DNA of 64,000 nt from Paludibacteraceae bacterium. GTDB lineage: Bacteria > Bacteroidota > Bacteroidia > Bacteroidales > Paludibacteraceae. The position numbers were made by a program, and so were the translations under genes. A model generated the notes under the pieces. That model was not told the origin of the DNA. It did no database searches and was given only the letters and a program-made list of their open reading frames with translations. Of the stretch, positions 1 through 64,000 are shown piece by piece; position 1 is the stretch's first letter, and each line of letters begins with the position of its first letter. The stretch spans positions 1 to 64,000 of the forward strand of contig JAFZKQ010000075.1 in NCBI GenBank assembly GCA_017553575.1. Reading direction: 5' to 3'.

Positions 1-1344
1 GATCAGGATTCCGTTGAAGGTCTCCATCTCCTGCAGGATGATGTTCTGCATGGAGTTCTCCATCTTGTCGACTGCATGCTCCGCACCCTCCTTCCGCTTG
101 TTGATGATGGCATCCGCCTCGTTGAAGAGCAGGATGGGCATGAGGTCCAATTTTTCCGCCTTCGCACGGTATTGATCGAACACAGCCTTAATGTTCTTCT
201 CACTTTCGCCTACCCACATGCTCTTGATTTGGGGGATGTTCACCTGTATGATGTCACGTCCCGTAAGTCGCGCGAGTTGCATTGCGGTCTCGGTTTTGCC
301 TGTGCCGGGTGCCCCGTAGAAGAGGCAGGTGAGTCCGCAGCGGAACCCTTTGTCCGTCATCTGTTGACGAATCGCCTTGTAATGTTCCTCCTCCAGGATA
401 TGCTTCAGATCCTCTATTTGGAGGGTGATCTCCTGATCGTAGAAAAGCTCCTTCGCAGTGATTTCCTCGTGCTTGATGAGATTATTGCGCAGGATCTCCT
501 GATTCATCGAGGACAATTTTAGTTCGGGGAAGAGTGCTTCTTTGGCTTGCCAGGTCATGCGGAACGACTCCTTGTTGACAAAACCATCATCGTTGTTGTG
601 TTCGATCATCTTGCTTTTCAATAGAGGATGAGAACCATGGCTCAGGCTTGTTTTCGTCAGGCACCATTCCGATCTTTCATCGAATAGGGGACTTAAATCA
701 TGGAATCCAATCGAATCGTCATTATGGTTAACGAACAGATGCGAGATGTATACTAAGAGCAGTTCCTCCCCTTCGTTAAAACCGAAACTTCGCAGTTTTT
801 GTACAAAGACGAGGTGTTGGTTGTCATCTAATAGCCCTTTAACACGGATTTTGGTCAGTTCGAAGGAGAGTCCCTCTTTAGTTCGCATTGAGAAGATTTC
901 TTCCAGTACGAGGAACAGCTCGACGCAAGTGATGTTAACATGTTTTTCTGGAACGAACTTCTCATCCTTCCTGAAGGCATCAATGACTTTCATGGGAAGA
1001 CGATAGCTTATGAGTTGCCTTTTACGAGAGCAATAGACTATGCCACGTTGTTCCAATCCGTCGATGTCGTTCATGAATCGGAGGATGGTAGATGAACTAC
1101 AATCGAATTTTTCGGTAATATCTCTGAGGCTCGTATTGGACTCGGTAAAGAAAAATTCGACGAAGAGAGCCAACATCACACTTTGCCCCATGGTGATTTC
1201 TTGCTTCTCTGAGATATACTTCAGCGGTTTGGCTGCCTTCTTGAAAATCTCTTCGCTCAAGTGGGTCTCTTTTGATAGCTTCACTACCTGCTCCACAGCT
1301 GTGATCAGGTTCATTTCTTCCTTTGTCTTCTTCTTTGTTTCCAT
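1..1344 (-). CDS. AAA+ family ATPase, C-terminus cut by window edge
   Basis: From the ATG at 1344 one frame stays open for 448 codons and runs off the left edge. The first ~330 residues have no nucleotide-binding motif; a stretch near residues 75-95 (DITEKFDCSSSTILRF) resembles a helix-turn-helix or winged-helix segment. Walker A GAPGTGKT lies near residue 344. The Walker B position reads LLFNEADA near residue 405, with Asn where most AAA+ proteins have Asp; Asn may be normal in this Bacteroidetes subfamily, from memory. The layout suggests an ATP-driven remodelling protein whose N-terminal half chooses the target. Substrate unknown. The next gene upstream on the same strand is also an ATPase, 184 bases away. 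Confidence 0.85.
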   Translation of the reverse strand, partial: METKKKTKEEMNLITAVEQVVKLSKETHLSEEIFKKAAKPLKYISEKQEITMGQSVMLALFVEFFFTESNTSLRDITEKFDCSSSTILRFMNDIDGLEQRGIVYCSRKRQLISYRLPMKVIDAFRKDEKFVPEKHVNITCVELFLVLEEIFSMRTKEGLSFELTKIRVKGLLDDNQHLVFVQKLRSFGFNEGEELLLVYISHLFVNHNDDSIGFHDLSPLFDERSEWCLTKTSLSHGSHPLLKSKMIEHNNDDGFVNKESFRMTWQAKEALFPELKLSSMNQEILRNNLIKHEEITAKELFYDQEITLQIEDLKHILEEEHYKAIRQQMTDKGFRCGLTCLFYGAPGTGKTETAMQLARLTGRDIIQVNIPQIKSMWVGESEKNIKAVFDQYRAKAEKLDLMPILLFNEADAIINKRKEGAEHAVDKMENSMQNIILQEMETFNGILI

Positions 1345-1376
1345 AATCGTTACTGTTTTTTTTGCAAAGGAAGGCG

Positions 1377-1405
1377 CAACCTACGCCATTTTGTGGCATA
1401 GGTTG
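1377..1405. promoter_or_regulatory. Inverted repeat upstream of the AAA+ ATPase gene, possible operator
   Basis: CAACCTACGCCA (1377-1388) and TGGCATAGGTTG (1394-1405) form a 12-bp inverted repeat with one mismatched position and a 5-base spacer, 33 bases upstream of the ATG at 1344. No T-run follows, so a terminator is unlikely. An operator for a dimeric regulator is an inference from position and symmetry. Confidence 0.4.
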
Positions 1406-1528
1406 GAGAATTTTACTGTGAGATCTCGTCACTCTCTTCTTTTTCCCATGATTTGTCGTTGACGGCCTGGGGGGTAAAGTGCAATCTCTGCCAAATGGAG
1501 GCAGAGGTGTAGGAAATCAAAAACTCTC

Positions 1529-2704
1529 TCAATATCCCAACCCAAACATCCAAAGTGGAATGATATTGCCGGAACCATATTCGATATCGTCTTTGACTAC
1601 ATATCCGTTTTCTACGGAGGTGAGCTGCTTTTGTCCTTTGCTTTTGCCACCCACTTCAAAGGTCATGCCTTGAATCTCAAAGTCAGATTGCTTGGAGACA
1701 ACAACCTTGTTCATAACTCGCAATTGGTTGTAGAAAAATGTCTCGCGAATGTTCCCTATGTTAGATGACTCCTCGGCTAAAACATAGGCCAAGTTGGGAT
1801 TGTCTAAATAGACCTTTTCAATCTTTCCTAGACTCATGATACCATTGGTGGTGTCGCGAAGTTGGGCAATCATGCCTGCATGTTCCATGTATAGGAAATA
1901 ATCGGATAAGTCATTCCGACTTACATTGACCATCTTGGCAATCTTATCCATGATGGGCTTGAACGGAACACTCATGGCGATAATGCCTAATAGTTTCTTG
2001 AGTTTCCGCCCTGTGGATGCATTCATGTTCGCATATTGGAGAATGTCCACTTCCATCGTTAAATTGATGATTTGGTTCAACTTCACCTCAAACAGATTGT
2101 CCGTCGCAAAAGGGTAGTATCCTCGTCGCAGATACTCTTTAAACAACGGAAGTGGGTGGGGTAGGTTCTCGATAGCGAACGGCTTGTTTGCAACAATTTC
2201 CTGCAACGAAAAAACGGGTGCATTGATTTGATGCGACATAGCGAGATATTCGCGGAAAGAGAGTCCTTGCATGGTATAGATGGGTGCGCGGCGACTGAGG
2301 TCTGCCTCACCCTTGGTGATGTCAAGCACGGAAGAACCGGTAAACGCCACCTTCATGTCTGGGTGTGTATCGTATATCTGTTTCAACTCCTTCGACCAAT
2401 TCGCATACTTATGCACCTCGTCGATAAACAAGTGCTTGCCTCCCTCTTTGGAAAACTGATCCGCTAGTTCTATAAGCGTGTGCGTGGAGAAGTAGGTGTT
2501 GTCTGCGGAGACGTAAAATAGATGCTCCCCGTTTTGATGCTGCTTGATATATTGCAGAAACAGAACCGTTTTACCCACACCTCTTGGACCGACAAGTCCG
2601 AACATCCGTTCCTGCCAATCTATCTTATCATACATATATCTTTGAAAATCAGTAGGTACACTCTGTAACTGATTTTGCATGTAATTCACTAAATTGATAT
2701 CCAT
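1529..2704 (-). CDS. AAA family ATPase with DUF4143-type C-terminal region
   Basis: Single-P-loop ATPase of the AAA_14/DUF4143 type, common and variable in Bacteroidetes; cellular role unknown. Walker A GPRGVGKT lies at residues 39-46 of this model and Walker B HLFIDEVHKY near 100. The C-terminal third (LAYVLAEESSNIGNIRETFFYNQLR, in two parts around residue 320) matches the nuclease-like DUF4143 region in style. The frame could begin 10 codons earlier at 2734, but a -7 element (TATTTTTG, minus strand, 2722-2729) lies inside that extension, so the ATG at 2704 is preferred. Two TTGCAC palindromes lie just upstream and suggest tight control. Confidence 0.8.
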   Translation of the reverse strand: MDINLVNYMQNQLQSVPTDFQRYMYDKIDWQERMFGLVGPRGVGKTVLFLQYIKQHQNGEHLFYVSADNTYFSTHTLIELADQFSKEGGKHLFIDEVHKYANWSKELKQIYDTHPDMKVAFTGSSVLDITKGEADLSRRAPIYTMQGLSFREYLAMSHQINAPVFSLQEIVANKPFAIENLPHPLPLFKEYLRRGYYPFATDNLFEVKLNQIINLTMEVDILQYANMNASTGRKLKKLLGIIAMSVPFKPIMDKIAKMVNVSRNDLSDYFLYMEHAGMIAQLRDTTNGIMSLGKIEKVYLDNPNLAYVLAEESSNIGNIRETFFYNQLRVMNKVVVSKQSDFEIQGMTFEVGGKSKGQKQLTSVENGYVVKDDIEYGSGNIIPLWMFGLGY

Positions 2705-2721
2705 AAGGCTATTGTTTTCTG

Positions 2722-2729
2722 CAAAAATA
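2722..2729 (-). promoter_or_regulatory. Bacteroidetes -7 promoter element for the DUF4143 ATPase
   Basis: TATTTTTG on the minus strand matches TAnnTTTG exactly. Transcription would start near 2715, giving a leader of about 11 bases before the ATG at 2704. It rules against the longer start at 2734. Confidence 0.5.
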
Positions 2730-2735
2730 GCCAAA

Positions 2736-2791
2736 TTGCACTATGGAAGTGCAAAAGTATGCGTAAAATTGCACTTTTGTGGTGCAATTTT
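2736..2791. promoter_or_regulatory. Paired TTGCAC palindromes, probable operator
   Basis: Two inverted repeats share one half-site. TTGCACT-ATGGA-AGTGCAA spans 2736-2754; AAAATTGCAC (2765-2774) and GTGCAATTTT (2782-2791) are perfect 10-bp arms around 7 bases. Four copies of TTGCAC in 56 bases directly upstream of the -7 element suggest a dimeric repressor or autoregulation. The regulator is not identified. Confidence 0.55.
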
Positions 2792-3003
2792 ATTGTTTTT
2801 GAAGAAACTCCCTTTCAACTAATTGATGAAAAGTGGCGTTCTTTCACTGTTGCGTAAGAAAACCGAAAAGTATAATACATAACAGTAACAGGGAAGCAAT
2901 AGCATTTCAGAAACAATTTGTTTTAACCGGATTTATTTGATGACAAAATAATAGCAACATGGTAGCCACCCTCTGCCGAATTAGAACAGAGGGTAGAATA
3001 AAT

Positions 3004-3671
3004 CTATTTAGTCATTTTTTCAATAACACTATGCCAAAAATCCCATTGATAGGCTGCAGAAGGATGGTATATTGCAAATGTTTTTACCAATTTTCCGTTA
3101 GAAAGAGAGTAGAAGCCATTCTTGACATCGTAATTGTCAATTATAAAATCATCATTGTCTGTCCAACGATTGTCTCGTGCTATGTTATTCCACAATTGTT
3201 TGCCCCAAACAATTACGATTTCTGGTTGAAAGTACTCTAAGACTTGGAAAAAAGCTTCATTTGCAGCATTATACAATTCTTTGTCTCTTTTATTCCTTGC
3301 AGTTTCAATAGCACACTGGAGATAATTGTAAAACACAAATGAATTCCAAATTTTACCTCTGTCCTCAAGATTTGTTTCTCTATTAACAAGAGAACGTTCA
3401 AATTTCAAGTAGGTATTCCTCCATTGTCCTTCTCCTGGCAATCTATCTCTGTTCTTAATGTAGGCTTCAACAACATCTTTTGTGAAATCCCAACATTCCT
3501 CTTTTGGTTTGAAAAGTTTTGTGCAAATCTCACAGCCATCACAATTATGACTATCACCGAGTACAATTATGCGTTTGCCAAATAATCTTGCCTCTTCATA
3601 ATGCTCTCCGACCCATGGAATGAAATATACCTTGTCGAGGTTTTTTTTAGATCATTGTAGTTTGTTTTCAT
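3004..3671 (-). pseudogene. Frameshifted gene, possibly uracil-DNA-glycosylase-like
   Basis: An ATG at 3671 begins MKTNYNDLKK, but after a run of eight A (minus strand; eight T at 3651-3658) that frame closes, and coherent protein continues in the neighbouring frame: VYFIPWVGEHYEE, RIIVLGDSHNCDGCEIC, then the C-terminal part starting at the TTG at 3441. Nine A would join the frames into about 222 residues. The GDSHNC motif after a beta-strand and the late YHPSAAY segment resemble UDG-fold proteins, but this is a weak assignment. It may be a real frameshift, a phase-variable tract, or a base-calling error. TTG at 3441 as an independent start is less likely because upstream coding is obvious. 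Confidence 0.6.
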
Positions 3672-3872
3672 GATTTCAAAATTTTAATACAATTTGAAAA
3701 AACTCTCTGCGATCTTAGTGTTGCAAATATGTTTTTTACTCAAAAATGCTTATCTATCTCAAATTTAAAAAAACACAATCATAAAAAGCAAATTATAAAC
3801 GTCTTGATTTCACCCCCATAAATCTTGATTTATATCAATATTCTTGGCGTTGAAAATCGTTCAAATTATCTT

Positions 3873-4043
3873 TTACTCAGGAATTTTCCATGTGTTTATT
3901 AACTCAAGTTTCGCAAGTGGTAAATAATTAGGAATCAACATCTCAGACCTCCCTACGACCTGAAAGTCCAACTTGTCAGATAGGTCTTTCTGTCCATAGA
4001 CCACCTGTGCAGAATCAAGGCAGTAGGACTTTTTTAGGAACGG
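3873..4043 (-). pseudogene. C-terminal gene remnant, function unknown
   Basis: A 56-codon stretch ending in a stop at 3873 reads like real protein (CLDSAQVVYGQKDLSDKLDF, then VVGRSEMLIPNYLPLAKLEL) but has no upstream start; an in-frame stop lies at 4044-4046. It looks like the tail of a gene whose front has been deleted. I do not recognise the family. It sits beside the frameshifted gene on the same strand, which supports local gene decay. The rest of the 3672-4110 gap is AT-rich and shows nothing else clear. Confidence 0.4.
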
Positions 4044-4093
4044 TTATGGGCCCACCATGGATTTTCACTTCCAATTATAAAAATTAAGCCTTC

Positions 4094-4124
4094 TTTGTTT
4101 CTTAATCCTATTGTTATATCTTTG
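4094..4124 (+). promoter_or_regulatory. Promoter of lipoprotein gene
   Basis: TTTG at 4094-4097 and TATCTTTG at 4117-4124, 19 bases apart, are a consensus Bacteroidetes sigma-A promoter. The start near 4131 excludes the ATG at 4111 and supports 4159. Confidence 0.7.
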
Positions 4125-4158
4125 CATTATAAGGAAATTAACAAACAACGATAAAAAC

Positions 4159-4947
4159 ATGAAAAGAAACTCTTTGGCAATTTTATTTGCGGCTAACTTG
4201 ATGTTGCTGGCATGTAATAACACACAGAAAAACAATGAAAGTGAAAATGTTGAGAGTGCAGGGGAAAGCGTAGAGATGAGTCAGACTCAGACGGAAGAGT
4301 CTGATTCTGAGGAAGAATTCGAATGCCCAGAAAACATCTTCAACATTAATCCTATAAAGAAGGAATGGGAAGGCAAGACCATCAAAGTGGAGCGAGGCAA
4401 CTCGGCAGTTGGCATCAAACAGATGGCTTTGGCTTTCTGCCAAACCTATCCGAAGTGTGCTACCAACAAGGCTATAATGGACTATCTCCTCTCTCCGGAT
4501 GCCAACAAAGAGTCCTGCGATATCACCAGTGTTTCGGACGAGGGTTCTCTTCAATATCATATTGAATGCAGTCCTCGCAATGGCCATATCTACACCATGA
4601 AGATGGTGGAGACAGGTCCGGTTACAGATGCTTGCTTTTGGAATAGAAAGAACGGTCATAAGCTTTTTGCTGCCCACATGGAGGCTGGACATGAAAACGG
4701 AAAATGTGGTGAAGAGTTGGTGGTTTTCTATGACTATGACCCAGCAACGGATATGATGACACCGGAACCCGCTATTACCAACATGATAGAGGAGCGTGCA
4801 AAAGGCAAAGATTCTTATTCCGTTGCCTTGCCTAAAGAGGGTACGGACATCGAAGTTTCCCTATACACGATTGACAGAGAAAACGATTCCGCCGACAGCG
4901 AAAGTTTGACGCTGAAATGGAATGGTACATCGTTTGACTGGAAGTAA
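4159..4947 (+). CDS. Predicted lipoprotein, unknown function
   Basis: 262 residues. The signal peptide MKRNSLAILFAANLMLLAC ends in a clear lipobox, so the protein should be lipidated at Cys19. An acidic, Ser/Glu-rich linker (residues ~20-55) follows, then a globular region with several Cys. No family recognised. The frame could extend to 4111, but the promoter shows that the ATG at 4159 is the start. It is a single-gene unit closed by a strong terminator at 4990. Confidence 0.8.
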   Translation: MKRNSLAILFAANLMLLACNNTQKNNESENVESAGESVEMSQTQTEESDSEEEFECPENIFNINPIKKEWEGKTIKVERGNSAVGIKQMALAFCQTYPKCATNKAIMDYLLSPDANKESCDITSVSDEGSLQYHIECSPRNGHIYTMKMVETGPVTDACFWNRKNGHKLFAAHMEAGHENGKCGEELVVFYDYDPATDMMTPEPAITNMIEERAKGKDSYSVALPKEGTDIEVSLYTIDRENDSADSESLTLKWNGTSFDWK

Positions 4948-4989
4948 CACACTGCGATGGTTTGTCCATCAAGTCGCAATATTATAAGA

Positions 4990-5020
4990 AAAGAGACGTC
5001 TTTCGGGGCGTCTCTTTTTG
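4990..5020 (+). terminator. Rho-independent terminator
   Basis: AAAGAGACG (4990-4998) pairs with CGTCTCTTT (5009-5017) and ends in a T-run, 43 bases after the lipoprotein stop. Confidence 0.85.
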
Positions 5021-5248
5021 TTTCTGCTCTAAGGTTTTGTTTTTTGGGAAATTTTCCATTCTATCTTAAATTTTAAGATTCCAAGGGTCTTAAATGAAAG
5101 AAGCGTGGTAATATTGTACGCCGAAAAAGAGCACAAAAACACGATAGAACCCCAAATTTTGCCGACCAAATAGGTAAGAATCTACGCAAAAACGCCCGAT
5201 GGGGTGCGCATTTTCGCTCAAAAAATTGTGAGTGTGGGCGGTTTTTCT

Positions 5249-5256
5249 TATCTTTG
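5249..5256 (+). promoter_or_regulatory. -7 promoter element for the glycosyltransferase-DUF4270 pair
   Basis: TATCTTTG matches TAnnTTTG and lies 31 bases before the ATG at 5287. Confidence 0.6.
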
Positions 5257-5286
5257 CATAAGATTGTATATAGATTTTTCTAATAA

Positions 5287-6099
5287 ATGGAAGCAACGAA
5301 AATATTGTACATTGCGCAGGAAATCGTTCCATATTTGCCAGAAAGCGAGGTAGCAAGCATTTGTAGATATATGCCTCAGGCGATCCAAGAGAAGGGTAGG
5401 GAGATACGGACGTTCATGCCAAAGTTCGGTTGCGTGAATGAGCGCAGGAACCAATTGCACGAAGTGATACGTCTTTCCGGCATGAATCTAATCATTGATG
5501 ACACAGACCACCCGTTGATTATCAAGGTGGCTTCTATCCAAGCTGCAAGGATGCAGGTCTATTTCATTGATAATGATGATTTTTTCCAGCGTAGAAACAC
5601 TGTTTCTGACGAGAATGGTGAGTTTGAGGACAACGAAGACCGGTCGATTTTCTTTGTCAGGGGTGTATTGGAAACGGTGAAGAAATTGCGTTGGACTCCC
5701 GACATCGTCCACTGTAACGGTTGGATGTCTGCGTTAGCTCCATTGTACATCAAAAAGGCATTTAATACGGATCCTTTTTTCAAAAACTCGAAATTAGTTT
5801 ATTCTCTATACAACGACGCTTTCCAAAAACCATTTTCCGACAGATTCGGCGAGAAACTGAAGATTGAAGGGGTAGAGGACGGTGATGTCACCTCTATCTT
5901 GGGAAAGAGCGTCTCTTTTGCCGATTTGTCAAAGTTCGCCATCGAATACTCCGACGGCGTAGTCCAAGCGAGCGAGCAAGTCGATGCCAGTGTCCTTGAA
6001 TATGTTGAGAAGGAGGGCAAACTGTTCCTGCCATATCAGCCAGGCGACACCTCATACGATGCGCTTAACTCCTTTTATGACAAAGTATTGGAAAAATAA
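5287..6099 (+). CDS. Glycogen/starch synthase-type glycosyltransferase, GT5 N-terminal domain only
   Basis: 270 residues that match only the N-terminal half of GT5 glycogen synthases (E. coli GlgA is about 480). It opens with KILYIAQEIVPYLPESEVAS and holds DIVHCNGWMSALAPLYIK near residue 140, the typical GT5 'HCNGW' region. The usual C-terminal nucleotide-sugar domain is absent and the stop is followed 17 bases later by the DUF4270 gene, so this is a short family member rather than a fresh truncation. Such short forms upstream of DUF4270 genes are, to my knowledge, usual in Bacteroidales. Catalytic activity is uncertain. Confidence 0.85.
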   Translation: MEATKILYIAQEIVPYLPESEVASICRYMPQAIQEKGREIRTFMPKFGCVNERRNQLHEVIRLSGMNLIIDDTDHPLIIKVASIQAARMQVYFIDNDDFFQRRNTVSDENGEFEDNEDRSIFFVRGVLETVKKLRWTPDIVHCNGWMSALAPLYIKKAFNTDPFFKNSKLVYSLYNDAFQKPFSDRFGEKLKIEGVEDGDVTSILGKSVSFADLSKFAIEYSDGVVQASEQVDASVLEYVEKEGKLFLPYQPGDTSYDALNSFYDKVLEK

Positions 6100-6116
6100 A
6101 GCAAAACAATTCGTAG

Positions 6117-7613
6117 ATGAAATTCAATCCGATATTTTTATCGCTTGCCGCACTGCTATCGTTGGAAGGTTGCAAAGACGATGGACAAGTGGGTTCCATC
6201 ATTCAGCCTGAAGAGGATTTGTTGCACGCTTATTCGGCTATGACTCATTTGACGTCCTCCTCCTTTATGGTCGACTCGACATTGAGCAAGGCGGATGGCT
6301 TCTACTTGGGTGAATACACAGACCCAGTCTTCGGTACGACGAAGGTGGAGTTCATGTCCCAAATCGACTCCCGTATTGACGGCCTGGTCTTCCCAAACAC
6401 AAGCGTAGTGACGGCCAAATCCACCACTTCCGGTATCTTGGATAGCTTGCTGCAAAGCATCGATCCTAAATATGGCAAGATTCTGAGCATAGAATCCCCA
6501 ACCAACTTGGTCGTCGATTCGGCCTTCTTCGAAATGAACTACGGAGATACGTTTTTTGGCGACTCCACCACATTGCAAGCAGTGAAGGTCTATGCACTCA
6601 GCTCCGATTTGAACAAATCCAAGCTCTACTACACGGATACGAAAATTTCCGACTACTGCGACAAGGATACGTTGCTAGGTGAGATCTCCTACCAAATCCA
6701 AAAGTCAAGAAGGATACGGGTGCCTCTTTCGGAGTCATACGTAAAACGCTTGGTGGGTGTCTACGGAAAAAATTCGAAGGTCAAGACTCAATCTCAATTT
6801 GATAAGTTGTTCAAGGGAGTTTACGTGTCCCACTCCTTCAACGGGGGCGGCATCATCGGCATCACTTCTGCCGGTTTCCACCTTTTCTATACGTATGATG
6901 CGTTAGTCAAGACAACTTACGACGGACGTGACACCGTAGTCAACACGGCTCAAATAAAGAACTCGAAAGGGGAGAAGTTGTCCGTTTTGGCAACAGACCT
7001 CTTCTTGTCGGCCAACAAATCCGTGGCTCGCATCAACGTAGTGGAACACAACGATTTGGAAGAGCGTTTCTCTGCATTAGACAAAGATTTCTCCTATATC
7101 TTTGCGCCAGCAGGCATCTATACGACGGTCAACATCTCGCTGAAGGATGTAAAAGATTCCATCAAAAAGAATGCGACAGACTTGGATAAAATCATGTTCA
7201 ACAGTGCCCGTCTGAAAATTTGGGCGAAGGATCTGGACTGGAAGACAGATTTGTCGAAGCGTCCTTACACCTTCTTGTTGTTGATGAAACGTGATTCGGT
7301 AGTCTCCTTCTTCTCGAAGAATAAGACTCCAGACGGAGAGTCGGCATTCATCGCCGCCTACGATACAGCCTCTTGCGCTTACTCGTTCGACGTGACAAAG
7401 GCAATGCAAAAAGAGATTAAGGGCTTCTCCTCTATCGATGGCGAGATGGTCATCGTACCTGTCAATCGAGGAGTGGGGGACATGACCTACAGTTCCTACG
7501 TATACACCTATAGTCAAGTCTTCTCAACATCGGCCACTCGTTTCCATAACGAAAAATCCGATGAAAAGGAGAAACGTCCACGCATTGACTTCGTTTATAC
7601 GAGGAGAGAATAA
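6117..7613 (+). CDS. DUF4270 domain outer-membrane lipoprotein
   Basis: 498 residues. The signal peptide MKFNPIFLSLAALLSLEGC ends in a lipobox-like Cys. The rest is beta-rich with many Ser/Thr/Lys, typical of DUF4270, a family of surface-exposed Bacteroidetes lipoproteins of unknown role. It follows the GT5-type gene by 17 bases and shares its promoter, with a terminator behind it. The repeated pairing suggests a link between envelope glycan and this lipoprotein, but that is inference. Confidence 0.85.
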   Translation: MKFNPIFLSLAALLSLEGCKDDGQVGSIIQPEEDLLHAYSAMTHLTSSSFMVDSTLSKADGFYLGEYTDPVFGTTKVEFMSQIDSRIDGLVFPNTSVVTAKSTTSGILDSLLQSIDPKYGKILSIESPTNLVVDSAFFEMNYGDTFFGDSTTLQAVKVYALSSDLNKSKLYYTDTKISDYCDKDTLLGEISYQIQKSRRIRVPLSESYVKRLVGVYGKNSKVKTQSQFDKLFKGVYVSHSFNGGGIIGITSAGFHLFYTYDALVKTTYDGRDTVVNTAQIKNSKGEKLSVLATDLFLSANKSVARINVVEHNDLEERFSALDKDFSYIFAPAGIYTTVNISLKDVKDSIKKNATDLDKIMFNSARLKIWAKDLDWKTDLSKRPYTFLLLMKRDSVVSFFSKNKTPDGESAFIAAYDTASCAYSFDVTKAMQKEIKGFSSIDGEMVIVPVNRGVGDMTYSSYVYTYSQVFSTSATRFHNEKSDEKEKRPRIDFVYTRRE

Positions 7614-7638
7614 GAGAAAACGTTTCGCATAAAATAGG

Positions 7639-7674
7639 AAGACTGGAGTGTCATTTGCACCCCAGTCTTTTTTT
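7639..7674 (+). terminator. Rho-independent terminator after DUF4270 gene
   Basis: AAGACTGG (7639-7646) pairs with CCAGTCTT (7662-7669), followed by a T-run to 7674. Confidence 0.85.
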
Positions 7675-7718
7675 CCTACTACAAAACGACCATTCGATAA
7701 CTAATTTAAGGAAACAAA

Positions 7719-8456
7719 ATGGTAGAGAGTTTTACGATAATTTATGTCTTAGGCGGAGTCATCGCACTTTTGGTGTTGGTGATGAGCTTGTTTTTTATAA
7801 AAAAATCGATGAAAAGGGCAAAAGAGATCGGAATGGACAGGGCCATCATCAAGGAGACCATCCGCAACAGTGCCATCTTTTCCATTGTTCCCAGCATCCC
7901 GATTGTGGTGGGCGTGGGCATCCTGATGCAATATTTGGGCTTGGCCATCGCATGGATCCGCCTGGAGGTGATCGGGGCGCTGCAATACGAGATTATCGCC
8001 ATGAACCAAATCTTCTCACCAGGAGAGACGGCAACAGCCTCGGCCATTGCCACGGCGTTGGTCATCATGACAGTCAGCATCCTGTCCGGCCCCTTGTTCA
8101 ACGCGCTGTTTTATCGACGCTACCAAGAACGATTGGCTACATTACAAGCAAAAAATGCCCATTTGATGGAGATTATGACGGGTGCGCTCTTGGGCGGACT
8201 CTTCTCGGGCATTCTCTCCTCCTTGCTGGCAACCGGCCTCTTTACCATCGGAGAACCAACGGTGGCGAAAGATACGGGCGTGGCGACCTATGGGGAGGTC
8301 ACGTTGACAACATTCCTCTCCAGTTGCCTTATCATGGCGCTGTGCGGGTTCTTGATCAAGAAGTTGAATTGGAAGTGGCTGGAGAGCTACGCATTACCGT
8401 TGACGATCATCGGGGCTTTGTGCATCTCCTATGTGGCTGTTTCTTCGATTAAATAG
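7719..8456 (+). CDS. DUF5058 family integral membrane protein
   Basis: 245 residues with about six hydrophobic segments: residues ~5-27, 50-75, 90-125, 145-170, 195-215 and 225-243. The segment SIPIVVGVGILMQYLGLAIA is typical of the DUF5058 family, a group of putative transporters. It is 8 bases upstream of a second membrane protein, so the two probably form one complex. Substrate unknown. Confidence 0.8.
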   Translation: MVESFTIIYVLGGVIALLVLVMSLFFIKKSMKRAKEIGMDRAIIKETIRNSAIFSIVPSIPIVVGVGILMQYLGLAIAWIRLEVIGALQYEIIAMNQIFSPGETATASAIATALVIMTVSILSGPLFNALFYRRYQERLATLQAKNAHLMEIMTGALLGGLFSGILSSLLATGLFTIGEPTVAKDTGVATYGEVTLTTFLSSCLIMALCGFLIKKLNWKWLESYALPLTIIGALCISYVAVSSIK

Positions 8457-8464
8457 GGATTTTT

Positions 8465-9145
8465 ATGGAAAAGAAAGAATTGGATAGAATAAAATACAAC
8501 GATTCGGCACATACGGCCGGTCGCCGTTTCACTTGGTTGGCGATAGCCTTGATCACCATGGTGCCCGTGTGCTATTGTTTCTCCTCGGAGGCGACGCCTG
8601 TTTGGGAGAAAATACCCGAATGCTTGATGTTTATGATTGGCTATTTGGCCATCGGACTGATCGAGGCGTTGAGCTACGCTCCGTTGTTGGGCATCGGAGG
8701 ACAATACCTGACGTTCATCACAGGAAACATCTCCAATCTAAAGTTGCCTTGCGCCCTCAATTCCCAATCCATCGCCCAAGTTAAGGAGGGTTCGGAGGAG
8801 AAAGAGATTGTGACGACGATATCCATTGCTGTCTGCTCCATCGTCACGACGATAGTCATCGTATTAGGAATGATACCGTTAGCCATCTTCCAATCCACCA
8901 TCGTAGATGCGCTATTGCCCATCTCACCCTATGTGGTCCCTGCCATCTTCGGAGGTCTGACCTGCGTCTTAATGGCACGTTACCTAAAAGTGGCGATCAT
9001 TCCTTTTGTCCTTTGCCTTATCATCTGCCTAGTCGGTCATCTTTGCGGTATCGGGCCTTCGCTCAACCAAGGAACGATGATTTTGGTGGGCATGCTCATC
9101 AGCGTAATCGCAACGACAATTTTGTACAAGAAGAGAGTGCTTTAA
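8465..9145 (+). CDS. Membrane protein, partner of the DUF5058 protein
   Basis: 226 residues, about six membrane segments. A conserved-looking loop FITGNISNLKLPCALN near residue 95 sits between helices and could form part of a substrate path. It is translationally close to the DUF5058 gene (8 bases), which suggests a two-subunit transporter. I do not recognise the family with certainty. Confidence 0.75.
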   Translation: MEKKELDRIKYNDSAHTAGRRFTWLAIALITMVPVCYCFSSEATPVWEKIPECLMFMIGYLAIGLIEALSYAPLLGIGGQYLTFITGNISNLKLPCALNSQSIAQVKEGSEEKEIVTTISIAVCSIVTTIVIVLGMIPLAIFQSTIVDALLPISPYVVPAIFGGLTCVLMARYLKVAIIPFVLCLIICLVGHLCGIGPSLNQGTMILVGMLISVIATTILYKKRVL

Positions 9146-10007
9146 AAAAACAAGGATAAAAGCATTCATCTCGTTCTGAGAGAGGGGAGACCCATAGCCC
9201 CGTGCTTCCCATGGGGGACGATTCCAGTTTTACATGAGTTTTTGATTATAAGACAGAGAGGGAGAAGAGAACTCTTCCCCCTCTATTCCATAGGTGGGCT
9301 TTAATTAACTCGCATTTCACGATATTAGTGAAAGAGATAAGTCTCCGAGCACAAAGGCCCGAAGACGGGGTTTATTAATGCTATGTATATTTGTTTTCTA
9401 TGATTGTAAAAAGGAAAACTTACAGCCTCATTCGAACAAGGCTGCCTTAAGCTCTTTTGACCCAAAAAAGTTGAACTTCCATGAACTGAGTCCATGTGCC
9501 GTCCAGAATTGTCGCAAAAAAGGAAGGGATGCGACACTCCCCATCTTTTTGTATCCATGCTTATGGTCCACATCTAAGGGGCATCTACACTTAATGGATG
9601 CGCTCACCCGTATGAAAGACTCCTAACTTTCTTCTTTCACAATCACCTTCTGCATCCCCAAACTGCAAAAGGAAGAACGCAACCAACGATTACATTTTGC
9701 ATAATCACATTTATGCAATGGTTTTCTAAAGTCTTCTGCTTCCTAACACTTCAAACATTCGCAGACATCGCATGTCTTTGTAGTTTAGTGCCAAAAAATA
9801 CCCCGAAGGGCAAAATCTAGATGTAAGTTTTATATCACAAATATAGGTTCTTGCCTGCGAGTCGGGTAGCAGATATTCAGCATAGGATAAAACATATTCG
9901 TCAAATGGCCCATAATCGGCCTTTTTTCGATGAAATGGGCATTGTTTCGCCCCCTGCACGCACCTTTTTAGCACAGTTTCCCTATTTTACTTTGTCTGTC
10001 ATAAATC
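9146..10007. other. 862-base intergenic region without a convincing gene
   Basis: Contains a 13-bp hairpin AGAGGGAGAAGAG (9257-9269) / CTCTTCCCCCTCT (9272-9284) with one mismatch and no T-run, and an orphan -7-like TATATTTG at 9386-9393 with no gene behind it. Short frames on both strands (longest 82 codons) have no recognisable composition or start context. It may be decayed sequence or carry a small RNA. Confidence 0.4.
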
Positions 10008-10020
10008 TTGATTAACTTTG
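9991..10020 (+). promoter_or_regulatory. Promoter of the GT2 gene
   Basis: TTTG (9991-9994) and TAACTTTG (10013-10020), 18 bases apart. It overlaps the upstream ATG at 10008, which excludes that start. Confidence 0.65.
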
Positions 10021-10049
10021 TATTTGGAGAAACAAAAACGGAATATTCC

Positions 10050-10991
10050 ATGAGTCAAGAGGAAAAACAAAACAAAACAGTGGATGTCATAATCCCCACA
10101 TTCCATCCTGACGACAAGTTTTATTGTCTATTGGAGGGCTTGCGTGGGCAACGTTTCCCGGTCGCCCATGTCTGGATTGTGGATACGGTTGACGGCACCT
10201 CCCATTGGCAGGAAGCGTTGGCTCGTTATGGGGATTGGGTGTCGGTGACGGATATTCCTCTTGATGCGTTCGACCATGGCAAGGCAAGAAATAGGGGAGC
10301 AGCCTCCTCTACGGCCGACTATCTGCTCTTCATGACGCAAGACGCCGTACCGGCCAACGACAGATTGGTCGACACACTCATATCCTCTTTCGACAGCGAA
10401 GATGTAGCGGTGGCCTATGCCCGTCAATTGCCCGCCCCGGATGCCGATCGGTTGGAGCGGTTGGCAAGGGAATTCAACTATCCCGAAGACTCCTGCGTGA
10501 AAAGCAAGGCGGATATCGAACGATTAGGCATCAAGACCTTTTTCTGTTCCAATGTCTGCGCAATCTATTCAAGGCGGATTTTCGATCAAATAGGGAGATT
10601 CCCCGAGGATATGATCTTTAACGAGGATATGATCTTTGCCTCCAAGGCGATAAAAAATGACTATTCCGTGGTCTATCAATCGGAAGCCCAAGTCGTCCAC
10701 TCGCACAACTATGGATTGCGGAAACTGCTGGGACGCTATTTCGACTTGGGCGTCTCACAGAAACAAAATGTCGAGGTGTTTGGCCAACTTCCCTCCACAA
10801 AAGAGGGATGCCGTTTCGTGCGTTTTGTTTTTCGGAAACTGAAGCAGGAGGGGGCATGGCTTGACATGATACGGTTCACCCTGCAATCGGCGGTTAAATA
10901 CCTCGGTTTTGCCTTAGGGAAACGGTACGAACTCCTTCCGAAATCGTTCTGCCTATTCCTTAGTTCATTCCCTGGATATTGGAAGAGATAA
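10050..10991 (+). CDS. Glycosyltransferase family 2, rhamnosyltransferase-like
   Basis: 313 residues. GT2 fold with VDVIIPTFHPDDKFYCLLEG at the N-terminus, HGKARNRGA near residue 77 (nucleotide-sugar site) and the metal-binding-loop equivalent LLFMTQDAVP. FNEDMIFASKAIK near residue 190 is the catalytic 'ED' region. The order matches bacterial rhamnosyltransferases that build surface polysaccharide, though the sugar cannot be told from sequence. Start chosen because the upstream ATG at 10008 lies within the promoter. It is monocistronic, with a terminator-like hairpin at 11143. Confidence 0.85.
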   Translation: MSQEEKQNKTVDVIIPTFHPDDKFYCLLEGLRGQRFPVAHVWIVDTVDGTSHWQEALARYGDWVSVTDIPLDAFDHGKARNRGAASSTADYLLFMTQDAVPANDRLVDTLISSFDSEDVAVAYARQLPAPDADRLERLAREFNYPEDSCVKSKADIERLGIKTFFCSNVCAIYSRRIFDQIGRFPEDMIFNEDMIFASKAIKNDYSVVYQSEAQVVHSHNYGLRKLLGRYFDLGVSQKQNVEVFGQLPSTKEGCRFVRFVFRKLKQEGAWLDMIRFTLQSAVKYLGFALGKRYELLPKSFCLFLSSFPGYWKR

Positions 10992-11142
10992 AACAAAGCC
11001 TCTAACGATTCTATAGACGTTGTGCTTCTCCACTTTCTCATTTCAGCTTTTAATTTGCAGATTAAGGAAAAGTATGTATATTCGCAATACAAAATTGAAG
11101 CAATTCACAATAAGGATGATTCCGTTGTGAAAACATTAGGTG

Positions 11143-11166
11143 GCCTCGTCCTTAACGGGGCTTTTT
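11143..11166 (+). terminator. Terminator-like hairpin after GT2 gene
   Basis: GCCTCGT (11143-11149) pairs with ACGGGGC (11155-11161) with one G-U, followed by TTTTT. Confidence 0.55.
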
Positions 11167-11231
11167 CATGTTAGGCCATCGACCTGATTCACGGAACACC
11201 CTCTGAGGATAGCTACAAAATACTTGACAAC

Positions 11232-12143
11232 ATGACACAGAAACTAATTACAATCATAGGTCCTACAGCAAGCGGGAAGACTACATTGGCAGCACATTTG
11301 GCCTATAAGATCGACGGTGAAATCATCAGCGGAGACTCCCGGCAGATCTATCGGCACATGGACTTGGGAACGGGCAAGGACTTGGACGATTATACGGTGA
11401 ACGGCAAGAAAATTCCTTACCACTTGATCGACATTGCGGATCCAGGCTATAAATACAATGTCTTTGAATTCCAACGCGATTTCCTGCAAGCCTATAATTC
11501 CATCCTGGAAAGGGGAAAACAACCCATTTTATGCGGTGGAACGGGACTCTATATCGAAGCCATCCTAAAAGGGTACCGACTTCAACCTGTGTCGGAAAAC
11601 AAAGAGCTGCGGGAAGCCCTTGCCGACAAAAGTTTGGCCGAATTGACCGAGATTTTGAAGGGCTACAAGCAACTACACAATACCACCGACGTGGATACGG
11701 CCAAGCGTGCCATACGCGCCATCGAAATCGAAGAGTACTACAAAACGCACGAATATGACGACCTCTTGTCCTTCCCGAAAATGGAGAGTGTCATCATTGG
11801 CGTCGATATAGACCGGGAGAGCCGACGCAAACGCATCTCAGAACGGTTGAAGAGTCGCTTGGAGAACGGTATGCTCGATGAAATCAGGCATTTGCTCGAT
11901 ATGGGTGTCGCTCCAGACGACCTTATCTATTACGGATTGGAGTACAAATACTTAACAAACTATGTCATCGGGAAACTCACCTACGAAGAGATGTATTCCG
12001 GATTGGAGATTGCCATTCATCAATTCGCCAAAAGACAGATGACGTGGTTTAGGGGTATGGAGCGAAGAGGTTTCCCTATCCATTGGGTTGATTTTCATCA
12101 ATCTATGGAGGAAAAAGTGAACCAGATTTGCTCATTTCTGTGA
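11232..12143 (+). CDS. miaA: tRNA dimethylallyltransferase MiaA
   Basis: 303 residues, the usual MiaA length. It transfers a dimethylallyl group to N6 of A37 in tRNAs that read UNN codons. Seen: P-loop GPTASGKT at residues 10-17, GDSRQIYRHMDLGTGK (substrate-binding loop) at 35-50, DIADP near 70, LCGGTGLYIEA near 100, and KRQMTWFRG near the C-terminus. The ATG is the first in frame and the homology starts at once. It appears to be transcribed alone. Confidence 0.95.
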   Translation: MTQKLITIIGPTASGKTTLAAHLAYKIDGEIISGDSRQIYRHMDLGTGKDLDDYTVNGKKIPYHLIDIADPGYKYNVFEFQRDFLQAYNSILERGKQPILCGGTGLYIEAILKGYRLQPVSENKELREALADKSLAELTEILKGYKQLHNTTDVDTAKRAIRAIEIEEYYKTHEYDDLLSFPKMESVIIGVDIDRESRRKRISERLKSRLENGMLDEIRHLLDMGVAPDDLIYYGLEYKYLTNYVIGKLTYEEMYSGLEIAIHQFAKRQMTWFRGMERRGFPIHWVDFHQSMEEKVNQICSFL

Positions 12144-12339
12144 TGAAATCGAATTAAATTGATTTAAATTAATAGAAATCCATCCTTTTCACGATGGTCA
12201 TTTCAAAAAAAAACTCCATCTTTGCATTGTAGGGTTGAGGAATCAAAAAAAGAAGAAAACGAACTGATATTGATAGGGCATAAATTCCAAAACCCAAATA
12301 AAAAAGGTATAGTAATATTTTAATTAAAAATCAATGCTT

Positions 12340-12870
12340 ATGAAGACACTAAACGCAAAAAGTTGGTTCTTGTGTTTTTTTATTTTCTTGTTTGGATGCA
12401 GTTCTATTGGTGAGGAAAGAAATAAAAATATGTCACATGTGTATGGTGAGTTACTTCAAAAAATAAACTCACAAGAGCGTATTTCTCAGTTTTTCAACAG
12501 TGAGGAAGGGGCATTTCTCCCAATGGCTGAATGGTTGTTGGATTTTGACTACAAAGAGGGCAAAAAGAAACTTTATCTCACCTTGTTGAATGTTTCAGAA
12601 TCAGCTCAGACAGATTACATGGTATCTATCAACAATGATACTATCCAAATCAAAGAAGGAGCTTCTTCTTTCAGCAACTCTATCGTAACGAAAGACTTGA
12701 AGTATGCATTGGACAACATTCAACCTAAGAAATACACACTACAATACAAAGGGTTGTCGTTGGAGTTGGATTTGACCGACATCGACCAAAAGTCCAAATA
12801 CTCCATGTTGGCTGACGGTTCTTACGTAATTGTATCTAACGAAAGAGCAAAAATTGACGAGGGAGTTTAA
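12340..12870 (+). CDS. Small predicted lipoprotein, unknown function
   Basis: 176 residues. Signal peptide with FFIFLFGCSS lipobox (Cys at about residue 20). The mature part is mixed alpha/beta with DTIQIKEGASSF and a C-terminal VIVSNE strand. No family recognised. An ATG two codons upstream (12334) is possible; the one at 12340 places Lys-rich residues at the usual distance from the hydrophobic core. Upstream, CATCTTTG at 12217-12224 is one base off the -7 consensus. Confidence 0.7.
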   Translation: MKTLNAKSWFLCFFIFLFGCSSIGEERNKNMSHVYGELLQKINSQERISQFFNSEEGAFLPMAEWLLDFDYKEGKKKLYLTLLNVSESAQTDYMVSINNDTIQIKEGASSFSNSIVTKDLKYALDNIQPKKYTLQYKGLSLELDLTDIDQKSKYSMLADGSYVIVSNERAKIDEGV

Positions 12871-12910
12871 TTGACCTTGGATTTTATCTGCTATCTTTTC
12901 TCAAGGATAT

Positions 12911-12942
12911 AAAAAAGGAGTGGTTTCGACCATTCCTTTTTT
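12911..12942 (+). terminator. Rho-independent terminator
   Basis: AAAAAAGGAGTGG (12911-12923) pairs with CCATTCCTTTTTT (12930-12942) with one G-U, ending in a T-run. Confidence 0.85.
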
Positions 12943-13072
12943 GTTTGTCTATATGCGGATCGTTGGCTTTCGAAAAGGCAACTTTCTCCGCCACACCTCA
13001 AAAGAGAACCTTCCTCTCCTAAAAAACAGCCCTAATTTTTTACTTATTTTTACATTTGTTTTGAATTTCTTT

Positions 13073-13101
13073 TTTGATTGCTTGATAATTTGTTACTTTT
13101 G
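13073..13101 (+). promoter_or_regulatory. Promoter of Crp/Fnr gene
   Basis: TTTG (13073-13076) and TACTTTTG (13094-13101), 17 bases apart, 22 bases before the ATG at 13124. Confidence 0.6.
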
Positions 13102-13123
13102 CGACAAGTAAAAAGTTAGGCGT

Positions 13124-13825
13124 ATGACGAGAAAGCAAGAGCCATTGTTGAAAAGCATAGAAGAGGTTTCCGACTTGTGGAAAGTATTGACCCCTGAGCA
13201 ATTGGCTTACTTGAAGGCTAACTACGAAGTTCAGAAGTACAAGAAGAACCAGATAGTTTATTGTGAGGGCGACACTCCCACACATGTGTTGTGTTTGGTG
13301 AGTGGCAAGGTAAAGATATTCAAGACTGGAGTGGGGGGACGTTCACAAATAGTCCGTATGGTCAAACCGTTGGAGACATTCGCATATAGGGCGATGTTTG
13401 CCGAAGAGGATTTCGTGACGGGCGCTTCTGCTTTCGAGCCTTCCATTATCTACGCCATTCCTAAAGAGGTGATCAAAAAACTGATTTCCCAGAACAGCCA
13501 CTTGGCGTGGTATTTCATCCATGCCTTGTCCGTCGATTTAGGTATCGCAGACTCAAGGGCAGTCAGCCTGACCCAAAAGCATATCCGTGGACGGTTGGCG
13601 GAATCGCTCGTCTTCTTGCGCGACAACTATGGGGTGGAGGAGGATGGTGCAACACTAAGCATCTATTTGTCCAGGGAGGATTTGGCAAGCCTCTCCAATA
13701 TGACCACCTCCAACGCCATCCGCACCTTGTCCAACTTCGTCACCGAGCATATCATCGCTTTGGATGGACGAAAGATCAAAATCATTGACGAGGAGATGCT
13801 TCGGAAGATTAGCAAAATAGGATAA
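13124..13825 (+). CDS. Crp/Fnr family transcriptional regulator
   Basis: 233 residues. N-terminal cyclic-nucleotide-binding-type beta-roll (residues ~25-135; IVYCEGDTPTHVLCLVSGKV is its signature turn) and a C-terminal winged helix (~165-225; LSREDLASLSNMTTSNAIRT is the helix-turn-helix). No Fnr-type N-terminal Cys cluster is seen, so an FeS sensor is unlikely. The ligand is not predictable. It converges with the nfo cluster across a shared bidirectional terminator, so it is probably not part of that unit. The four paralogues at 34.9-37.9 kb are shorter and more distant. Confidence 0.9.
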   Translation: MTRKQEPLLKSIEEVSDLWKVLTPEQLAYLKANYEVQKYKKNQIVYCEGDTPTHVLCLVSGKVKIFKTGVGGRSQIVRMVKPLETFAYRAMFAEEDFVTGASAFEPSIIYAIPKEVIKKLISQNSHLAWYFIHALSVDLGIADSRAVSLTQKHIRGRLAESLVFLRDNYGVEEDGATLSIYLSREDLASLSNMTTSNAIRTLSNFVTEHIIALDGRKIKIIDEEMLRKISKIG

Positions 13826-13841
13826 ACCGTAAGATAGAGAC

Positions 13842-13878
13842 AAAAAAAATCCTCACACAGTTGTGTGGGGATTTTTTT
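13842..13878. terminator. Bidirectional terminator between Crp gene and nfo
   Basis: ATCCTCACACA (13849-13859) and TGTGTGGGGAT (13862-13872) with A8 on one side and T7 on the other, so it can end transcripts from both directions. Confidence 0.85.
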
Positions 13879-13894
13879 ATCTTGTTTCCGCCGT

Positions 13895-14737
13895 TTATTC
13901 GATGAATCCGTACAGTTTTTTTATCTCTTCTGGCCAAAGCGACTCATCTGGAGTCTCCAAGATAAGAGGAATTTCATCCAATCGAGGGTCGTTCATCAAG
14001 ATTCGGAACGGCTCATCGCCAATGGCACCCTTTCCGATGCTCTCGTGCCTGTCCACATGAGAGCCGACACCCTTCTTCGAGTCGTTGATGTGCATGCCCT
14101 TCAGGTATTCGAATCCGATAATTTGCCCGAATTGATCGAGAGTTTCCTTCACAGCCTTCTCCGACGTAAGGTCGTATCCTGCCGCCAACGCATGACAAGT
14201 GTCGATGCAGATGCCGACGCGGCTCTTATCTTCGACAAGATCGATGATGAACTTCAACTCTTCGAACTTATTGCCCACGTTACTGCCTTGTCCCGCCGTA
14301 TTTTCGATGACGGCACAAACACCATGAGTCTTATTCAACGTGATGTTGATGGACTCTGCGATTCTTTTCAGGCACTCTTCCGTGGAGATCTCCTTGAGGG
14401 AGCTTCCGGGGTGGAAGTTAAGCAAGGATAGGCCCAACTCCTCACAACGTTGCATCTCACCAAGGAACGAAGCCCGCGATTTCTCCAAATTCTCGTCGTT
14501 CGGATGGCCCAAATTAATCAAGTAACTGTCGTGAGGTAGGATGTGCTTCGCCAAGAAACCAGCCGCTTCACAATTTTGCTTGAATTTGGAAATACTACTT
14601 TTGGACAACGGGGCCGCCGTCCATTGACGTTGGTTTTTCGTAAAAAGAGCAAAAGCTTTTGCTCCGATAGCAGCAGCATTCAGAGGGGCGTTTTCAACAC
14701 CTCCAGATGCACTGACGTGAGCTCCGATATATTTCAT
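13895..14737 (-). CDS. nfo: Endonuclease IV (AP endonuclease)
   Basis: 280 residues, standard length. Cleaves DNA 5' of abasic sites and acts on oxidised 3' ends. Seen: N-terminal [16 protein letters not shown] near 110, [13 protein letters not shown] near 145 (zinc-site Glu), [15 protein letters not shown] near 175, [20 protein letters not shown] near 215, and LILETPDES near the end: all zinc ligands of the family. It is the last gene of a leftward unit perR-rbr-nfo, 75 bases after rbr, so it is probably induced with the peroxide response. Confidence 0.95.
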
Positions 14738-14812
14738 GATGACAAAATTTAGAGAGCCAAGGCCTACTGATTGGAGACCTTAACTCTCTTGTTTTAATAT
14801 ATATAAATATAA

Positions 14813-15358
14813 TTATTTGAAGTATCTGTTGAACAAGCCTTCAAAGCCTTTTCCGTGACGAGCTTCGTCCTTGGCCATCTCGTGAACGGTGTCGTGGATA
14901 GCATCAAGGTTCAACTCCTTGGCACGCTTAGCGATTCTCAACTTGTCTGCACAAGCGCCAGACTCTGCGTTCATTCTCTTTTGGAGGTTCGTCTTGGTGT
15001 CCCAAACAACATCGCCGAGAAGCTCAGCGAACTTAGATGCGTGATCAGCCTCCTCAAATGCGTAACGTCTGAAAGCCTCCGCAATCTCAGGATAACCCTC
15101 ACGATCAGCTTGGCGACTCATGGCAAGGTACATTCCGACCTCGCTACACTCACCGTTAAAGTGCGTGTTCAAGTCCTTGATCATCTCTGCGTCACACCCC
15201 TTTGCCTCACCGATCTTGTGCTCGGTAGGGAATTGTAACTCGTTTTCATCGACAACTTTGAACTTGCTGCCTGCGGCACCACACAATGGACACTTCTCTG
15301 GAGCTGATTCACCTTCATGCTCATAACCACACACTGGACAAATGAATTTTTTCTTCAT
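14813..15358 (-). CDS. rbr: Reverse rubrerythrin (NADH peroxidase-type)
   Basis: 181 residues. The rubredoxin-like [Fe(SCys)4] domain is at the N-terminus ([20 protein letters not shown], residues 7-26) and the diiron ferritin-like domain follows ([18 protein letters not shown] near 70; [15 protein letters not shown] near 100; [15 protein letters not shown] at the end). Classical rubrerythrin has the opposite order; this 'reverse' form reduces H2O2 in anaerobes. It lies 33 bases downstream of perR and should be derepressed by peroxide. Acts in the cytoplasm. Confidence 0.93.
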
Positions 15359-15391
15359 AACTTAAACTATTAAATAAATGTAATCGATATA

Positions 15392-15820
15392 TTACTTATC
15401 GTTTTTCTCTTTGCAATTCCTACAATACCCCTTATAATAAAGGTGCGTTTCGGTAATGGAAAACAAATCCGACTTAATTTTCACTCCTTTCGCCTTTCCC
15501 CCCAGCTCAATGTCGTAGATTTGGCCACAGCCCAAACAAAAGAAATGGGCATGATCGCTTAAATCCCCGTCAAAATGGGTTGTTTTCTCATCTATAGTCA
15601 GCATATGGACAGCCCCGTGCTCCACGAAAAGCTTCAGCGTATTATAGACGGTGGTTTTGGATAGGGTAGGGATCAGAGGAGACAAGTCGTTGTAGATGGT
15701 CTCGACCGACGGATGGGTAGGATGCGTCCAAAGATAATCCATGATGGATATCCTTTGGAAGGATGGTTTGATTCCATGCTCAACCAAAAACTTTTCTACA
15801 TTTCCTGTCTTTATCTCCAT
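15392..15820 (-). CDS. perR: Fur-family peroxide regulator (PerR-like)
   Basis: 142 residues. Winged helix with SVETIYNDLSPLIPTLSKTT near residue 40 and TVYNTL recognition helix, then the dimerisation domain with HFDGDLSDHAHFFCLGCGQI (metal site) and a C-terminal CRNC: two CxxC pairs that hold structural zinc. The rubrerythrin and nfo genes right behind it argue for PerR rather than Fur or Zur. A palindrome TTTGTAATCTTTACAAA sits between its own promoter and ATG, so it probably represses itself and the two genes downstream. Confidence 0.88.
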   Translation of the reverse strand: MEIKTGNVEKFLVEHGIKPSFQRISIMDYLWTHPTHPSVETIYNDLSPLIPTLSKTTVYNTLKLFVEHGAVHMLTIDEKTTHFDGDLSDHAHFFCLGCGQIYDIELGGKAKGVKIKSDLFSITETHLYYKGYCRNCKEKNDK

Positions 15821-15821
15821 T

Positions 15822-15838
15822 TTTGTAATCTTTACAAA
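15822..15838. promoter_or_regulatory. PerR-box-like operator
   Basis: TTTGTAA-TCT-TTACAAA, a perfect 7-bp inverted repeat. Against the Bacillus Per box (TTATAATnATTATAA) the central 15 bases match at 12 positions. It covers roughly +7 to +23 of the transcript predicted from the -7 element at 15852-15859. Confidence 0.65.
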
Positions 15839-15851
15839 TTTGATTTCATTA

Positions 15852-15882
15852 CAAATATAGGAATCTTTATCTAAGGAACAAA
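15852..15882 (-). promoter_or_regulatory. Promoter of the perR-rbr-nfo unit
   Basis: On the minus strand TATATTTG (15852-15859) and TTTG (15879-15882) are 19 bases apart, a consensus Bacteroidetes promoter. Confidence 0.7.
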
Positions 15883-15995
15883 AAAATCTTTGTTTTTTAA
15901 CGGAGAAAAATTATTGGAAAAGATACCAACTCATCGAAAAAAGATTAAATTTTTGTTAACAAAAGAGGGGCATCCGAAATTTCATTTTCGATGAC

Positions 15996-16044
15996 AAAAA
16001 TCAAGCGATAGACATATGTCAATGACATATATCTATTGATTTTT
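15996..16044. repeat. 49-base imperfect palindrome between divergent genes
   Basis: AAAAATCAA...TAGACATATGTCA on the left pairs with TGACATATATCTATTGATTTTT on the right in two parts, with a 4-base bulge (GCGA) and one mismatch. It lies between divergent genes, where no terminator is needed, so it may be an operator or an insulating hairpin. Confidence 0.5.
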
Positions 16045-16205
16045 AGGGCATGCTTGACCCTTATCAATATGTGGAGAAAATCCCCATTTTTAGTGTGCCA
16101 AAATTTGTCTTATTCATATTCATTAACTAATTTCACAATACAAATAAAACGAACAACATATAAAACGAACTAAATTGATTGTCTAACAAAAAAAATTTAT
16201 GGCTT

Positions 16206-16625
16206 ATGAAAACGAACTTTTTATTATTATTTGCACTGATGCTTACCTCTCTAATCACGGTAGAAGCTCAAAATAGATTGCCTTACGTTTTAAGAGGCGA
16301 TGTGAATGGTTGTGATACGGTCTATACCTTACCTGAAAGGAAAGCCGAATTTCCTGGCGGTATGAATGCTATGTATGAATTTCTTAATGAAAATATAAAG
16401 AATTCTGTTAATTTTGTGCCTGCAATGTCTTCCCATCGTATACTTGTAAAGATGTTGATTAATAGCGAGGGTACAATTGTTGAAACCAAGTTAATGATGC
16501 CATCGGCAACATCTTTGGATGATGAGTTATTGAAAGTGTTCTCCACTTTCCCAGATATGATTCCGGCTCAATATGGCAACCGTGATGTTTGCTCATACTT
16601 GATTATCACATTGGGCTACGAATAA
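16206..16625 (+). CDS. Secreted protein with TonB C-terminal-like domain
   Basis: 139 residues. Signal peptide of ~24 residues ending in VEAQ. The rest resembles the TonB C-terminal fold of Bacteroidetes: KAEFPGGMNAMYEFLNENIK near residue 45 and RILVKMLINSEGTIVETK near 85. There is no membrane anchor or Pro-rich linker, so this is a stand-alone periplasmic domain rather than a full TonB. The frame extends 9 codons upstream from a TTG, but only the ATG at 16206 gives a proper signal peptide. Partner receptor unknown. Confidence 0.75.
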   Translation: MKTNFLLLFALMLTSLITVEAQNRLPYVLRGDVNGCDTVYTLPERKAEFPGGMNAMYEFLNENIKNSVNFVPAMSSHRILVKMLINSEGTIVETKLMMPSATSLDDELLKVFSTFPDMIPAQYGNRDVCSYLIITLGYE

Positions 16626-16719
16626 ATTGGTACTTATTTAGCAGATTATCCCATACAACGGGGGAAGGCTTTTGCATATTTTATCACACGTCACCCAGTG
16701 GCGTAAAAAAACAGAAGAG

Positions 16720-17859
16720 ATGATAGATTATTCAAAAGTTCCTTCCCCTTGTTATGTAGTGGATGAAGAGAGATTAAGAGGCAACCTTCAATTGATTCGT
16801 TCGGTGATGGACCGAACCGGTGTGGAGATTATTTTGGCATTCAAGGCGTTTGCCCTATGGAAGGTTTTCCCCATAGTCAAGGAATATGTCGCACATTCTA
16901 CCGCAAGCTCCCTATCTGAGGCTCGTTTGGCGTATGAGGAGATGGGTAATTTGGCCCATAGCTATGCGCCTATCTATACGGACGAAGAGTTCCCCGAAAT
17001 TGCCCGTTGCAGCAGCCATATCACGTTCAATTCGATTTCGCACTATCTGCACCACCGTCCTTACTTGGATACGCTGGACAGACATATATCATGCGGACTG
17101 AGGGTCAACCCCGAATTTTCGAACGTCGAAACAGACTTGTATAATCCTTGCGCACCCGGATCTCGCTTGGGCGTTGTTGCTGATTTGTTGGGCGACACCT
17201 TGCCAAAGGGCATCGAGGGGTTGCATTTCCATACGCTCTGCGAGTCCTCCTCCCACGATTTGGAAGAGACGCTTGCCGTGGTCGAAAAGAAATTCGCCAA
17301 ATATTTTCCTCAAATCAAGTGGATCAACTTCGGTGGTGGCCATCTGATGACGCGTAAGGACTATGACGTGGACCACTTGGTTTCCGTGCTGAAGGCTTTC
17401 CGTGCCCGCTATCCTTGGCTGAAGGTCATCATGGAGCCCGGCAGTGCCTTTGCTTGGCAGACGGGTGAATTGGTCTCAAGTGTGGTAGATATTGTGGAGA
17501 ACCATGGCATAAAGACCGCCATCCTGAACGTCTCCTTTGCCTGCCACATGCCCGACTGTTTGGAGATGCCTTATAAACCGACCATCATCGGAGCGACGGA
17601 CGAAGTGGAAGGGAAACCTACCTACCGAATGGGAGGAAACAGTTGCCTTTCGGGCGATTTCATCGGAAGTTGGTCGTTCGACCATGAATTGAAGGTGGGC
17701 GACCGAATCGTCTTTTATGACATGATTCACTACACGACAGTGAAAACGACGATGTTCAATGGCATTTCTCACCCGTCCCTTGCCTTGTGGACCAAGGAAG
17801 GTGAATTGAAGATGCTCCGAACTTATGGATACGAGGATTACAAGAGTAGAATGGCTTAA
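16720..17859 (+). CDS. nspC: Carboxynorspermidine/carboxyspermidine decarboxylase
   Basis: 379 residues. PLP enzyme of the alanine-racemase fold that decarboxylates carboxy(nor)spermidine, the last step of the alternative spermidine pathway. Seen: PSPCYVVDEERL at the N-terminus, ILAFKAFALW near residue 43 (PLP lysine), GLHFHTLCESS near 165, INFGGGHLMTR near 205, IMEPGSAFAWQTG near 240 and GNSCLSGDFIG near 305 (catalytic Cys). The frame extends to 16672, but homology starts at MIDYSKVPSP. The partner dehydrogenase is not in the window. Confidence 0.93.
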   Translation: MIDYSKVPSPCYVVDEERLRGNLQLIRSVMDRTGVEIILAFKAFALWKVFPIVKEYVAHSTASSLSEARLAYEEMGNLAHSYAPIYTDEEFPEIARCSSHITFNSISHYLHHRPYLDTLDRHISCGLRVNPEFSNVETDLYNPCAPGSRLGVVADLLGDTLPKGIEGLHFHTLCESSSHDLEETLAVVEKKFAKYFPQIKWINFGGGHLMTRKDYDVDHLVSVLKAFRARYPWLKVIMEPGSAFAWQTGELVSSVVDIVENHGIKTAILNVSFACHMPDCLEMPYKPTIIGATDEVEGKPTYRMGGNSCLSGDFIGSWSFDHELKVGDRIVFYDMIHYTTVKTTMFNGISHPSLALWTKEGELKMLRTYGYEDYKSRMA

Positions 17860-17870
17860 TATTCAATAGT

Positions 17871-18305
17871 ATGTGGCAAGAAGGTACAGATCTGAGAATG
17901 GAGAGGAGCAAGTGGTCTCTGGGTTTCTATTACGTGGGAATCGTTCTCACGATTGTGGCTTTACTGATCTCTATTTTTTATGGTGGTTTTGAAACGAAGT
18001 ATTTGATTAGTGATGGATTCCTTATCTATTCTTTGATACGGTTCTATCGATCCTATCCCGACTGTCCGCCCATCACGATTGGACAATATGGCATAGAGGT
18101 GGAAGGGTATCTGCTATTATCTTGGGACTTGATTGATAATGTGTTATACAAAAAAGAGGGTATAGGCAAAAACAGGAAGAAAATCCTGATAATACAATTC
18201 CATAATGCTAATGGAGAGACGCAGGAAGCGGAATTTTATTTGAATAGCTATTCTTATAATTCCAATGACATACGTAAGGCTATCCACTATTGGAGCGGAA
18301 GATAG
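17871..18305 (+). CDS. Small membrane protein, first of tandem paralogues
   Basis: 144 residues. Two membrane segments near residues 18-37 and 42-58, then a cytoplasmic-looking beta-rich domain with CPPITIGQYGIEVEG and a C-terminal RKAIHYWSGR. It starts 11 bases after nspC, so it may be co-transcribed. The next gene is clearly a paralogue (shared CPPITIG, QFH, NSYSYN/NKYSYN and YWSGR). The hydrophobic-plus-beta layout recalls bacterial PH-like membrane proteins, but no family is certain. Confidence 0.7.
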   Translation: MWQEGTDLRMERSKWSLGFYYVGIVLTIVALLISIFYGGFETKYLISDGFLIYSLIRFYRSYPDCPPITIGQYGIEVEGYLLLSWDLIDNVLYKKEGIGKNRKKILIIQFHNANGETQEAEFYLNSYSYNSNDIRKAIHYWSGR

Positions 18306-18344
18306 AGGCAACGCGGTTGATTTGTACGTAAAATCTTGTTGATT

Positions 18345-18929
18345 ATGTGGAAAGAAGGCACTGATTTGGTTATAAAGAGAAGCGTTTATAGCACTGTGCA
18401 TAGTTTCCGATTTGTTGTTGTCCTTATAACTTCTATTATTTATGGAGGTTTTGACTGGAAGTTCTTGCTTTTTGTTCTCCTTTGTGTGGTCTGTTTAGTA
18501 AATTTGCTAAATTGTCCGCCTATAACGATAGGGAAAAACGGAATAGAAGAAAAAAAGATAAACCAATTGTCTTGGGAACAGATTGATTATGCCTATATCA
18601 CTGAACGGAAAAGGTCTCGACACATAACGTATTACTTAAATGTGCAGTTTCACGATGAAAAAGGAGAGCAAAAAGAGGTAGAATTTGATCTAAACAAATA
18701 CTCCTACAACCAGGAGGAAGTGGAGAGAGCCATCAACTATTGGAGCGGAAGAGAGATAGGAAATGTCTCGGATAGAAATAGAGACGAAATGTTGGCTGAG
18801 TTGCGTCGAAACGAAGGAGAGCAGGCGGCAAACAACTTGGAGGAGCTATCGAAAACCATGCTCCCTCTATTCAAGAAAGAGACGATGTGCACAATAGCGA
18901 CGATGTGCACATCGTCTCTACAATTATAA
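18345..18929 (+). CDS. Small membrane protein, second of tandem paralogues, extended C-terminus
   Basis: 194 residues. Same plan as its upstream neighbour (MWKEGTDL start, two membrane segments, CPPITIGKNGIEE, NKYSYN, INYWSGR), plus a 45-residue tail. The last ~15 residues (KETMCTIATMCTSS) are encoded within an inverted repeat, so the original stop may have been lost and the tail may be fortuitous. The stop overlaps the end of the convergent murF-alr gene by 6 bases. Confidence 0.65.
   Translation: MWKEGTDLVIKRSVYSTVHSFRFVVVLITSIIYGGFDWKFLLFVLLCVVCLVNLLNCPPITIGKNGIEEKKINQLSWEQIDYAYITERKRSRHITYYLNVQFHDEKGEQKEVEFDLNKYSYNQEEVERAINYWSGREIGNVSDRNRDEMLAELRRNEGEQAANNLEELSKTMLPLFKKETMCTIATMCTSSLQL
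18878..18919. repeat. 15-bp perfect inverted repeat at convergent gene ends
   Basis: AGAGACGATGTGCAC (18878-18892) and GTGCACATCGTCTCT (18905-18919) are perfect arms. The spacer also carries a direct copy of GACGATGTGCAC. It lies inside the 3' end of the + gene and just beyond the murF-alr stop. It may act as a hairpin terminator for both, though neither side has a strong T-run. Confidence 0.6.
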
Positions 18930-21386
18930 CAAATAAACCCTCTTCACACGTTTGGAGATTCCTGCCAAAATCTCGTATGAGATGGTACCCAACGTATCGG
19001 CGACACCTTGAATCGGATGCCCTTTGCCAAACAGAACGACCGTGTCGCCCTCCTTTGCGTCGATGTCCGTGAGGTCAATCATACAGACATCCATACAGAT
19101 ATTGCCGACGATAGGGGCAAATTTACCGTTCACCAAAACTTTTCCCACTCGATTTCCTAATTTGCGGTTCCAGCCATCAGCATAACCGATAGGAATGGCT
19201 CCAATGATGGAGTCCCTGTTCAACGTGCCCTTACGGCTATATCCGACCGTATCCGAAGCTGGAACTCTCCGAATTTGGAGAATGTTCGTCTTGAGCGTGC
19301 AGACCTCTTCCAAACGACGGTTGTCTACCGCACTCATGCCGTAGTGGCCGATACCCAAGCGCACCATGTCAAACTGGTATTGGCTGAATCGCTCGATGCC
19401 CGCAGAATTGAGTATGTGGGCGATAATCTTATGTAGGAAGGCTTTTTCCAAACGTTCTTTGACTCTGGAAAAGACCGCGATTTGCTGTTCGGTGAAGGCA
19501 TCGAATTTGGCATCGTCCGAGCCCACTAAATGGGAAAATACCGAACGGATCTTCACACTGTCCTGATGCTTCAACTTCTCTATGAGTGCGTCGATATCCT
19601 TCTCCTCGAAACCTAAGCGATGCATTCCCGTATCGATTTTGACATGGATCGGGTAGTCCTTGATTCCCATCTGCGCCGCCTCCTTAATCATGCGGTCCAA
19701 CAAACCGAAACTATAGACCTCAGGCTCCAAATTATACTCGAATATCTTCGCGAAACTATTCTGTTCGGGATTCATCACCACGATAGGGATGTGGATGCCT
19801 TCACGACGAAGTACGGCACCCTCATCGGCCACCGCCACCGCCAAATAGTCGCAACCGTTATGTTGCAATGTACGAGCCACTTCCACATCTCCACTTCCGT
19901 AGGCATTGGCTTTCACCATACTCATGATTTTAGTGCCTGGCTTCAAGAAGGAACGGAAATAGTTGAAGTTGTTGATCAACGCCCCTAAATCGACCTCCAA
20001 AACCGTCTCATGCACGGCAGATGAGAGTCGGTCGGATATCTCCTCGAAACGGAATCTCCGCGAGCCTTTCAAAAGGATAGCCTCACTTGTGAAATCACAA
20101 ATGTTCATGTGGCTTAGGAAGGTATCCGTATTAGGGTAGAACGCCTGATTTTCCACCTTGAAGAGCGATTGGAACAGGGAGATGTCCTCGCCGATACCAA
20201 TCAATCTGTCGATTCCCTTTCCTTCGACCAAAGAAGCGATGTTTTCGTACAGCAGCTTCGGATCCTGACCGTTCTGCTTGATGTCTGACAGGATGAGCGT
20301 CTTTTTGCGCTCCTTTGCCGTAGCTTGTTGCATCAGAAAATCGAGGGCTATGCTGAGCGACGTGATGTCCGAATTATAGCTGTCGTTGATGACAAGGCAT
20401 CCGTTTTGACCGTCTTTCACCTCCAGACGCATGGCGATAGGTTCGATGGCGGATAGTTTGGCGTTAGCCTTCTCCACCGATACCCCCAACACCAACATGG
20501 CGCAGAGACAAGAGAGCGAGTTTTCAATGGATGCGTCGTCGATAAACGGAATCTCATAGGTATACTCCTTGCCGGCAAACTGATAGGAGATGGAACTCCA
20601 TCGGTCAGATTTGCGGTTGACTGCCACGATATGGACATCCGCCTCTTTGTTTGTTCCGAAGGTGAAGAACTTCGCCTTGGTGCCGGACTGAGCCGCCGTT
20701 ATGTCAACTAACTTATTGTCTTTGTTGAAGATAACCGTATCACTTTGAAGGAATAGTTTCAATTTTTCGGCGCACTTCACCTTCATGGAAGAGAAGTTCT
20801 CTTGGTGGGCATCGCCTAAATTGGTGAAGATTCCGATGGTCGGCGCAACGATAGGTTGCAAGCGAGCCATTTCGCCCATTTGGGAGATGCCGGCCTCGAA
20901 TATACCCAACTGCGTCTCGGAATTCAAATCCCAAACAGAGAGCGGCACACCGATCTGCGAGTTATAGCTACGGGGCGAACGGGTGATTTTATAATCTTCG
21001 TTGAGCAGCTGGTAGAGCCACTCCTTGACGATAGTCTTTCCGTTGCTTCCGGTAATACCGATGACAGGAATATTGAACGAGTTCCTATGTTTTGCGGCCA
21101 GCGTCTGCAACGCAAGGAGCGTGTCGTCCACTTCAATGAAATTAGCCCCATCCAAAATTTGGCTATCAAGGGCGCCCTTGTTCACCAAGAAACTTCGCAC
21201 ACCTTTCTTGTAGAGGGTGGCGATGAACTTATGTCCGTCGTTTCTCTTCGACTTGAGAGCTATGAAAAGGGTATCTTCTGGAAAGGAGAGTGCCCTGCTG
21301 TCCGTCAGCAGACGGTTTATTTCTGCGGAACCATTCCCTTGGAAGATCCCGCCAACCATTTCGGCAATCTGTTTTATCGTATACAT
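18924..21386 (-). CDS. murF-alr: Bifunctional MurF-Alr: UDP-MurNAc-tripeptide:D-Ala-D-Ala ligase / alanine racemase
   Basis: 820 residues in two enzymes. Residues ~1-450 are MurF, which adds D-Ala-D-Ala to the UDP-MurNAc tripeptide: ATP loop GITGSNGKTIVKEW near 110, NDSYNSDITSL near 335. Residues ~455-820 are alanine racemase, which makes D-Ala: VDLGALINNFNYF then MVKANAYGSG (PLP lysine), HVKIDTGMHRLGF, VRLGIGHYGMSA, and a C-terminal NICMDVCMIDLTD. The fusion is a known Bacteroidetes form and couples supply with use of D-Ala. Its stop overlaps the convergent neighbour by 6 bases, and the upstream membrane gene is 9 bases away. Confidence 0.96.
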   Translation of the reverse strand: MYTIKQIAEMVGGIFQGNGSAEINRLLTDSRALSFPEDTLFIALKSKRNDGHKFIATLYKKGVRSFLVNKGALDSQILDGANFIEVDDTLLALQTLAAKHRNSFNIPVIGITGSNGKTIVKEWLYQLLNEDYKITRSPRSYNSQIGVPLSVWDLNSETQLGIFEAGISQMGEMARLQPIVAPTIGIFTNLGDAHQENFSSMKVKCAEKLKLFLQSDTVIFNKDNKLVDITAAQSGTKAKFFTFGTNKEADVHIVAVNRKSDRWSSISYQFAGKEYTYEIPFIDDASIENSLSCLCAMLVLGVSVEKANAKLSAIEPIAMRLEVKDGQNGCLVINDSYNSDITSLSIALDFLMQQATAKERKKTLILSDIKQNGQDPKLLYENIASLVEGKGIDRLIGIGEDISLFQSLFKVENQAFYPNTDTFLSHMNICDFTSEAILLKGSRRFRFEEISDRLSSAVHETVLEVDLGALINNFNYFRSFLKPGTKIMSMVKANAYGSGDVEVARTLQHNGCDYLAVAVADEGAVLRREGIHIPIVVMNPEQNSFAKIFEYNLEPEVYSFGLLDRMIKEAAQMGIKDYPIHVKIDTGMHRLGFEEKDIDALIEKLKHQDSVKIRSVFSHLVGSDDAKFDAFTEQQIAVFSRVKERLEKAFLHKIIAHILNSAGIERFSQYQFDMVRLGIGHYGMSAVDNRRLEEVCTLKTNILQIRRVPASDTVGYSRKGTLNRDSIIGAIPIGYADGWNRKLGNRVGKVLVNGKFAPIVGNICMDVCMIDLTDIDAKEGDTVVLFGKGHPIQGVADTLGTISYEILAGISKRVKRVYLL

Positions 21387-21395
21387 GATTCTATC

Positions 21396-22193
21396 TTATT
21401 TGCTGTCACTTGTGTTTTCCGCATCCTTGTTTTCTTTCGATTCATCCTCCTTGATGGAATCTTGAAGATGGGGAGCGAGTAATTTCTCAAGAGGCAACCC
21501 TGTTATTTTTGTCATCGAACGGAATAGGTAATAGAGCGCCACCATCATGACGAGGCAAGAGGGAAGAGCTATCACAACATAGCTGAGTCCCGTCATCTGT
21601 CCCAACTCTTGAGCGAACTCTTCCGTTCCAGAGGGACTTTTGATGAGGATTTTCGCCAAGACGAAATTGAGGATGGTGGACAAAAGGAAGGAGGCGGCCA
21701 CGATATAGGTGGCGTTGACCAAAATCTTTTCGAATTTATCCTCTTGGTGCGTCTCTTTCAAGATTCCGTCTATCTTTTGCACGTCCATCATCTCCTCGTT
21801 ATAGAGCAACTTCTTGACAAGCGGGAAAGGCGTCTTCAACGATATGAGCAAAGCTATGCCGATGATGAATGGAACGGAAGCCTCCTTGTAGGCAATCCAT
21901 TCGCTAGGGAATTCAAACACGCCGATAACCCCTGTCAGCAAGATACTGACAAAACCTATGATGGATATGAAATTGGTCTTTTTACGTTTCAGGTAGTCCC
22001 AAATAAAGTATACCGTTGGGAAAGCCAATGCAATCAACAAACCTTTGAGCGGTCCTAAGCCTTCCATCTCTATGCCAAAAAAGGAAACAGTTCCTGTCTT
22101 GGACAACTTCGTCAAAATCATGACGGGCATTACGATGTTGAAGAAAATGCTAACTAATGGATTTTCTCGCTTCTTTTTTTCTTCTTCTGACAT
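21396..22193 (-). CDS. VC0807-like polytopic membrane protein
   Basis: 265 residues, about six membrane segments and a charged C-terminal tail (KEDESKENKDAENTSD). The sequence style, with VYFIWDYLKRKKTNFISIIG near residue 65 and a MFS-unlike short length, suggests the VC0807/septation-protein-A-like group, with modest confidence. It is 9 bases upstream of murF-alr on the same strand, so the two are probably co-transcribed. Confidence 0.65.
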   Translation of the reverse strand: MSEEEKKKRENPLVSIFFNIVMPVMILTKLSKTGTVSFFGIEMEGLGPLKGLLIALAFPTVYFIWDYLKRKKTNFISIIGFVSILLTGVIGVFEFPSEWIAYKEASVPFIIGIALLISLKTPFPLVKKLLYNEEMMDVQKIDGILKETHQEDKFEKILVNATYIVAASFLLSTILNFVLAKILIKSPSGTEEFAQELGQMTGLSYVVIALPSCLVMMVALYYLFRSMTKITGLPLEKLLAPHLQDSIKEDESKENKDAENTSDSK

Positions 22194-22466
22194 TTCTTTT
22201 GTTATTGATTCTCTACTTATGCAAAGTTACACTTTTTCGGGGGAGAAAACCATTCCTTCCTGATTTTTTTGCCAAGGAAAAATCTCCAGCAGTTGTCCCC
22301 AAAATGATATTTTTTTACTAAATTGCCCTCGGATAGGAACGGTCGTTGGCAACGAGGGCCGAGTATAGCGAATTTTGCTTGCGAATATGCCTGTAAACAA
22401 TGCTATATAACACATTCGTATTATTTAAATACTTAATTTGTAGTACTATATATTAATTAGCACTTT

Positions 22467-22865
22467 ATGGAAGAAAAAAGATATGAAGAGGAACAAAAAA
22501 GCCAAATAGAAGGGTACGGAGAGCATTATTCCCCGCAAGAACTCTTCTTCAAGTTGGCTCGTGTCGCCAAAAATGCAGGCATCAAAATCGTCTACTATGT
22601 TTTGATTCTCTACTATTCGTTGATGTATGGAGATTTGACGGTGAAGGAGAAGAGTATCATCATCGGAGCCTTAGGCTATTTCATCCTGCCGATAGATTTG
22701 ATTCCGGACTTGTTGCCTTTGGGCTATTCGGACGACCTCTCCCTAATCGTTTTTGTCGTGACCAAGATGAAGAAATCCTTCACGGAGGAGATCCATAAGA
22801 TGGCCATCAACAAACTGAAACGCTATTTCGACAACATTGACGAGGATGCTATTTCCTTGAAATAA
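22467..22865 (+). CDS. DUF1232 (YkvA-type) membrane protein
   Basis: 132 residues. The DUF1232 core ALGYFILPIDLIPDLLPLGY near residue 70, followed by SDDLSLIVFVVTKMKK, is diagnostic. A hydrophobic segment near 38-55 precedes it. Function unknown. It is the gene upstream of the Y-RNA/Rsr locus on the same strand, but 764 bases of RNA-rich sequence lie between them. Confidence 0.9.
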   Translation: MEEKRYEEEQKSQIEGYGEHYSPQELFFKLARVAKNAGIKIVYYVLILYYSLMYGDLTVKEKSIIIGALGYFILPIDLIPDLLPLGYSDDLSLIVFVVTKMKKSFTEEIHKMAINKLKRYFDNIDEDAISLK

Positions 22866-22874
22866 AAGCAAAAA

Positions 22875-22900
22875 AATCGCTACCGTAAACGATAGCGATT
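22875..22900. terminator. Palindrome after DUF1232 gene
   Basis: AATCGCTA (22875-22882) and TAGCGATT (22893-22900) with further inner pairing CGT/ACG, 10 bases after the stop. No T-run, so termination efficiency is unclear. Confidence 0.5.
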
Positions 22901-22910
22901 ATAAAATACA

Positions 22911-23006
22911 GCACCGTAATAACTCCTTATGAGGCCTTCAAACGCCGTAGCACAACCACTAGACCTCGGCTCGTGTCTTTCCATAAGAATGGGTACCTAA
23001 CGGCAC
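22911..23006. other. Structured element upstream of the Y-RNA locus, possible RNA
   Basis: Ends can pair: CCGT (22914-22917) with ACGG (23000-23003) and CTTATG (22926-22931) with CATAAG (22982-22987). The minus strand carries GTGCCGTTAG at one end and a D-arm-like GTCTAGTGGTTGTGC inside. Size and layout recall the two RNAs at 23317-23521, but the conserved TGTCGC loop strand is missing, so this is only a candidate. Between here and 23266 I see no gene. Confidence 0.3.
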
Positions 23007-23235
23007 AGATTTAAAACAATTTGTTGATACTACCAAACTTTCAAAAGAAAGCTTAGAAAAATTTAACCCATCCACGTTCACATTCCATACACATTGCCCA
23101 CGGCTTCACCCCCGTTTCTGTATTATGCCACTCCTTTGGGGTTCCAGTGGGTGAAAACCCACCGTTGGGGTGATAATCGGGCTTGTCTCCTCCAATGGAA
23201 ACAAAAAAATTCTCCTTTTTCTGCATTTTTTTCTG

Positions 23236-23258
23236 ACTACGCAAAAAGAGTGCGTAGT
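23236..23258. repeat. Perfect 8-bp hairpin before the Y-RNA promoter
   Basis: ACTACGCA (23236-23243) and TGCGTAGT (23251-23258) around AAAAGAG, 8 bases upstream of the -7 element. It could be an operator or end of an upstream transcript. Confidence 0.45.
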
Positions 23259-23266
23259 AGCGCCTA

Positions 23267-23274
23267 TACATTTG
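23267..23274 (+). promoter_or_regulatory. -7 element for the Y-RNA/rsr locus
   Basis: TACATTTG matches TAnnTTTG. Transcription would start near 23281, about 36 bases before the first RNA stem. Confidence 0.5.
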
Positions 23275-23316
23275 CAATGTCAAACGAATAAACGAGTTCA
23301 TTGATTATTTGAAATA

Positions 23317-23418
23317 GGCGGCGGTTGCCGTAGTGGAGAGTTACTTCGAGATTGCTATTCCGATTGAACCCTACGGTTCAAATCTACTCTCTACGCTTGT
23401 CGCACCGCTGCCCCTTTT
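23317..23418 (+). ncRNA. Y-RNA-like RNA 1, upstream of rsr
   Basis: The two ends pair as GGCGGCGGT (23317-23325) / ACCGCTGCC (23404-23412), then an asymmetric internal loop TGCCGTA (23326-23332) / GCTTGTCGC (23395-23403), then a 9-bp helix (23333-23341 / 23386-23394, one G-U). An apical hairpin GATTGAACC / GGTTCAAATC (23362-23384) caps it, and TTTT follows at 23415. The same internal loop recurs in the next RNA while the helices differ and still pair. End-to-end helix, conserved loop, T-run and position before a Ro60 gene are the marks of a Y RNA. The loop is the likely Rsr-binding site. Confidence 0.8.
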
Positions 23419-23420
23419 AT

Positions 23421-23521
23421 AAGGAGTGCCGTAGGGAAGGGATACTTCGCAATGGTTAGGCCTCGGTTATGCAGAGGCTCAAGTTCAAATCTTGGACCCT
23501 TCCCGCCTGTCGCCTCCTTTT
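23421..23521 (+). ncRNA. yrlA: YrlA-type Y RNA 2 with tRNA-like module
   Basis: Ends pair AAGGAG (23421-23426) / CTCCTT (23514-23519); the internal loop TGCCGTA (23427-23433) / GCCTGTCGC (23505-23513) is the same as in RNA 1 but for one base; then helix GGGAAGGG (23434-23441) / CCCTTCCC (23497-23504). Inside is a tRNA-like part: a D-loop-like AATGGTTAGG, an anticodon-like arm GCCTC-GGTTATGCA-GAGGC (23460-23478), and a canonical T-arm TCAAG-TTCAAAT-CTTGG (23479-23495). This is the architecture of YrlA RNAs known from other bacteria. It ends in TTTT. It is not a tRNA: it has no acceptor stem or CCA site. Confidence 0.85.
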
Positions 23522-23526
23522 ACTAT

Positions 23527-23602
23527 ACGGCAACAAGGCAGAGCAGGGGTTTCCTCAGAAGGTGAACCCAAATAAAAAACTCTGCGTTGGTTACGCCGTT
23601 TT
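23527..23602 (+). other. Third stem structure between YrlA and rsr
   Basis: ACGGC (23527-23531) / GCCGT (23595-23599) and GCAGAG / CTCTGC form a bulged helix, with an inner hairpin GGGTT / AACCC, followed by TTTTG, 28 bases before the rsr start. It lacks the TGCCGTA/TGTCGC loop of the two RNAs upstream. It could be an attenuator in the rsr leader or a third small RNA. Confidence 0.45.
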
Positions 23603-23629
23603 GTTTAACTGTTTAAATCGTATATTCTT

Positions 23630-32880: not shown

Positions 32881-33588
32881 ATGGTAGATTTAAGTGCTTT
32901 GGATAAGCTCGATTTGAAAGCTTTTTTCTTTGATATGGATGGCGTGCTGTTTGACTCCATGCCCAACCATGCTAAGGCGTGGTGCACGGCATTCGAGGAT
33001 TTAGGCATCCACTTCACTCCCTACGATGCCTACATGCGCGAAGGCATGACGGGAACTTCCACTATCTATCAAGCGTTTACTCGCCAGTTGGGTAGGGATG
33101 CGTCCGAGGAGGAGTGCAAGCGAATCTATAAAGTGAAATGCGATATTTTCGAATCGCTCCCAGAGGCAAAACCCATGCCCCACGTTTTGGAAGTCTTGCA
33201 GACGGTCAAGCAGGCGGGCCTGGACATTTATATCGTCACAGGGTCTGGACAACACTCGCTTTTCGACCGACTTAACACCCACTTCCCCAACATTTTCAGT
33301 AGGGAAAAGATGGTTACGGCTTACGACGTGAAAAAGGGCAAACCAGATCCAGAGCCTTATCTGATGGCTCTCAAAAAGGGAAATTTCAAGGCAAACCAAG
33401 CCATCGTGATAGAGAATGCGCCATTGGGAGTCAAGTCTGCCGTCGCAGCAGGAATCTTTACAATTGCCGTCAACACGGGAATCTTAAAGGACGAGGAACT
33501 CTCAAAGAATGGGGCAGACGTAATCTATCAAACGATGGAGGAACTGCTTTCCCACCTGCCTGAAATCATAGCGAAGGCGAAACGATAG
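32881..33588 (+). CDS. HAD-superfamily phosphatase, phosphoglucomutase-like
   Basis: 235 residues. Motif I FFDMDGVLFDSMP at residues 16-28 (nucleophile and acid Asp), motif II IVTGSGQ near 120, motif III KKGKPDPEP near 155, motif IV VIENAPLGVKSA near 178. The cap position fits beta-phosphoglucomutase-type HADs, which act on small phosphorylated sugars. Substrate not predictable. The ATG lies 8 bases after the preceding terminator, so it has either a nearly leaderless promoter or depends on read-through. Confidence 0.9.
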   Translation: MVDLSALDKLDLKAFFFDMDGVLFDSMPNHAKAWCTAFEDLGIHFTPYDAYMREGMTGTSTIYQAFTRQLGRDASEEECKRIYKVKCDIFESLPEAKPMPHVLEVLQTVKQAGLDIYIVTGSGQHSLFDRLNTHFPNIFSREKMVTAYDVKKGKPDPEPYLMALKKGNFKANQAIVIENAPLGVKSAVAAGIFTIAVNTGILKDEELSKNGADVIYQTMEELLSHLPEIIAKAKR

Positions 33589-33654
33589 ACGCTTGTCTCC
33601 TCATAGTCAGGCAATCACGCCACGCAAAATTGTTACAACTTATTTTATGAAGTT

Positions 33655-34701
33655 ATGTTGTTTGATATCGTAAATGCGAATATAGAGAAGTTGGTTATCC
33701 ACAAAATCGGGTCACGCATGGATAATACGGAAAATTCCTATTCCAAAAAGTGTATGGAGTTGGAAGAGGATAGTCCTGTCCAGATGCTGAAACAATATTT
33801 CCTGTCCTCTTTTCGGGAACCGGTACTATATCATTTCGATGGGTTGAACCATGTCTCCGACAACGTAGTTTACCAATCCACCTGTGCCATATTCGACAAT
33901 CCGGATCTTTTCTACGAGCATTCGCGCATATTGGCCTCCTATCTCTACGAAAACTCTTCGCACCCTCAAATCAAATCGGGCGAATTCTATTTGGTCCTTT
34001 TCAATAATGTGAGGATTTTCGACCAGGACGTCCACTGCCTCGGTATCTTTAAGTCAGAAAACAAAGAGACCTATCTAAAGATTTTCCCAGGCCAAGACAC
34101 GTTTGACATAGACTGCGAAGAGGGCATCAACGTCAGGAAGATGGACAAAGGCTGCCTTATTTTCGACGTGGAGCGGGAGACGGGCTTCGTCGCATCGCTC
34201 ATCGACAAGGTGGCAAAGCAAGAGGCTCTATTCTGGAAGAACGACTTCCTAGGAATGGTGGAACGACAAGACAACAATTTCTTCACAAAGAACTATTTGA
34301 ATATGTGCAAGGGCTTTGTTGACGACGTCTTCACGGAGGAGGCGAATGTTCCGCGCACAGACCAAATCGATATGTTGAACAAGTCCATCAACTACTTCAA
34401 GGACAACACCATGTTCAACGAAGAGAAGTTCCAAGACGAAGTTTTGGCCGCACCCGAGATTGTCAATGCCTTCAATGAATACAAAGAACATTTCAGGGAG
34501 GAGAATGACGTGAATTTCGACGAGGAATTCAAGATTTCGCCGGAGATCGTCAAGAAGGAGAACAAGAGTTTCAAATCCGTCTTGAAGTTGGACAAGAACT
34601 TCCACGTCTACGTACATGGCGGCCACCGCTTTATAGAGAAGGGATTTGACGAAAATGTTGGTCTCCACTACTACAAACTCTATTTTGAGCGGGAATCGTA
34701 A
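33655..34701 (+). CDS. 37-kDa nucleoid-associated protein (YejK/NdpA family)
   Basis: 348 residues. Matches the nucleoid-associated family by its N-terminal VNANIEKLVIHKIG, LASYLYENSSHPQIKSGEF near 90, and the C-terminal FKSVLKLDKNFHVYVHGGH. The E. coli member binds DNA and stays with the nucleoid. Start at the first ATG; gene spacing of 66 bases from the HAD gene allows shared transcription. Confidence 0.9.
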   Translation: MLFDIVNANIEKLVIHKIGSRMDNTENSYSKKCMELEEDSPVQMLKQYFLSSFREPVLYHFDGLNHVSDNVVYQSTCAIFDNPDLFYEHSRILASYLYENSSHPQIKSGEFYLVLFNNVRIFDQDVHCLGIFKSENKETYLKIFPGQDTFDIDCEEGINVRKMDKGCLIFDVERETGFVASLIDKVAKQEALFWKNDFLGMVERQDNNFFTKNYLNMCKGFVDDVFTEEANVPRTDQIDMLNKSINYFKDNTMFNEEKFQDEVLAAPEIVNAFNEYKEHFREENDVNFDEEFKISPEIVKKENKSFKSVLKLDKNFHVYVHGGHRFIEKGFDENVGLHYYKLYFERES

Positions 34702-34799
34702 TGCGATTTTAAGCAGAAAAAACGATATTTCATATACGACTGAATACTAACACGTTACAATTCTGTCAAATTTTTTGTTTAAAATTTTATTGACATTTG

Positions 34800-34831
34800 T
34801 TTGTTTTTTATGGTTGGAAATAATAAATTTG
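34800..34831 (+). promoter_or_regulatory. Promoter of the first tandem Crp/Fnr gene
   Basis: TTTG (34800-34803) and TAAATTTG (34824-34831), 20 bases apart, with an ~75-base leader. Confidence 0.6.
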
Positions 34832-34910
34832 ATAAAAATACGAAGCCGATACAGCATAGATTTGTTTGTGTTTGGTTTTTGTTTGTGACGGAAAAAAAAA
34901 CTATTAGAAT

Positions 34911-35510
34911 ATGCAAAAGCTGTTAAATATGGATTTGCTCTTGTTCCAATTCCAATCATTGGGCATTGCGGACCGGATTCCTCCAGAAGCGATGGAAGCC
35001 GTAGTCTCCCACATTGAAGTGGAAGAATACAACAAAAGAGACCTGATTGTAAAGAAGGGGGACATTTGTACGAAGTGGTTCTTCGTAGGAGAGGGCATAG
35101 TTCGTGTATTCTTCGAGAAGAATAACACAGAGATAACGGATTTGATAGCGCCGGAAGGGTGGGCATTCCCATTGGTAGAATGCTACTATGAGAACATGCC
35201 AGCTAATGCCAATATCGAGGCATTGGAGCCATGCAAAATACTCACCCTAGAAAAGGATACGCTGCTCGGATTGCAAAAGAAGTACCCCGAGTTGGCCCTC
35301 ATCACACGCTCCATCCTGAAAAGGTTCTTGACATACAATCAGCATAGAGTTGATTCATTGATGTTTGAGACAGCAGAGGAGAAGTATGATCGCCTTTTAG
35401 CCAACATTCCAAAGATCTTGTTGAGGGTTCCGTCCCTCTATGTGGCTTCATTTTTGGGAATCACTCCGGAGACGCTCAGCCGTGTACGCGCCAAGAAGAC
35501 AAAGAAATAG
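34911..35510 (+). CDS. Crp/Fnr-like regulator, tandem copy 1
   Basis: 199 residues. Cyclic-nucleotide-binding beta-roll (~25-125; LIVKKGDICTKWFFVGEGIV) and a short C-terminal helix-turn-helix VASFLGITPETLSRVRAKK at the extreme end, with no wing beyond it. This short form is common in Bacteroidetes. It starts a row of four related genes on the same strand, each with its own gap. Ligand and targets unknown. Confidence 0.9.
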   Translation: MQKLLNMDLLLFQFQSLGIADRIPPEAMEAVVSHIEVEEYNKRDLIVKKGDICTKWFFVGEGIVRVFFEKNNTEITDLIAPEGWAFPLVECYYENMPANANIEALEPCKILTLEKDTLLGLQKKYPELALITRSILKRFLTYNQHRVDSLMFETAEEKYDRLLANIPKILLRVPSLYVASFLGITPETLSRVRAKKTKK

Positions 35511-35596
35511 GAAGTTCCCTTTGCAGGAAGTTTTGTCGTAACACTCTATTTAAACTAAACGATTAACTAATAACTAATTTTCAAATTAACTTGAGC

Positions 35597-36199
35597 ATGG
35601 ACAAGAATATAGATAAAGAATACTTATTGAACCGATATAAACATTTTGGTATCGATAAATTGCCTCAAGAAGTGTTGGACGACTACTTTTCAAGGATGAA
35701 GGTGGTCAAGAAAAAAAGACACGACCTGCTGCTCAAGGAAGGCGAGGTGTGTACAAACTTTGCCATCATGCGAACGGGCCTCATGCGCATATTCCACTAT
35801 AAGAAAGGGAAAGACATCTCCGATGTTTTCTTGGGCGATGGCAGTTTTTGTGTCAGCATCGAAAGTTTCTTCAACGAAGAACCCAGCGATAGGTTGATAG
35901 AGATTCTCGAACCTGCCGAAATCTATTTGCTCCCCAGAAAGGATCTGATTGAATTGTGCGACAAGTATTTGGAATTCGACTTGTTTGCTCAGTCAATGAT
36001 AGCCTTTGTCGTGGGTGTACTACAAAGGAAAGTGGAGTTGTTGCAGTTCGCTACGGCAGAAGAGCGTTTGGAGATGATTCTTCAAGATGTACCAGACCTA
36101 ATGCAACGTGTCTCTTCGGTTCAAGTGGCTTCCTATTTGGGCGTGACACCTGAGACTTTGAGCCGTGTGCGTGGTCGTATGGCTCGTCGCAACGAGTGA
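35597..36199 (+). CDS. Crp/Fnr-like regulator, tandem copy 2
   Basis: 200 residues. Same plan as copy 1 (LLLKEGEVCTNFAIMRTGLM; recognition region VASYLGVTPETLSRVRGRMA). A TTG two codons upstream gives a slightly longer frame, but the ATG at 35597 is preferred. It is 86 bases from copy 1 without an obvious promoter, so they may be co-transcribed. Confidence 0.9.
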   Translation: MDKNIDKEYLLNRYKHFGIDKLPQEVLDDYFSRMKVVKKKRHDLLLKEGEVCTNFAIMRTGLMRIFHYKKGKDISDVFLGDGSFCVSIESFFNEEPSDRLIEILEPAEIYLLPRKDLIELCDKYLEFDLFAQSMIAFVVGVLQRKVELLQFATAEERLEMILQDVPDLMQRVSSVQVASYLGVTPETLSRVRGRMARRNE

Positions 36200-36565
36200 C
36201 AACACACAAACCGAAACACCCTAAAAGAGCCGAACAGCATGAAATCTGTCCGCTCCTTGTCCTAATTTTCCTCTAAGGTAATTATAGGCAATAGGTTACG
36301 CTTCTTGTATCGAAGAAGCCTAGAATGGGTATGGCAAAAAATGAAGAAAAAGCATTTCATCTTGGGTCTAATTAGTGAAGAAAACTGCCTATATATGCTA
36401 TTCAAAAAGGGTTGTGAATTTTGAAATCCGAATATTTAATTCTAATTTCGCATCTGTTCTTTTGAAAAAATGAACAATCGTGTTTTTTTCGGAAGGGTAT
36501 GCTTCCGCGAATTTCCATAAACACTATTTCAATACACCCTAAGGGTCATAATAAACTACAATAAA

Positions 36566-37210
36566 ATGCAAAAGGGTATTCAAACGGAACTGATGCAGAA
36601 TGTATTGGAAACCTTTCACCTTACAATACCTGTCACACAAGAAGTTTTGACAGAATTAGCATCCAATTTCACAATTGAAACCTTCCGTTCAGGGGATATA
36701 ATAGAGAAACCAAACACCAAGAAATCGAGATGGTACTTCATCGAGAAAGGATTGGTACGCACTTATTTTTACCGTGAAGACGCACAAGTGACCGTTATGT
36801 TCTTCTCAGAAGGCTCTTGTTTGTCAGTTTTCGAGAAATACTATTACAACGAACCGTCCAAGTTCTATATTGAAGCCATAGAACCCACACAAATCTATGC
36901 GTTAGACAAGAAGGACGGGGATAGGTTACGCAGTAAATATTTAAGTGTCGCCGAACTTCATCGAAAAATGTTGACGCAATATTTGATGTCAGCCCAAGAA
37001 CATTTGGACCTCTTGAAATACGAATCGGCCGAAGCCCGGTATGAGAAGTTGATGGAACGCATTCCAGACATACTTTTGCGTATTCCTTCCATTTATGTGG
37101 CTTCCTATTTGGGTCTAACGCCAGAAACAGTGAGCCGAGTCCGCTCACGATTAGCCAAACGCGGTCCCAAGGAGCCAGGTTCTAACAGTATTGAAAAAAC
37201 GAATTGGTGA
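36566..37210 (+). CDS. Crp/Fnr-like regulator, tandem copy 3
   Basis: 214 residues, with a longer C-terminal extension (KRGPKEPGSNSIEK) than its neighbours. Helix-turn-helix VASYLGLTPETVSRVRSRLA. The 366-base gap before it holds a GCTTCTT/AAGAAGC hairpin (36300-36319) and TAATTTCG (36442-36449), one base off the -7 consensus, so it likely has its own promoter. Confidence 0.9.
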   Translation: MQKGIQTELMQNVLETFHLTIPVTQEVLTELASNFTIETFRSGDIIEKPNTKKSRWYFIEKGLVRTYFYREDAQVTVMFFSEGSCLSVFEKYYYNEPSKFYIEAIEPTQIYALDKKDGDRLRSKYLSVAELHRKMLTQYLMSAQEHLDLLKYESAEARYEKLMERIPDILLRIPSIYVASYLGLTPETVSRVRSRLAKRGPKEPGSNSIEKTNW

Positions 37211-37224
37211 TTAACCTAATATCA

Positions 37225-37298
37225 GGTAACGTAAACGAATAAATTGGAACGACAAGAATGCCCGAGGGCATTGACTTACTTATTCTTCTTGCGTTACC
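37225..37298 (+). ncRNA. Three-tier hairpin in the leader of Crp copy 4
   Basis: Nested arms: GGTAACG (37225-37231) / CGTTACC (37292-37298); GAATAA (37237-37242) / TTATTC (37280-37285); AATGCCC (37257-37263) / GGGCATT (37266-37272). All are perfect. No T-run follows, and it ends 17 bases before the ATG at 37316, so a regulatory leader or a small RNA fits better than a terminator. No known riboswitch class recognised. Confidence 0.5.
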
Positions 37299-37315
37299 AA
37301 TAGAAATTGTGGATT

Positions 37316-37912
37316 ATGAAGCAGCAAAAAGTGGATTTGGATTTTTTGAAGGCTTGCTTTAAGGCTAAGGGAGTGAATGAAGGCTCGAAGGAGATGTTCG
37401 AGGAGTTCGCTTCCAAGATAGAGGTCTTCTCCATAAAGAAATACAGCGTCCTCAGCAAAGAAGGGGATGTATGGGGGTATATCGGACTCGTCAAAAGCGG
37501 TATCCTTCGTACCTACTACATAAAGAACGGCAAAGATGTGACAGAAGGATTTGTCCCAGAAGGAAGGGAATTCACCTCATTGGCGAGCCTTTACTCACAA
37601 AAGGAGAGTTGCCTGCTGGTGGCTGCGGAAGAGGACACCATCTACTATCGAATGTCCTACGAAGACATAGAAAAGCTCTGTATAAAATACCCAGCATTCG
37701 ACTTGTTCTTTCAACAATCCATGGCATACAAGATAAAAATGTTCAACATCTATTTTGAAATTCTCCACCTGGATTCCGCTGACGAACGCTTCAATCTGTT
37801 TAGTCGGGAGTTTCCAAATGTAGTTTCGCGTGTGCCATCCATTCACCTCGCTACTTGTCTGGGCATTACCCCGGAAACACTCAGCCGTGTCAAAAGCCGT
37901 CGTTATAAATAA
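37316..37912 (+). CDS. Crp/Fnr-like regulator, tandem copy 4
   Basis: 198 residues. Same domains as copies 1-3 (VLSKEGDVWGYIGLVKSGIL; HTH LATCLGITPETLSRVKSRR). A TTG three codons upstream is possible. It lies behind the structured leader at 37225, which may control it separately from its paralogues, and is closed by a bidirectional terminator shared with mrcA. Confidence 0.9.
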   Translation: MKQQKVDLDFLKACFKAKGVNEGSKEMFEEFASKIEVFSIKKYSVLSKEGDVWGYIGLVKSGILRTYYIKNGKDVTEGFVPEGREFTSLASLYSQKESCLLVAAEEDTIYYRMSYEDIEKLCIKYPAFDLFFQQSMAYKIKMFNIYFEILHLDSADERFNLFSREFPNVVSRVPSIHLATCLGITPETLSRVKSRRYK

Positions 37913-37929
37913 ACACAACATACCCACAT

Positions 37930-37962
37930 AAAAAAAGCCCCACATTTCGTAGGGCTTTTTTT
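37930..37962. terminator. Bidirectional terminator between Crp copy 4 and mrcA
   Basis: AAAAAAAGCCC (37930-37940) and GGGCTTTTTTT (37952-37962), perfect arms with A- and T-runs on both sides. Confidence 0.9.
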
Positions 37963-37973
37963 GTATCTGATCC

Positions 37974-40628
37974 TTAATTCTTTTTCCGTTGCCACCATTT
38001 CCTTTTGCCTTTGTCCTTCTCTGCCTTCTCTGCCTTTTCTTGCTCTTTCTTGGCCTTTTTCGCCTCTTTTTCGGCCTTCTTCTCGCGACGACGGATCTCC
38101 CGCTTACTCAAGACTGTATCGCCTTGTGCATCAACAGATTCTTTTTTTCCGAAAAGACGTTTCCAAAATCCTCGGAAACCTCGATCTTCTGACTTAGGCT
38201 CAATAGCTTCGCAAGCATAGGTCTTCTTAATCTCCTGCTTAGGCTCCCCAAAACGTCCTCGATACTCCTTTAACCGCTTGTCGTTCATGGTCTTCTCCAT
38301 AAACCTACCGAAAACAGGAAGGGCCGCACGTCCGCCTTGTCCCTCCAAGCCATTTCGGAAATGGATGCATCGATACTCGCCTCCGACCCATGTGCCGGCC
38401 ACCAATTTAGGGGAAACACCAATATACCACGCATCCGAATAGTTGGATGTGGAACCCGTCTTTCCTCCAAAATCCGTATTTTGGAAGATCTTGAAGTTTC
38501 GCAATCCTTGCGACGTTCCCTTCTCGTCCACCAATCCTTCCCGAAGCATCTCTCGCATCAAGAAGGCCGTCTCGTAGTCAAGCACCGTTTCCGTCTGTAT
38601 TTTCGACTTGTAAATGACATTTCCGTTCCGATCCTCTATATGGGTGACGAAGATGGGTTTATGCTTCTTTCCCTCATCGATGACGACAGAGTAGGCGGTG
38701 ACCATCTCCAACAAGGAGACATCCTCCGAACCTAAGCAGACCGAAGGGTTCGGCTCCACCGGCGATTCAATACCCATCTTGTGCGCCAACGACACGACAT
38801 TCTTCGCACCGATCTCACGTGTCAACTGCACGGCAACACTGTTGATGGAACGTGCGAAAGCTGTCTTCAGCGTCATCTGATCATTCGAAAACTCTCCACT
38901 GGCATTCTTCGGCTGCCATGCCGTGATCTTTCCGTCCTCCAAATCACGATAGACCCACGTCACGGCCGAATCGACCCTCACGTCACAAGGACAACCACCT
39001 CGACGAATCGCCTCGGTATAGACAAACAACTTGAAGGTGGAGCCCGGTTGACGTTTCGCCATCACCTTGTCATACTGCCAATAATTATAGTCTATATCGC
39101 CGACCCAAGCCTTGACATAGCCTGTCTGGGGTTCCATTGCCACAAATCCACAATGGAGGAAACGCAAAATATATTTCAGCGAGTCCATCGTGCTCATGAC
39201 CGTATCCTTAACGCCACGCCGGTAATCGAACACCTTCATCTTATGAGGTTTGTTCATGTAGTATCGAATAGAATCCTTGTTGCCCTTAAAGCGTAAGGAG
39301 AGCGATTTGTAGGCATCCGTCTGCACGGAACGGTCGGAAATGAACGTTTTCAGCTCCTTATTTGCCCGATCGCGCCAAGGATTGTTATTTCCCCAACCCC
39401 GCTCAAATTTCCGCTGCAACTCCGCCATCTGCTGGCTTACCGCCGCCTCGGCATACTCTTGCATTCGGGAGTCGATCGTCGTGTGGATTTTCAGACCATC
39501 TTGATAGAGATTTATACCTTTCTCCTCACACCAATCCTGCAACTCGTTGTATATGAAATCCCTAAAATAGAGCGCCTTACCATTCAAATTGGACTCCTGC
39601 TTATAGTTGAGGATTAACGGTATCTCACAAAGGGAATCGCAAAAAGCCTTCGAGAAGACCCCTTGCTCCTGCATGGAATGGAGTATCACGTTTCGGCGAC
39701 GAAGGTTGTTCTCCGGGTTCTTCTTCGGATTGTAGAACGTGTTCGCCTTCAAGATTCCGACCAAGCAGGCCGACTGTTCGTAGTTCAATTTTGCGGGAGT
39801 CGTATTGAAATAGGTCTTTGCGGCCGCCTTGATTCCGTAGGCATTACTTCCGAAATAGACGGTGTTCAGGTACATGTTCAAGATTTGTTCTTTGGTATAT
39901 CGCTCCTCGATTCTCCTTGCGCCCAATCCTTCTTTCACCTTTATAATCAACGTACTAAGTCCAGATACCTTACACAATTTTCCATTCGTATATTCAGACC
40001 TAATCTTGAAAAGGTTCTTGACCAACTGTTGAGTAATCGTACTGGCACCGCGCGCATTGCCGAAAACAGCATCTTTGGCCGCGCCTAAGATACCCCAATA
40101 ATCGACACCATGGTGTTCGTAGAAACGTTCGTCCTCGGTATGAATCAGTGTCTCAATCAGGAGAGGGGATATCTCATTGAATTCCACGGAACTACGATTC
40201 TCCGTGAAATATTTTCCAATCATGACGCCATCCGAACTATAGATTTCGGAAGCTTCCACCTGAATCGGTTTATCCAAAAGTTCACTCTTGGGCGACTCGC
40301 CAAACCAGCCGAACCAATTGCCGTCCACCGCGGATATGAAAAGGAATACGGCTATGAAAAACAAGAAGATAGGAGAGAGCAATAACAAAACTTTGACTTG
40401 CCATCTGGCTTTAAACAAAGCTTTGAATAGTCCCAACGGCTTTTTCAGCAATGTCCACAACAACTGTAATCCTTTTTTTATCCAGCCCCATAAACGGACA
40501 AGATACGGATATACGAATGTTCCTGTCTTCTTTATATAAATCCACGAAGTTTTTAAACCTTTTTTTATAATGGGAAGGGCTTTCGATAAGTATATTTTTA
40601 TGTCCTCTTTCATCGTACTTTTTGTCAT
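37974..40628 (-). CDS. mrcA: Penicillin-binding protein 1A, bifunctional class A PBP
   Basis: 884 residues. Basic cytoplasmic N-terminus (~1-75), membrane anchor VLLLLSPIFLFFIAVFLFI (~80-98), GT51 transglycosylase with HTEDERFYEHHGVD near 165 and GASTITQQLVKNLF near 195, then transpeptidase with RQPGSTFKLF (catalytic Ser of SxxK), ARSINSVA (SxN) and GGKTGSTS (KTG). The last ~70 residues are Lys/Glu-rich and likely disordered (EKKAEKEAKKAKKEQEKAEK). It polymerises and cross-links glycan strands outside the membrane. An ATG five codons inside (40613) is an alternative start. Confidence 0.95.
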   Translation of the reverse strand: MTKSTMKEDIKIYLSKALPIIKKGLKTSWIYIKKTGTFVYPYLVRLWGWIKKGLQLLWTLLKKPLGLFKALFKARWQVKVLLLLSPIFLFFIAVFLFISAVDGNWFGWFGESPKSELLDKPIQVEASEIYSSDGVMIGKYFTENRSSVEFNEISPLLIETLIHTEDERFYEHHGVDYWGILGAAKDAVFGNARGASTITQQLVKNLFKIRSEYTNGKLCKVSGLSTLIIKVKEGLGARRIEERYTKEQILNMYLNTVYFGSNAYGIKAAAKTYFNTTPAKLNYEQSACLVGILKANTFYNPKKNPENNLRRRNVILHSMQEQGVFSKAFCDSLCEIPLILNYKQESNLNGKALYFRDFIYNELQDWCEEKGINLYQDGLKIHTTIDSRMQEYAEAAVSQQMAELQRKFERGWGNNNPWRDRANKELKTFISDRSVQTDAYKSLSLRFKGNKDSIRYYMNKPHKMKVFDYRRGVKDTVMSTMDSLKYILRFLHCGFVAMEPQTGYVKAWVGDIDYNYWQYDKVMAKRQPGSTFKLFVYTEAIRRGGCPCDVRVDSAVTWVYRDLEDGKITAWQPKNASGEFSNDQMTLKTAFARSINSVAVQLTREIGAKNVVSLAHKMGIESPVEPNPSVCLGSEDVSLLEMVTAYSVVIDEGKKHKPIFVTHIEDRNGNVIYKSKIQTETVLDYETAFLMREMLREGLVDEKGTSQGLRNFKIFQNTDFGGKTGSTSNYSDAWYIGVSPKLVAGTWVGGEYRCIHFRNGLEGQGGRAALPVFGRFMEKTMNDKRLKEYRGRFGEPKQEIKKTYACEAIEPKSEDRGFRGFWKRLFGKKESVDAQGDTVLSKREIRRREKKAEKEAKKAKKEQEKAEKAEKDKGKRKWWQRKKN

Positions 40629-40954
40629 TTCAGGATTAGTTAATCAAAAGCCATGCCAATTTAACAAAAGAAGGTGAGGAGGAGTTCCCCAATTTAAATA
40701 GCCAGAATCATAAAAGGCAAAAGGCATTCGTGGTGGATTTTTCGGAAAATGCCCGAATGGAATCAATTATCTTTATGATTGTTAGTTATATAGACCATTC
40801 TTCCGAAGAAAAACAAAAACCCCATCTTAGTTTTCAGAAACGAAAATTTAAATAGCGAAGAGGATGGCTTTAATTTCAAATGTGCTATATTTGCATTAAA
40901 TAAATATAGTTGGGCATTTGACCCTAAGAATGTCCACCAAATTGTAACTGAAAT
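40629..40954. other. 326-base divergent intergenic region
   Basis: No gene seen between mrcA and gldF, which diverge here. TATATTTG at 40887-40894 (+) is the gldF -7 element; the mrcA promoter was not clear. Confidence 0.5.
40887..40894 (+). promoter_or_regulatory. -7 element of gldF
   Basis: TATATTTG, an exact TAnnTTTG match, about 60 bases before the ATG at 40955. Confidence 0.6.
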
Positions 40955-41683
40955 ATGTACGTTCTATTAAAAAAGGAGTTCAGCAATTTTTTCGCCTCAC
41001 CCATGGGATATATTGTCATCGGGGTGTTTTTGGTCATAACAGGACTATTCCTTTGGATATTTCCGGGTATGTATAATATTTTGGATTCCGGGTATGCTAG
41101 CATGGGGGGCCTTTTTGAATTGGCACCTTGGCTCTATCTCTTCTTGGTGCCTGCTGTCACCATGCGTCTATTCGCAGAGGAGAAGCGCACGGGAACGATC
41201 GAATTGCTGTTGACCCGCCCCATAACGAGGATGAGCATCGTGATGTCTAAATATTTGGCAGGGGTGCTGTTGGTGTTGTTCTCCTTGATTCCTACGTTGG
41301 TCTATTTCTTATCCGTATATCTTTTGGGTGACCCGATAGGCGTAATGGATGTGGGCGGAACGTGGGGATCATATATCGGCCTGTTCTTCTTGGCGGCCAT
41401 CTATGTGTCCATCGGAGTTTTCTCCTCTTCGTTGACTGACAATCAAATAATTGCGTTTATCCTATCCGCCGTATTGTGCGCCTTCATTTATTGCGGATTC
41501 GACTTGGTTTCCTCTATGGTTTTGTCGGGAAAAACGGCAACACTCATCTCTTCCATAGGAATCAATTCGCATTACGAATCCATGAGCCGCGGCGTGATTG
41601 ACAGTCGAGATGTCACTTACTATATAGTTGTGATCGGCATTTTCATATTCCTCACCAAAGAGGTGTTGGAGAAAAAGAAATAA
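40955..41683 (+). CDS. gldF: GldF-like ABC transporter permease
   Basis: 242 residues, six membrane segments, ABC-2 type. KEFSNFFASPMGYIVIGVFL at the N-terminus and RLFAEEKRTGTIELLLTRPI near 68 are the usual GldF features. In gliding Bacteroidetes GldF works with GldA (ATPase) and GldG; neither is in this window, and the next gene, 15 bases on, is a PPTase. Non-gliding Bacteroidales also keep gldF-like genes, so the role here is probably export, not motility. Confidence 0.85.
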   Translation: MYVLLKKEFSNFFASPMGYIVIGVFLVITGLFLWIFPGMYNILDSGYASMGGLFELAPWLYLFLVPAVTMRLFAEEKRTGTIELLLTRPITRMSIVMSKYLAGVLLVLFSLIPTLVYFLSVYLLGDPIGVMDVGGTWGSYIGLFFLAAIYVSIGVFSSSLTDNQIIAFILSAVLCAFIYCGFDLVSSMVLSGKTATLISSIGINSHYESMSRGVIDSRDVTYYIVVIGIFIFLTKEVLEKKK

Positions 41684-41698
41684 AGGATAAGTACCGCT

Positions 41699-42331
41699 AT
41701 GCTGTTTTCAAAAGAACACTTTGACGACGATTCCATTTTGGCCTTGTGGAAAATGGATGAAAGCGAAGAGGAGCTATTGTCCTACTTTGATATTCGCCAA
41801 GCTGAGTATCGAGAGTACATAGGAAAGTTCCCCTTCAAAAAACGTAGGCAGGAATTCCTGACCTCCCGCGTCATGCTGAAAGTCCTACTCGACTGCGAAA
41901 ATGAAATTTGCCATGACGAGGACGGGAAACCCTCCATCGAAGGCAACCCGATGAAAATCAGCATTTCACACACCAATGGCTACTTGGCTATGTTGCTTCA
42001 TTCCCATGCCATCGTAGGCATAGACATCGAACAGAAAAGGGAGAAAATATTCCGTGTGAAAAACCGATTCTTATCCACCGATGAGATTGCCCACACAAGC
42101 CACAAAAACGAAATGGATCATCTTCTTCTCCAATGGTCAGCCAAAGAGAGCATGTTTAAGATGATGAACCAACGCGACATCGATTTCCAGCAAGACCTTC
42201 ATATTGAGCCATTTATATTGGAAGACTCCGGCATATTCTATGGCAACGAGTCCAAGACCGAAGAGAAGATTCGCTTCGAACTCTACTATCGTATCTACGA
42301 GGATTTTGTCATGGTTTGGGGGAAAAGATGA
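41699..42331 (+). CDS. 4'-phosphopantetheinyl transferase superfamily protein
   Basis: 210 residues, Sfp-like length. Seen: ISISHTNGYLAMLL near residue 90, VGIDIEQ near 108 (metal-binding Asp) and WSAKESMFKMM near 150, the three PPTase motifs. It attaches phosphopantetheine to a carrier protein. No carrier gene is nearby. It is 15 bases from gldF and probably co-transcribed. Confidence 0.9.
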   Translation: MLFSKEHFDDDSILALWKMDESEEELLSYFDIRQAEYREYIGKFPFKKRRQEFLTSRVMLKVLLDCENEICHDEDGKPSIEGNPMKISISHTNGYLAMLLHSHAIVGIDIEQKREKIFRVKNRFLSTDEIAHTSHKNEMDHLLLQWSAKESMFKMMNQRDIDFQQDLHIEPFILEDSGIFYGNESKTEEKIRFELYYRIYEDFVMVWGKR

Positions 42332-42348
42332 AGGGAATAAAAAATCTT

Positions 42349-43986
42349 TTAAAAGGGTACCGACTTGGAAATCAAGGAAATTCTTTCTTTGGTGATTGGA
42401 TGAGTAAACTCCAATTGTTGGGCATGAAGATAAAGCCTGTCCGATTTCTTCCCATACAGTTCATCGCCACAGATGGGGCAACCCAATCCATCCTTATGTG
42501 CCGAATGCACCCGCAATTGGTGTGTGCGACCCGTCTCAGGGAAAAACTGAATAGAGGTCCGGCCATCCTTCCGTTCCAACACTTTATATCGAGTCACCGC
42601 CGTTTTCCCATGCTCATACGAAACCATCTGCCTTGGTCTGTCTTGATAATCAGGCATTAACGGCAAAGAAATCACGCCCTCGTCCGAAGGAACCACGCCA
42701 TCCAACAAAGCGACATAGCATTTCTTGATCGTACGCTTACAAAATTGATCTTGCAAATCCTTGTAAATCGCCTCGTCCTTTGCCACCAAAAGTAACCCCG
42801 ACGTGGACATATCCAGACGATGTACGACCAAAGGCCCTGTTGCACTCGGATAGAGTTCCCTAACCCGGTCTACTACGGAGGTCAAGCCAATATTTCCGGG
42901 TACGGACAACATACCGGCAGGCTTATCGACCACCAACAGATAGTCATCTTCATAGACTATCGGCAACGGCATCTCCTTGAACTTATCCTTCGCCAAAGGG
43001 TTCTCCTCCACATCCAACCCCTGCATCATGAAATTCAAGATGGGCTCACACTTTAGTTTACAAGCAGGGTAGTAGTGCAGGTGATGGCGGATCTCCGTCT
43101 TGGGCGAATCGCCCCACCAAAACTCAGCCATCGCCAACGGCTTATAGCCTTGCAGAAAAGCATACTGAAGCAATTTGGGCGCAGCACATTCTCCCGCACC
43201 GGCTGGCGGAACACCCTGGGGCGTAGTGGCAAATATCTCACACAAACCTCGAACATTCCCCAACGAATTCCGTATCTGAAACTGCTCGAATAAGCGCATC
43301 TGCAAATCCATCGAACGACGTTTCCGCTCCTTTTTCAACGACTCAATCTCGGACTCGTAGGCGACATACTTTTGACGCACCGCCTCCAACTCATCCCGCA
43401 AAGACTTCTCCAACCGTCGGTATTCTGCCTTCTGAAATTGGCTCTCACGAACTAGGATTTCCATCTCTTCAGACGAGACTCCCGACGACCTCCGCCTATC
43501 CCGTTCCTCCTTCGCTTTTTTCATTGCCAATTTCTCCTCAGCCAGCCTATTTTGAGTCCTTTTTTCTACGAATTTCAACTCATTGCAACTATTTAAAAAG
43601 CCTTCGCTTTTCTTGATCGAATCTATCTTGTTATTTATCTTACTGATTTCTAATTCTTCACGTTTAAAGAACCCATCAGGCTGAAGCAAATCGTATATCG
43701 GAGGCACAAAATAGGGGTGTAGGTTACTTTTTTGCAAATTTCCCGAGAAAGCAGCCAAGAAACCCAGCTCTCCCGAAGCATCTTTTACCACCAAAACACC
43801 AAACATTTTCCCCTTCTGCAACTCATCCTTCCATTCCGTTTGTTGCAGCAAATAGTCTTGAACCGATTGAGCCGCCAGTCGACAAAGAGGATGTGGCGTA
43901 TAGCAAAAGGGATAGGTGAACTTTTGGGGTAAATCGATGTTTCCCACATCTTCCGAAAAACGATGAATATGAGAGGTTGCTTCCAT
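42349..43986 (-). CDS. RluA-family pseudouridine synthase with long N-terminal extension
   Basis: 545 residues. The C-terminal ~220 residues are the catalytic domain: IVYEDDYLLVVDKPAGMLSV, VVHRLDMSTSGLLLVAK (catalytic Asp), GRTHQLRVH. The N-terminal ~325 residues are unusual for RluA, with a coiled coil near 130-240 (RLAEEKLAMKKAKEERDRRR) and a conserved-looking ATTPQGVPPAGAGECAAPKL near 265. The frame extends to 44094, but a -7 element at 44013-44020 leaves the ATG at 43986 as the start. RNA target unknown. Confidence 0.9.
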   Translation of the reverse strand: MEATSHIHRFSEDVGNIDLPQKFTYPFCYTPHPLCRLAAQSVQDYLLQQTEWKDELQKGKMFGVLVVKDASGELGFLAAFSGNLQKSNLHPYFVPPIYDLLQPDGFFKREELEISKINNKIDSIKKSEGFLNSCNELKFVEKRTQNRLAEEKLAMKKAKEERDRRRSSGVSSEEMEILVRESQFQKAEYRRLEKSLRDELEAVRQKYVAYESEIESLKKERKRRSMDLQMRLFEQFQIRNSLGNVRGLCEIFATTPQGVPPAGAGECAAPKLLQYAFLQGYKPLAMAEFWWGDSPKTEIRHHLHYYPACKLKCEPILNFMMQGLDVEENPLAKDKFKEMPLPIVYEDDYLLVVDKPAGMLSVPGNIGLTSVVDRVRELYPSATGPLVVHRLDMSTSGLLLVAKDEAIYKDLQDQFCKRTIKKCYVALLDGVVPSDEGVISLPLMPDYQDRPRQMVSYEHGKTAVTRYKVLERKDGRTSIQFFPETGRTHQLRVHSAHKDGLGCPICGDELYGKKSDRLYLHAQQLEFTHPITKERISLISKSVPF

Positions 43987-44012
43987 AACAAATAACCGAG
44001 TTGTTGAGACGG

Positions 44013-44020
44013 CAAATTTA
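44013..44020 (-). promoter_or_regulatory. -7 element of the RluA-family gene
   Basis: TAAATTTG on the minus strand, 27 bases upstream of the ATG at 43986; decides against the starts at 44094 and 44025. Confidence 0.6.
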
Positions 44021-44094
44021 AACATTAAAACCGAATCCCTAAAAAATAGAGAGGGTCTCCAATCACCCCATCTTGCCAATTCCGAAAAAATCAT

Positions 44095-44102
44095 TAAATT
44101 TG
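44095..44102 (+). promoter_or_regulatory. -7 element of the phosphorylase-tilS pair
   Basis: TAAATTTG, exact match to TAnnTTTG, about 50 bases before the ATG at 44152. CTTG at 44072-44075 is a possible -33 element. Confidence 0.55.
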
Positions 44103-44151
44103 TATAGATAGGGTTCGCCCTAATTATGTTTCACGATAAAAAAATAAGCGT

Positions 44152-45027
44152 ATGAGAGTTATTCCATCTTCAGAATTAATCATAAACGCCGACGGCAGCA
44201 TATTCCACCTTCACCTGAAACCTGAACAATTGGCGGACACGGTCATCCTTGTGGGTGATCCTAACCGGGTGGATATGGTAGCGGGCTTCTTCGACCAAGG
44301 CTCCATTGAATGCAACGTCCAAAGCCGAGAATTTCATACCATTACGGGAAAATACAAGGGAAATCGGGTCTCCTGCGTATCGCACGGCATTGGAACGGAC
44401 AACATCGACATCGTCATGACCGAATTGGATGCCTTGAAAAACATCGATTTTGAGAAACGGACAGAGAAAGAGCAACATACCTCCATGCGACTCATCCGAA
44501 TCGGAACTTCCGGAGGATTGCAGGAGTTTTGTCCGATAGGTTCCTACGTCGTTTCCCGACGCTCTATCGGATTTGACGGACTGCTGGGTTACTATCAAGT
44601 GGGCGAGGGGGTCTTGGATTACGACTTTGAGAAAGCCTTCTGCCAACATACGAATTGGATGCCTCGATTGGCCAGCCCCTACGTCGTCAGTGCCGACGAA
44701 GAGTTGGTTGAAAAGATCGGTTACGACATGGTGAAAGGCGTTACCATATCAGCCCCAGGCTTTTATGGCCCCCAAGGCAGGTATGTCCGCATACCGTTGG
44801 CCGACGAAGAGTTGAACAAGAAAATCATGTCATTCGATTATCATGGAGAAAAAATCACTAATTTTGAAATGGAGAGTTCAGCCCTTGCCGGATTGTCTAA
44901 ACTATTAGGACACAAGGCAATGACCGTTTGCTGCATCATAGCAGGACGCGTCAACAAAGACATGAACACCGAATACAAGGGAACCATGGAGGGGTTGGTG
45001 AAGACCGTCTTGGATCGTATCTGGTAA
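44152..45027 (+). CDS. Nucleoside phosphorylase, uridine-phosphorylase-like
   Basis: 291 residues. Phosphorylase superfamily: VILVGDPNRVDMVA near residue 30 (phosphate site), VSCVSHGIGTDNIDIV near 70, IRIGTSGGLQ near 115 and NFEMESSALAGLSKLLGH near 238 (ribose-binding Glu). This set points to uridine or purine nucleoside phosphorylase; the substrate cannot be fixed. It is followed 10 bases later by tilS. Confidence 0.88.
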   Translation: MRVIPSSELIINADGSIFHLHLKPEQLADTVILVGDPNRVDMVAGFFDQGSIECNVQSREFHTITGKYKGNRVSCVSHGIGTDNIDIVMTELDALKNIDFEKRTEKEQHTSMRLIRIGTSGGLQEFCPIGSYVVSRRSIGFDGLLGYYQVGEGVLDYDFEKAFCQHTNWMPRLASPYVVSADEELVEKIGYDMVKGVTISAPGFYGPQGRYVRIPLADEELNKKIMSFDYHGEKITNFEMESSALAGLSKLLGHKAMTVCCIIAGRVNKDMNTEYKGTMEGLVKTVLDRIW

Positions 45028-45037
45028 AACAAACGAA

Positions 45038-46363
45038 ATGAAGGAACTTGTCAGTCAATTCATAAAACAGGAGAGACTATTCTCCCCAAAAGACAAAATA
45101 GCAGTAGGAGTGAGCGGTGGGGCCGATTCGGTCGCCCTGCTTGCCGTCCTCTGCGAATTAGGCTATGACTGCATTGCCCTTCATTGCAACTTTCACCTCC
45201 GTGGCGAGGAATCCATGCGTGACGAACACTTTGTAACTCAGTGGGTAAAGACACTCAACATTCCCTATCGGAAAGTGGATTTCGAAACCGAGGCTTATGC
45301 TTCCGAGCAAAAGATCTCCATCGAGATGGCGGCAAGGGAGTTGCGTTACCGTTGGTTCGCCGAACAAAAAGAAGAATTGGGCGCGAGCTGTATCGCCATC
45401 GCACACCATGCGGACGATGTGGTGGAGACGTTCCTCATCAACCTTACACGAGGAAGTGGCATCCACGGACTGACCGGCATCAAACCCAAGAACGGGGAGA
45501 TTGTACGACCGTTGCTCTGTGTCTCAAGAAAGGATATTCTCCAATACCTCAAGGAGAAAGGTCTACAGCACGTGGAAGATTCCACCAATCAAGAGACCAT
45601 TTATGTGCGCAACAAATTCCGGAACACGATCATCCCACTCTTCGAAAGCATCAACCCTTCCTTCAAAGAATCTGTAGTTCAGACTATTGCCAATCTGAGA
45701 AATGCAGAAGAGTTCCTCGAAGAGAAGACGGAAGAATCCCAAAAAAAGATAATGATTCCAAAGGGAGAAGAGGTATGGCACCTACCCATAGCGCAGCTAA
45801 AAAAGGAAAAGAATCCCAAGTTCCTGCTCTACGAGTTGCTCCGTCCCTTCAAATTCACCCCAGCCACAATCAAGAACGTGGTCAATGCCCTCGATGGACC
45901 TTCCGGCAAAACTTTCCAATCGGCCGACTACACTTTGCAGAAGGATAGGGAAGTCTTCATCCTCTCTCCAAAGGAGGACGAAGGAACAGAACAATTTGAT
46001 ATTCAAGAAGGAACAACAGAGATACGAGTTCCCGTCCATCTGACCTTCGAAACCCTAAAAGCCGAAGAACTACAGATAGAGAAAGAAAAACGCTTCTGTT
46101 ATTTAGACTACGACCAACTGACCTTTCCCTTAATCATCCGGAAATGGGAAATGGGCGACTACTTCGTTCCTTTTGGCATGAAGGGGAAGAAAAAATTGAG
46201 CGACTACTTCGTCGACAAACAATTCTCCCTCTATCAGAAGAAACAGACTTGGCTGTTGCTCTCAGGAGAACAAATAGTCTGGATCATCGGAGAAAGGAGC
46301 GACAATCGGTATCGGGTCACAAGCAAGACAAAAAAAATCTTAAAAATATCGTTAATGGCATAA
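45038..46363 (+). CDS. tilS: tRNA(Ile)-lysidine synthetase TilS
   Basis: 441 residues, normal length. PP-loop ATPase motif VGVSGGADSVALL at residues 23-35, then HCNFHLRGEES near 50 and AIAHHADDVVETFLINLTRG near 125. It converts C34 of the AUA-reading tRNA-Ile to lysidine, an essential step. The C-terminal domain (~300-440) holds YFVDKQFSLYQKKQTWLL. Start at the first ATG, 10 bases after the phosphorylase gene. Confidence 0.95.
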   Translation: MKELVSQFIKQERLFSPKDKIAVGVSGGADSVALLAVLCELGYDCIALHCNFHLRGEESMRDEHFVTQWVKTLNIPYRKVDFETEAYASEQKISIEMAARELRYRWFAEQKEELGASCIAIAHHADDVVETFLINLTRGSGIHGLTGIKPKNGEIVRPLLCVSRKDILQYLKEKGLQHVEDSTNQETIYVRNKFRNTIIPLFESINPSFKESVVQTIANLRNAEEFLEEKTEESQKKIMIPKGEEVWHLPIAQLKKEKNPKFLLYELLRPFKFTPATIKNVVNALDGPSGKTFQSADYTLQKDREVFILSPKEDEGTEQFDIQEGTTEIRVPVHLTFETLKAEELQIEKEKRFCYLDYDQLTFPLIIRKWEMGDYFVPFGMKGKKKLSDYFVDKQFSLYQKKQTWLLLSGEQIVWIIGERSDNRYRVTSKTKKILKISLMA

Positions 46364-46401
46364 AAAATTCATTTTTCTTTCCTGATTTTGGAAAAAATGG
46401 C

Positions 46402-46409
46402 TATATTTG
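46402..46409 (+). promoter_or_regulatory. -7 element of rho
   Basis: TATATTTG exact match; implies a leader of about 155 bases before the ATG at 46572, long enough for autoregulation of rho, as known in other bacteria. Confidence 0.55.
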
Positions 46410-46571
46410 CATCGTTTTAACAATCCAATTTTGTTGCGTTCTCTTGCAACTAAAATTCATCAAGATATACATTGTTAAAGTTCAAACTACAAATACATTC
46501 TATTTGTAATTCATTATTTTCTCATGGATTTTTTTCGAGAATATAGAATATCAATCTTTTTTTAAGATGTT

Positions 46572-48356
46572 ATGGATAACATACTTCAATTACAAGAAAA
46601 AACACTTGTCGATTTAAGAATCATTGCCAAGCATTTGGGGATTAAGAAAGTTGAATCATACCGCAAGGAGGAGTTGATTCATAAAATTTTGGATGAGCAG
46701 GCAATTCAAAGTGTAGACACACCTGCCCAAGAAGAATCCCCTAACAATGAAACTGTAAACACAGAAAACGGAATTCAGACTCAAGAATCTGAGAATGTGA
46801 GCAATTCCAGCATTGGCGGATCCCATCAAAACTCAGGGGAGGCTTCTCAACCTGCCAACAACAATCCATACTCCAAGGGGTACGGACAACCTAACAACGG
46901 TCAACAACAAAGATATTTTCAACAAAATCGCATAAACGGTAGAGGTGGATTGGAAACCATGTCAGCCGGCAACCCTGCGGCAGCCATTGCCCGCATGATC
47001 TTGAACAAGAAGAAAGGCATCTTGCCGCCTGAAGAGCCAGTGGTTCCTCAAGACACAAAACCTGCCGACCCACAAAACAAGGAGGGTAACGGATACCCAC
47101 AACAACCGGAGCGTTCGCCTTATGTTCGCCAACAGATTGACAAGTACACGAACATGTACAACAACGGTAACAACAACCAACAACCTGTTCAACAACAGCA
47201 AGCTCCAGCACCAAAACCTAAGGTTTATGATTTCAATGAATTGATAAAGGGTGGAGGTGTACTCGAAATCATGGAGAATTATGGATTCCTCCGTTCCTCC
47301 GACTATAACTACCTCACATCTCCAGACGACATCCACGTAGGCCAAGATTTGATCAAACGCTACGGTTTAAAGACTGGTGATGTCATAACAGGCTACATCA
47401 TCCCACCTAAGGATACAGATAAATACTTCGCTCTCAGCAGCGTAGACACCATCAACGGTTGCTCTCCAGAAGTGGTAAGAGACCGTGTTCCATTCGACCA
47501 TTTGACGCCTCTCTTCCCTGAAGAGAAGTTCAACTTGACCAAAGGCCACGCAGACAATGTTTCTGTCCGTATCGTAGATATGTTCTGTCCTATCGGTAAG
47601 GGTCAACGTGGTTTGATTGTCGCTCAACCTAAGACAGGTAAGACGGTCCTCTTGAAGGATATCGCCAACGCAATCGCAGACAACCATCCAGAAGTTTACA
47701 TGATTGTTTTGCTGATCGATGAGCGTCCTGAGGAGGTTACGGATATGGCTCGTAGCGTAAAAGCGGAAGTTATCGCTTCTACATTCGACGAATCAGCCGA
47801 CCGCCATGTGAAAATTGCCAATATCGTTTTGGAGAAAGCCAAGAGAATGGTAGAATGCGGTCACGATGTCGTGATTTTGCTCGACTCCATTACCCGTCTT
47901 GCCCGTGCCTACAACACGGTGGCTCCTCCATCAGGAAGGGTTCTTTCCGGTGGTGTGGATGCCAATGCACTACAAAAGCCTAAGAGATTCTTCGGTGCAG
48001 CCCGTAACATTGAGAACGGTGGTAGCTTGACCATCATCGCAACAGCTCTTACGGAGACCGGCTCCAAGATGGACGATGTGATCTTCGAGGAGTTCAAGGG
48101 TACAGGTAACATGGAGTTGCAGCTCGACCGTAAGTTGGCCAACAAACGTATCTTCCCTGCAGCAGATATCATGGCTTCAAGTACTCGTCGTGACGACTTG
48201 CTTTTGAACGATGAGACAAGAAGAAGAATGTGGATTCTCCGTAGGTATCTGTCTGAAATGACCTCCATCGAGGCCATGGAATTCTTGAAAGACCAATTGG
48301 AGAGAACTTCTTCCAACGAGGAATTCCTTGCTTCCATGAACAGCAGTAACAGTTAA
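46572..48356 (+). CDS. rho: Transcription termination factor Rho with Asn/Gln-rich insertion
   Basis: 594 residues against ~420 in E. coli. N-terminal Rho domain (~1-48), then ~165 residues rich in Asn, Gln and Pro ([39 protein letters not shown]), then the RNA-binding fold ([20 protein letters not shown] near 230) and the ATPase ring (Walker [25 protein letters not shown]). It ends transcripts. The insertion is a known Bacteroidetes trait and in a gut Bacteroides has been linked to Rho condensates. Confidence 0.97.
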
Positions 48357-48377
48357 TCAACTGTAACAAAATAAATG

Positions 48378-48420
48378 ACAGGCGAATGCAGATTTCTTTC
48401 TTCGTTCGCCTGTTTTGTTT
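48378..48420 (+). terminator. Terminator after rho
   Basis: ACAGGCGAA (48378-48386) pairs with TTCGCCTGT (48405-48413), followed by TTTTGTTTTG. Confidence 0.75.
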
Positions 48421-48460
48421 TGAGACGTAGACACCCATTTCCACCCAAGAATAACGAGAG

Positions 48461-49945
48461 ATGAAAAAAAAGATACTATTGGCTATATTCCTCCTCCTTC
48501 CTTGCTTGACATTCGCCCAATTAAAACGAGTGTCGCCCGAATCGCAGGGAATCGAATCGAAACACCTATTGGCCTACTACGAGGCGATGATGAACTTGAA
48601 AACGGGAGAGACGCACCATATAGTCATTCTAAGGCACGGAAACATCATCGGGGAGCTATCGCCCCAGCCCTTCACCAAAGAGGGGCAACACAACGTCTAT
48701 TCGGCTTCCAAAACGTTTGTGTCGGTTGCTGTCGGATTAGCCATCGAGGAGGGGCTCCTCAATTTAGACGACAAGGTCATCCGCTTCTTCCCGAAATCCT
48801 TACCGGACACGCTCTCCGAAAACTTAAAGGCACTAACCATACGCCACCTGCTCACCATGACGTCGGGCATACACCCCAATTGGTCCATGCGAAACAACCA
48901 TTCGGATTGGGGCGCTTGCTACCTGAGAGAGAAGGTGGAAACGCCAGGAAAGGTGTTCCAATACGATTCCATGGTCACCTATCTGCTATCGTCCATAGTC
49001 CAGCATGTAACGGGCAAGAAAGTCTTCGATTATCTGAACGAACGCATTTTCACCCCGTTGGAAATCTACGATGCCGAATGGGAAATGAGTCCCGAAGGTA
49101 TCAATACAGGCGGGTGGGGACTACGCCTATCGCCCCTCTCCATGGCTAAGTTCGGACAACTACTGCTCAATCAAGGAAAGTGGAAGGGAAAACAACTGCT
49201 TTCTGCCCAATGGGTTAAAGAGATGAGCGCCAACCAACAATCCACAGGAAAATTGGAGGGCTACGGCTACCACGTCAGCCTATGCGACTTCCCTAACGTC
49301 TATCGTGCCGACGGAGCGTTCGGACAATACATCATCGTCGCTCCAGACCAAGATATGGTGATAGCCATCAACCAAGCCAACCTAAGCAATGGCATCCACG
49401 AACGGCACCTTATCTGGGAACACCTTCTAAAAAATGTCAACGACAAGCCTTTGAAAGAGGGAAAGGCTTACCAGAAACTCCAAGCGGCAGAAAAGACTTA
49501 TCGACTTCCGACCGAGAAAAGCCGCGTCACCACACCCCAAAATAGTCCGCTATTGAAGCAGCCCATCCTCTTGGGGAAAAATCCGTTAGCGTGGAAGTCG
49601 TTGCAAATAATCCCAGAGGACGAACAACTCCACGTCCATATAACCACCCAAACAAACGAAACCTTTGTTGTGGATGCCGGGTTAGAGCACTGGAACACCG
49701 TGGAAAGCACCGTATATCCTCCCTATACCATCAAAGCCATGGGACGATTCAACGGCATCAAAAAGAACTTCACCATAGCCGGTTGCTACGGTTGGGAAGA
49801 GGAGAACCGCTTAAACATACATCTGCTATTCACCAATTGGATCAGCGGAGTAAGGCTAAGTTTCACCACCGACGGGGACAAAATCCAACTTTGGATAAAA
49901 GAGAATACGAAAAAAGAAAAAGTAAAGGTAGAGGTTTGGCAATAG
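48461..49945 (+). CDS. Secreted beta-lactamase-fold serine hydrolase
   Basis: 494 residues. Signal peptide ending in LTFAQ (~19). Class C beta-lactamase/PBP-like domain: YSASKTFVSVAVG near 85 (Ser-x-x-Lys), FQYDSMVTYLL near 170 (Tyr motif), GWGLRLSPLSMAKFGQLLL near 225, and DGAFGQYIIV near 285 (third motif). A C-terminal beta-rich domain (~370-494) follows. Such proteins are often esterases or peptidases; substrate unknown and drug resistance is not implied. Confidence 0.88.
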   Translation: MKKKILLAIFLLLPCLTFAQLKRVSPESQGIESKHLLAYYEAMMNLKTGETHHIVILRHGNIIGELSPQPFTKEGQHNVYSASKTFVSVAVGLAIEEGLLNLDDKVIRFFPKSLPDTLSENLKALTIRHLLTMTSGIHPNWSMRNNHSDWGACYLREKVETPGKVFQYDSMVTYLLSSIVQHVTGKKVFDYLNERIFTPLEIYDAEWEMSPEGINTGGWGLRLSPLSMAKFGQLLLNQGKWKGKQLLSAQWVKEMSANQQSTGKLEGYGYHVSLCDFPNVYRADGAFGQYIIVAPDQDMVIAINQANLSNGIHERHLIWEHLLKNVNDKPLKEGKAYQKLQAAEKTYRLPTEKSRVTTPQNSPLLKQPILLGKNPLAWKSLQIIPEDEQLHVHITTQTNETFVVDAGLEHWNTVESTVYPPYTIKAMGRFNGIKKNFTIAGCYGWEEENRLNIHLLFTNWISGVRLSFTTDGDKIQLWIKENTKKEKVKVEVWQ

Positions 49946-49948
49946 AAA

Positions 49949-49976
49949 AGGGGACATATCCTAAGATACATCCCCT
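49949..49976. terminator. Hairpin between convergent genes
   Basis: GGGGA..TATC..GATA..TCCCC forms a bulged stem just after the hydrolase stop; no T-run, so it is weak as a terminator. Confidence 0.4.
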
Positions 49977-49986
49977 ATAAGGCTAT

Positions 49987-51108
49987 TTATTTCCAATTGA
50001 TAATGGTATCCACCACCTCTGCCGGATTATCCGTAATAGAGAGAATCATATTCTTGTATCGACCTCTGGCCACCATATCTTGAATGAAAGGGTAGACCGG
50101 AACCTCTTTGGTAAAGAACTCCTCGCCCAAGAAAACCATCGGGCTGGCATAGCCGAACGTACAATAATGGTTTTGGGCGGCGTCTTGGAAGACCTCTTGG
50201 ATCGTTCCTGCACTTCCCGGCGTATAGATAATTCCGCCTTTGGCTATGGCCAAGATACCATCTTCACGAATACTGTTGTCGAAATATTTGGCTATGTCGG
50301 AAGCGAACGGCGTTGCTGGCTCATGTCCATAAAACCAAGTCGGGATACCCAAACTCCTGTATTTCTTGTCACGCGGATACTTCCTCATCACCTGAAATGC
50401 CGAAGAGAGCCATTTGCCCCCGTTAAAACTCAAGGATGCATCACAAAGGATTTTCAAGGCATCGTCCACCTCTTGTATGCTCCGTCCAGCCATCCAAGCG
50501 CCCAAATGGGTAGCCTCCATAGCTCCAGGACCGCCGCCGCTCATCATCAACACACCCTTTTCGGTCAACTCCTTACTAATCAAAACTATCTTACGATAGC
50601 CCTCATCATCCCTTTTTAGCGAATGACCACCCATAATGCCAACGACAGACCGTTCGCCATAATTGGACAACAAATCGTACATAGCATCGGAAATAAAGTG
50701 GTCGTGGATGGATCTTGTCAAAGTCTCCTTTATATCCTTGGCTTGTTTTCCTTCAGAAATGTAGTGCTGATAGACGAGTGTGTCATAGCACGAATTGAAA
50801 GAATCCTCCTTTTCGGGGTCATAACCCTTGTAGAGTGTCTCCGCATTGTACAATGCATTAGGGAAAACGTTAAAAGGCATACGAATATTAGGAAATACAA
50901 CACAATCATCCTTTATTCGCATTTGTAACTCATTGGGAATCAAACAACCGAAGAAAAGGCAATCTTTAAAGCCCAATTCACTGTTTTTTAGTGCCGAAAA
51001 GTCTATTCCTTGAAAAGCGAAGTGCTCCAACACCCCTGATTTTGCATTTTTGGCTGCTTCCAGCAACCCTTCATTTGTCTCTATTTCTTTATACAAGATT
51101 CTTTCCAT
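49987..51108 (-). CDS. LOG-family protein (putative phosphoribohydrolase)
   Basis: 373 residues. The Rossmann-type LOG region is near 155-330: VVGIMGGHSL, MMSGGGPGAMEATHLGAWMA (nucleotide site) and GGIIYTPGSAGTIQEVF, where the usual PGGxGT reads PGSAGT. Members cut cytokinin-like AMP derivatives or bind nucleotides; the role in this organism is unknown. It has a ~130-residue N-terminal extension. An ATG at 51138 is possible; MERILYKE at 51108 fits better. Confidence 0.85.
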   Translation of the reverse strand: MERILYKEIETNEGLLEAAKNAKSGVLEHFAFQGIDFSALKNSELGFKDCLFFGCLIPNELQMRIKDDCVVFPNIRMPFNVFPNALYNAETLYKGYDPEKEDSFNSCYDTLVYQHYISEGKQAKDIKETLTRSIHDHFISDAMYDLLSNYGERSVVGIMGGHSLKRDDEGYRKIVLISKELTEKGVLMMSGGGPGAMEATHLGAWMAGRSIQEVDDALKILCDASLSFNGGKWLSSAFQVMRKYPRDKKYRSLGIPTWFYGHEPATPFASDIAKYFDNSIREDGILAIAKGGIIYTPGSAGTIQEVFQDAAQNHYCTFGYASPMVFLGEEFFTKEVPVYPFIQDMVARGRYKNMILSITDNPAEVVDTIINWK

Positions 51109-51138
51109 AAAGCTATGTTTGTTTAACAAAATATTCAT

Positions 51139-53000
51139 TAAGCGAATTTAATAAAAAAATTGTTTTTCCCAATTTCCTCGTGGAGAATTGCAGGAACAGC
51201 CCCAAGTGCAAAGAGATCAGAAAATAGGATAGGAAAGAGGTGCCTTGATTAGACGAATGTCGAGTGACCTTTATCTTTAAAAGAGCGAGCCATAACTTTC
51301 AAAGAACACCTGTGATGGGAGAATCAAGAACGATTGCCCTGTTTCAGCTCATGCCCCAGCAAATTTGCACACTATTTTAGAACTTGCAGTCGAAGTGCAA
51401 CAAACAAACCTCATCAATTTACACACAAAGAACGCAAATCAACTCAAGGCACACTTTATCGAGAAATCTACAAAGAGGCCTTTATAGGGCCTTAAAATGC
51501 CCTGAAAAGAAAATTATACGGTTCGTCTTCATCCAACACAAGTTCAAAGAAGAACTCAATAGGGAATCGTCACTTGTCAAAATTGGATTCTTATACAACG
51601 ACAAGTTAACAATAAGCCATCTTAAAATTGTCTAAACACATATTCAACATTACAAATGTTAATGCTGAAGAAATATGAATGTAGAATTATAGATCTTATC
51701 CTAAGAATATAGACCGAACGTTCAATATATAAATTCGAGGGTTAAGTAGGGGAAAAAGAAAAAATGCAAGAAATCGAAGATAGGCTAAAAACACCCATAT
51801 AACACTTATACACAACAATATACGGCATAAAATCAAGCGATTTAACTCGTCGAGAGTCGACTGAATCAGAAAATTCGTAGGATGAATCGGAAATAATGCA
51901 TCACAGAGAGGATAAGGAGGATTCTTGATGAAAAGCAAGGAATCGAGGAGAAAACACAAATCCCCCAAGAAGGCCAGTCGAACTCAAAAACAACGAATCA
52001 ACAACTATTCGACATAATAGCCCTTCGCCTAAATAAGAAATAAGTAGTAGGATACAAGATTTTTAACATATAGTTTTCAACAAACACACAATAAATTGAT
52101 TATCAATTAATTAAATCCATACAAACCAGTTAAATCACTCATTTATAGTAATATAGAAATCATGACAGATGTCAAGTAATGTATAAGGGGAGAGAACAAC
52201 CCTTGCAAGAATGGTTGTTATTTACTAAATTAGAGTAAAGCAAAGAAAAATAGATTACAGATGTAAATACAAATGTAAACTTAGGATTCGAAGCTTATTT
52301 AACGAACAGAACTATACTAAACATACAAAAGTAACTTAAAACCTCCTAGAATGGATGGCAGTACAATTGTAAACGAACTTTTAAAGATAACTATTAAGTA
52401 TTGAAATCAGAACACATAAATAAATAAAACTCAGAGGTTTGGATAGCAATATCTAAACTAACACTAACTATTTATATAGTCTTCTTGTCACTTTTAGCCC
52501 TTTTTGGGGGTTAAAAGGTCACTTTTTTGCGCTCACAACACTAATAACCAATGCTTTATTTCTAATAATCTAACGAAAGACTTTAGATTTAGTGGGGGAT
52601 ATTCTGCCTAAGAATACCTAATCTATATGAATATCAAAGAAATAGACCTTTACAAGGTTAGATTGGCTCTACTCCTGGCTATAGGGATCTAAACCTCAAC
52701 AAAACTCATTGATTTACACCTAAATTGATACTAGATTCTATCTCTTATTTCCCCATCTGTTCCCTTCCTCTTCTCCTAACAGTTCTACTCTTTTCTATAG
52801 GTTGTTTACAATCGTAAAACATACAATGTGCACATTTGTAAACCTATACCGATACACAAATGTAAACATGCTCATTTGCTAATTACAAATGTAATTTGCA
52901 CAATTCTAAATTTATGTTTACATTTGTGACGTGTATGTAATTACAAATGTTTATTTACATTACATCGGTTATTGATTGACATATAGTAAATCGTATATAT
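51139..53000. other. 1.86-kb A-rich region without genes
   Basis: No convincing frame on either strand. The + strand is strongly A-skewed (51781-51840: 29 A, 11 T; 51901-51960: 28 A, 8 T), unlike neighbouring genes. One perfect DnaA-box-like TTATACACA is at 51806-51814. A terminator-like hairpin CTTTTAGCCC / GGGGGTTAAAAG (52491-52517) with a T-run to 52528 suggests that something upstream is transcribed rightward. The right end carries an array of TTTACAnnTGTAAA-type sites. The flanking genes point away on both sides. Confidence 0.6.
52254..52965. repeat. Array of TTACAAATGTAA-type palindromic sites before the XRE gene
   Basis: At least eight copies or half-copies: 52254-52268 and 52267-52280, 52804-52820 (GTTTACAATCGTAAAAC), 52831-52843, 52856-52867, 52882-52895 (ATTACAAATGTAAT), 52916-52930 (GTTTACATTTGTGAC), 52940-52953, and TTTACATTACAT at 52954-52965. 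An outlier lies near 51650. The top-strand form contains TACATTTG, itself a -7 element, so binding would block promoters. Confidence 0.65.
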
Positions 53001-53582
53001 ATGCAAGACAAAATTCAAGACATCCTAAAGAACGAGAATATCACGCAAGCTAAGCTTGCAGAAATATTAGGCATTCAGGCATCTGCCATTTCCCATCTCC
53101 TGAGTGGCAGAAATAAGGCTAGTATGGATGTTGTGCAGAAGATTTTGAAGGCTTTTCCCTCCATTAATCCAGATTGGTTAATTTTAGGAGAAGGAGAAAT
53201 GTACAGAAATAGCTCAGAACCGCCAAAAAATCAAAATATTAGCATAAAATCGGTAAAAAATGAACCTTTTATGGGTACGTTATTTGATGACATCTCGAGC
53301 AATGAGCCAGAATATCCGACACAGAAGGAGTTAAATCATCAACCGCCCAAACAGGAGAGTAAACCTAGCAATAAATCGGAATTTAATGATTACAATCAAC
53401 AAAATAACTCCCGATATAACAACACTCAACAAATAGAGGAAAGAGCTGTTGTTTCTAAAACAACGGAAACTGCTCAACCTCCCCACGTTGATCCAATCAG
53501 CTATCATCAGCCGATGCCGCGCTCCATCAAAAAAATTATCATTCTCTACTCCGACAATACGTTTGAAGAATTAACGAAGTAG
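53001..53582 (+). CDS. XRE-family helix-turn-helix regulator with long linker
   Basis: 193 residues. N-terminal HTH (ITQAKLAEILGIQASAISHL near 14-33; SINPDWLILGEGEMY near 55), a ~95-residue polar linker rich in Asn, Gln and Pro, and a short C-terminal strand KKIIILYSDNTFEEL. Such proteins are widespread in Bacteroidetes and unassigned. The site array just upstream makes autoregulation likely. It is the first of a rightward run with DUF3127 and nth, although the promoter at 53661 separates it from DUF3127. Confidence 0.85.
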   Translation: MQDKIQDILKNENITQAKLAEILGIQASAISHLLSGRNKASMDVVQKILKAFPSINPDWLILGEGEMYRNSSEPPKNQNISIKSVKNEPFMGTLFDDISSNEPEYPTQKELNHQPPKQESKPSNKSEFNDYNQQNNSRYNNTQQIEERAVVSKTTETAQPPHVDPISYHQPMPRSIKKIIILYSDNTFEELTK

Positions 53583-53660
53583 TTTATGTATCGAACATTC
53601 GTTCTAATATCTATTCAACAAAACGATAGGATAGATAGAAGTTTCTTCATAAATTCTTTC

Positions 53661-53668
53661 TATATTTG
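53661..53668 (+). promoter_or_regulatory. -7 element of the DUF3127 gene
   Basis: TATATTTG exact match, 22 bases before the ATG at 53691. Confidence 0.6.
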
Positions 53669-53690
53669 CACTAATTAATAAATTAGGAAA

Positions 53691-54095
53691 ATGGAAGTTA
53701 CAGGTAGAATCATAGAGGTACTCCCTCTAAAAAGTGGTACAAGCGCAAGAGGCGAATGGAAAATACAAGAATACGTAATCGAGTATGCTTTGGATCAACA
53801 ATTTCCAAAAAAAATGTGCTTTAACGTATGGGGAGAAAATATTGATAAATTTAACATCCAAAAAGGACAAGAACTGACTGTCAGCGTTGACATCGACTGC
53901 AGGGAGTATCAAGGACGTTGGTTTAATGACATCCGTGCATGGAGAGTTGTTCCACAAACAAACACCGTTCCTCCAGTACAACCACCAACACCGGATTTTG
54001 GACAAGGATTGGGAGCTGCTCCTACTTATTCCGCTCCAGCAAGCAATCCTGTTGCCTCCTCTCCAGAAGATGCCGCAAGCGACCTTCCTTTCTGA
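53691..54095 (+). CDS. DUF3127 protein, SSB-like OB fold
   Basis: 134 residues. Residues ~1-90 match DUF3127 (VTGRIIEVLPLKSGTSARGE, CFNVWGENIDKF, WFNDIRAWRV), an OB-fold domain specific to Bacteroidetes. A Pro-rich linker (~90-125) and the acidic tip EDAASDLPF follow, the same plan as SSB, whose C-terminal DDDIPF-type tip recruits repair proteins. It therefore probably binds single-stranded nucleic acid and partner proteins. It lies between the XRE gene and nth. Confidence 0.85.
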   Translation: MEVTGRIIEVLPLKSGTSARGEWKIQEYVIEYALDQQFPKKMCFNVWGENIDKFNIQKGQELTVSVDIDCREYQGRWFNDIRAWRVVPQTNTVPPVQPPTPDFGQGLGAAPTYSAPASNPVASSPEDAASDLPF

Positions 54096-54224
54096 TAAAC
54101 TCAAACACAAGATAGTTTAGAAGATTTTAAGAGAACACAAGGGAAACCTCGTGTTCTCTTCATTTACGATACCAAGGAGAATAAAGGTGACAGACCTACC
54201 CAAGCATATAAAATAATCATTGTT

Positions 54225-54866
54225 ATGACTGCAAAAGAACGATACAACCACGTTTTAGAATGGTTCATCCAAAACGCACCCGATGCGCAAAGCGAACTAA
54301 ACTTCTCGAACCACTATGAGCTATTGGTTGCCGTCGTTCTATCCGCACAATGCACCGACAAACGCGTCAATATGGTAACGCCCGCCTTGTTCGAACGTTA
54401 TCCGGACGCCCAATCTCTGTCGCAAGCGTCTGTCTCCGACATCCTTCACTACATACAAAGCATCTCGTATCCCAACAACAAGGCCCAACATTTGCACGAC
54501 ATGGCGGTTATGCTTACCGAAAAATTCCAAGGAATCGTCCCTGATTCGCTAGAACAACTCCAACAATTGCCGGGAGTCGGTAGGAAGACGGCCAATGTCA
54601 TCATGGCGGTTGCCTTCAACCAACCTGCGATGCCGGTAGACACCCATGTCTTCCGCGTCTCCAACCGAATCGGACTAACCAACCAAGCCAAAACTCCATT
54701 CGATGTGGAAAAGGTCTTAGTAAAAAACATTCCTTCTGAAATTTTGTCAAAAGCCCATCATTGGCTACTTTTGCATGGACGCTATATTTGTACGGCGAGA
54801 AACCCCAAATGTGACAATTGCGGAATCGCTCAGTTCTGCAAATACAACACGAAAAAGGGTAGATGA
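54225..54866 (+). CDS. nth: Endonuclease III (DNA glycosylase/AP lyase)
   Basis: 213 residues, as in E. coli. Removes oxidised pyrimidines. Seen: LLVAVVLSAQCTDKRVN near residue 32, helix-hairpin-helix LPGVGRKTANVIM near 110 with catalytic Lys, VDTHVFRVSNR near 134 (catalytic Asp), and a [4Fe-4S] loop with C-x6-C-x2-C-x5-C (CTARNPKCDNCGIAQFC) near the end. 130 bases separate it from DUF3127; the rhomboid gene follows 25 bases later. Confidence 0.96.
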   Translation: MTAKERYNHVLEWFIQNAPDAQSELNFSNHYELLVAVVLSAQCTDKRVNMVTPALFERYPDAQSLSQASVSDILHYIQSISYPNNKAQHLHDMAVMLTEKFQGIVPDSLEQLQQLPGVGRKTANVIMAVAFNQPAMPVDTHVFRVSNRIGLTNQAKTPFDVEKVLVKNIPSEILSKAHHWLLLHGRYICTARNPKCDNCGIAQFCKYNTKKGR

Positions 54867-54891
54867 CTTTTGTAAATAATTCAATATCAAT

Positions 54892-55488
54892 ATGGTAACA
54901 CTTATCATCATCGGCATTACCTGCATCACTTCTTATTTGGCTTTCCAAAATAGGGAATTATTCGTTAAACTATCGTTCTCCCCATACGACGTGGTTCATC
55001 GCAAGCAATACTACAAACTCATCACCAATGGGTTTGTCCACGCCAATTGGGAACACCTATTGACGAATATGTTGGTTCTCTATTTCTTCGGACAAGAACA
55101 AGAAATCGTCTTTTCCGAATATAAAGGAAGCATCTTCTATATCTTGCTCTATCTGCTTGCCATTCCGGCCTCCTCACTGATTTCGCTTTCGAACCAGAAG
55201 GATAACCCAGCCTATACGGCAGTCGGAGCCTCGGGTGCAGTCAATGCCGTCGTCTTCTCCTATATTCTAATCAACCCATTATCAAACATTTACTTATTCT
55301 TCGCCATTCCAATCAAAGCCATCATATTTGCAGGATTATACCTCGCTTACTCCTGGTATATGGCCCAACAAAATCGAGACCATATCGGACATGATGCCCA
55401 CATCTCAGGAGCCTTGTTCGGCTTGATTTATACCATCGCCACGATTCCTTACGTGGTACAACACTTCGTTTCTCAATTCATAGATTAG
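54892..55488 (+). CDS. Rhomboid intramembrane serine protease
   Basis: 198 residues, six membrane helices. Active site GASGAVNAV near residue 112 (Ser) and HDAHISGALFGL near 167 (His); NGFVHANWEHLLTNMLVLYF near 48 is the loop typical of rhomboids. It cleaves membrane proteins within the bilayer; substrates unknown. Confidence 0.93.
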   Translation: MVTLIIIGITCITSYLAFQNRELFVKLSFSPYDVVHRKQYYKLITNGFVHANWEHLLTNMLVLYFFGQEQEIVFSEYKGSIFYILLYLLAIPASSLISLSNQKDNPAYTAVGASGAVNAVVFSYILINPLSNIYLFFAIPIKAIIFAGLYLAYSWYMAQQNRDHIGHDAHISGALFGLIYTIATIPYVVQHFVSQFID

Positions 55489-55526
55489 CTTTTTTGCAGA
55501 ATATGCGGACAAAATCGATTTAGATT

Positions 55527-55557
55527 TTTGTTTTTTCTAAAATAAAGAGTAACTTTG
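55527..55557 (+). promoter_or_regulatory. Promoter of tRNA-Gln
   Basis: TTTG (55527-55530) and TAACTTTG (55550-55557), 19 bases apart. Confidence 0.7.
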
Positions 55558-55587
55558 CATCGTTATTCCGAAAGGGTAATATTTAAT

Positions 55588-55658
55588 TGTCTCATGGTGT
55601 AATGGTAGCACATCAGTTTCTGGCACTGCTTGTCAGGGTTCGAATCCTTGTGAGACAA
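55588..55658 (+). tRNA. tRNA-Gln (anticodon CTG)
   Basis: Acceptor TGTCTCA (55588-55594) pairs with TGAGACA (55651-55657), discriminator A. D-loop AATGGTA, anticodon loop TTCTGGC gives CTG, which reads CAG (Gln), and the T-arm is AGGGTTCGAATCCTT-like with GTTCGAATC. The first pair of the anticodon stem is T-C. CCA is not encoded. It has its own promoter and terminator. Confidence 0.95.
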
Positions 55659-55662
55659 CAGG

Positions 55663-55687
55663 GCACCTCTTATAGAGGTGCTTTTTT
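55663..55687 (+). terminator. Terminator of tRNA-Gln
   Basis: GCACCTCT (55663-55670) pairs with AGAGGTGC (55674-55681), followed by TTTTTT. Confidence 0.9.
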
Positions 55688-55753
55688 GTTTTTGGACAGC
55701 CCTGAAAACACAACATATTGAACGGAAAAAACAACCCAGTAACCCACAAACAA

Positions 55754-57052
55754 ATGGCAGAAAAAGAGACAGATAGCAAAATAAAATCCCAAGCGTTCAA
55801 AAACGTAGGGAAACTGCTGTTGGGAAACACCACAGCCACCGCCATTGGGTTCTTGGTCTATCCGTTGCTGACTCGTCTCTACACCTCGGAGGATTTCGGC
55901 GTATATGGAATCTTCACCAGCATTTGTGGTGTACTGACCCTTTTGGCCAATGCAGAGTACCACAACGCAATCATCTTGCCCAAAGAGGAGAAAGATTCTG
56001 TCGCTTGCTTCCACCTGAGTTCCATCAGCACGATTATCATTTGCCTAATTGCCTTCTTAGGCTCCGTGATCCTTTTTCTCTTTCCCGAATCGGAATTGAA
56101 CAAGATAGGGGACACCATACTTCTCATCGCGCCCTACGTACTCATCTGCGCATTATGGAACTCCCTCAACGCCTGGTATACCAAGATCTCTAAATTCAAT
56201 AAGATTGCCACCTACCAGATGACCCAAGCCGTAAGCCTGGCCTCGTTCAAGGCTCTCTTCGGACTAATAAAATCGATGTTCAACGGCATGGCCATAGCCA
56301 CCTTCATCGGGCAGGCGAGTGCCTTGTTGCTCAACCTTTTCTCCTCCAAAAAACAAAACAAAGTTTTGCTTGAGATCGACTTGGAGAGATGCAAAGCTTG
56401 TGCTCGACGCTATGCCAAGTTTCCGGCTCTCACTCTTCCTCGTTCGCTTGTCAACTACATTAGCGGCAACCTCCCTTTTTTCCTGTTGCCCTACTTCTTC
56501 ACCAACGATAACATAGGCTACTTGAACCTCGCCTTGGTATTGGCATTCAAGCCCATCAACATACTCTCGGGGTCTCTTTACCAAGTATTTTTCCAGAAAT
56601 CGGCACAATGCGTCAACGAAAGCCAACCGCTCATGCCGTTCTTCAAGAAATTCAGCCTATCGACACTGTCAGCAATACCCGTTCTGACCCTCATCTATTT
56701 CATCACCCCAACATTGGTCCAAGTCATATTGGGCGAAGGGTGGGAGCCAACCGCTGTAATCGTCCGAATGATGTTGCCATGGCTTGCCGCCTCCCTTTTC
56801 GTCGCCCCGATTTGCTATTTTACAGATCTTTTCCTGCGCCAACGAATCGGACTGCTATTAGAGACGCTCCATTTCTTTGCCCGACTAGCCAGCCTCTGCT
56901 ATGGCATCTATCGGCAAGACTTCACCATCGCCATCGGACTTTACTGCCTTGCGAATGCTTTGATGATACTCATCCATTACGCATGGCTCTATTTCATTGT
57001 AAACGAGTACGATAAGGGATTGTCAAAAAATCGGGACATGGAAAGAGAATAG
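55754..57052 (+). CDS. Polysaccharide flippase, MOP/Wzx-like
   Basis: 432 residues with ~12 membrane helices. N-terminal NVGKLLLGNTTATAIGFLVY and RLYTSEDFGVYGIFTSICG near 45 match Wzx/polysaccharide-synthesis membrane proteins that flip lipid-linked sugars. A TTG-started frame reaches 55718; the ATG at 55754 (MAEKETDSK) is preferred. No sugar-transferase cluster is adjacent, so its polymer is unknown. Confidence 0.88.
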   Translation: MAEKETDSKIKSQAFKNVGKLLLGNTTATAIGFLVYPLLTRLYTSEDFGVYGIFTSICGVLTLLANAEYHNAIILPKEEKDSVACFHLSSISTIIICLIAFLGSVILFLFPESELNKIGDTILLIAPYVLICALWNSLNAWYTKISKFNKIATYQMTQAVSLASFKALFGLIKSMFNGMAIATFIGQASALLLNLFSSKKQNKVLLEIDLERCKACARRYAKFPALTLPRSLVNYISGNLPFFLLPYFFTNDNIGYLNLALVLAFKPINILSGSLYQVFFQKSAQCVNESQPLMPFFKKFSLSTLSAIPVLTLIYFITPTLVQVILGEGWEPTAVIVRMMLPWLAASLFVAPICYFTDLFLRQRIGLLLETLHFFARLASLCYGIYRQDFTIAIGLYCLANALMILIHYAWLYFIVNEYDKGLSKNRDMERE

Positions 57053-57124
57053 CAATGCTCCGACAAGGGAAGGGGAGCCTCTTCTTTAAAATTTTGGGAG
57101 GTGCTCAATGACCTTTCAAAAACA

Positions 57125-57156
57125 TTTGCTTCTTCCCCCATAATATTCTAATTTTG
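57125..57156 (+). promoter_or_regulatory. Promoter of the plsC-like gene
   Basis: TTTG (57125-57128) and TAATTTTG (57149-57156), 20 bases apart. Confidence 0.65.
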
Positions 57157-57200
57157 CACCCGATTCCAAGTTTATAAAGGTTTCCTAAAAACAGAAAAAC

Positions 57201-57755
57201 ATGAAACAAAAAATATGTCAATTCATACTGAAAATCATCGGATGGAAAGCAGTCGTCACCGAGGAGATTCCCCAAAAGTGTATCTTCTGCGTTGCTCCCC
57301 ATACGAGTAACCTCGACTTCATATTAGGGAAAATCATGTTTTGCGCCATTGGGGGAAAACGTCCCTCTTTCCTTATCAAAAAAGAGTGGTTCATCTTTCC
57401 GTTTGGATTGATATTCAATCGAATAGGTGGAATACCTGTTGACAGGAGCAAAAAAACATCCTTGGTGGATCAGATTGTGAAAAGATTCGAAGAACAAGAT
57501 CGTTTTCAGGTAGCCATCACCCCAGAAGGGACAAGGAAAGCCAATCCGAAATGGAAAATGGGATTCTATCACATTGCCAAGAAAGCCCAAGTTCCTATCT
57601 TATTGACATACTTCGACTATAAGAAGAAAGAGATTGGCATCGACAGACATTTTATCCCTACTGACGACGAGAAGGAAGACATGAGGCAAATAAAACTCTA
57701 TTTTAAGGATGTTGTCGGAAGACATCCTGAAGGATTTACCATAGGTAACGTGTAA
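57201..57755 (+). CDS. 1-acylglycerol-3-phosphate acyltransferase-like (PlsC family)
   Basis: 184 residues, shorter than classical PlsC (~245). Motif I HTSNLDF at ~34 (H-x4-D), motif II FGLIFNRIGGIPVDRS near 75, motif III TPEGTRK near 112. No clear N-terminal membrane anchor, which is common in this short subgroup. It would acylate lysophosphatidate or a related lipid. It has its own promoter and ends in a hairpin region. Confidence 0.88.
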   Translation: MKQKICQFILKIIGWKAVVTEEIPQKCIFCVAPHTSNLDFILGKIMFCAIGGKRPSFLIKKEWFIFPFGLIFNRIGGIPVDRSKKTSLVDQIVKRFEEQDRFQVAITPEGTRKANPKWKMGFYHIAKKAQVPILLTYFDYKKKEIGIDRHFIPTDDEKEDMRQIKLYFKDVVGRHPEGFTIGNV

Positions 57756-57779
57756 GGGGCTTAGGTCCCTTACCTATGG
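57740..57779. repeat. Overlapping inverted repeats at the plsC-like stop
   Basis: CCATAGGTAA (57740-57749) / TTACCTATGG (57770-57779) is perfect, and GTAAGGG (57752-57758) / CCCTTAC (57767-57773) is a second perfect arm pair sharing TTAC, so the two hairpins exclude each other. No T-run. The rest of 57756-58062 holds only a promoter. Confidence 0.5.
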
Positions 57780-57929
57780 GAACAAAAAATGATATGGTTT
57801 CTCCTATAATGAAGAAGAGACGACGATATAGTAAACCACCAAACTTCATCTGAAACTTAATCGAAAAAAAATCAAATACCTTCTAAAAGAAAAATCAACG
57901 ACTCGACTTATTATTTCACCTATTCTTAT

Positions 57930-57937
57930 TATCTTTG
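57930..57937 (+). promoter_or_regulatory. -7 element of the 58-kb gene pair
   Basis: TATCTTTG exact match, about 125 bases before the ATG at 58063. Confidence 0.6.
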
Positions 57938-58062
57938 CAACCACAAAAAAAAACACTGATGTTTCCTTCTGACTATAATCAAACGGGATCTTCATTCTGC
58001 ACATATCGATAAACTATATTTTAATAACACTTATATAATAGAACAAAACGTATTTTGAGAAA

Positions 58063-58908
58063 ATGAAAAAGATTTTTAAAGTTTTCTTTTTGGGGGCAAT
58101 TGCCTTATTGATGAATTTAACAAGCAGTGTTGCACAAGACTTAATCGTAACCACCAAAGGAGATACGCTCCATTGCAAAATTTTAGGAATTGAGAAACAT
58201 TCCATCAAATACTCCTTCAAGACAGACAACGGAACGGAAGTGACCAACGAAATAGACGGAAGTGAAGTAAAACAAATATATTCCAAGGAAATACAAGATT
58301 TAGCCCAAAAGAATGCCACTGCCACAGCAAACGAAGAGACACAAAACAAGGAAGAGAACAGGGTCTTCCGCATCTATGGTGGTTGGGCTTACTCATATCG
58401 CTTGGGCGAGGCAAAAAGTGATATACCTGCGCTAAAATCTCTACTTGAAGACATAAAAAGCGGGTATGAGATAAGTGGTGGCATTCATTTGTTCATAACC
58501 CCAAAGTGGGCTGCCGGAGCAGACTTTCACCTTCACAAAGCTTCCGCTGAATTATCAACTTATAATCTAGATGCGAAAATGGATGTCGGCATCCTCTATA
58601 TAGGACCTTCCGTCTTATTTTTCAACGAAGATAAGATTGGCACTTTTGATGCTGTAATGGGCTTAGGATATGTTGGTTACACAGAAAAGAACACAGCTAA
58701 CAATAAGTCAGAAACAGACAAGAAAGCCTCTGTTGGATTAACTGCATCCGCAGAATACCTTTTCAAAATAGGCGATCACTTTAGCATTGGCCCAAAATTG
58801 GGATTTGTGCTAAGTTCTGCAACAATAAAAGACAATAGCTCAAAGGAAGAGGATAGAACACTAAACCTCTCCACCATCAACCTAGGACTTGCCATAGCTC
58901 TCTTTTAA
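58063..58908 (+). CDS. Outer-membrane beta-barrel protein with short N-terminal domain
   Basis: 281 residues. Signal peptide to about residue 24 (NLTSSVAQD). Residues ~25-75 form a small domain (LIVTTKGDTLHCKILGIEKH) often seen before barrels in Bacteroidetes. The rest is an 8-strand-like barrel ending in ALF, with Phe as the final residue. Role unknown. 18 bases before the DUF2167 gene. Confidence 0.78.
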   Translation: MKKIFKVFFLGAIALLMNLTSSVAQDLIVTTKGDTLHCKILGIEKHSIKYSFKTDNGTEVTNEIDGSEVKQIYSKEIQDLAQKNATATANEETQNKEENRVFRIYGGWAYSYRLGEAKSDIPALKSLLEDIKSGYEISGGIHLFITPKWAAGADFHLHKASAELSTYNLDAKMDVGILYIGPSVLFFNEDKIGTFDAVMGLGYVGYTEKNTANNKSETDKKASVGLTASAEYLFKIGDHFSIGPKLGFVLSSATIKDNSSKEEDRTLNLSTINLGLAIALF

Positions 58909-58926
58909 CAAATAACACCATATGTC

Positions 58927-59847
58927 ATGAGAAAATTATTATTTCTTTTCCTGCTTCTTCCTCAATTTCTATTTGCGACGGAAGAGCCACAAACAGCTGA
59001 TACACTGGCAACTGCCGAAGAGGAAGTTGATAACACTTACCTTTTAGACTCCATCAATGGTAGCCAAGGCATGGTTCTCTTAGAGGAAGCCCACGCTTAC
59101 ATCAATGTACCCGAGGGGTATTGCTACTTGTCAAAAGAAAAGGCAAATCATCTCTTAAGCGACTACTGGGAGAACCCTGTGAGTGACTTTATTTTGGGCT
59201 GTTTGGTGACAGACTCCGCAAAAATATATAAAGACGTTGATGTGGCATTCATGTTCTTTTTCGAAGATTGTGGCCATGTGAAAGACGAGGATGCCTCATC
59301 CTACTCATATGATGAGATTTTGAAGGACTTGCAAAAGGATGTTGCAGAAAGAAGCGAGGAGCGTGTAAAACAAGGCTATGACGCCTGCGAATTGGTCGGT
59401 TGGGCTGCTCAGCCGGTCTACGACTCGGAGAAAAAAATACTCTATTGGGCAAAGCATCTTCGATTCGGAAATAATGGTCTAGAGGAAGCCTCTGATACGG
59501 CATACTACGACGAGACGTTAAACTACGACATCCGAATCTTAGGAAGAGAAGGTATCCTCACCTTGAGGGCAATCGCTGACATGGAGGACCTTCCTGTTGT
59601 TGATGAGATGAAATCCATTATCATAGAAAATACGCACTTCAACGAAGGCTATACCTACGCTGATTTCAATCCGGCAACAGACCACATCGCAGAGTGGGGC
59701 ATCGGTGCTTTGGTGGCAGGAAAAGTATTGGCAAAAGCAGGTATCCTTGCCAAATGTAGTGCCTTCTTGTTGAAATTCTGGAAGCCTATCGCAATAGCCC
59801 TTGGTGCCTTATTTACCTTCCTCTTTAAAAGAAAGAAAAGAGAATAA
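58927..59847 (+). CDS. DUF2167 membrane-anchored protein
   Basis: 306 residues. Signal peptide (LLFLFLLLPQFLFATEE), a periplasmic domain, and a C-terminal membrane helix followed by KRKKRE. YADFNPATDHIAEWGIGALV near 235 and AGKVLAKAG near 255 are typical of DUF2167. Function unknown. Forms a transcription unit with the barrel protein upstream, closed by a strong terminator. Confidence 0.85.
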   Translation: MRKLLFLFLLLPQFLFATEEPQTADTLATAEEEVDNTYLLDSINGSQGMVLLEEAHAYINVPEGYCYLSKEKANHLLSDYWENPVSDFILGCLVTDSAKIYKDVDVAFMFFFEDCGHVKDEDASSYSYDEILKDLQKDVAERSEERVKQGYDACELVGWAAQPVYDSEKKILYWAKHLRFGNNGLEEASDTAYYDETLNYDIRILGREGILTLRAIADMEDLPVVDEMKSIIIENTHFNEGYTYADFNPATDHIAEWGIGALVAGKVLAKAGILAKCSAFLLKFWKPIAIALGALFTFLFKRKKRE

Positions 59848-59866
59848 TAAGCATCTCCACATATTG

Positions 59867-59904
59867 AAAAAGCGTACAAACGCCACTGTTTGTACGCTTT
59901 TTTT
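59867..59904 (+). terminator. Rho-independent terminator
   Basis: AAAAAGCGTACAAAC (59867-59881) pairs with GTTTGTACGCTTTTT (59888-59902), then T. Confidence 0.9.
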
Positions 59905-59978
59905 ATATTCGTATAGCACGCCTAAGAGCATGACACCTCCGTATGAGATTTGGCAGCAGTCACCACCAACCCAACAGA

Positions 59979-60761
59979 CTATCCGTTTTTCCTCCTTTTG
60001 AAATGATACCGTCCCTTCTTGACCGTGATTTCACCGTAATCAATGGCTTTGACAGGACAATTGTGAATGCAGGCCAGACATTGCACGCAATTATTTCCCC
60101 AATAGGGCATACCATTGCTCGTTTTGATATTGAGCGTAGGACAAATATCCTTACACAAGCCACAACGCGTACAGCGATTGGAGGCATGAAACTTCGTTTT
60201 TCCGGTTGCACATTTCTTAAAAATCGGATAGATGAGACGAGTCTTCAAGAAAGGCAATACACCCTTATGATAGAGCGACTTATTGTTTATACCATCCACG
60301 ATTTCCTTCGAGATCTTCTTTATCCGGAGCTGAGCATTCTCCAACTTCTCCGATTCCACCTCTTGGCTGTCCACGTCAAAGAAAGGGAATACGATATAGG
60401 TGTTCGGCATTTGGACCGTAAAACACTGATCAAGGGGAAGTCCCTTCCTTTCCAACGCCTTTTTTAGGATAGAGTTGGTATAACCCGCATCATCGCCACA
60501 GGTACAGACGGCAAAGACCTGATGGTTCTCATACCCCTGCAACTCCAAATGTTTGATGAATTTCAGCACAAGCGTAGGCACTCCCCACGAATGGACAGGG
60601 AAAACGAACCCAATACGTTCATCTTCAGATAATTGATACTGACAATCCGTCAACCCTTTCTTCAATGAATCATTGATGGAAACAAGGCTTTCTCCCAAAA
60701 TAAAAGCCAATTGGGATGCCACCCATTTCGAGTTGCCCGTAGCTGAAAAATAGAATATCAT
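59979..60761 (-). CDS. EFR1-family ferredoxin with flavodoxin-like domain
   Basis: 260 residues. N-terminal flavodoxin-like fold (YFSATGNSKWVASQLA at 4-19, binding FMN phosphate) and C-terminal double [4Fe-4S] domain: CTRCGLCKDICP near 195 and CVQCLACIHNCP near 225. It would carry electrons in the cytoplasm; partner unknown. It follows ispE by 30 bases on the same strand; ispE-pathway enzymes need reduced ferredoxin, which makes the pairing interesting but not proof. Confidence 0.88.
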   Translation of the reverse strand: MIFYFSATGNSKWVASQLAFILGESLVSINDSLKKGLTDCQYQLSEDERIGFVFPVHSWGVPTLVLKFIKHLELQGYENHQVFAVCTCGDDAGYTNSILKKALERKGLPLDQCFTVQMPNTYIVFPFFDVDSQEVESEKLENAQLRIKKISKEIVDGINNKSLYHKGVLPFLKTRLIYPIFKKCATGKTKFHASNRCTRCGLCKDICPTLNIKTSNGMPYWGNNCVQCLACIHNCPVKAIDYGEITVKKGRYHFKRRKNG

Positions 60762-60791
60762 AAAACTTTGTTTTGGTTCATAAATAAGATG

Positions 60792-61607
60792 TCACTCCAG
60801 AAAGTCCTGGAAAATATAACATCCCTTAAAGAGTTCCGAAAGATCGACTTGCTTGTCAAAAATGCCAAACACGGAAGAGCCGGAACCCGACATGGAAGCA
60901 TAGAGAGCCCCTTGTCTATATAACTCCTCCTTGATTTCCCCAATAGCCGGAAATTTAGAAAAGACGCTGACCTCAAAATCGTTGAGTATTCTATCCTTCC
61001 ATTCCACTATCGGTTTTGTTATCCATTCCTTGATTGGATACTCCGGAGCATGAGGTTTCACCAACGAATACGCCATAGGAGTGGAAACATGGATGTCTGG
61101 TTTCACCAACACCAAGAAATAGCCTTTCAATGAGAGCGTTATAGGCTCGAAACAGTTACCTATACCTGTTGCGAATACGGGCTTGTTCTTAATAAAGAAG
61201 GCACAGTCGGCACCCAATTTCGAGGAATAGACCTCCAATTGGCTTTCGGTAAGACCCAAGTTAAAAGCATCGTTCAGCATTTTCAACATAAAGGCCGCAT
61301 CGGCAGAACCGCCCCCCAAACCGGCACCGAAAGGAATGGATTTCTCCATATAGATGTCGATAGGCGGGATATCAAAATCTTGCCCCAACAAGCGCAAGGC
61401 TTTCATCACCAAATTGGATTCCGCATCGCCACCCACGTCAATACCCGAAGAGTGGAACGAAGTTTTCCCTTGGGTGGAAGGAACAAATTCCAACGCATCC
61501 TTGATGGGAATAGGATAGAAAAGCGTTTCGAGGTTATGGTAACCATCCTCGCGCTTTTCCACTATATTTAAACCAATATTTAACTTGGCATTCGGAAATG
61601 TAATCAT
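60792..61607 (-). CDS. ispE: 4-diphosphocytidyl-2-C-methylerythritol kinase
   Basis: 271 residues, near the usual 280. GHMP kinase that phosphorylates CDP-ME in the MEP isoprenoid pathway. Seen: AKLNIGLNI at residues 7-15, IPFGAGLGGGSADAAFML near 88 (ATP loop) and MSGSGSSVFGIF near 248. The frame extends to 61664, but homology begins at MITFPNAKL. Followed by the EFR1 ferredoxin. Confidence 0.95.
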   Translation of the reverse strand: MITFPNAKLNIGLNIVEKREDGYHNLETLFYPIPIKDALEFVPSTQGKTSFHSSGIDVGGDAESNLVMKALRLLGQDFDIPPIDIYMEKSIPFGAGLGGGSADAAFMLKMLNDAFNLGLTESQLEVYSSKLGADCAFFIKNKPVFATGIGNCFEPITLSLKGYFLVLVKPDIHVSTPMAYSLVKPHAPEYPIKEWITKPIVEWKDRILNDFEVSVFSKFPAIGEIKEELYRQGALYASMSGSGSSVFGIFDKQVDLSELFKGCYIFQDFLE

Positions 61608-61859
61608 TCTATTTGTTTTAAACAGGGAATACCGCGCGTCAAACCTAACGACCGATCTCCCCATATTCTCGATTTTGATACGAAGATAAGAATAAAAAGC
61701 AATATGAACTATTTCTGAGCCTCTTTATTATAGGGGAGATCCACATACGGGGCCTAAAAAATGAGAATACGTCAAAAATAAGAGTCTATTTTTTTATCAA
61801 AGTTTAAGAATTTGTATATATTTACATAAAAAAGTAAAACAACTAAAAAACAGGGAGCC

Positions 61860-62963
61860 ATGGAAGATAATTTAGTAACTGTAGCCATCCATACCTACGA
61901 AAAGGCCCAGATATTGAAATCAGTATTGGAGGCCCATGGTATCGAAGCATATATACAGAATGTAAATCAAATACTTCCAGTCGTTTCAGCTGGAGTGAGG
62001 GTTCGGATTAGAGAGAGTGATTTGGCGCGTGCATTGGGAGTCATTGAGGCGATGGATAGGAACGAGGCTGTTTCTCAAGCATTGGAAGAGGAAAACCGAT
62101 TGAAGACTATCCTTGTCCCTGTGGATTTCTCCGACTATTCCACCAAAGCCTACGAAATGGGATTTCGCATGGCAGCGGAGAAGAAAGCGGAGGTTGTCTT
62201 ATTGCACGCTTACTACAATCCGTCATTCAACACGATGCCGATTGGCGACGTGATCAACTATGACGGAGGACCAGAAGATGATAACATCAAGGAGAAGGTA
62301 GAGCAAGACGTAGAAAAGCAAAAGGCGGACATCGACGAGAAGATCGCAAACGGCACTTTGCCTAAGGTCAACTACCAGTTCGTCTTGCGTGAGGGTGTTC
62401 CTGAAGAGGAGATTGCCCGCTATGCGAAAGACCACAATCCTTTGCTCATCATCATGGGTACACGAGGAAAAGACAAGAAAGACCAAGACTTGATTGGTAG
62501 CGTCACGGCAGAGATCATCGACCACTCTATGGTCCCTGTGTTCGCCATCCCGGAGAATGCTCCGATGAACGGATTCGACGACATCAAGAGCATTGCCTAC
62601 GCCACCAACTTCGACGACAAGGATTTGGTTGCCTTCGACAAACTCATGCAGGTAACGAAACCCTTCAAATTCAAGATACATTTCATCCACTATTTACAGA
62701 AGGAGAATGCCTGGTCTGAGATCAAGTTGAGGGGAATAAAGGATTATTTCGCAAAGTACTATCCAAACCAAGAGATTGCATACGACATCTTGAGAGGTGA
62801 GGATATGCTTACGACGATTGATAACTATATAAAAAAGAACAGCATAGATGCCATTGCCATAACCACGCATAAACGCAACATTTTCACGCGTTTGTTCAAT
62901 CCAAGCGTGGCAAGGAAGATGGTATTCCACAGCAACACACCGATGTTGGTGTTCCACGCTTGA
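61860..62963 (+). CDS. DUF2007 plus tandem universal stress protein domains
   Basis: 367 residues. Residues ~5-70 are DUF2007-like (VAIHTYEKAQILKSVLEAHG). Residues ~80-225 are a UspA domain with ILVPVDFSDYS and MGTRGKDKKDQDLIGSVTAE (ATP-binding GxxG-like). Residues ~235-367 are a second, more diverged UspA with ITTHKRNIFTRLFNPSVARK. Tandem Usp proteins respond to starvation and oxidative stress. The DUF2007 fusion is notable. A leading TATATTTA upstream is one base off the -7 element. Confidence 0.9.
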   Translation: MEDNLVTVAIHTYEKAQILKSVLEAHGIEAYIQNVNQILPVVSAGVRVRIRESDLARALGVIEAMDRNEAVSQALEEENRLKTILVPVDFSDYSTKAYEMGFRMAAEKKAEVVLLHAYYNPSFNTMPIGDVINYDGGPEDDNIKEKVEQDVEKQKADIDEKIANGTLPKVNYQFVLREGVPEEEIARYAKDHNPLLIIMGTRGKDKKDQDLIGSVTAEIIDHSMVPVFAIPENAPMNGFDDIKSIAYATNFDDKDLVAFDKLMQVTKPFKFKIHFIHYLQKENAWSEIKLRGIKDYFAKYYPNQEIAYDILRGEDMLTTIDNYIKKNSIDAIAITTHKRNIFTRLFNPSVARKMVFHSNTPMLVFHA

Positions 62964-63060
62964 TGGAGATCCATACAAGAGTGGAGGATGGGAGAGGAGC
63001 AAGGATGGGCTCCTTCCTATTGATGAGAAAGAGGAGTTGAATGTGTAGCATAATATTTTG

Positions 63061-64000
63061 ATGAAGATGAGACGGAAATGGTCTTTTGCAGCGGTCGGTC
63101 TTTTGACGGCCATATGCATGTCTAACTGCTTGTCAGGCACGAAGGGCGAAGAAAACATTATTGAGCCAAGGGAGGTTCAACAGAACTTTGCACCAGCAAT
63201 GATGCCGAAAGCGTCTTTTTGTGGAGAAGAGATTGACTTGTCGAACTACTATTTGAAAGAGCGTTTTGATAGAGAGCTGATTAGTTTTTCATATTGGCAT
63301 TCGCAAGTCTTCTTGATGATAAAACGGGCGAACAAGATTTTTCCTATCATCGAGCCCATATTGAAAAAGGAGGGAGTTCCCGACGATTTCAAGTATTTGG
63401 CCTTGATAGAGAGCAACTTGGATCCTCGTGCCTTGTCACCTGCCAAGGCGGCTGGAATTTGGCAGATTTTGCCAGATACAGGAAAGGAAGCAGGGTTGGA
63501 AGTGAATGATGACATTGATGAACGATACAATTTGGAGAAAGCCACAGTGGTAGCTTGCCGTTACTTGACAAGGACTTACGAGCTGACGAACAGCTGGTCG
63601 TTGGCTGCCGCATCCTACAATACAGGTCGTGCAAGAGTGCTAAGGCAAATGGAGACGCAGAAATGCAACTCATATTTCGATATGCTTTTCAGCGAAGAGA
63701 CCAATCGCTACGTATTTCGAATTGTTTTGGCCAAGATGATCATGGAGAACCCGAGCAAATTCGGCTTCATCCTCCATCGCTCAGACCTCTATTCGTTGCC
63801 CAAGCAAACGGTAGTGAAGGTGGATACGACCATTGACAACTTGACGGATTTCGCCATTGCCAACGGTTCTTCATACCAATTATTAAAGGATGCTAACCCT
63901 TGGTTGAGAAGCAATCGCATACCCAATAAGTCGCGCAAGCAGTACGAAATCAAGATCACTCGCAAGGAAGATGTAAGAATAGAAGTAAAAAATATTAAAA
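63061..64000 (+). CDS. Lytic transglycosylase, C-terminus cut by window edge
   Basis: Open from the ATG at 63061 to the right edge (313 codons). N-terminal hydrophobic segment (WSFAAVGLLTAICM), then an SLT domain: YLALIESNLDP near residue 118 (catalytic Glu), SPAKAAGIWQILPDTGKEAG, and AAASYNTGRARV near 185 with the usual YNxG. After ~245 comes a LysM-like stretch (LTDFAIANGSSYQLLKDANP). It cleaves glycan strands in the periplasm. MltD-like by layout. ATG at 63067 is an alternative start. Confidence 0.9.
   Translation, partial: MKMRRKWSFAAVGLLTAICMSNCLSGTKGEENIIEPREVQQNFAPAMMPKASFCGEEIDLSNYYLKERFDRELISFSYWHSQVFLMIKRANKIFPIIEPILKKEGVPDDFKYLALIESNLDPRALSPAKAAGIWQILPDTGKEAGLEVNDDIDERYNLEKATVVACRYLTRTYELTNSWSLAAASYNTGRARVLRQMETQKCNSYFDMLFSEETNRYVFRIVLAKMIMENPSKFGFILHRSDLYSLPKQTVVKVDTTIDNLTDFAIANGSSYQLLKDANPWLRSNRIPNKSRKQYEIKITRKEDVRIEVKNIK

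Follow-up and report, generated by a model that had tools for sequence, protein, structure and literature searches.

A reduced tRNA-like Y RNA beside Ro60 in a Paludibacteraceae genome and its permuted relatives

RNA2, a Y RNA encoded beside a Ro60 gene in a Paludibacteraceae bacterium, carries a reduced tRNA-like module. We consider it probable that RNA2 is a Ro60-bound, reduced form of a tRNA mimic that we call class B, and that it serves as a tether or gate whose elbow docks an effector such as PNPase. As defined here, a class B RNA holds a 3′ D strand, an anticodon arm, a T-arm, a capped acceptor and a 5′ D strand, all within the Ro60 stem. We infer that RNA2 is transcribed, bound by Ro60, contacted at its elbow by an effector and modified. 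The window, by which we mean the whole stretch of DNA analysed, comprises the first 64,000 nucleotides of contig JAFZKQ010000075.1 (assembly GCA_017553575.1).

Results

Parts and fold of RNA2

RNA2 and its parts have the following positions in the window; L003 is the locus of a syntenic homologue in a genome of the same genus.

23421-23519, + strand: RNA2, Y RNA with a reduced tRNA-like module (class B model, 60.3 bits; syntenic homologue in L003)
23421-23426, + strand: outer (Ro60-side) stem, 5′ strand AAGGAG (partner 23514-23519; the helix covaries in class B)
23428-23434, + strand: GCCGUAG, conserved motif of the Ro60 module, 5′ side (common to Y RNAs of related arrays)
23434-23441, + strand: inner stem, 5′ strand GGGAAGGG (partner 23497-23504; pair probabilities)
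23443-23449, + strand: conserved UACUUCG element (WNCTTCR in related Y RNAs)
23451-23459, + strand: 3′ half of the D-loop, AAUGGUUAG, GG being positions 18/19, with no D-stem partner (alignment to class B and L003)
23460-23478, + strand: anticodon-like hairpin, 5 bp GCCUC/GAGGC, 9-nt loop GGUUAUGCA (pair probabilities)
23479-23495, + strand: T-arm, 4 bp plus U-G, loop UUCAAAU at 23484-23490 (folding; T-stem CAAG/CUUG as in L003)
23497-23504, + strand: inner stem, 3′ strand CCCUUCCC (pair probabilities)
23508-23513, + strand: UGUCGC, conserved motif of the Ro60 module, 3′ side (related arrays and folding)
23514-23519, + strand: outer stem, 3′ strand CUCCUU (folding)

RNA2 has two marks of a Y RNA. 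Its terminal stem is in two parts (6 and 8 pairs) around a motif on both strands, GCCGUAG/UGUCGC, and its gene lies beside Ro60/Rsr. All eight pairs of the inner stem form, with probabilities of 0.91-1.0. Inside the stem, the 5-bp arm with a 9-base loop that a preliminary description had noted is predicted with probabilities of 0.99-1.0. AAUGGUUAGG lies 5′ of this arm; the D-loop-like piece of the same description thus exists, but it has no D-stem. The T-arm is also present with its UUCAAAU loop. Its stem, however, had been given as five pairs and consists of four Watson-Crick pairs and one U-G wobble. From energy alone the four pairs have a predicted probability of 0.65-0.66 and the wobble one of 0.16. 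The loop is a perfect G-UUCAAAU-C, the GUUCAAAUC motif. When the insert of RNA2 was shuffled, a G53-UUCRANY-C61 loop on a stem with at least 4 of 5 pairs appeared in 103 of 200,000 sequences.

The folding energy of RNA2 is unremarkable (z −1.56; insert alone +0.31), and we rejected it as a proof by itself. The case is carried by comparison: by the class B model, which matches RNA2 with an E-value of 1e-12 within the 64-kb window, and by the syntenic homologue. The adjoining Ro60 gene, and the arms recovered by homology and folding, are consistent with the earlier view of RNA2 as a Ro60-associated RNA with tRNA-derived arms.

RNA2 is not recognised by tRNA models as it stands: ARAGORN does not call it a tRNA, and an Rfam scan over RNA2 at E ≤ 5 lists neither tRNA (RF00005) nor YrlA. 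The preliminary description had expected no tRNA call and had proposed the Rfam YrlA model as a check on its label "YrlA-type". The label does not hold, since that model is silent and the YrlA topology has no anticodon arm. We also rejected an unpermuted tRNA fold of RNA2 in which the Ro60 stem would act as acceptor. It requires a 3-bp D-stem with a probability of about 0.01, ARAGORN is silent, and homology places UACUUCG in the Y core.

The window copy and its homologue

Two of the four genomes sampled in the genus have a class B-type match, the window genome and G036. The Ro60 of G036 is 84% identical to that of the window. Its locus (L003) carries three RNAs in the same order, and its RNA2 is a full class B RNA of 127 nt, compared with 100 nt in the window. 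After the T-arm, GA in window RNA2 replaces CCATCAGTTCGCTGATGTTAGCTCAATT of G036. The T-stem, the inner stem and the motif are unchanged between the two.

At the level of sequence, window RNA2 has lost about 27 nt, containing the acceptor hairpin and one D-stem strand, and has kept the D-loop GG and the T-loop as putative elbow pieces; the loss is seen once, in one draft assembly (125 contigs). The word "intact" of the preliminary description does not hold if it is taken to mean a whole tRNA module: the T-arm and the anticodon-like arm are present, but the acceptor hairpin and the D-stem of the syntenic homologue are gone. Lacking the acceptor and the 5′ D strand, RNA2 reaches 60.3 bits on the class B model (R1), below the 94-158 bits of full members. 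It scores 53.3 bits on the class A model (R2), so that the model alone hardly assigns RNA2 to a class. Synteny and alignment with one genome (G036, L003) support a descent from class B.

RNA1, RNA3 and the surroundings of the array

RNA2 stands between two other RNAs, behind a set of upstream signals and in front of the Ro60 gene.

23237-23257, no strand assigned: operator-like inverted repeat CTACGCA-N7-TGCGTAG (27 of 53 arrays have a repeat of type CGCA-N7-TGCG upstream; frequency in control stretches, 2.1%)
23267-23274, + strand: Bacteroidota −7-like box TAnnTTTG, TACATTTG (found in 37 of 53 arrays; frequency in control stretches, 5.7%)
23296-23304, + strand: boxA-like GTTCATTGA (TC(T/A)TTGA precedes the first Y RNA by no more than 80 nt in 30 of 52 arrays; controls, 2%)
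23317-23412, + strand: RNA1, Y RNA whose insert is a simple hairpin (23364-23381), not a tRNA-like module (fold z −4.45; Ro60-module model match, 38.6 bits; compensatory change in L003)
23527-23599, + strand: RNA3, stable hairpin where a third Y RNA would stand, its Ro60 motif gone (fold z −3.09)
23630-25141, + strand: Ro60/Rsr protein, TROVE and Ro60 vWA domains (PF05731, 2e-28; PF25045, 1.2e-7)

The operator-like repeat, the −7-like box and the boxA-like element (23237-23304) precede the array and are conserved in relatives.

RNA1 folds as a simple hairpin, as the preliminary description had it. That description had also seen RNA1 as a reduced sister of RNA2, pointing to TACTTCG and GGTTCAAATC. 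TACTTCG does occur in both RNAs; it is not special to them, WNCTTCR being found in 119 of 133 distinct array Y RNAs. GGTTCAAATC is present in RNA1, not as a T-loop but as a strand of the 7-bp hairpin TTGAACC-CTAC-GGTTCAA. This hairpin shows a compensatory change, TTGAACC/GGTTCAA in the window and TCGAACC/GGTTCGA in G036. A T-loop was sought in RNA1-like elements of other arrays, and those checked had none. The reduced sister is thus not supported, and we take RNA1 to be a separate hairpin Y RNA. RNA3 in the window has AACAAGG where G036 (L003) keeps TGCCGTAG, the Ro60 motif, which suggests that RNA3 has decayed or been re-purposed.

The Ro60 gene lies directly downstream of RNA2 and is the next gene after the Y RNA cluster. 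Its product is distant from Rsr (NCBIfam Rsr, 24.3 bits; cut-off 900). Among solved structures, the best sequence matches to 23630-25138 are 9L5Y and 9KOP ("TROVE domain-containing protein", E 4e-23). Further downstream, at 28193-29677 on the minus strand, lies a bacterial serpin gene (PF00079, 5e-62). Across the genome, the two class models give clear Y RNA scores to RNA1 and RNA2 alone. The genome also encodes TruB and a PNPase-like protein with two RNase_PH domains in one 717-aa frame. In more than 20 related loci, RtcB and Ro60 are no more than a few kb apart; in the window genome the two lie on different contigs.

Y RNA arrays of related Ro60 loci

We compared 80 genome loci and 20 IMG/VR contigs with Ro60 relatives, the arrays coming largely from gut and rumen Bacteroidales. 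Y RNA arrays flank Ro60 upstream or downstream, with the same stem and UACUUCG just inside it. A scan for the motif plus two stems gave 157 matches on the same strand as Ro60 and a few on the opposite one. UACUUCG (23443-23449 in the window; most Y RNAs of loci L003-L088) is nearly invariant regardless of the insert. When the scan required the WNCTTCR element it returned 164 distinct RNAs, 96 of them without a T-arm.

Several arrays are interleaved with true tRNA genes. Genes for tRNA (often Met CAT; also Lys and Ser) lie between Y RNAs at L012 2152-2225, L014 2195, L023 2198, L025 522, L038 236, L035 2085 and 2274, and in L046 and L047; in L046, 13 tRNA genes follow closely after Ro60. The IMG/VR contigs L135 and L136 (2352-2958), which may be viral or bacterial DNA, combine Y RNAs of class A and class B with Ro60, RtcB and a tRNA-like gene.

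Other Y RNAs hold partial tRNA modules (L079 4343-4456, L080 5458, L099 2786-2896): a D-arm, a hairpin and a T-arm without an acceptor, or a T-arm and little else. Module reduction thus seems to have happened more than once. In L063 3353-3484, L082 4074-4207 and L099 2905-3036 the T-arm sits inside a domain closed by GGGG...CCCC, possibly a further tRNA-like layout.

Class B, a D-loop-permuted tRNA inside a Y RNA

In class B the Ro60 stem opens the D-loop, and a complete tRNA, anticodon arm included, is circularly permuted. The order is D-loop 3′ half GUGGUUA, 3′ D-stem GAAC, anticodon arm, T-arm, capped acceptor and 5′ D-stem UAGUUCA. Class A begins with the T-arm, goes on with the capped acceptor stem and ends with a complete D-arm; its Ro60 stem takes the place of the anticodon arm. 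Class B RNAs occur in about 20 related Ro60 loci from Bacteroidales and one Chitinophagales. Several Bacteroidales have them, a more distant example is found in a Niastella genome (L077), and two IMG/VR contigs, alike over that stretch, carry them as well. At least 12 loci have class A and class B together in one array.

Covariation supports the predicted class B topology. In a set of 20 distinct sequences, which includes the reduced RNA2 and whose alignment was fitted to the model, 97.7% of cells are paired (84.9 ± 0.7 when shuffled) and 23 of 32 pairs have changed on both sides (10.1 ± 2.0 when shuffled). Covarying pairs make up 5/5 of the anticodon arm, 4/5 of the T-stem, 4/6 of the acceptor and 1/4 of the D-stem. 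An earlier MAFFT alignment of 10 class B sequences gave the same picture (97.2% paired; 14/32 pairs changed on both sides). RNAfold on the single sequences of L023 and L003 found the D-stem, anticodon arm, T-arm and acceptor hairpin unaided. Once un-permuted, 13 of 16 class B modules are tRNAs to ARAGORN, as are 0 of 800 shuffled controls. The class A fold is equally supported. The two models separate full members: class B RNAs score 94-158 bits on R1 and about 41-65 on R2, and class A RNAs 83-147 on R2. In an order-wide genome search with a loose threshold, tRNAs dominated the matches of the class B model.

The anticodon loops of class B vary. Those of 7 nt have U33 in 13/16 and G37 in 15/16, counts that are not independent because the sequences are related. 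A strict TrmD-type G36G37 rule was rejected, being broken by L133, L134, L035 and L054. Other members have loops of 3 nt (L003) or 10 nt, or an insert of about 43 nt, as in the class B RNA at L034 2153-2322.

ARAGORN calls some class B Y RNAs tRNA-Arg or tRNA-Leu as they stand (L012 1885-1961, L015 2135-2220, L023 1767-1853, L025 91-177). They are thus a likely source of the false tRNAs to be expected in annotations. The arm layout of class B is different from that of YrlA, the one Y-RNA family model checked. We found no description of class B in the literature searched; primary Y-RNA papers lay outside that search, and an earlier description may exist.

Discussion

A mechanism for RNA2

By analogy, RNA2 most likely works like other bacterial Y RNAs. 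It would be produced together with RNA1 from one array and bound by the Ro60 protein whose gene follows just downstream, the two-part stem with GCCGUAG/UGUCGC being the Ro60-binding module. The insert would be a remnant of a class B tRNA mimic. A loss of about 27 nt in the window lineage would have taken the acceptor hairpin and the 5′ D-stem strand, and the freed 3′ D strand would now pair inside an enlarged anticodon-like hairpin. What remains, the D-loop GG and the T-loop, would be the two pieces that form a tRNA elbow.

Ro60 would hold the stem, and the insert would be the effector face. The elbow mimic could then dock and gate an effector that recognises tRNA-like RNA, with PNPase as the leading candidate. 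The T-loop would be open to TruB-type modification, and acceptor-based contacts would be gone. Elbow contact and TruB recognition are expected because RNA2 keeps the D-loop GG and the T-loop; the T-loop motif and a TruB gene are both present in the genome. YrlA carries modifications made by DusA and TruB and, together with Rsr, guides PNPase towards structured RNA (review PMC8394870; PMC7790460). The PNPase link is taken from Deinococcus, and the window Ro60 is only distantly related to Rsr.

Alternative explanations

RNA2 could also be a decaying remnant whose insert has no function. Only the Ro60 stem would then matter, as a simple tether or a stabiliser of Ro60. The large deletion, the neighbouring RNA3 without its Ro60 motif and the abundance of array Y RNAs that lack a T-arm (96/164) fit such a history. 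Yet the T-loop, its closing G-C pair, the D-loop GG and both stems are intact. An inner stem with all eight pairs and a perfect T-loop in a reduced RNA argue against plain decay, which we regard as unlikely. Far more improbable is an ordinary YrlA (class A) identity for RNA2. A Ro60 neighbour, a T-arm and the known tRNA mimicry of YrlA (PMC8394870) would suit this label. However, RNA2 does not score above the 69-bit YrlA cut-off and is absent among the genome's YrlA matches, which lie elsewhere, fall below the cut-off and, where inspected, sit on tandem tRNAs. The order of parts already contradicts the label as well: YrlA runs from T-arm through capped acceptor to complete D-arm, whereas in RNA2 the D-loop half with its GG precedes an extra hairpin and the T-arm, the reverse of the YrlA order.

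Two further explanations concern class B as a whole. In one, class B RNAs and RNA2 might be kept by Ro60, in an RNA-repair operon, as decoys or inhibitors against enzymes that target the anticodon arm of tRNA, such as anticodon nucleases and modification enzymes. The class B anticodon arm is kept and covaries, its 7-nt loops favour U33 and G37, RtcB is a neighbour and spare tRNA genes are interleaved; a role as competitive inhibitor has been suggested for YrlA (PMC7790460). Class B anticodon arms could serve as decoys in this way, but the 9-nt loop of window RNA2 has neither the U33 nor the G37 feature, and the 3-nt loop of L003 and the insert of about 43 nt in L034 do not suit it either; for the set including RNA2 we think it quite unlikely. 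It is scarcely credible that class B loci encode working tRNAs in permuted form, released when the transcripts are cut and rejoined by an enzyme such as RtcB, and that RNA2 is a dead copy. The un-permuted modules do pass as tRNAs, RtcB is adjacent in relatives, and permuted tRNA genes exist elsewhere (PMC3978253). Against this stand the loops of 3, 10 and about 43 nt in some members and the conserved Ro60 stem. The acceptor stem often has 6 bp capped by 4 nt, which leaves no room for 7 bp plus N73. We therefore keep the reduced, Ro60-bound class B mimic as our preferred reading of RNA2.

We think a broader claim rather unlikely: Bacteroidota Ro60 operons may use two tRNA permutations, often together, one in the YrlA order and one in a D-loop order that keeps the anticodon arm. 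The second would be a class not recognised before, with an anticodon arm that makes contact with anticodon-directed enzymes, and RNA2 would be its natural minimal form, reduced to the elbow.

Together, class A (a tRNA without the anticodon arm), class B (a complete tRNA) and RNA2 (an elbow plus hairpins) make up a natural series that bears on the question of what a Y RNA has to copy from a tRNA, and for which partner. Commensal Ro60 RNPs have been discussed as triggers of lupus (cited in PMC8394870).

Comparison with known systems

YrlA (RF02553; S. Typhimurium YrlA, PDB 6CU1) is, according to PMC11472068, a circularly permuted tRNA. Both class A and class B resemble it in their two-part Ro60-binding end stem, in the permuted tRNA inside with its T-arm and an acceptor in the form of a capped hairpin, and in their place beside Ro60 and often RtcB. 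By alignment of the YrlA consensus structure, class A array RNAs have the YrlA order. YrlA has its Ro60 stem at the anticodon position, a complete D-arm and no anticodon arm, whereas class B has the Ro60 stem in the D-loop and a complete anticodon arm. Window RNA2 differs from YrlA also in lacking the acceptor hairpin and the D-stem, and the YrlA model does not match it. With tRNA (RF00005), RNA2 has the T-arm in common, and the full set of arms is found in its class B relatives; RNA2 itself scores with neither ARAGORN nor the tRNA model. In the permuted tRNA genes of algae and archaea the tRNA halves are reversed, as in class B. Class B differs from them as a mimic with a tiny capped acceptor and a Ro60 stem, and with no sign of processing to tRNA. 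Like the Bacteroidota Y RNAs, the Deinococcus Y RNA and YrlB are adjacent to Ro60 and have a long interrupted stem with a variable insert. The Bacteroidota Y RNAs are set apart from these by the GCCGUAG/UGUCGC motif, by UACUUCG and by their arrays of several RNAs, some with tRNA genes.
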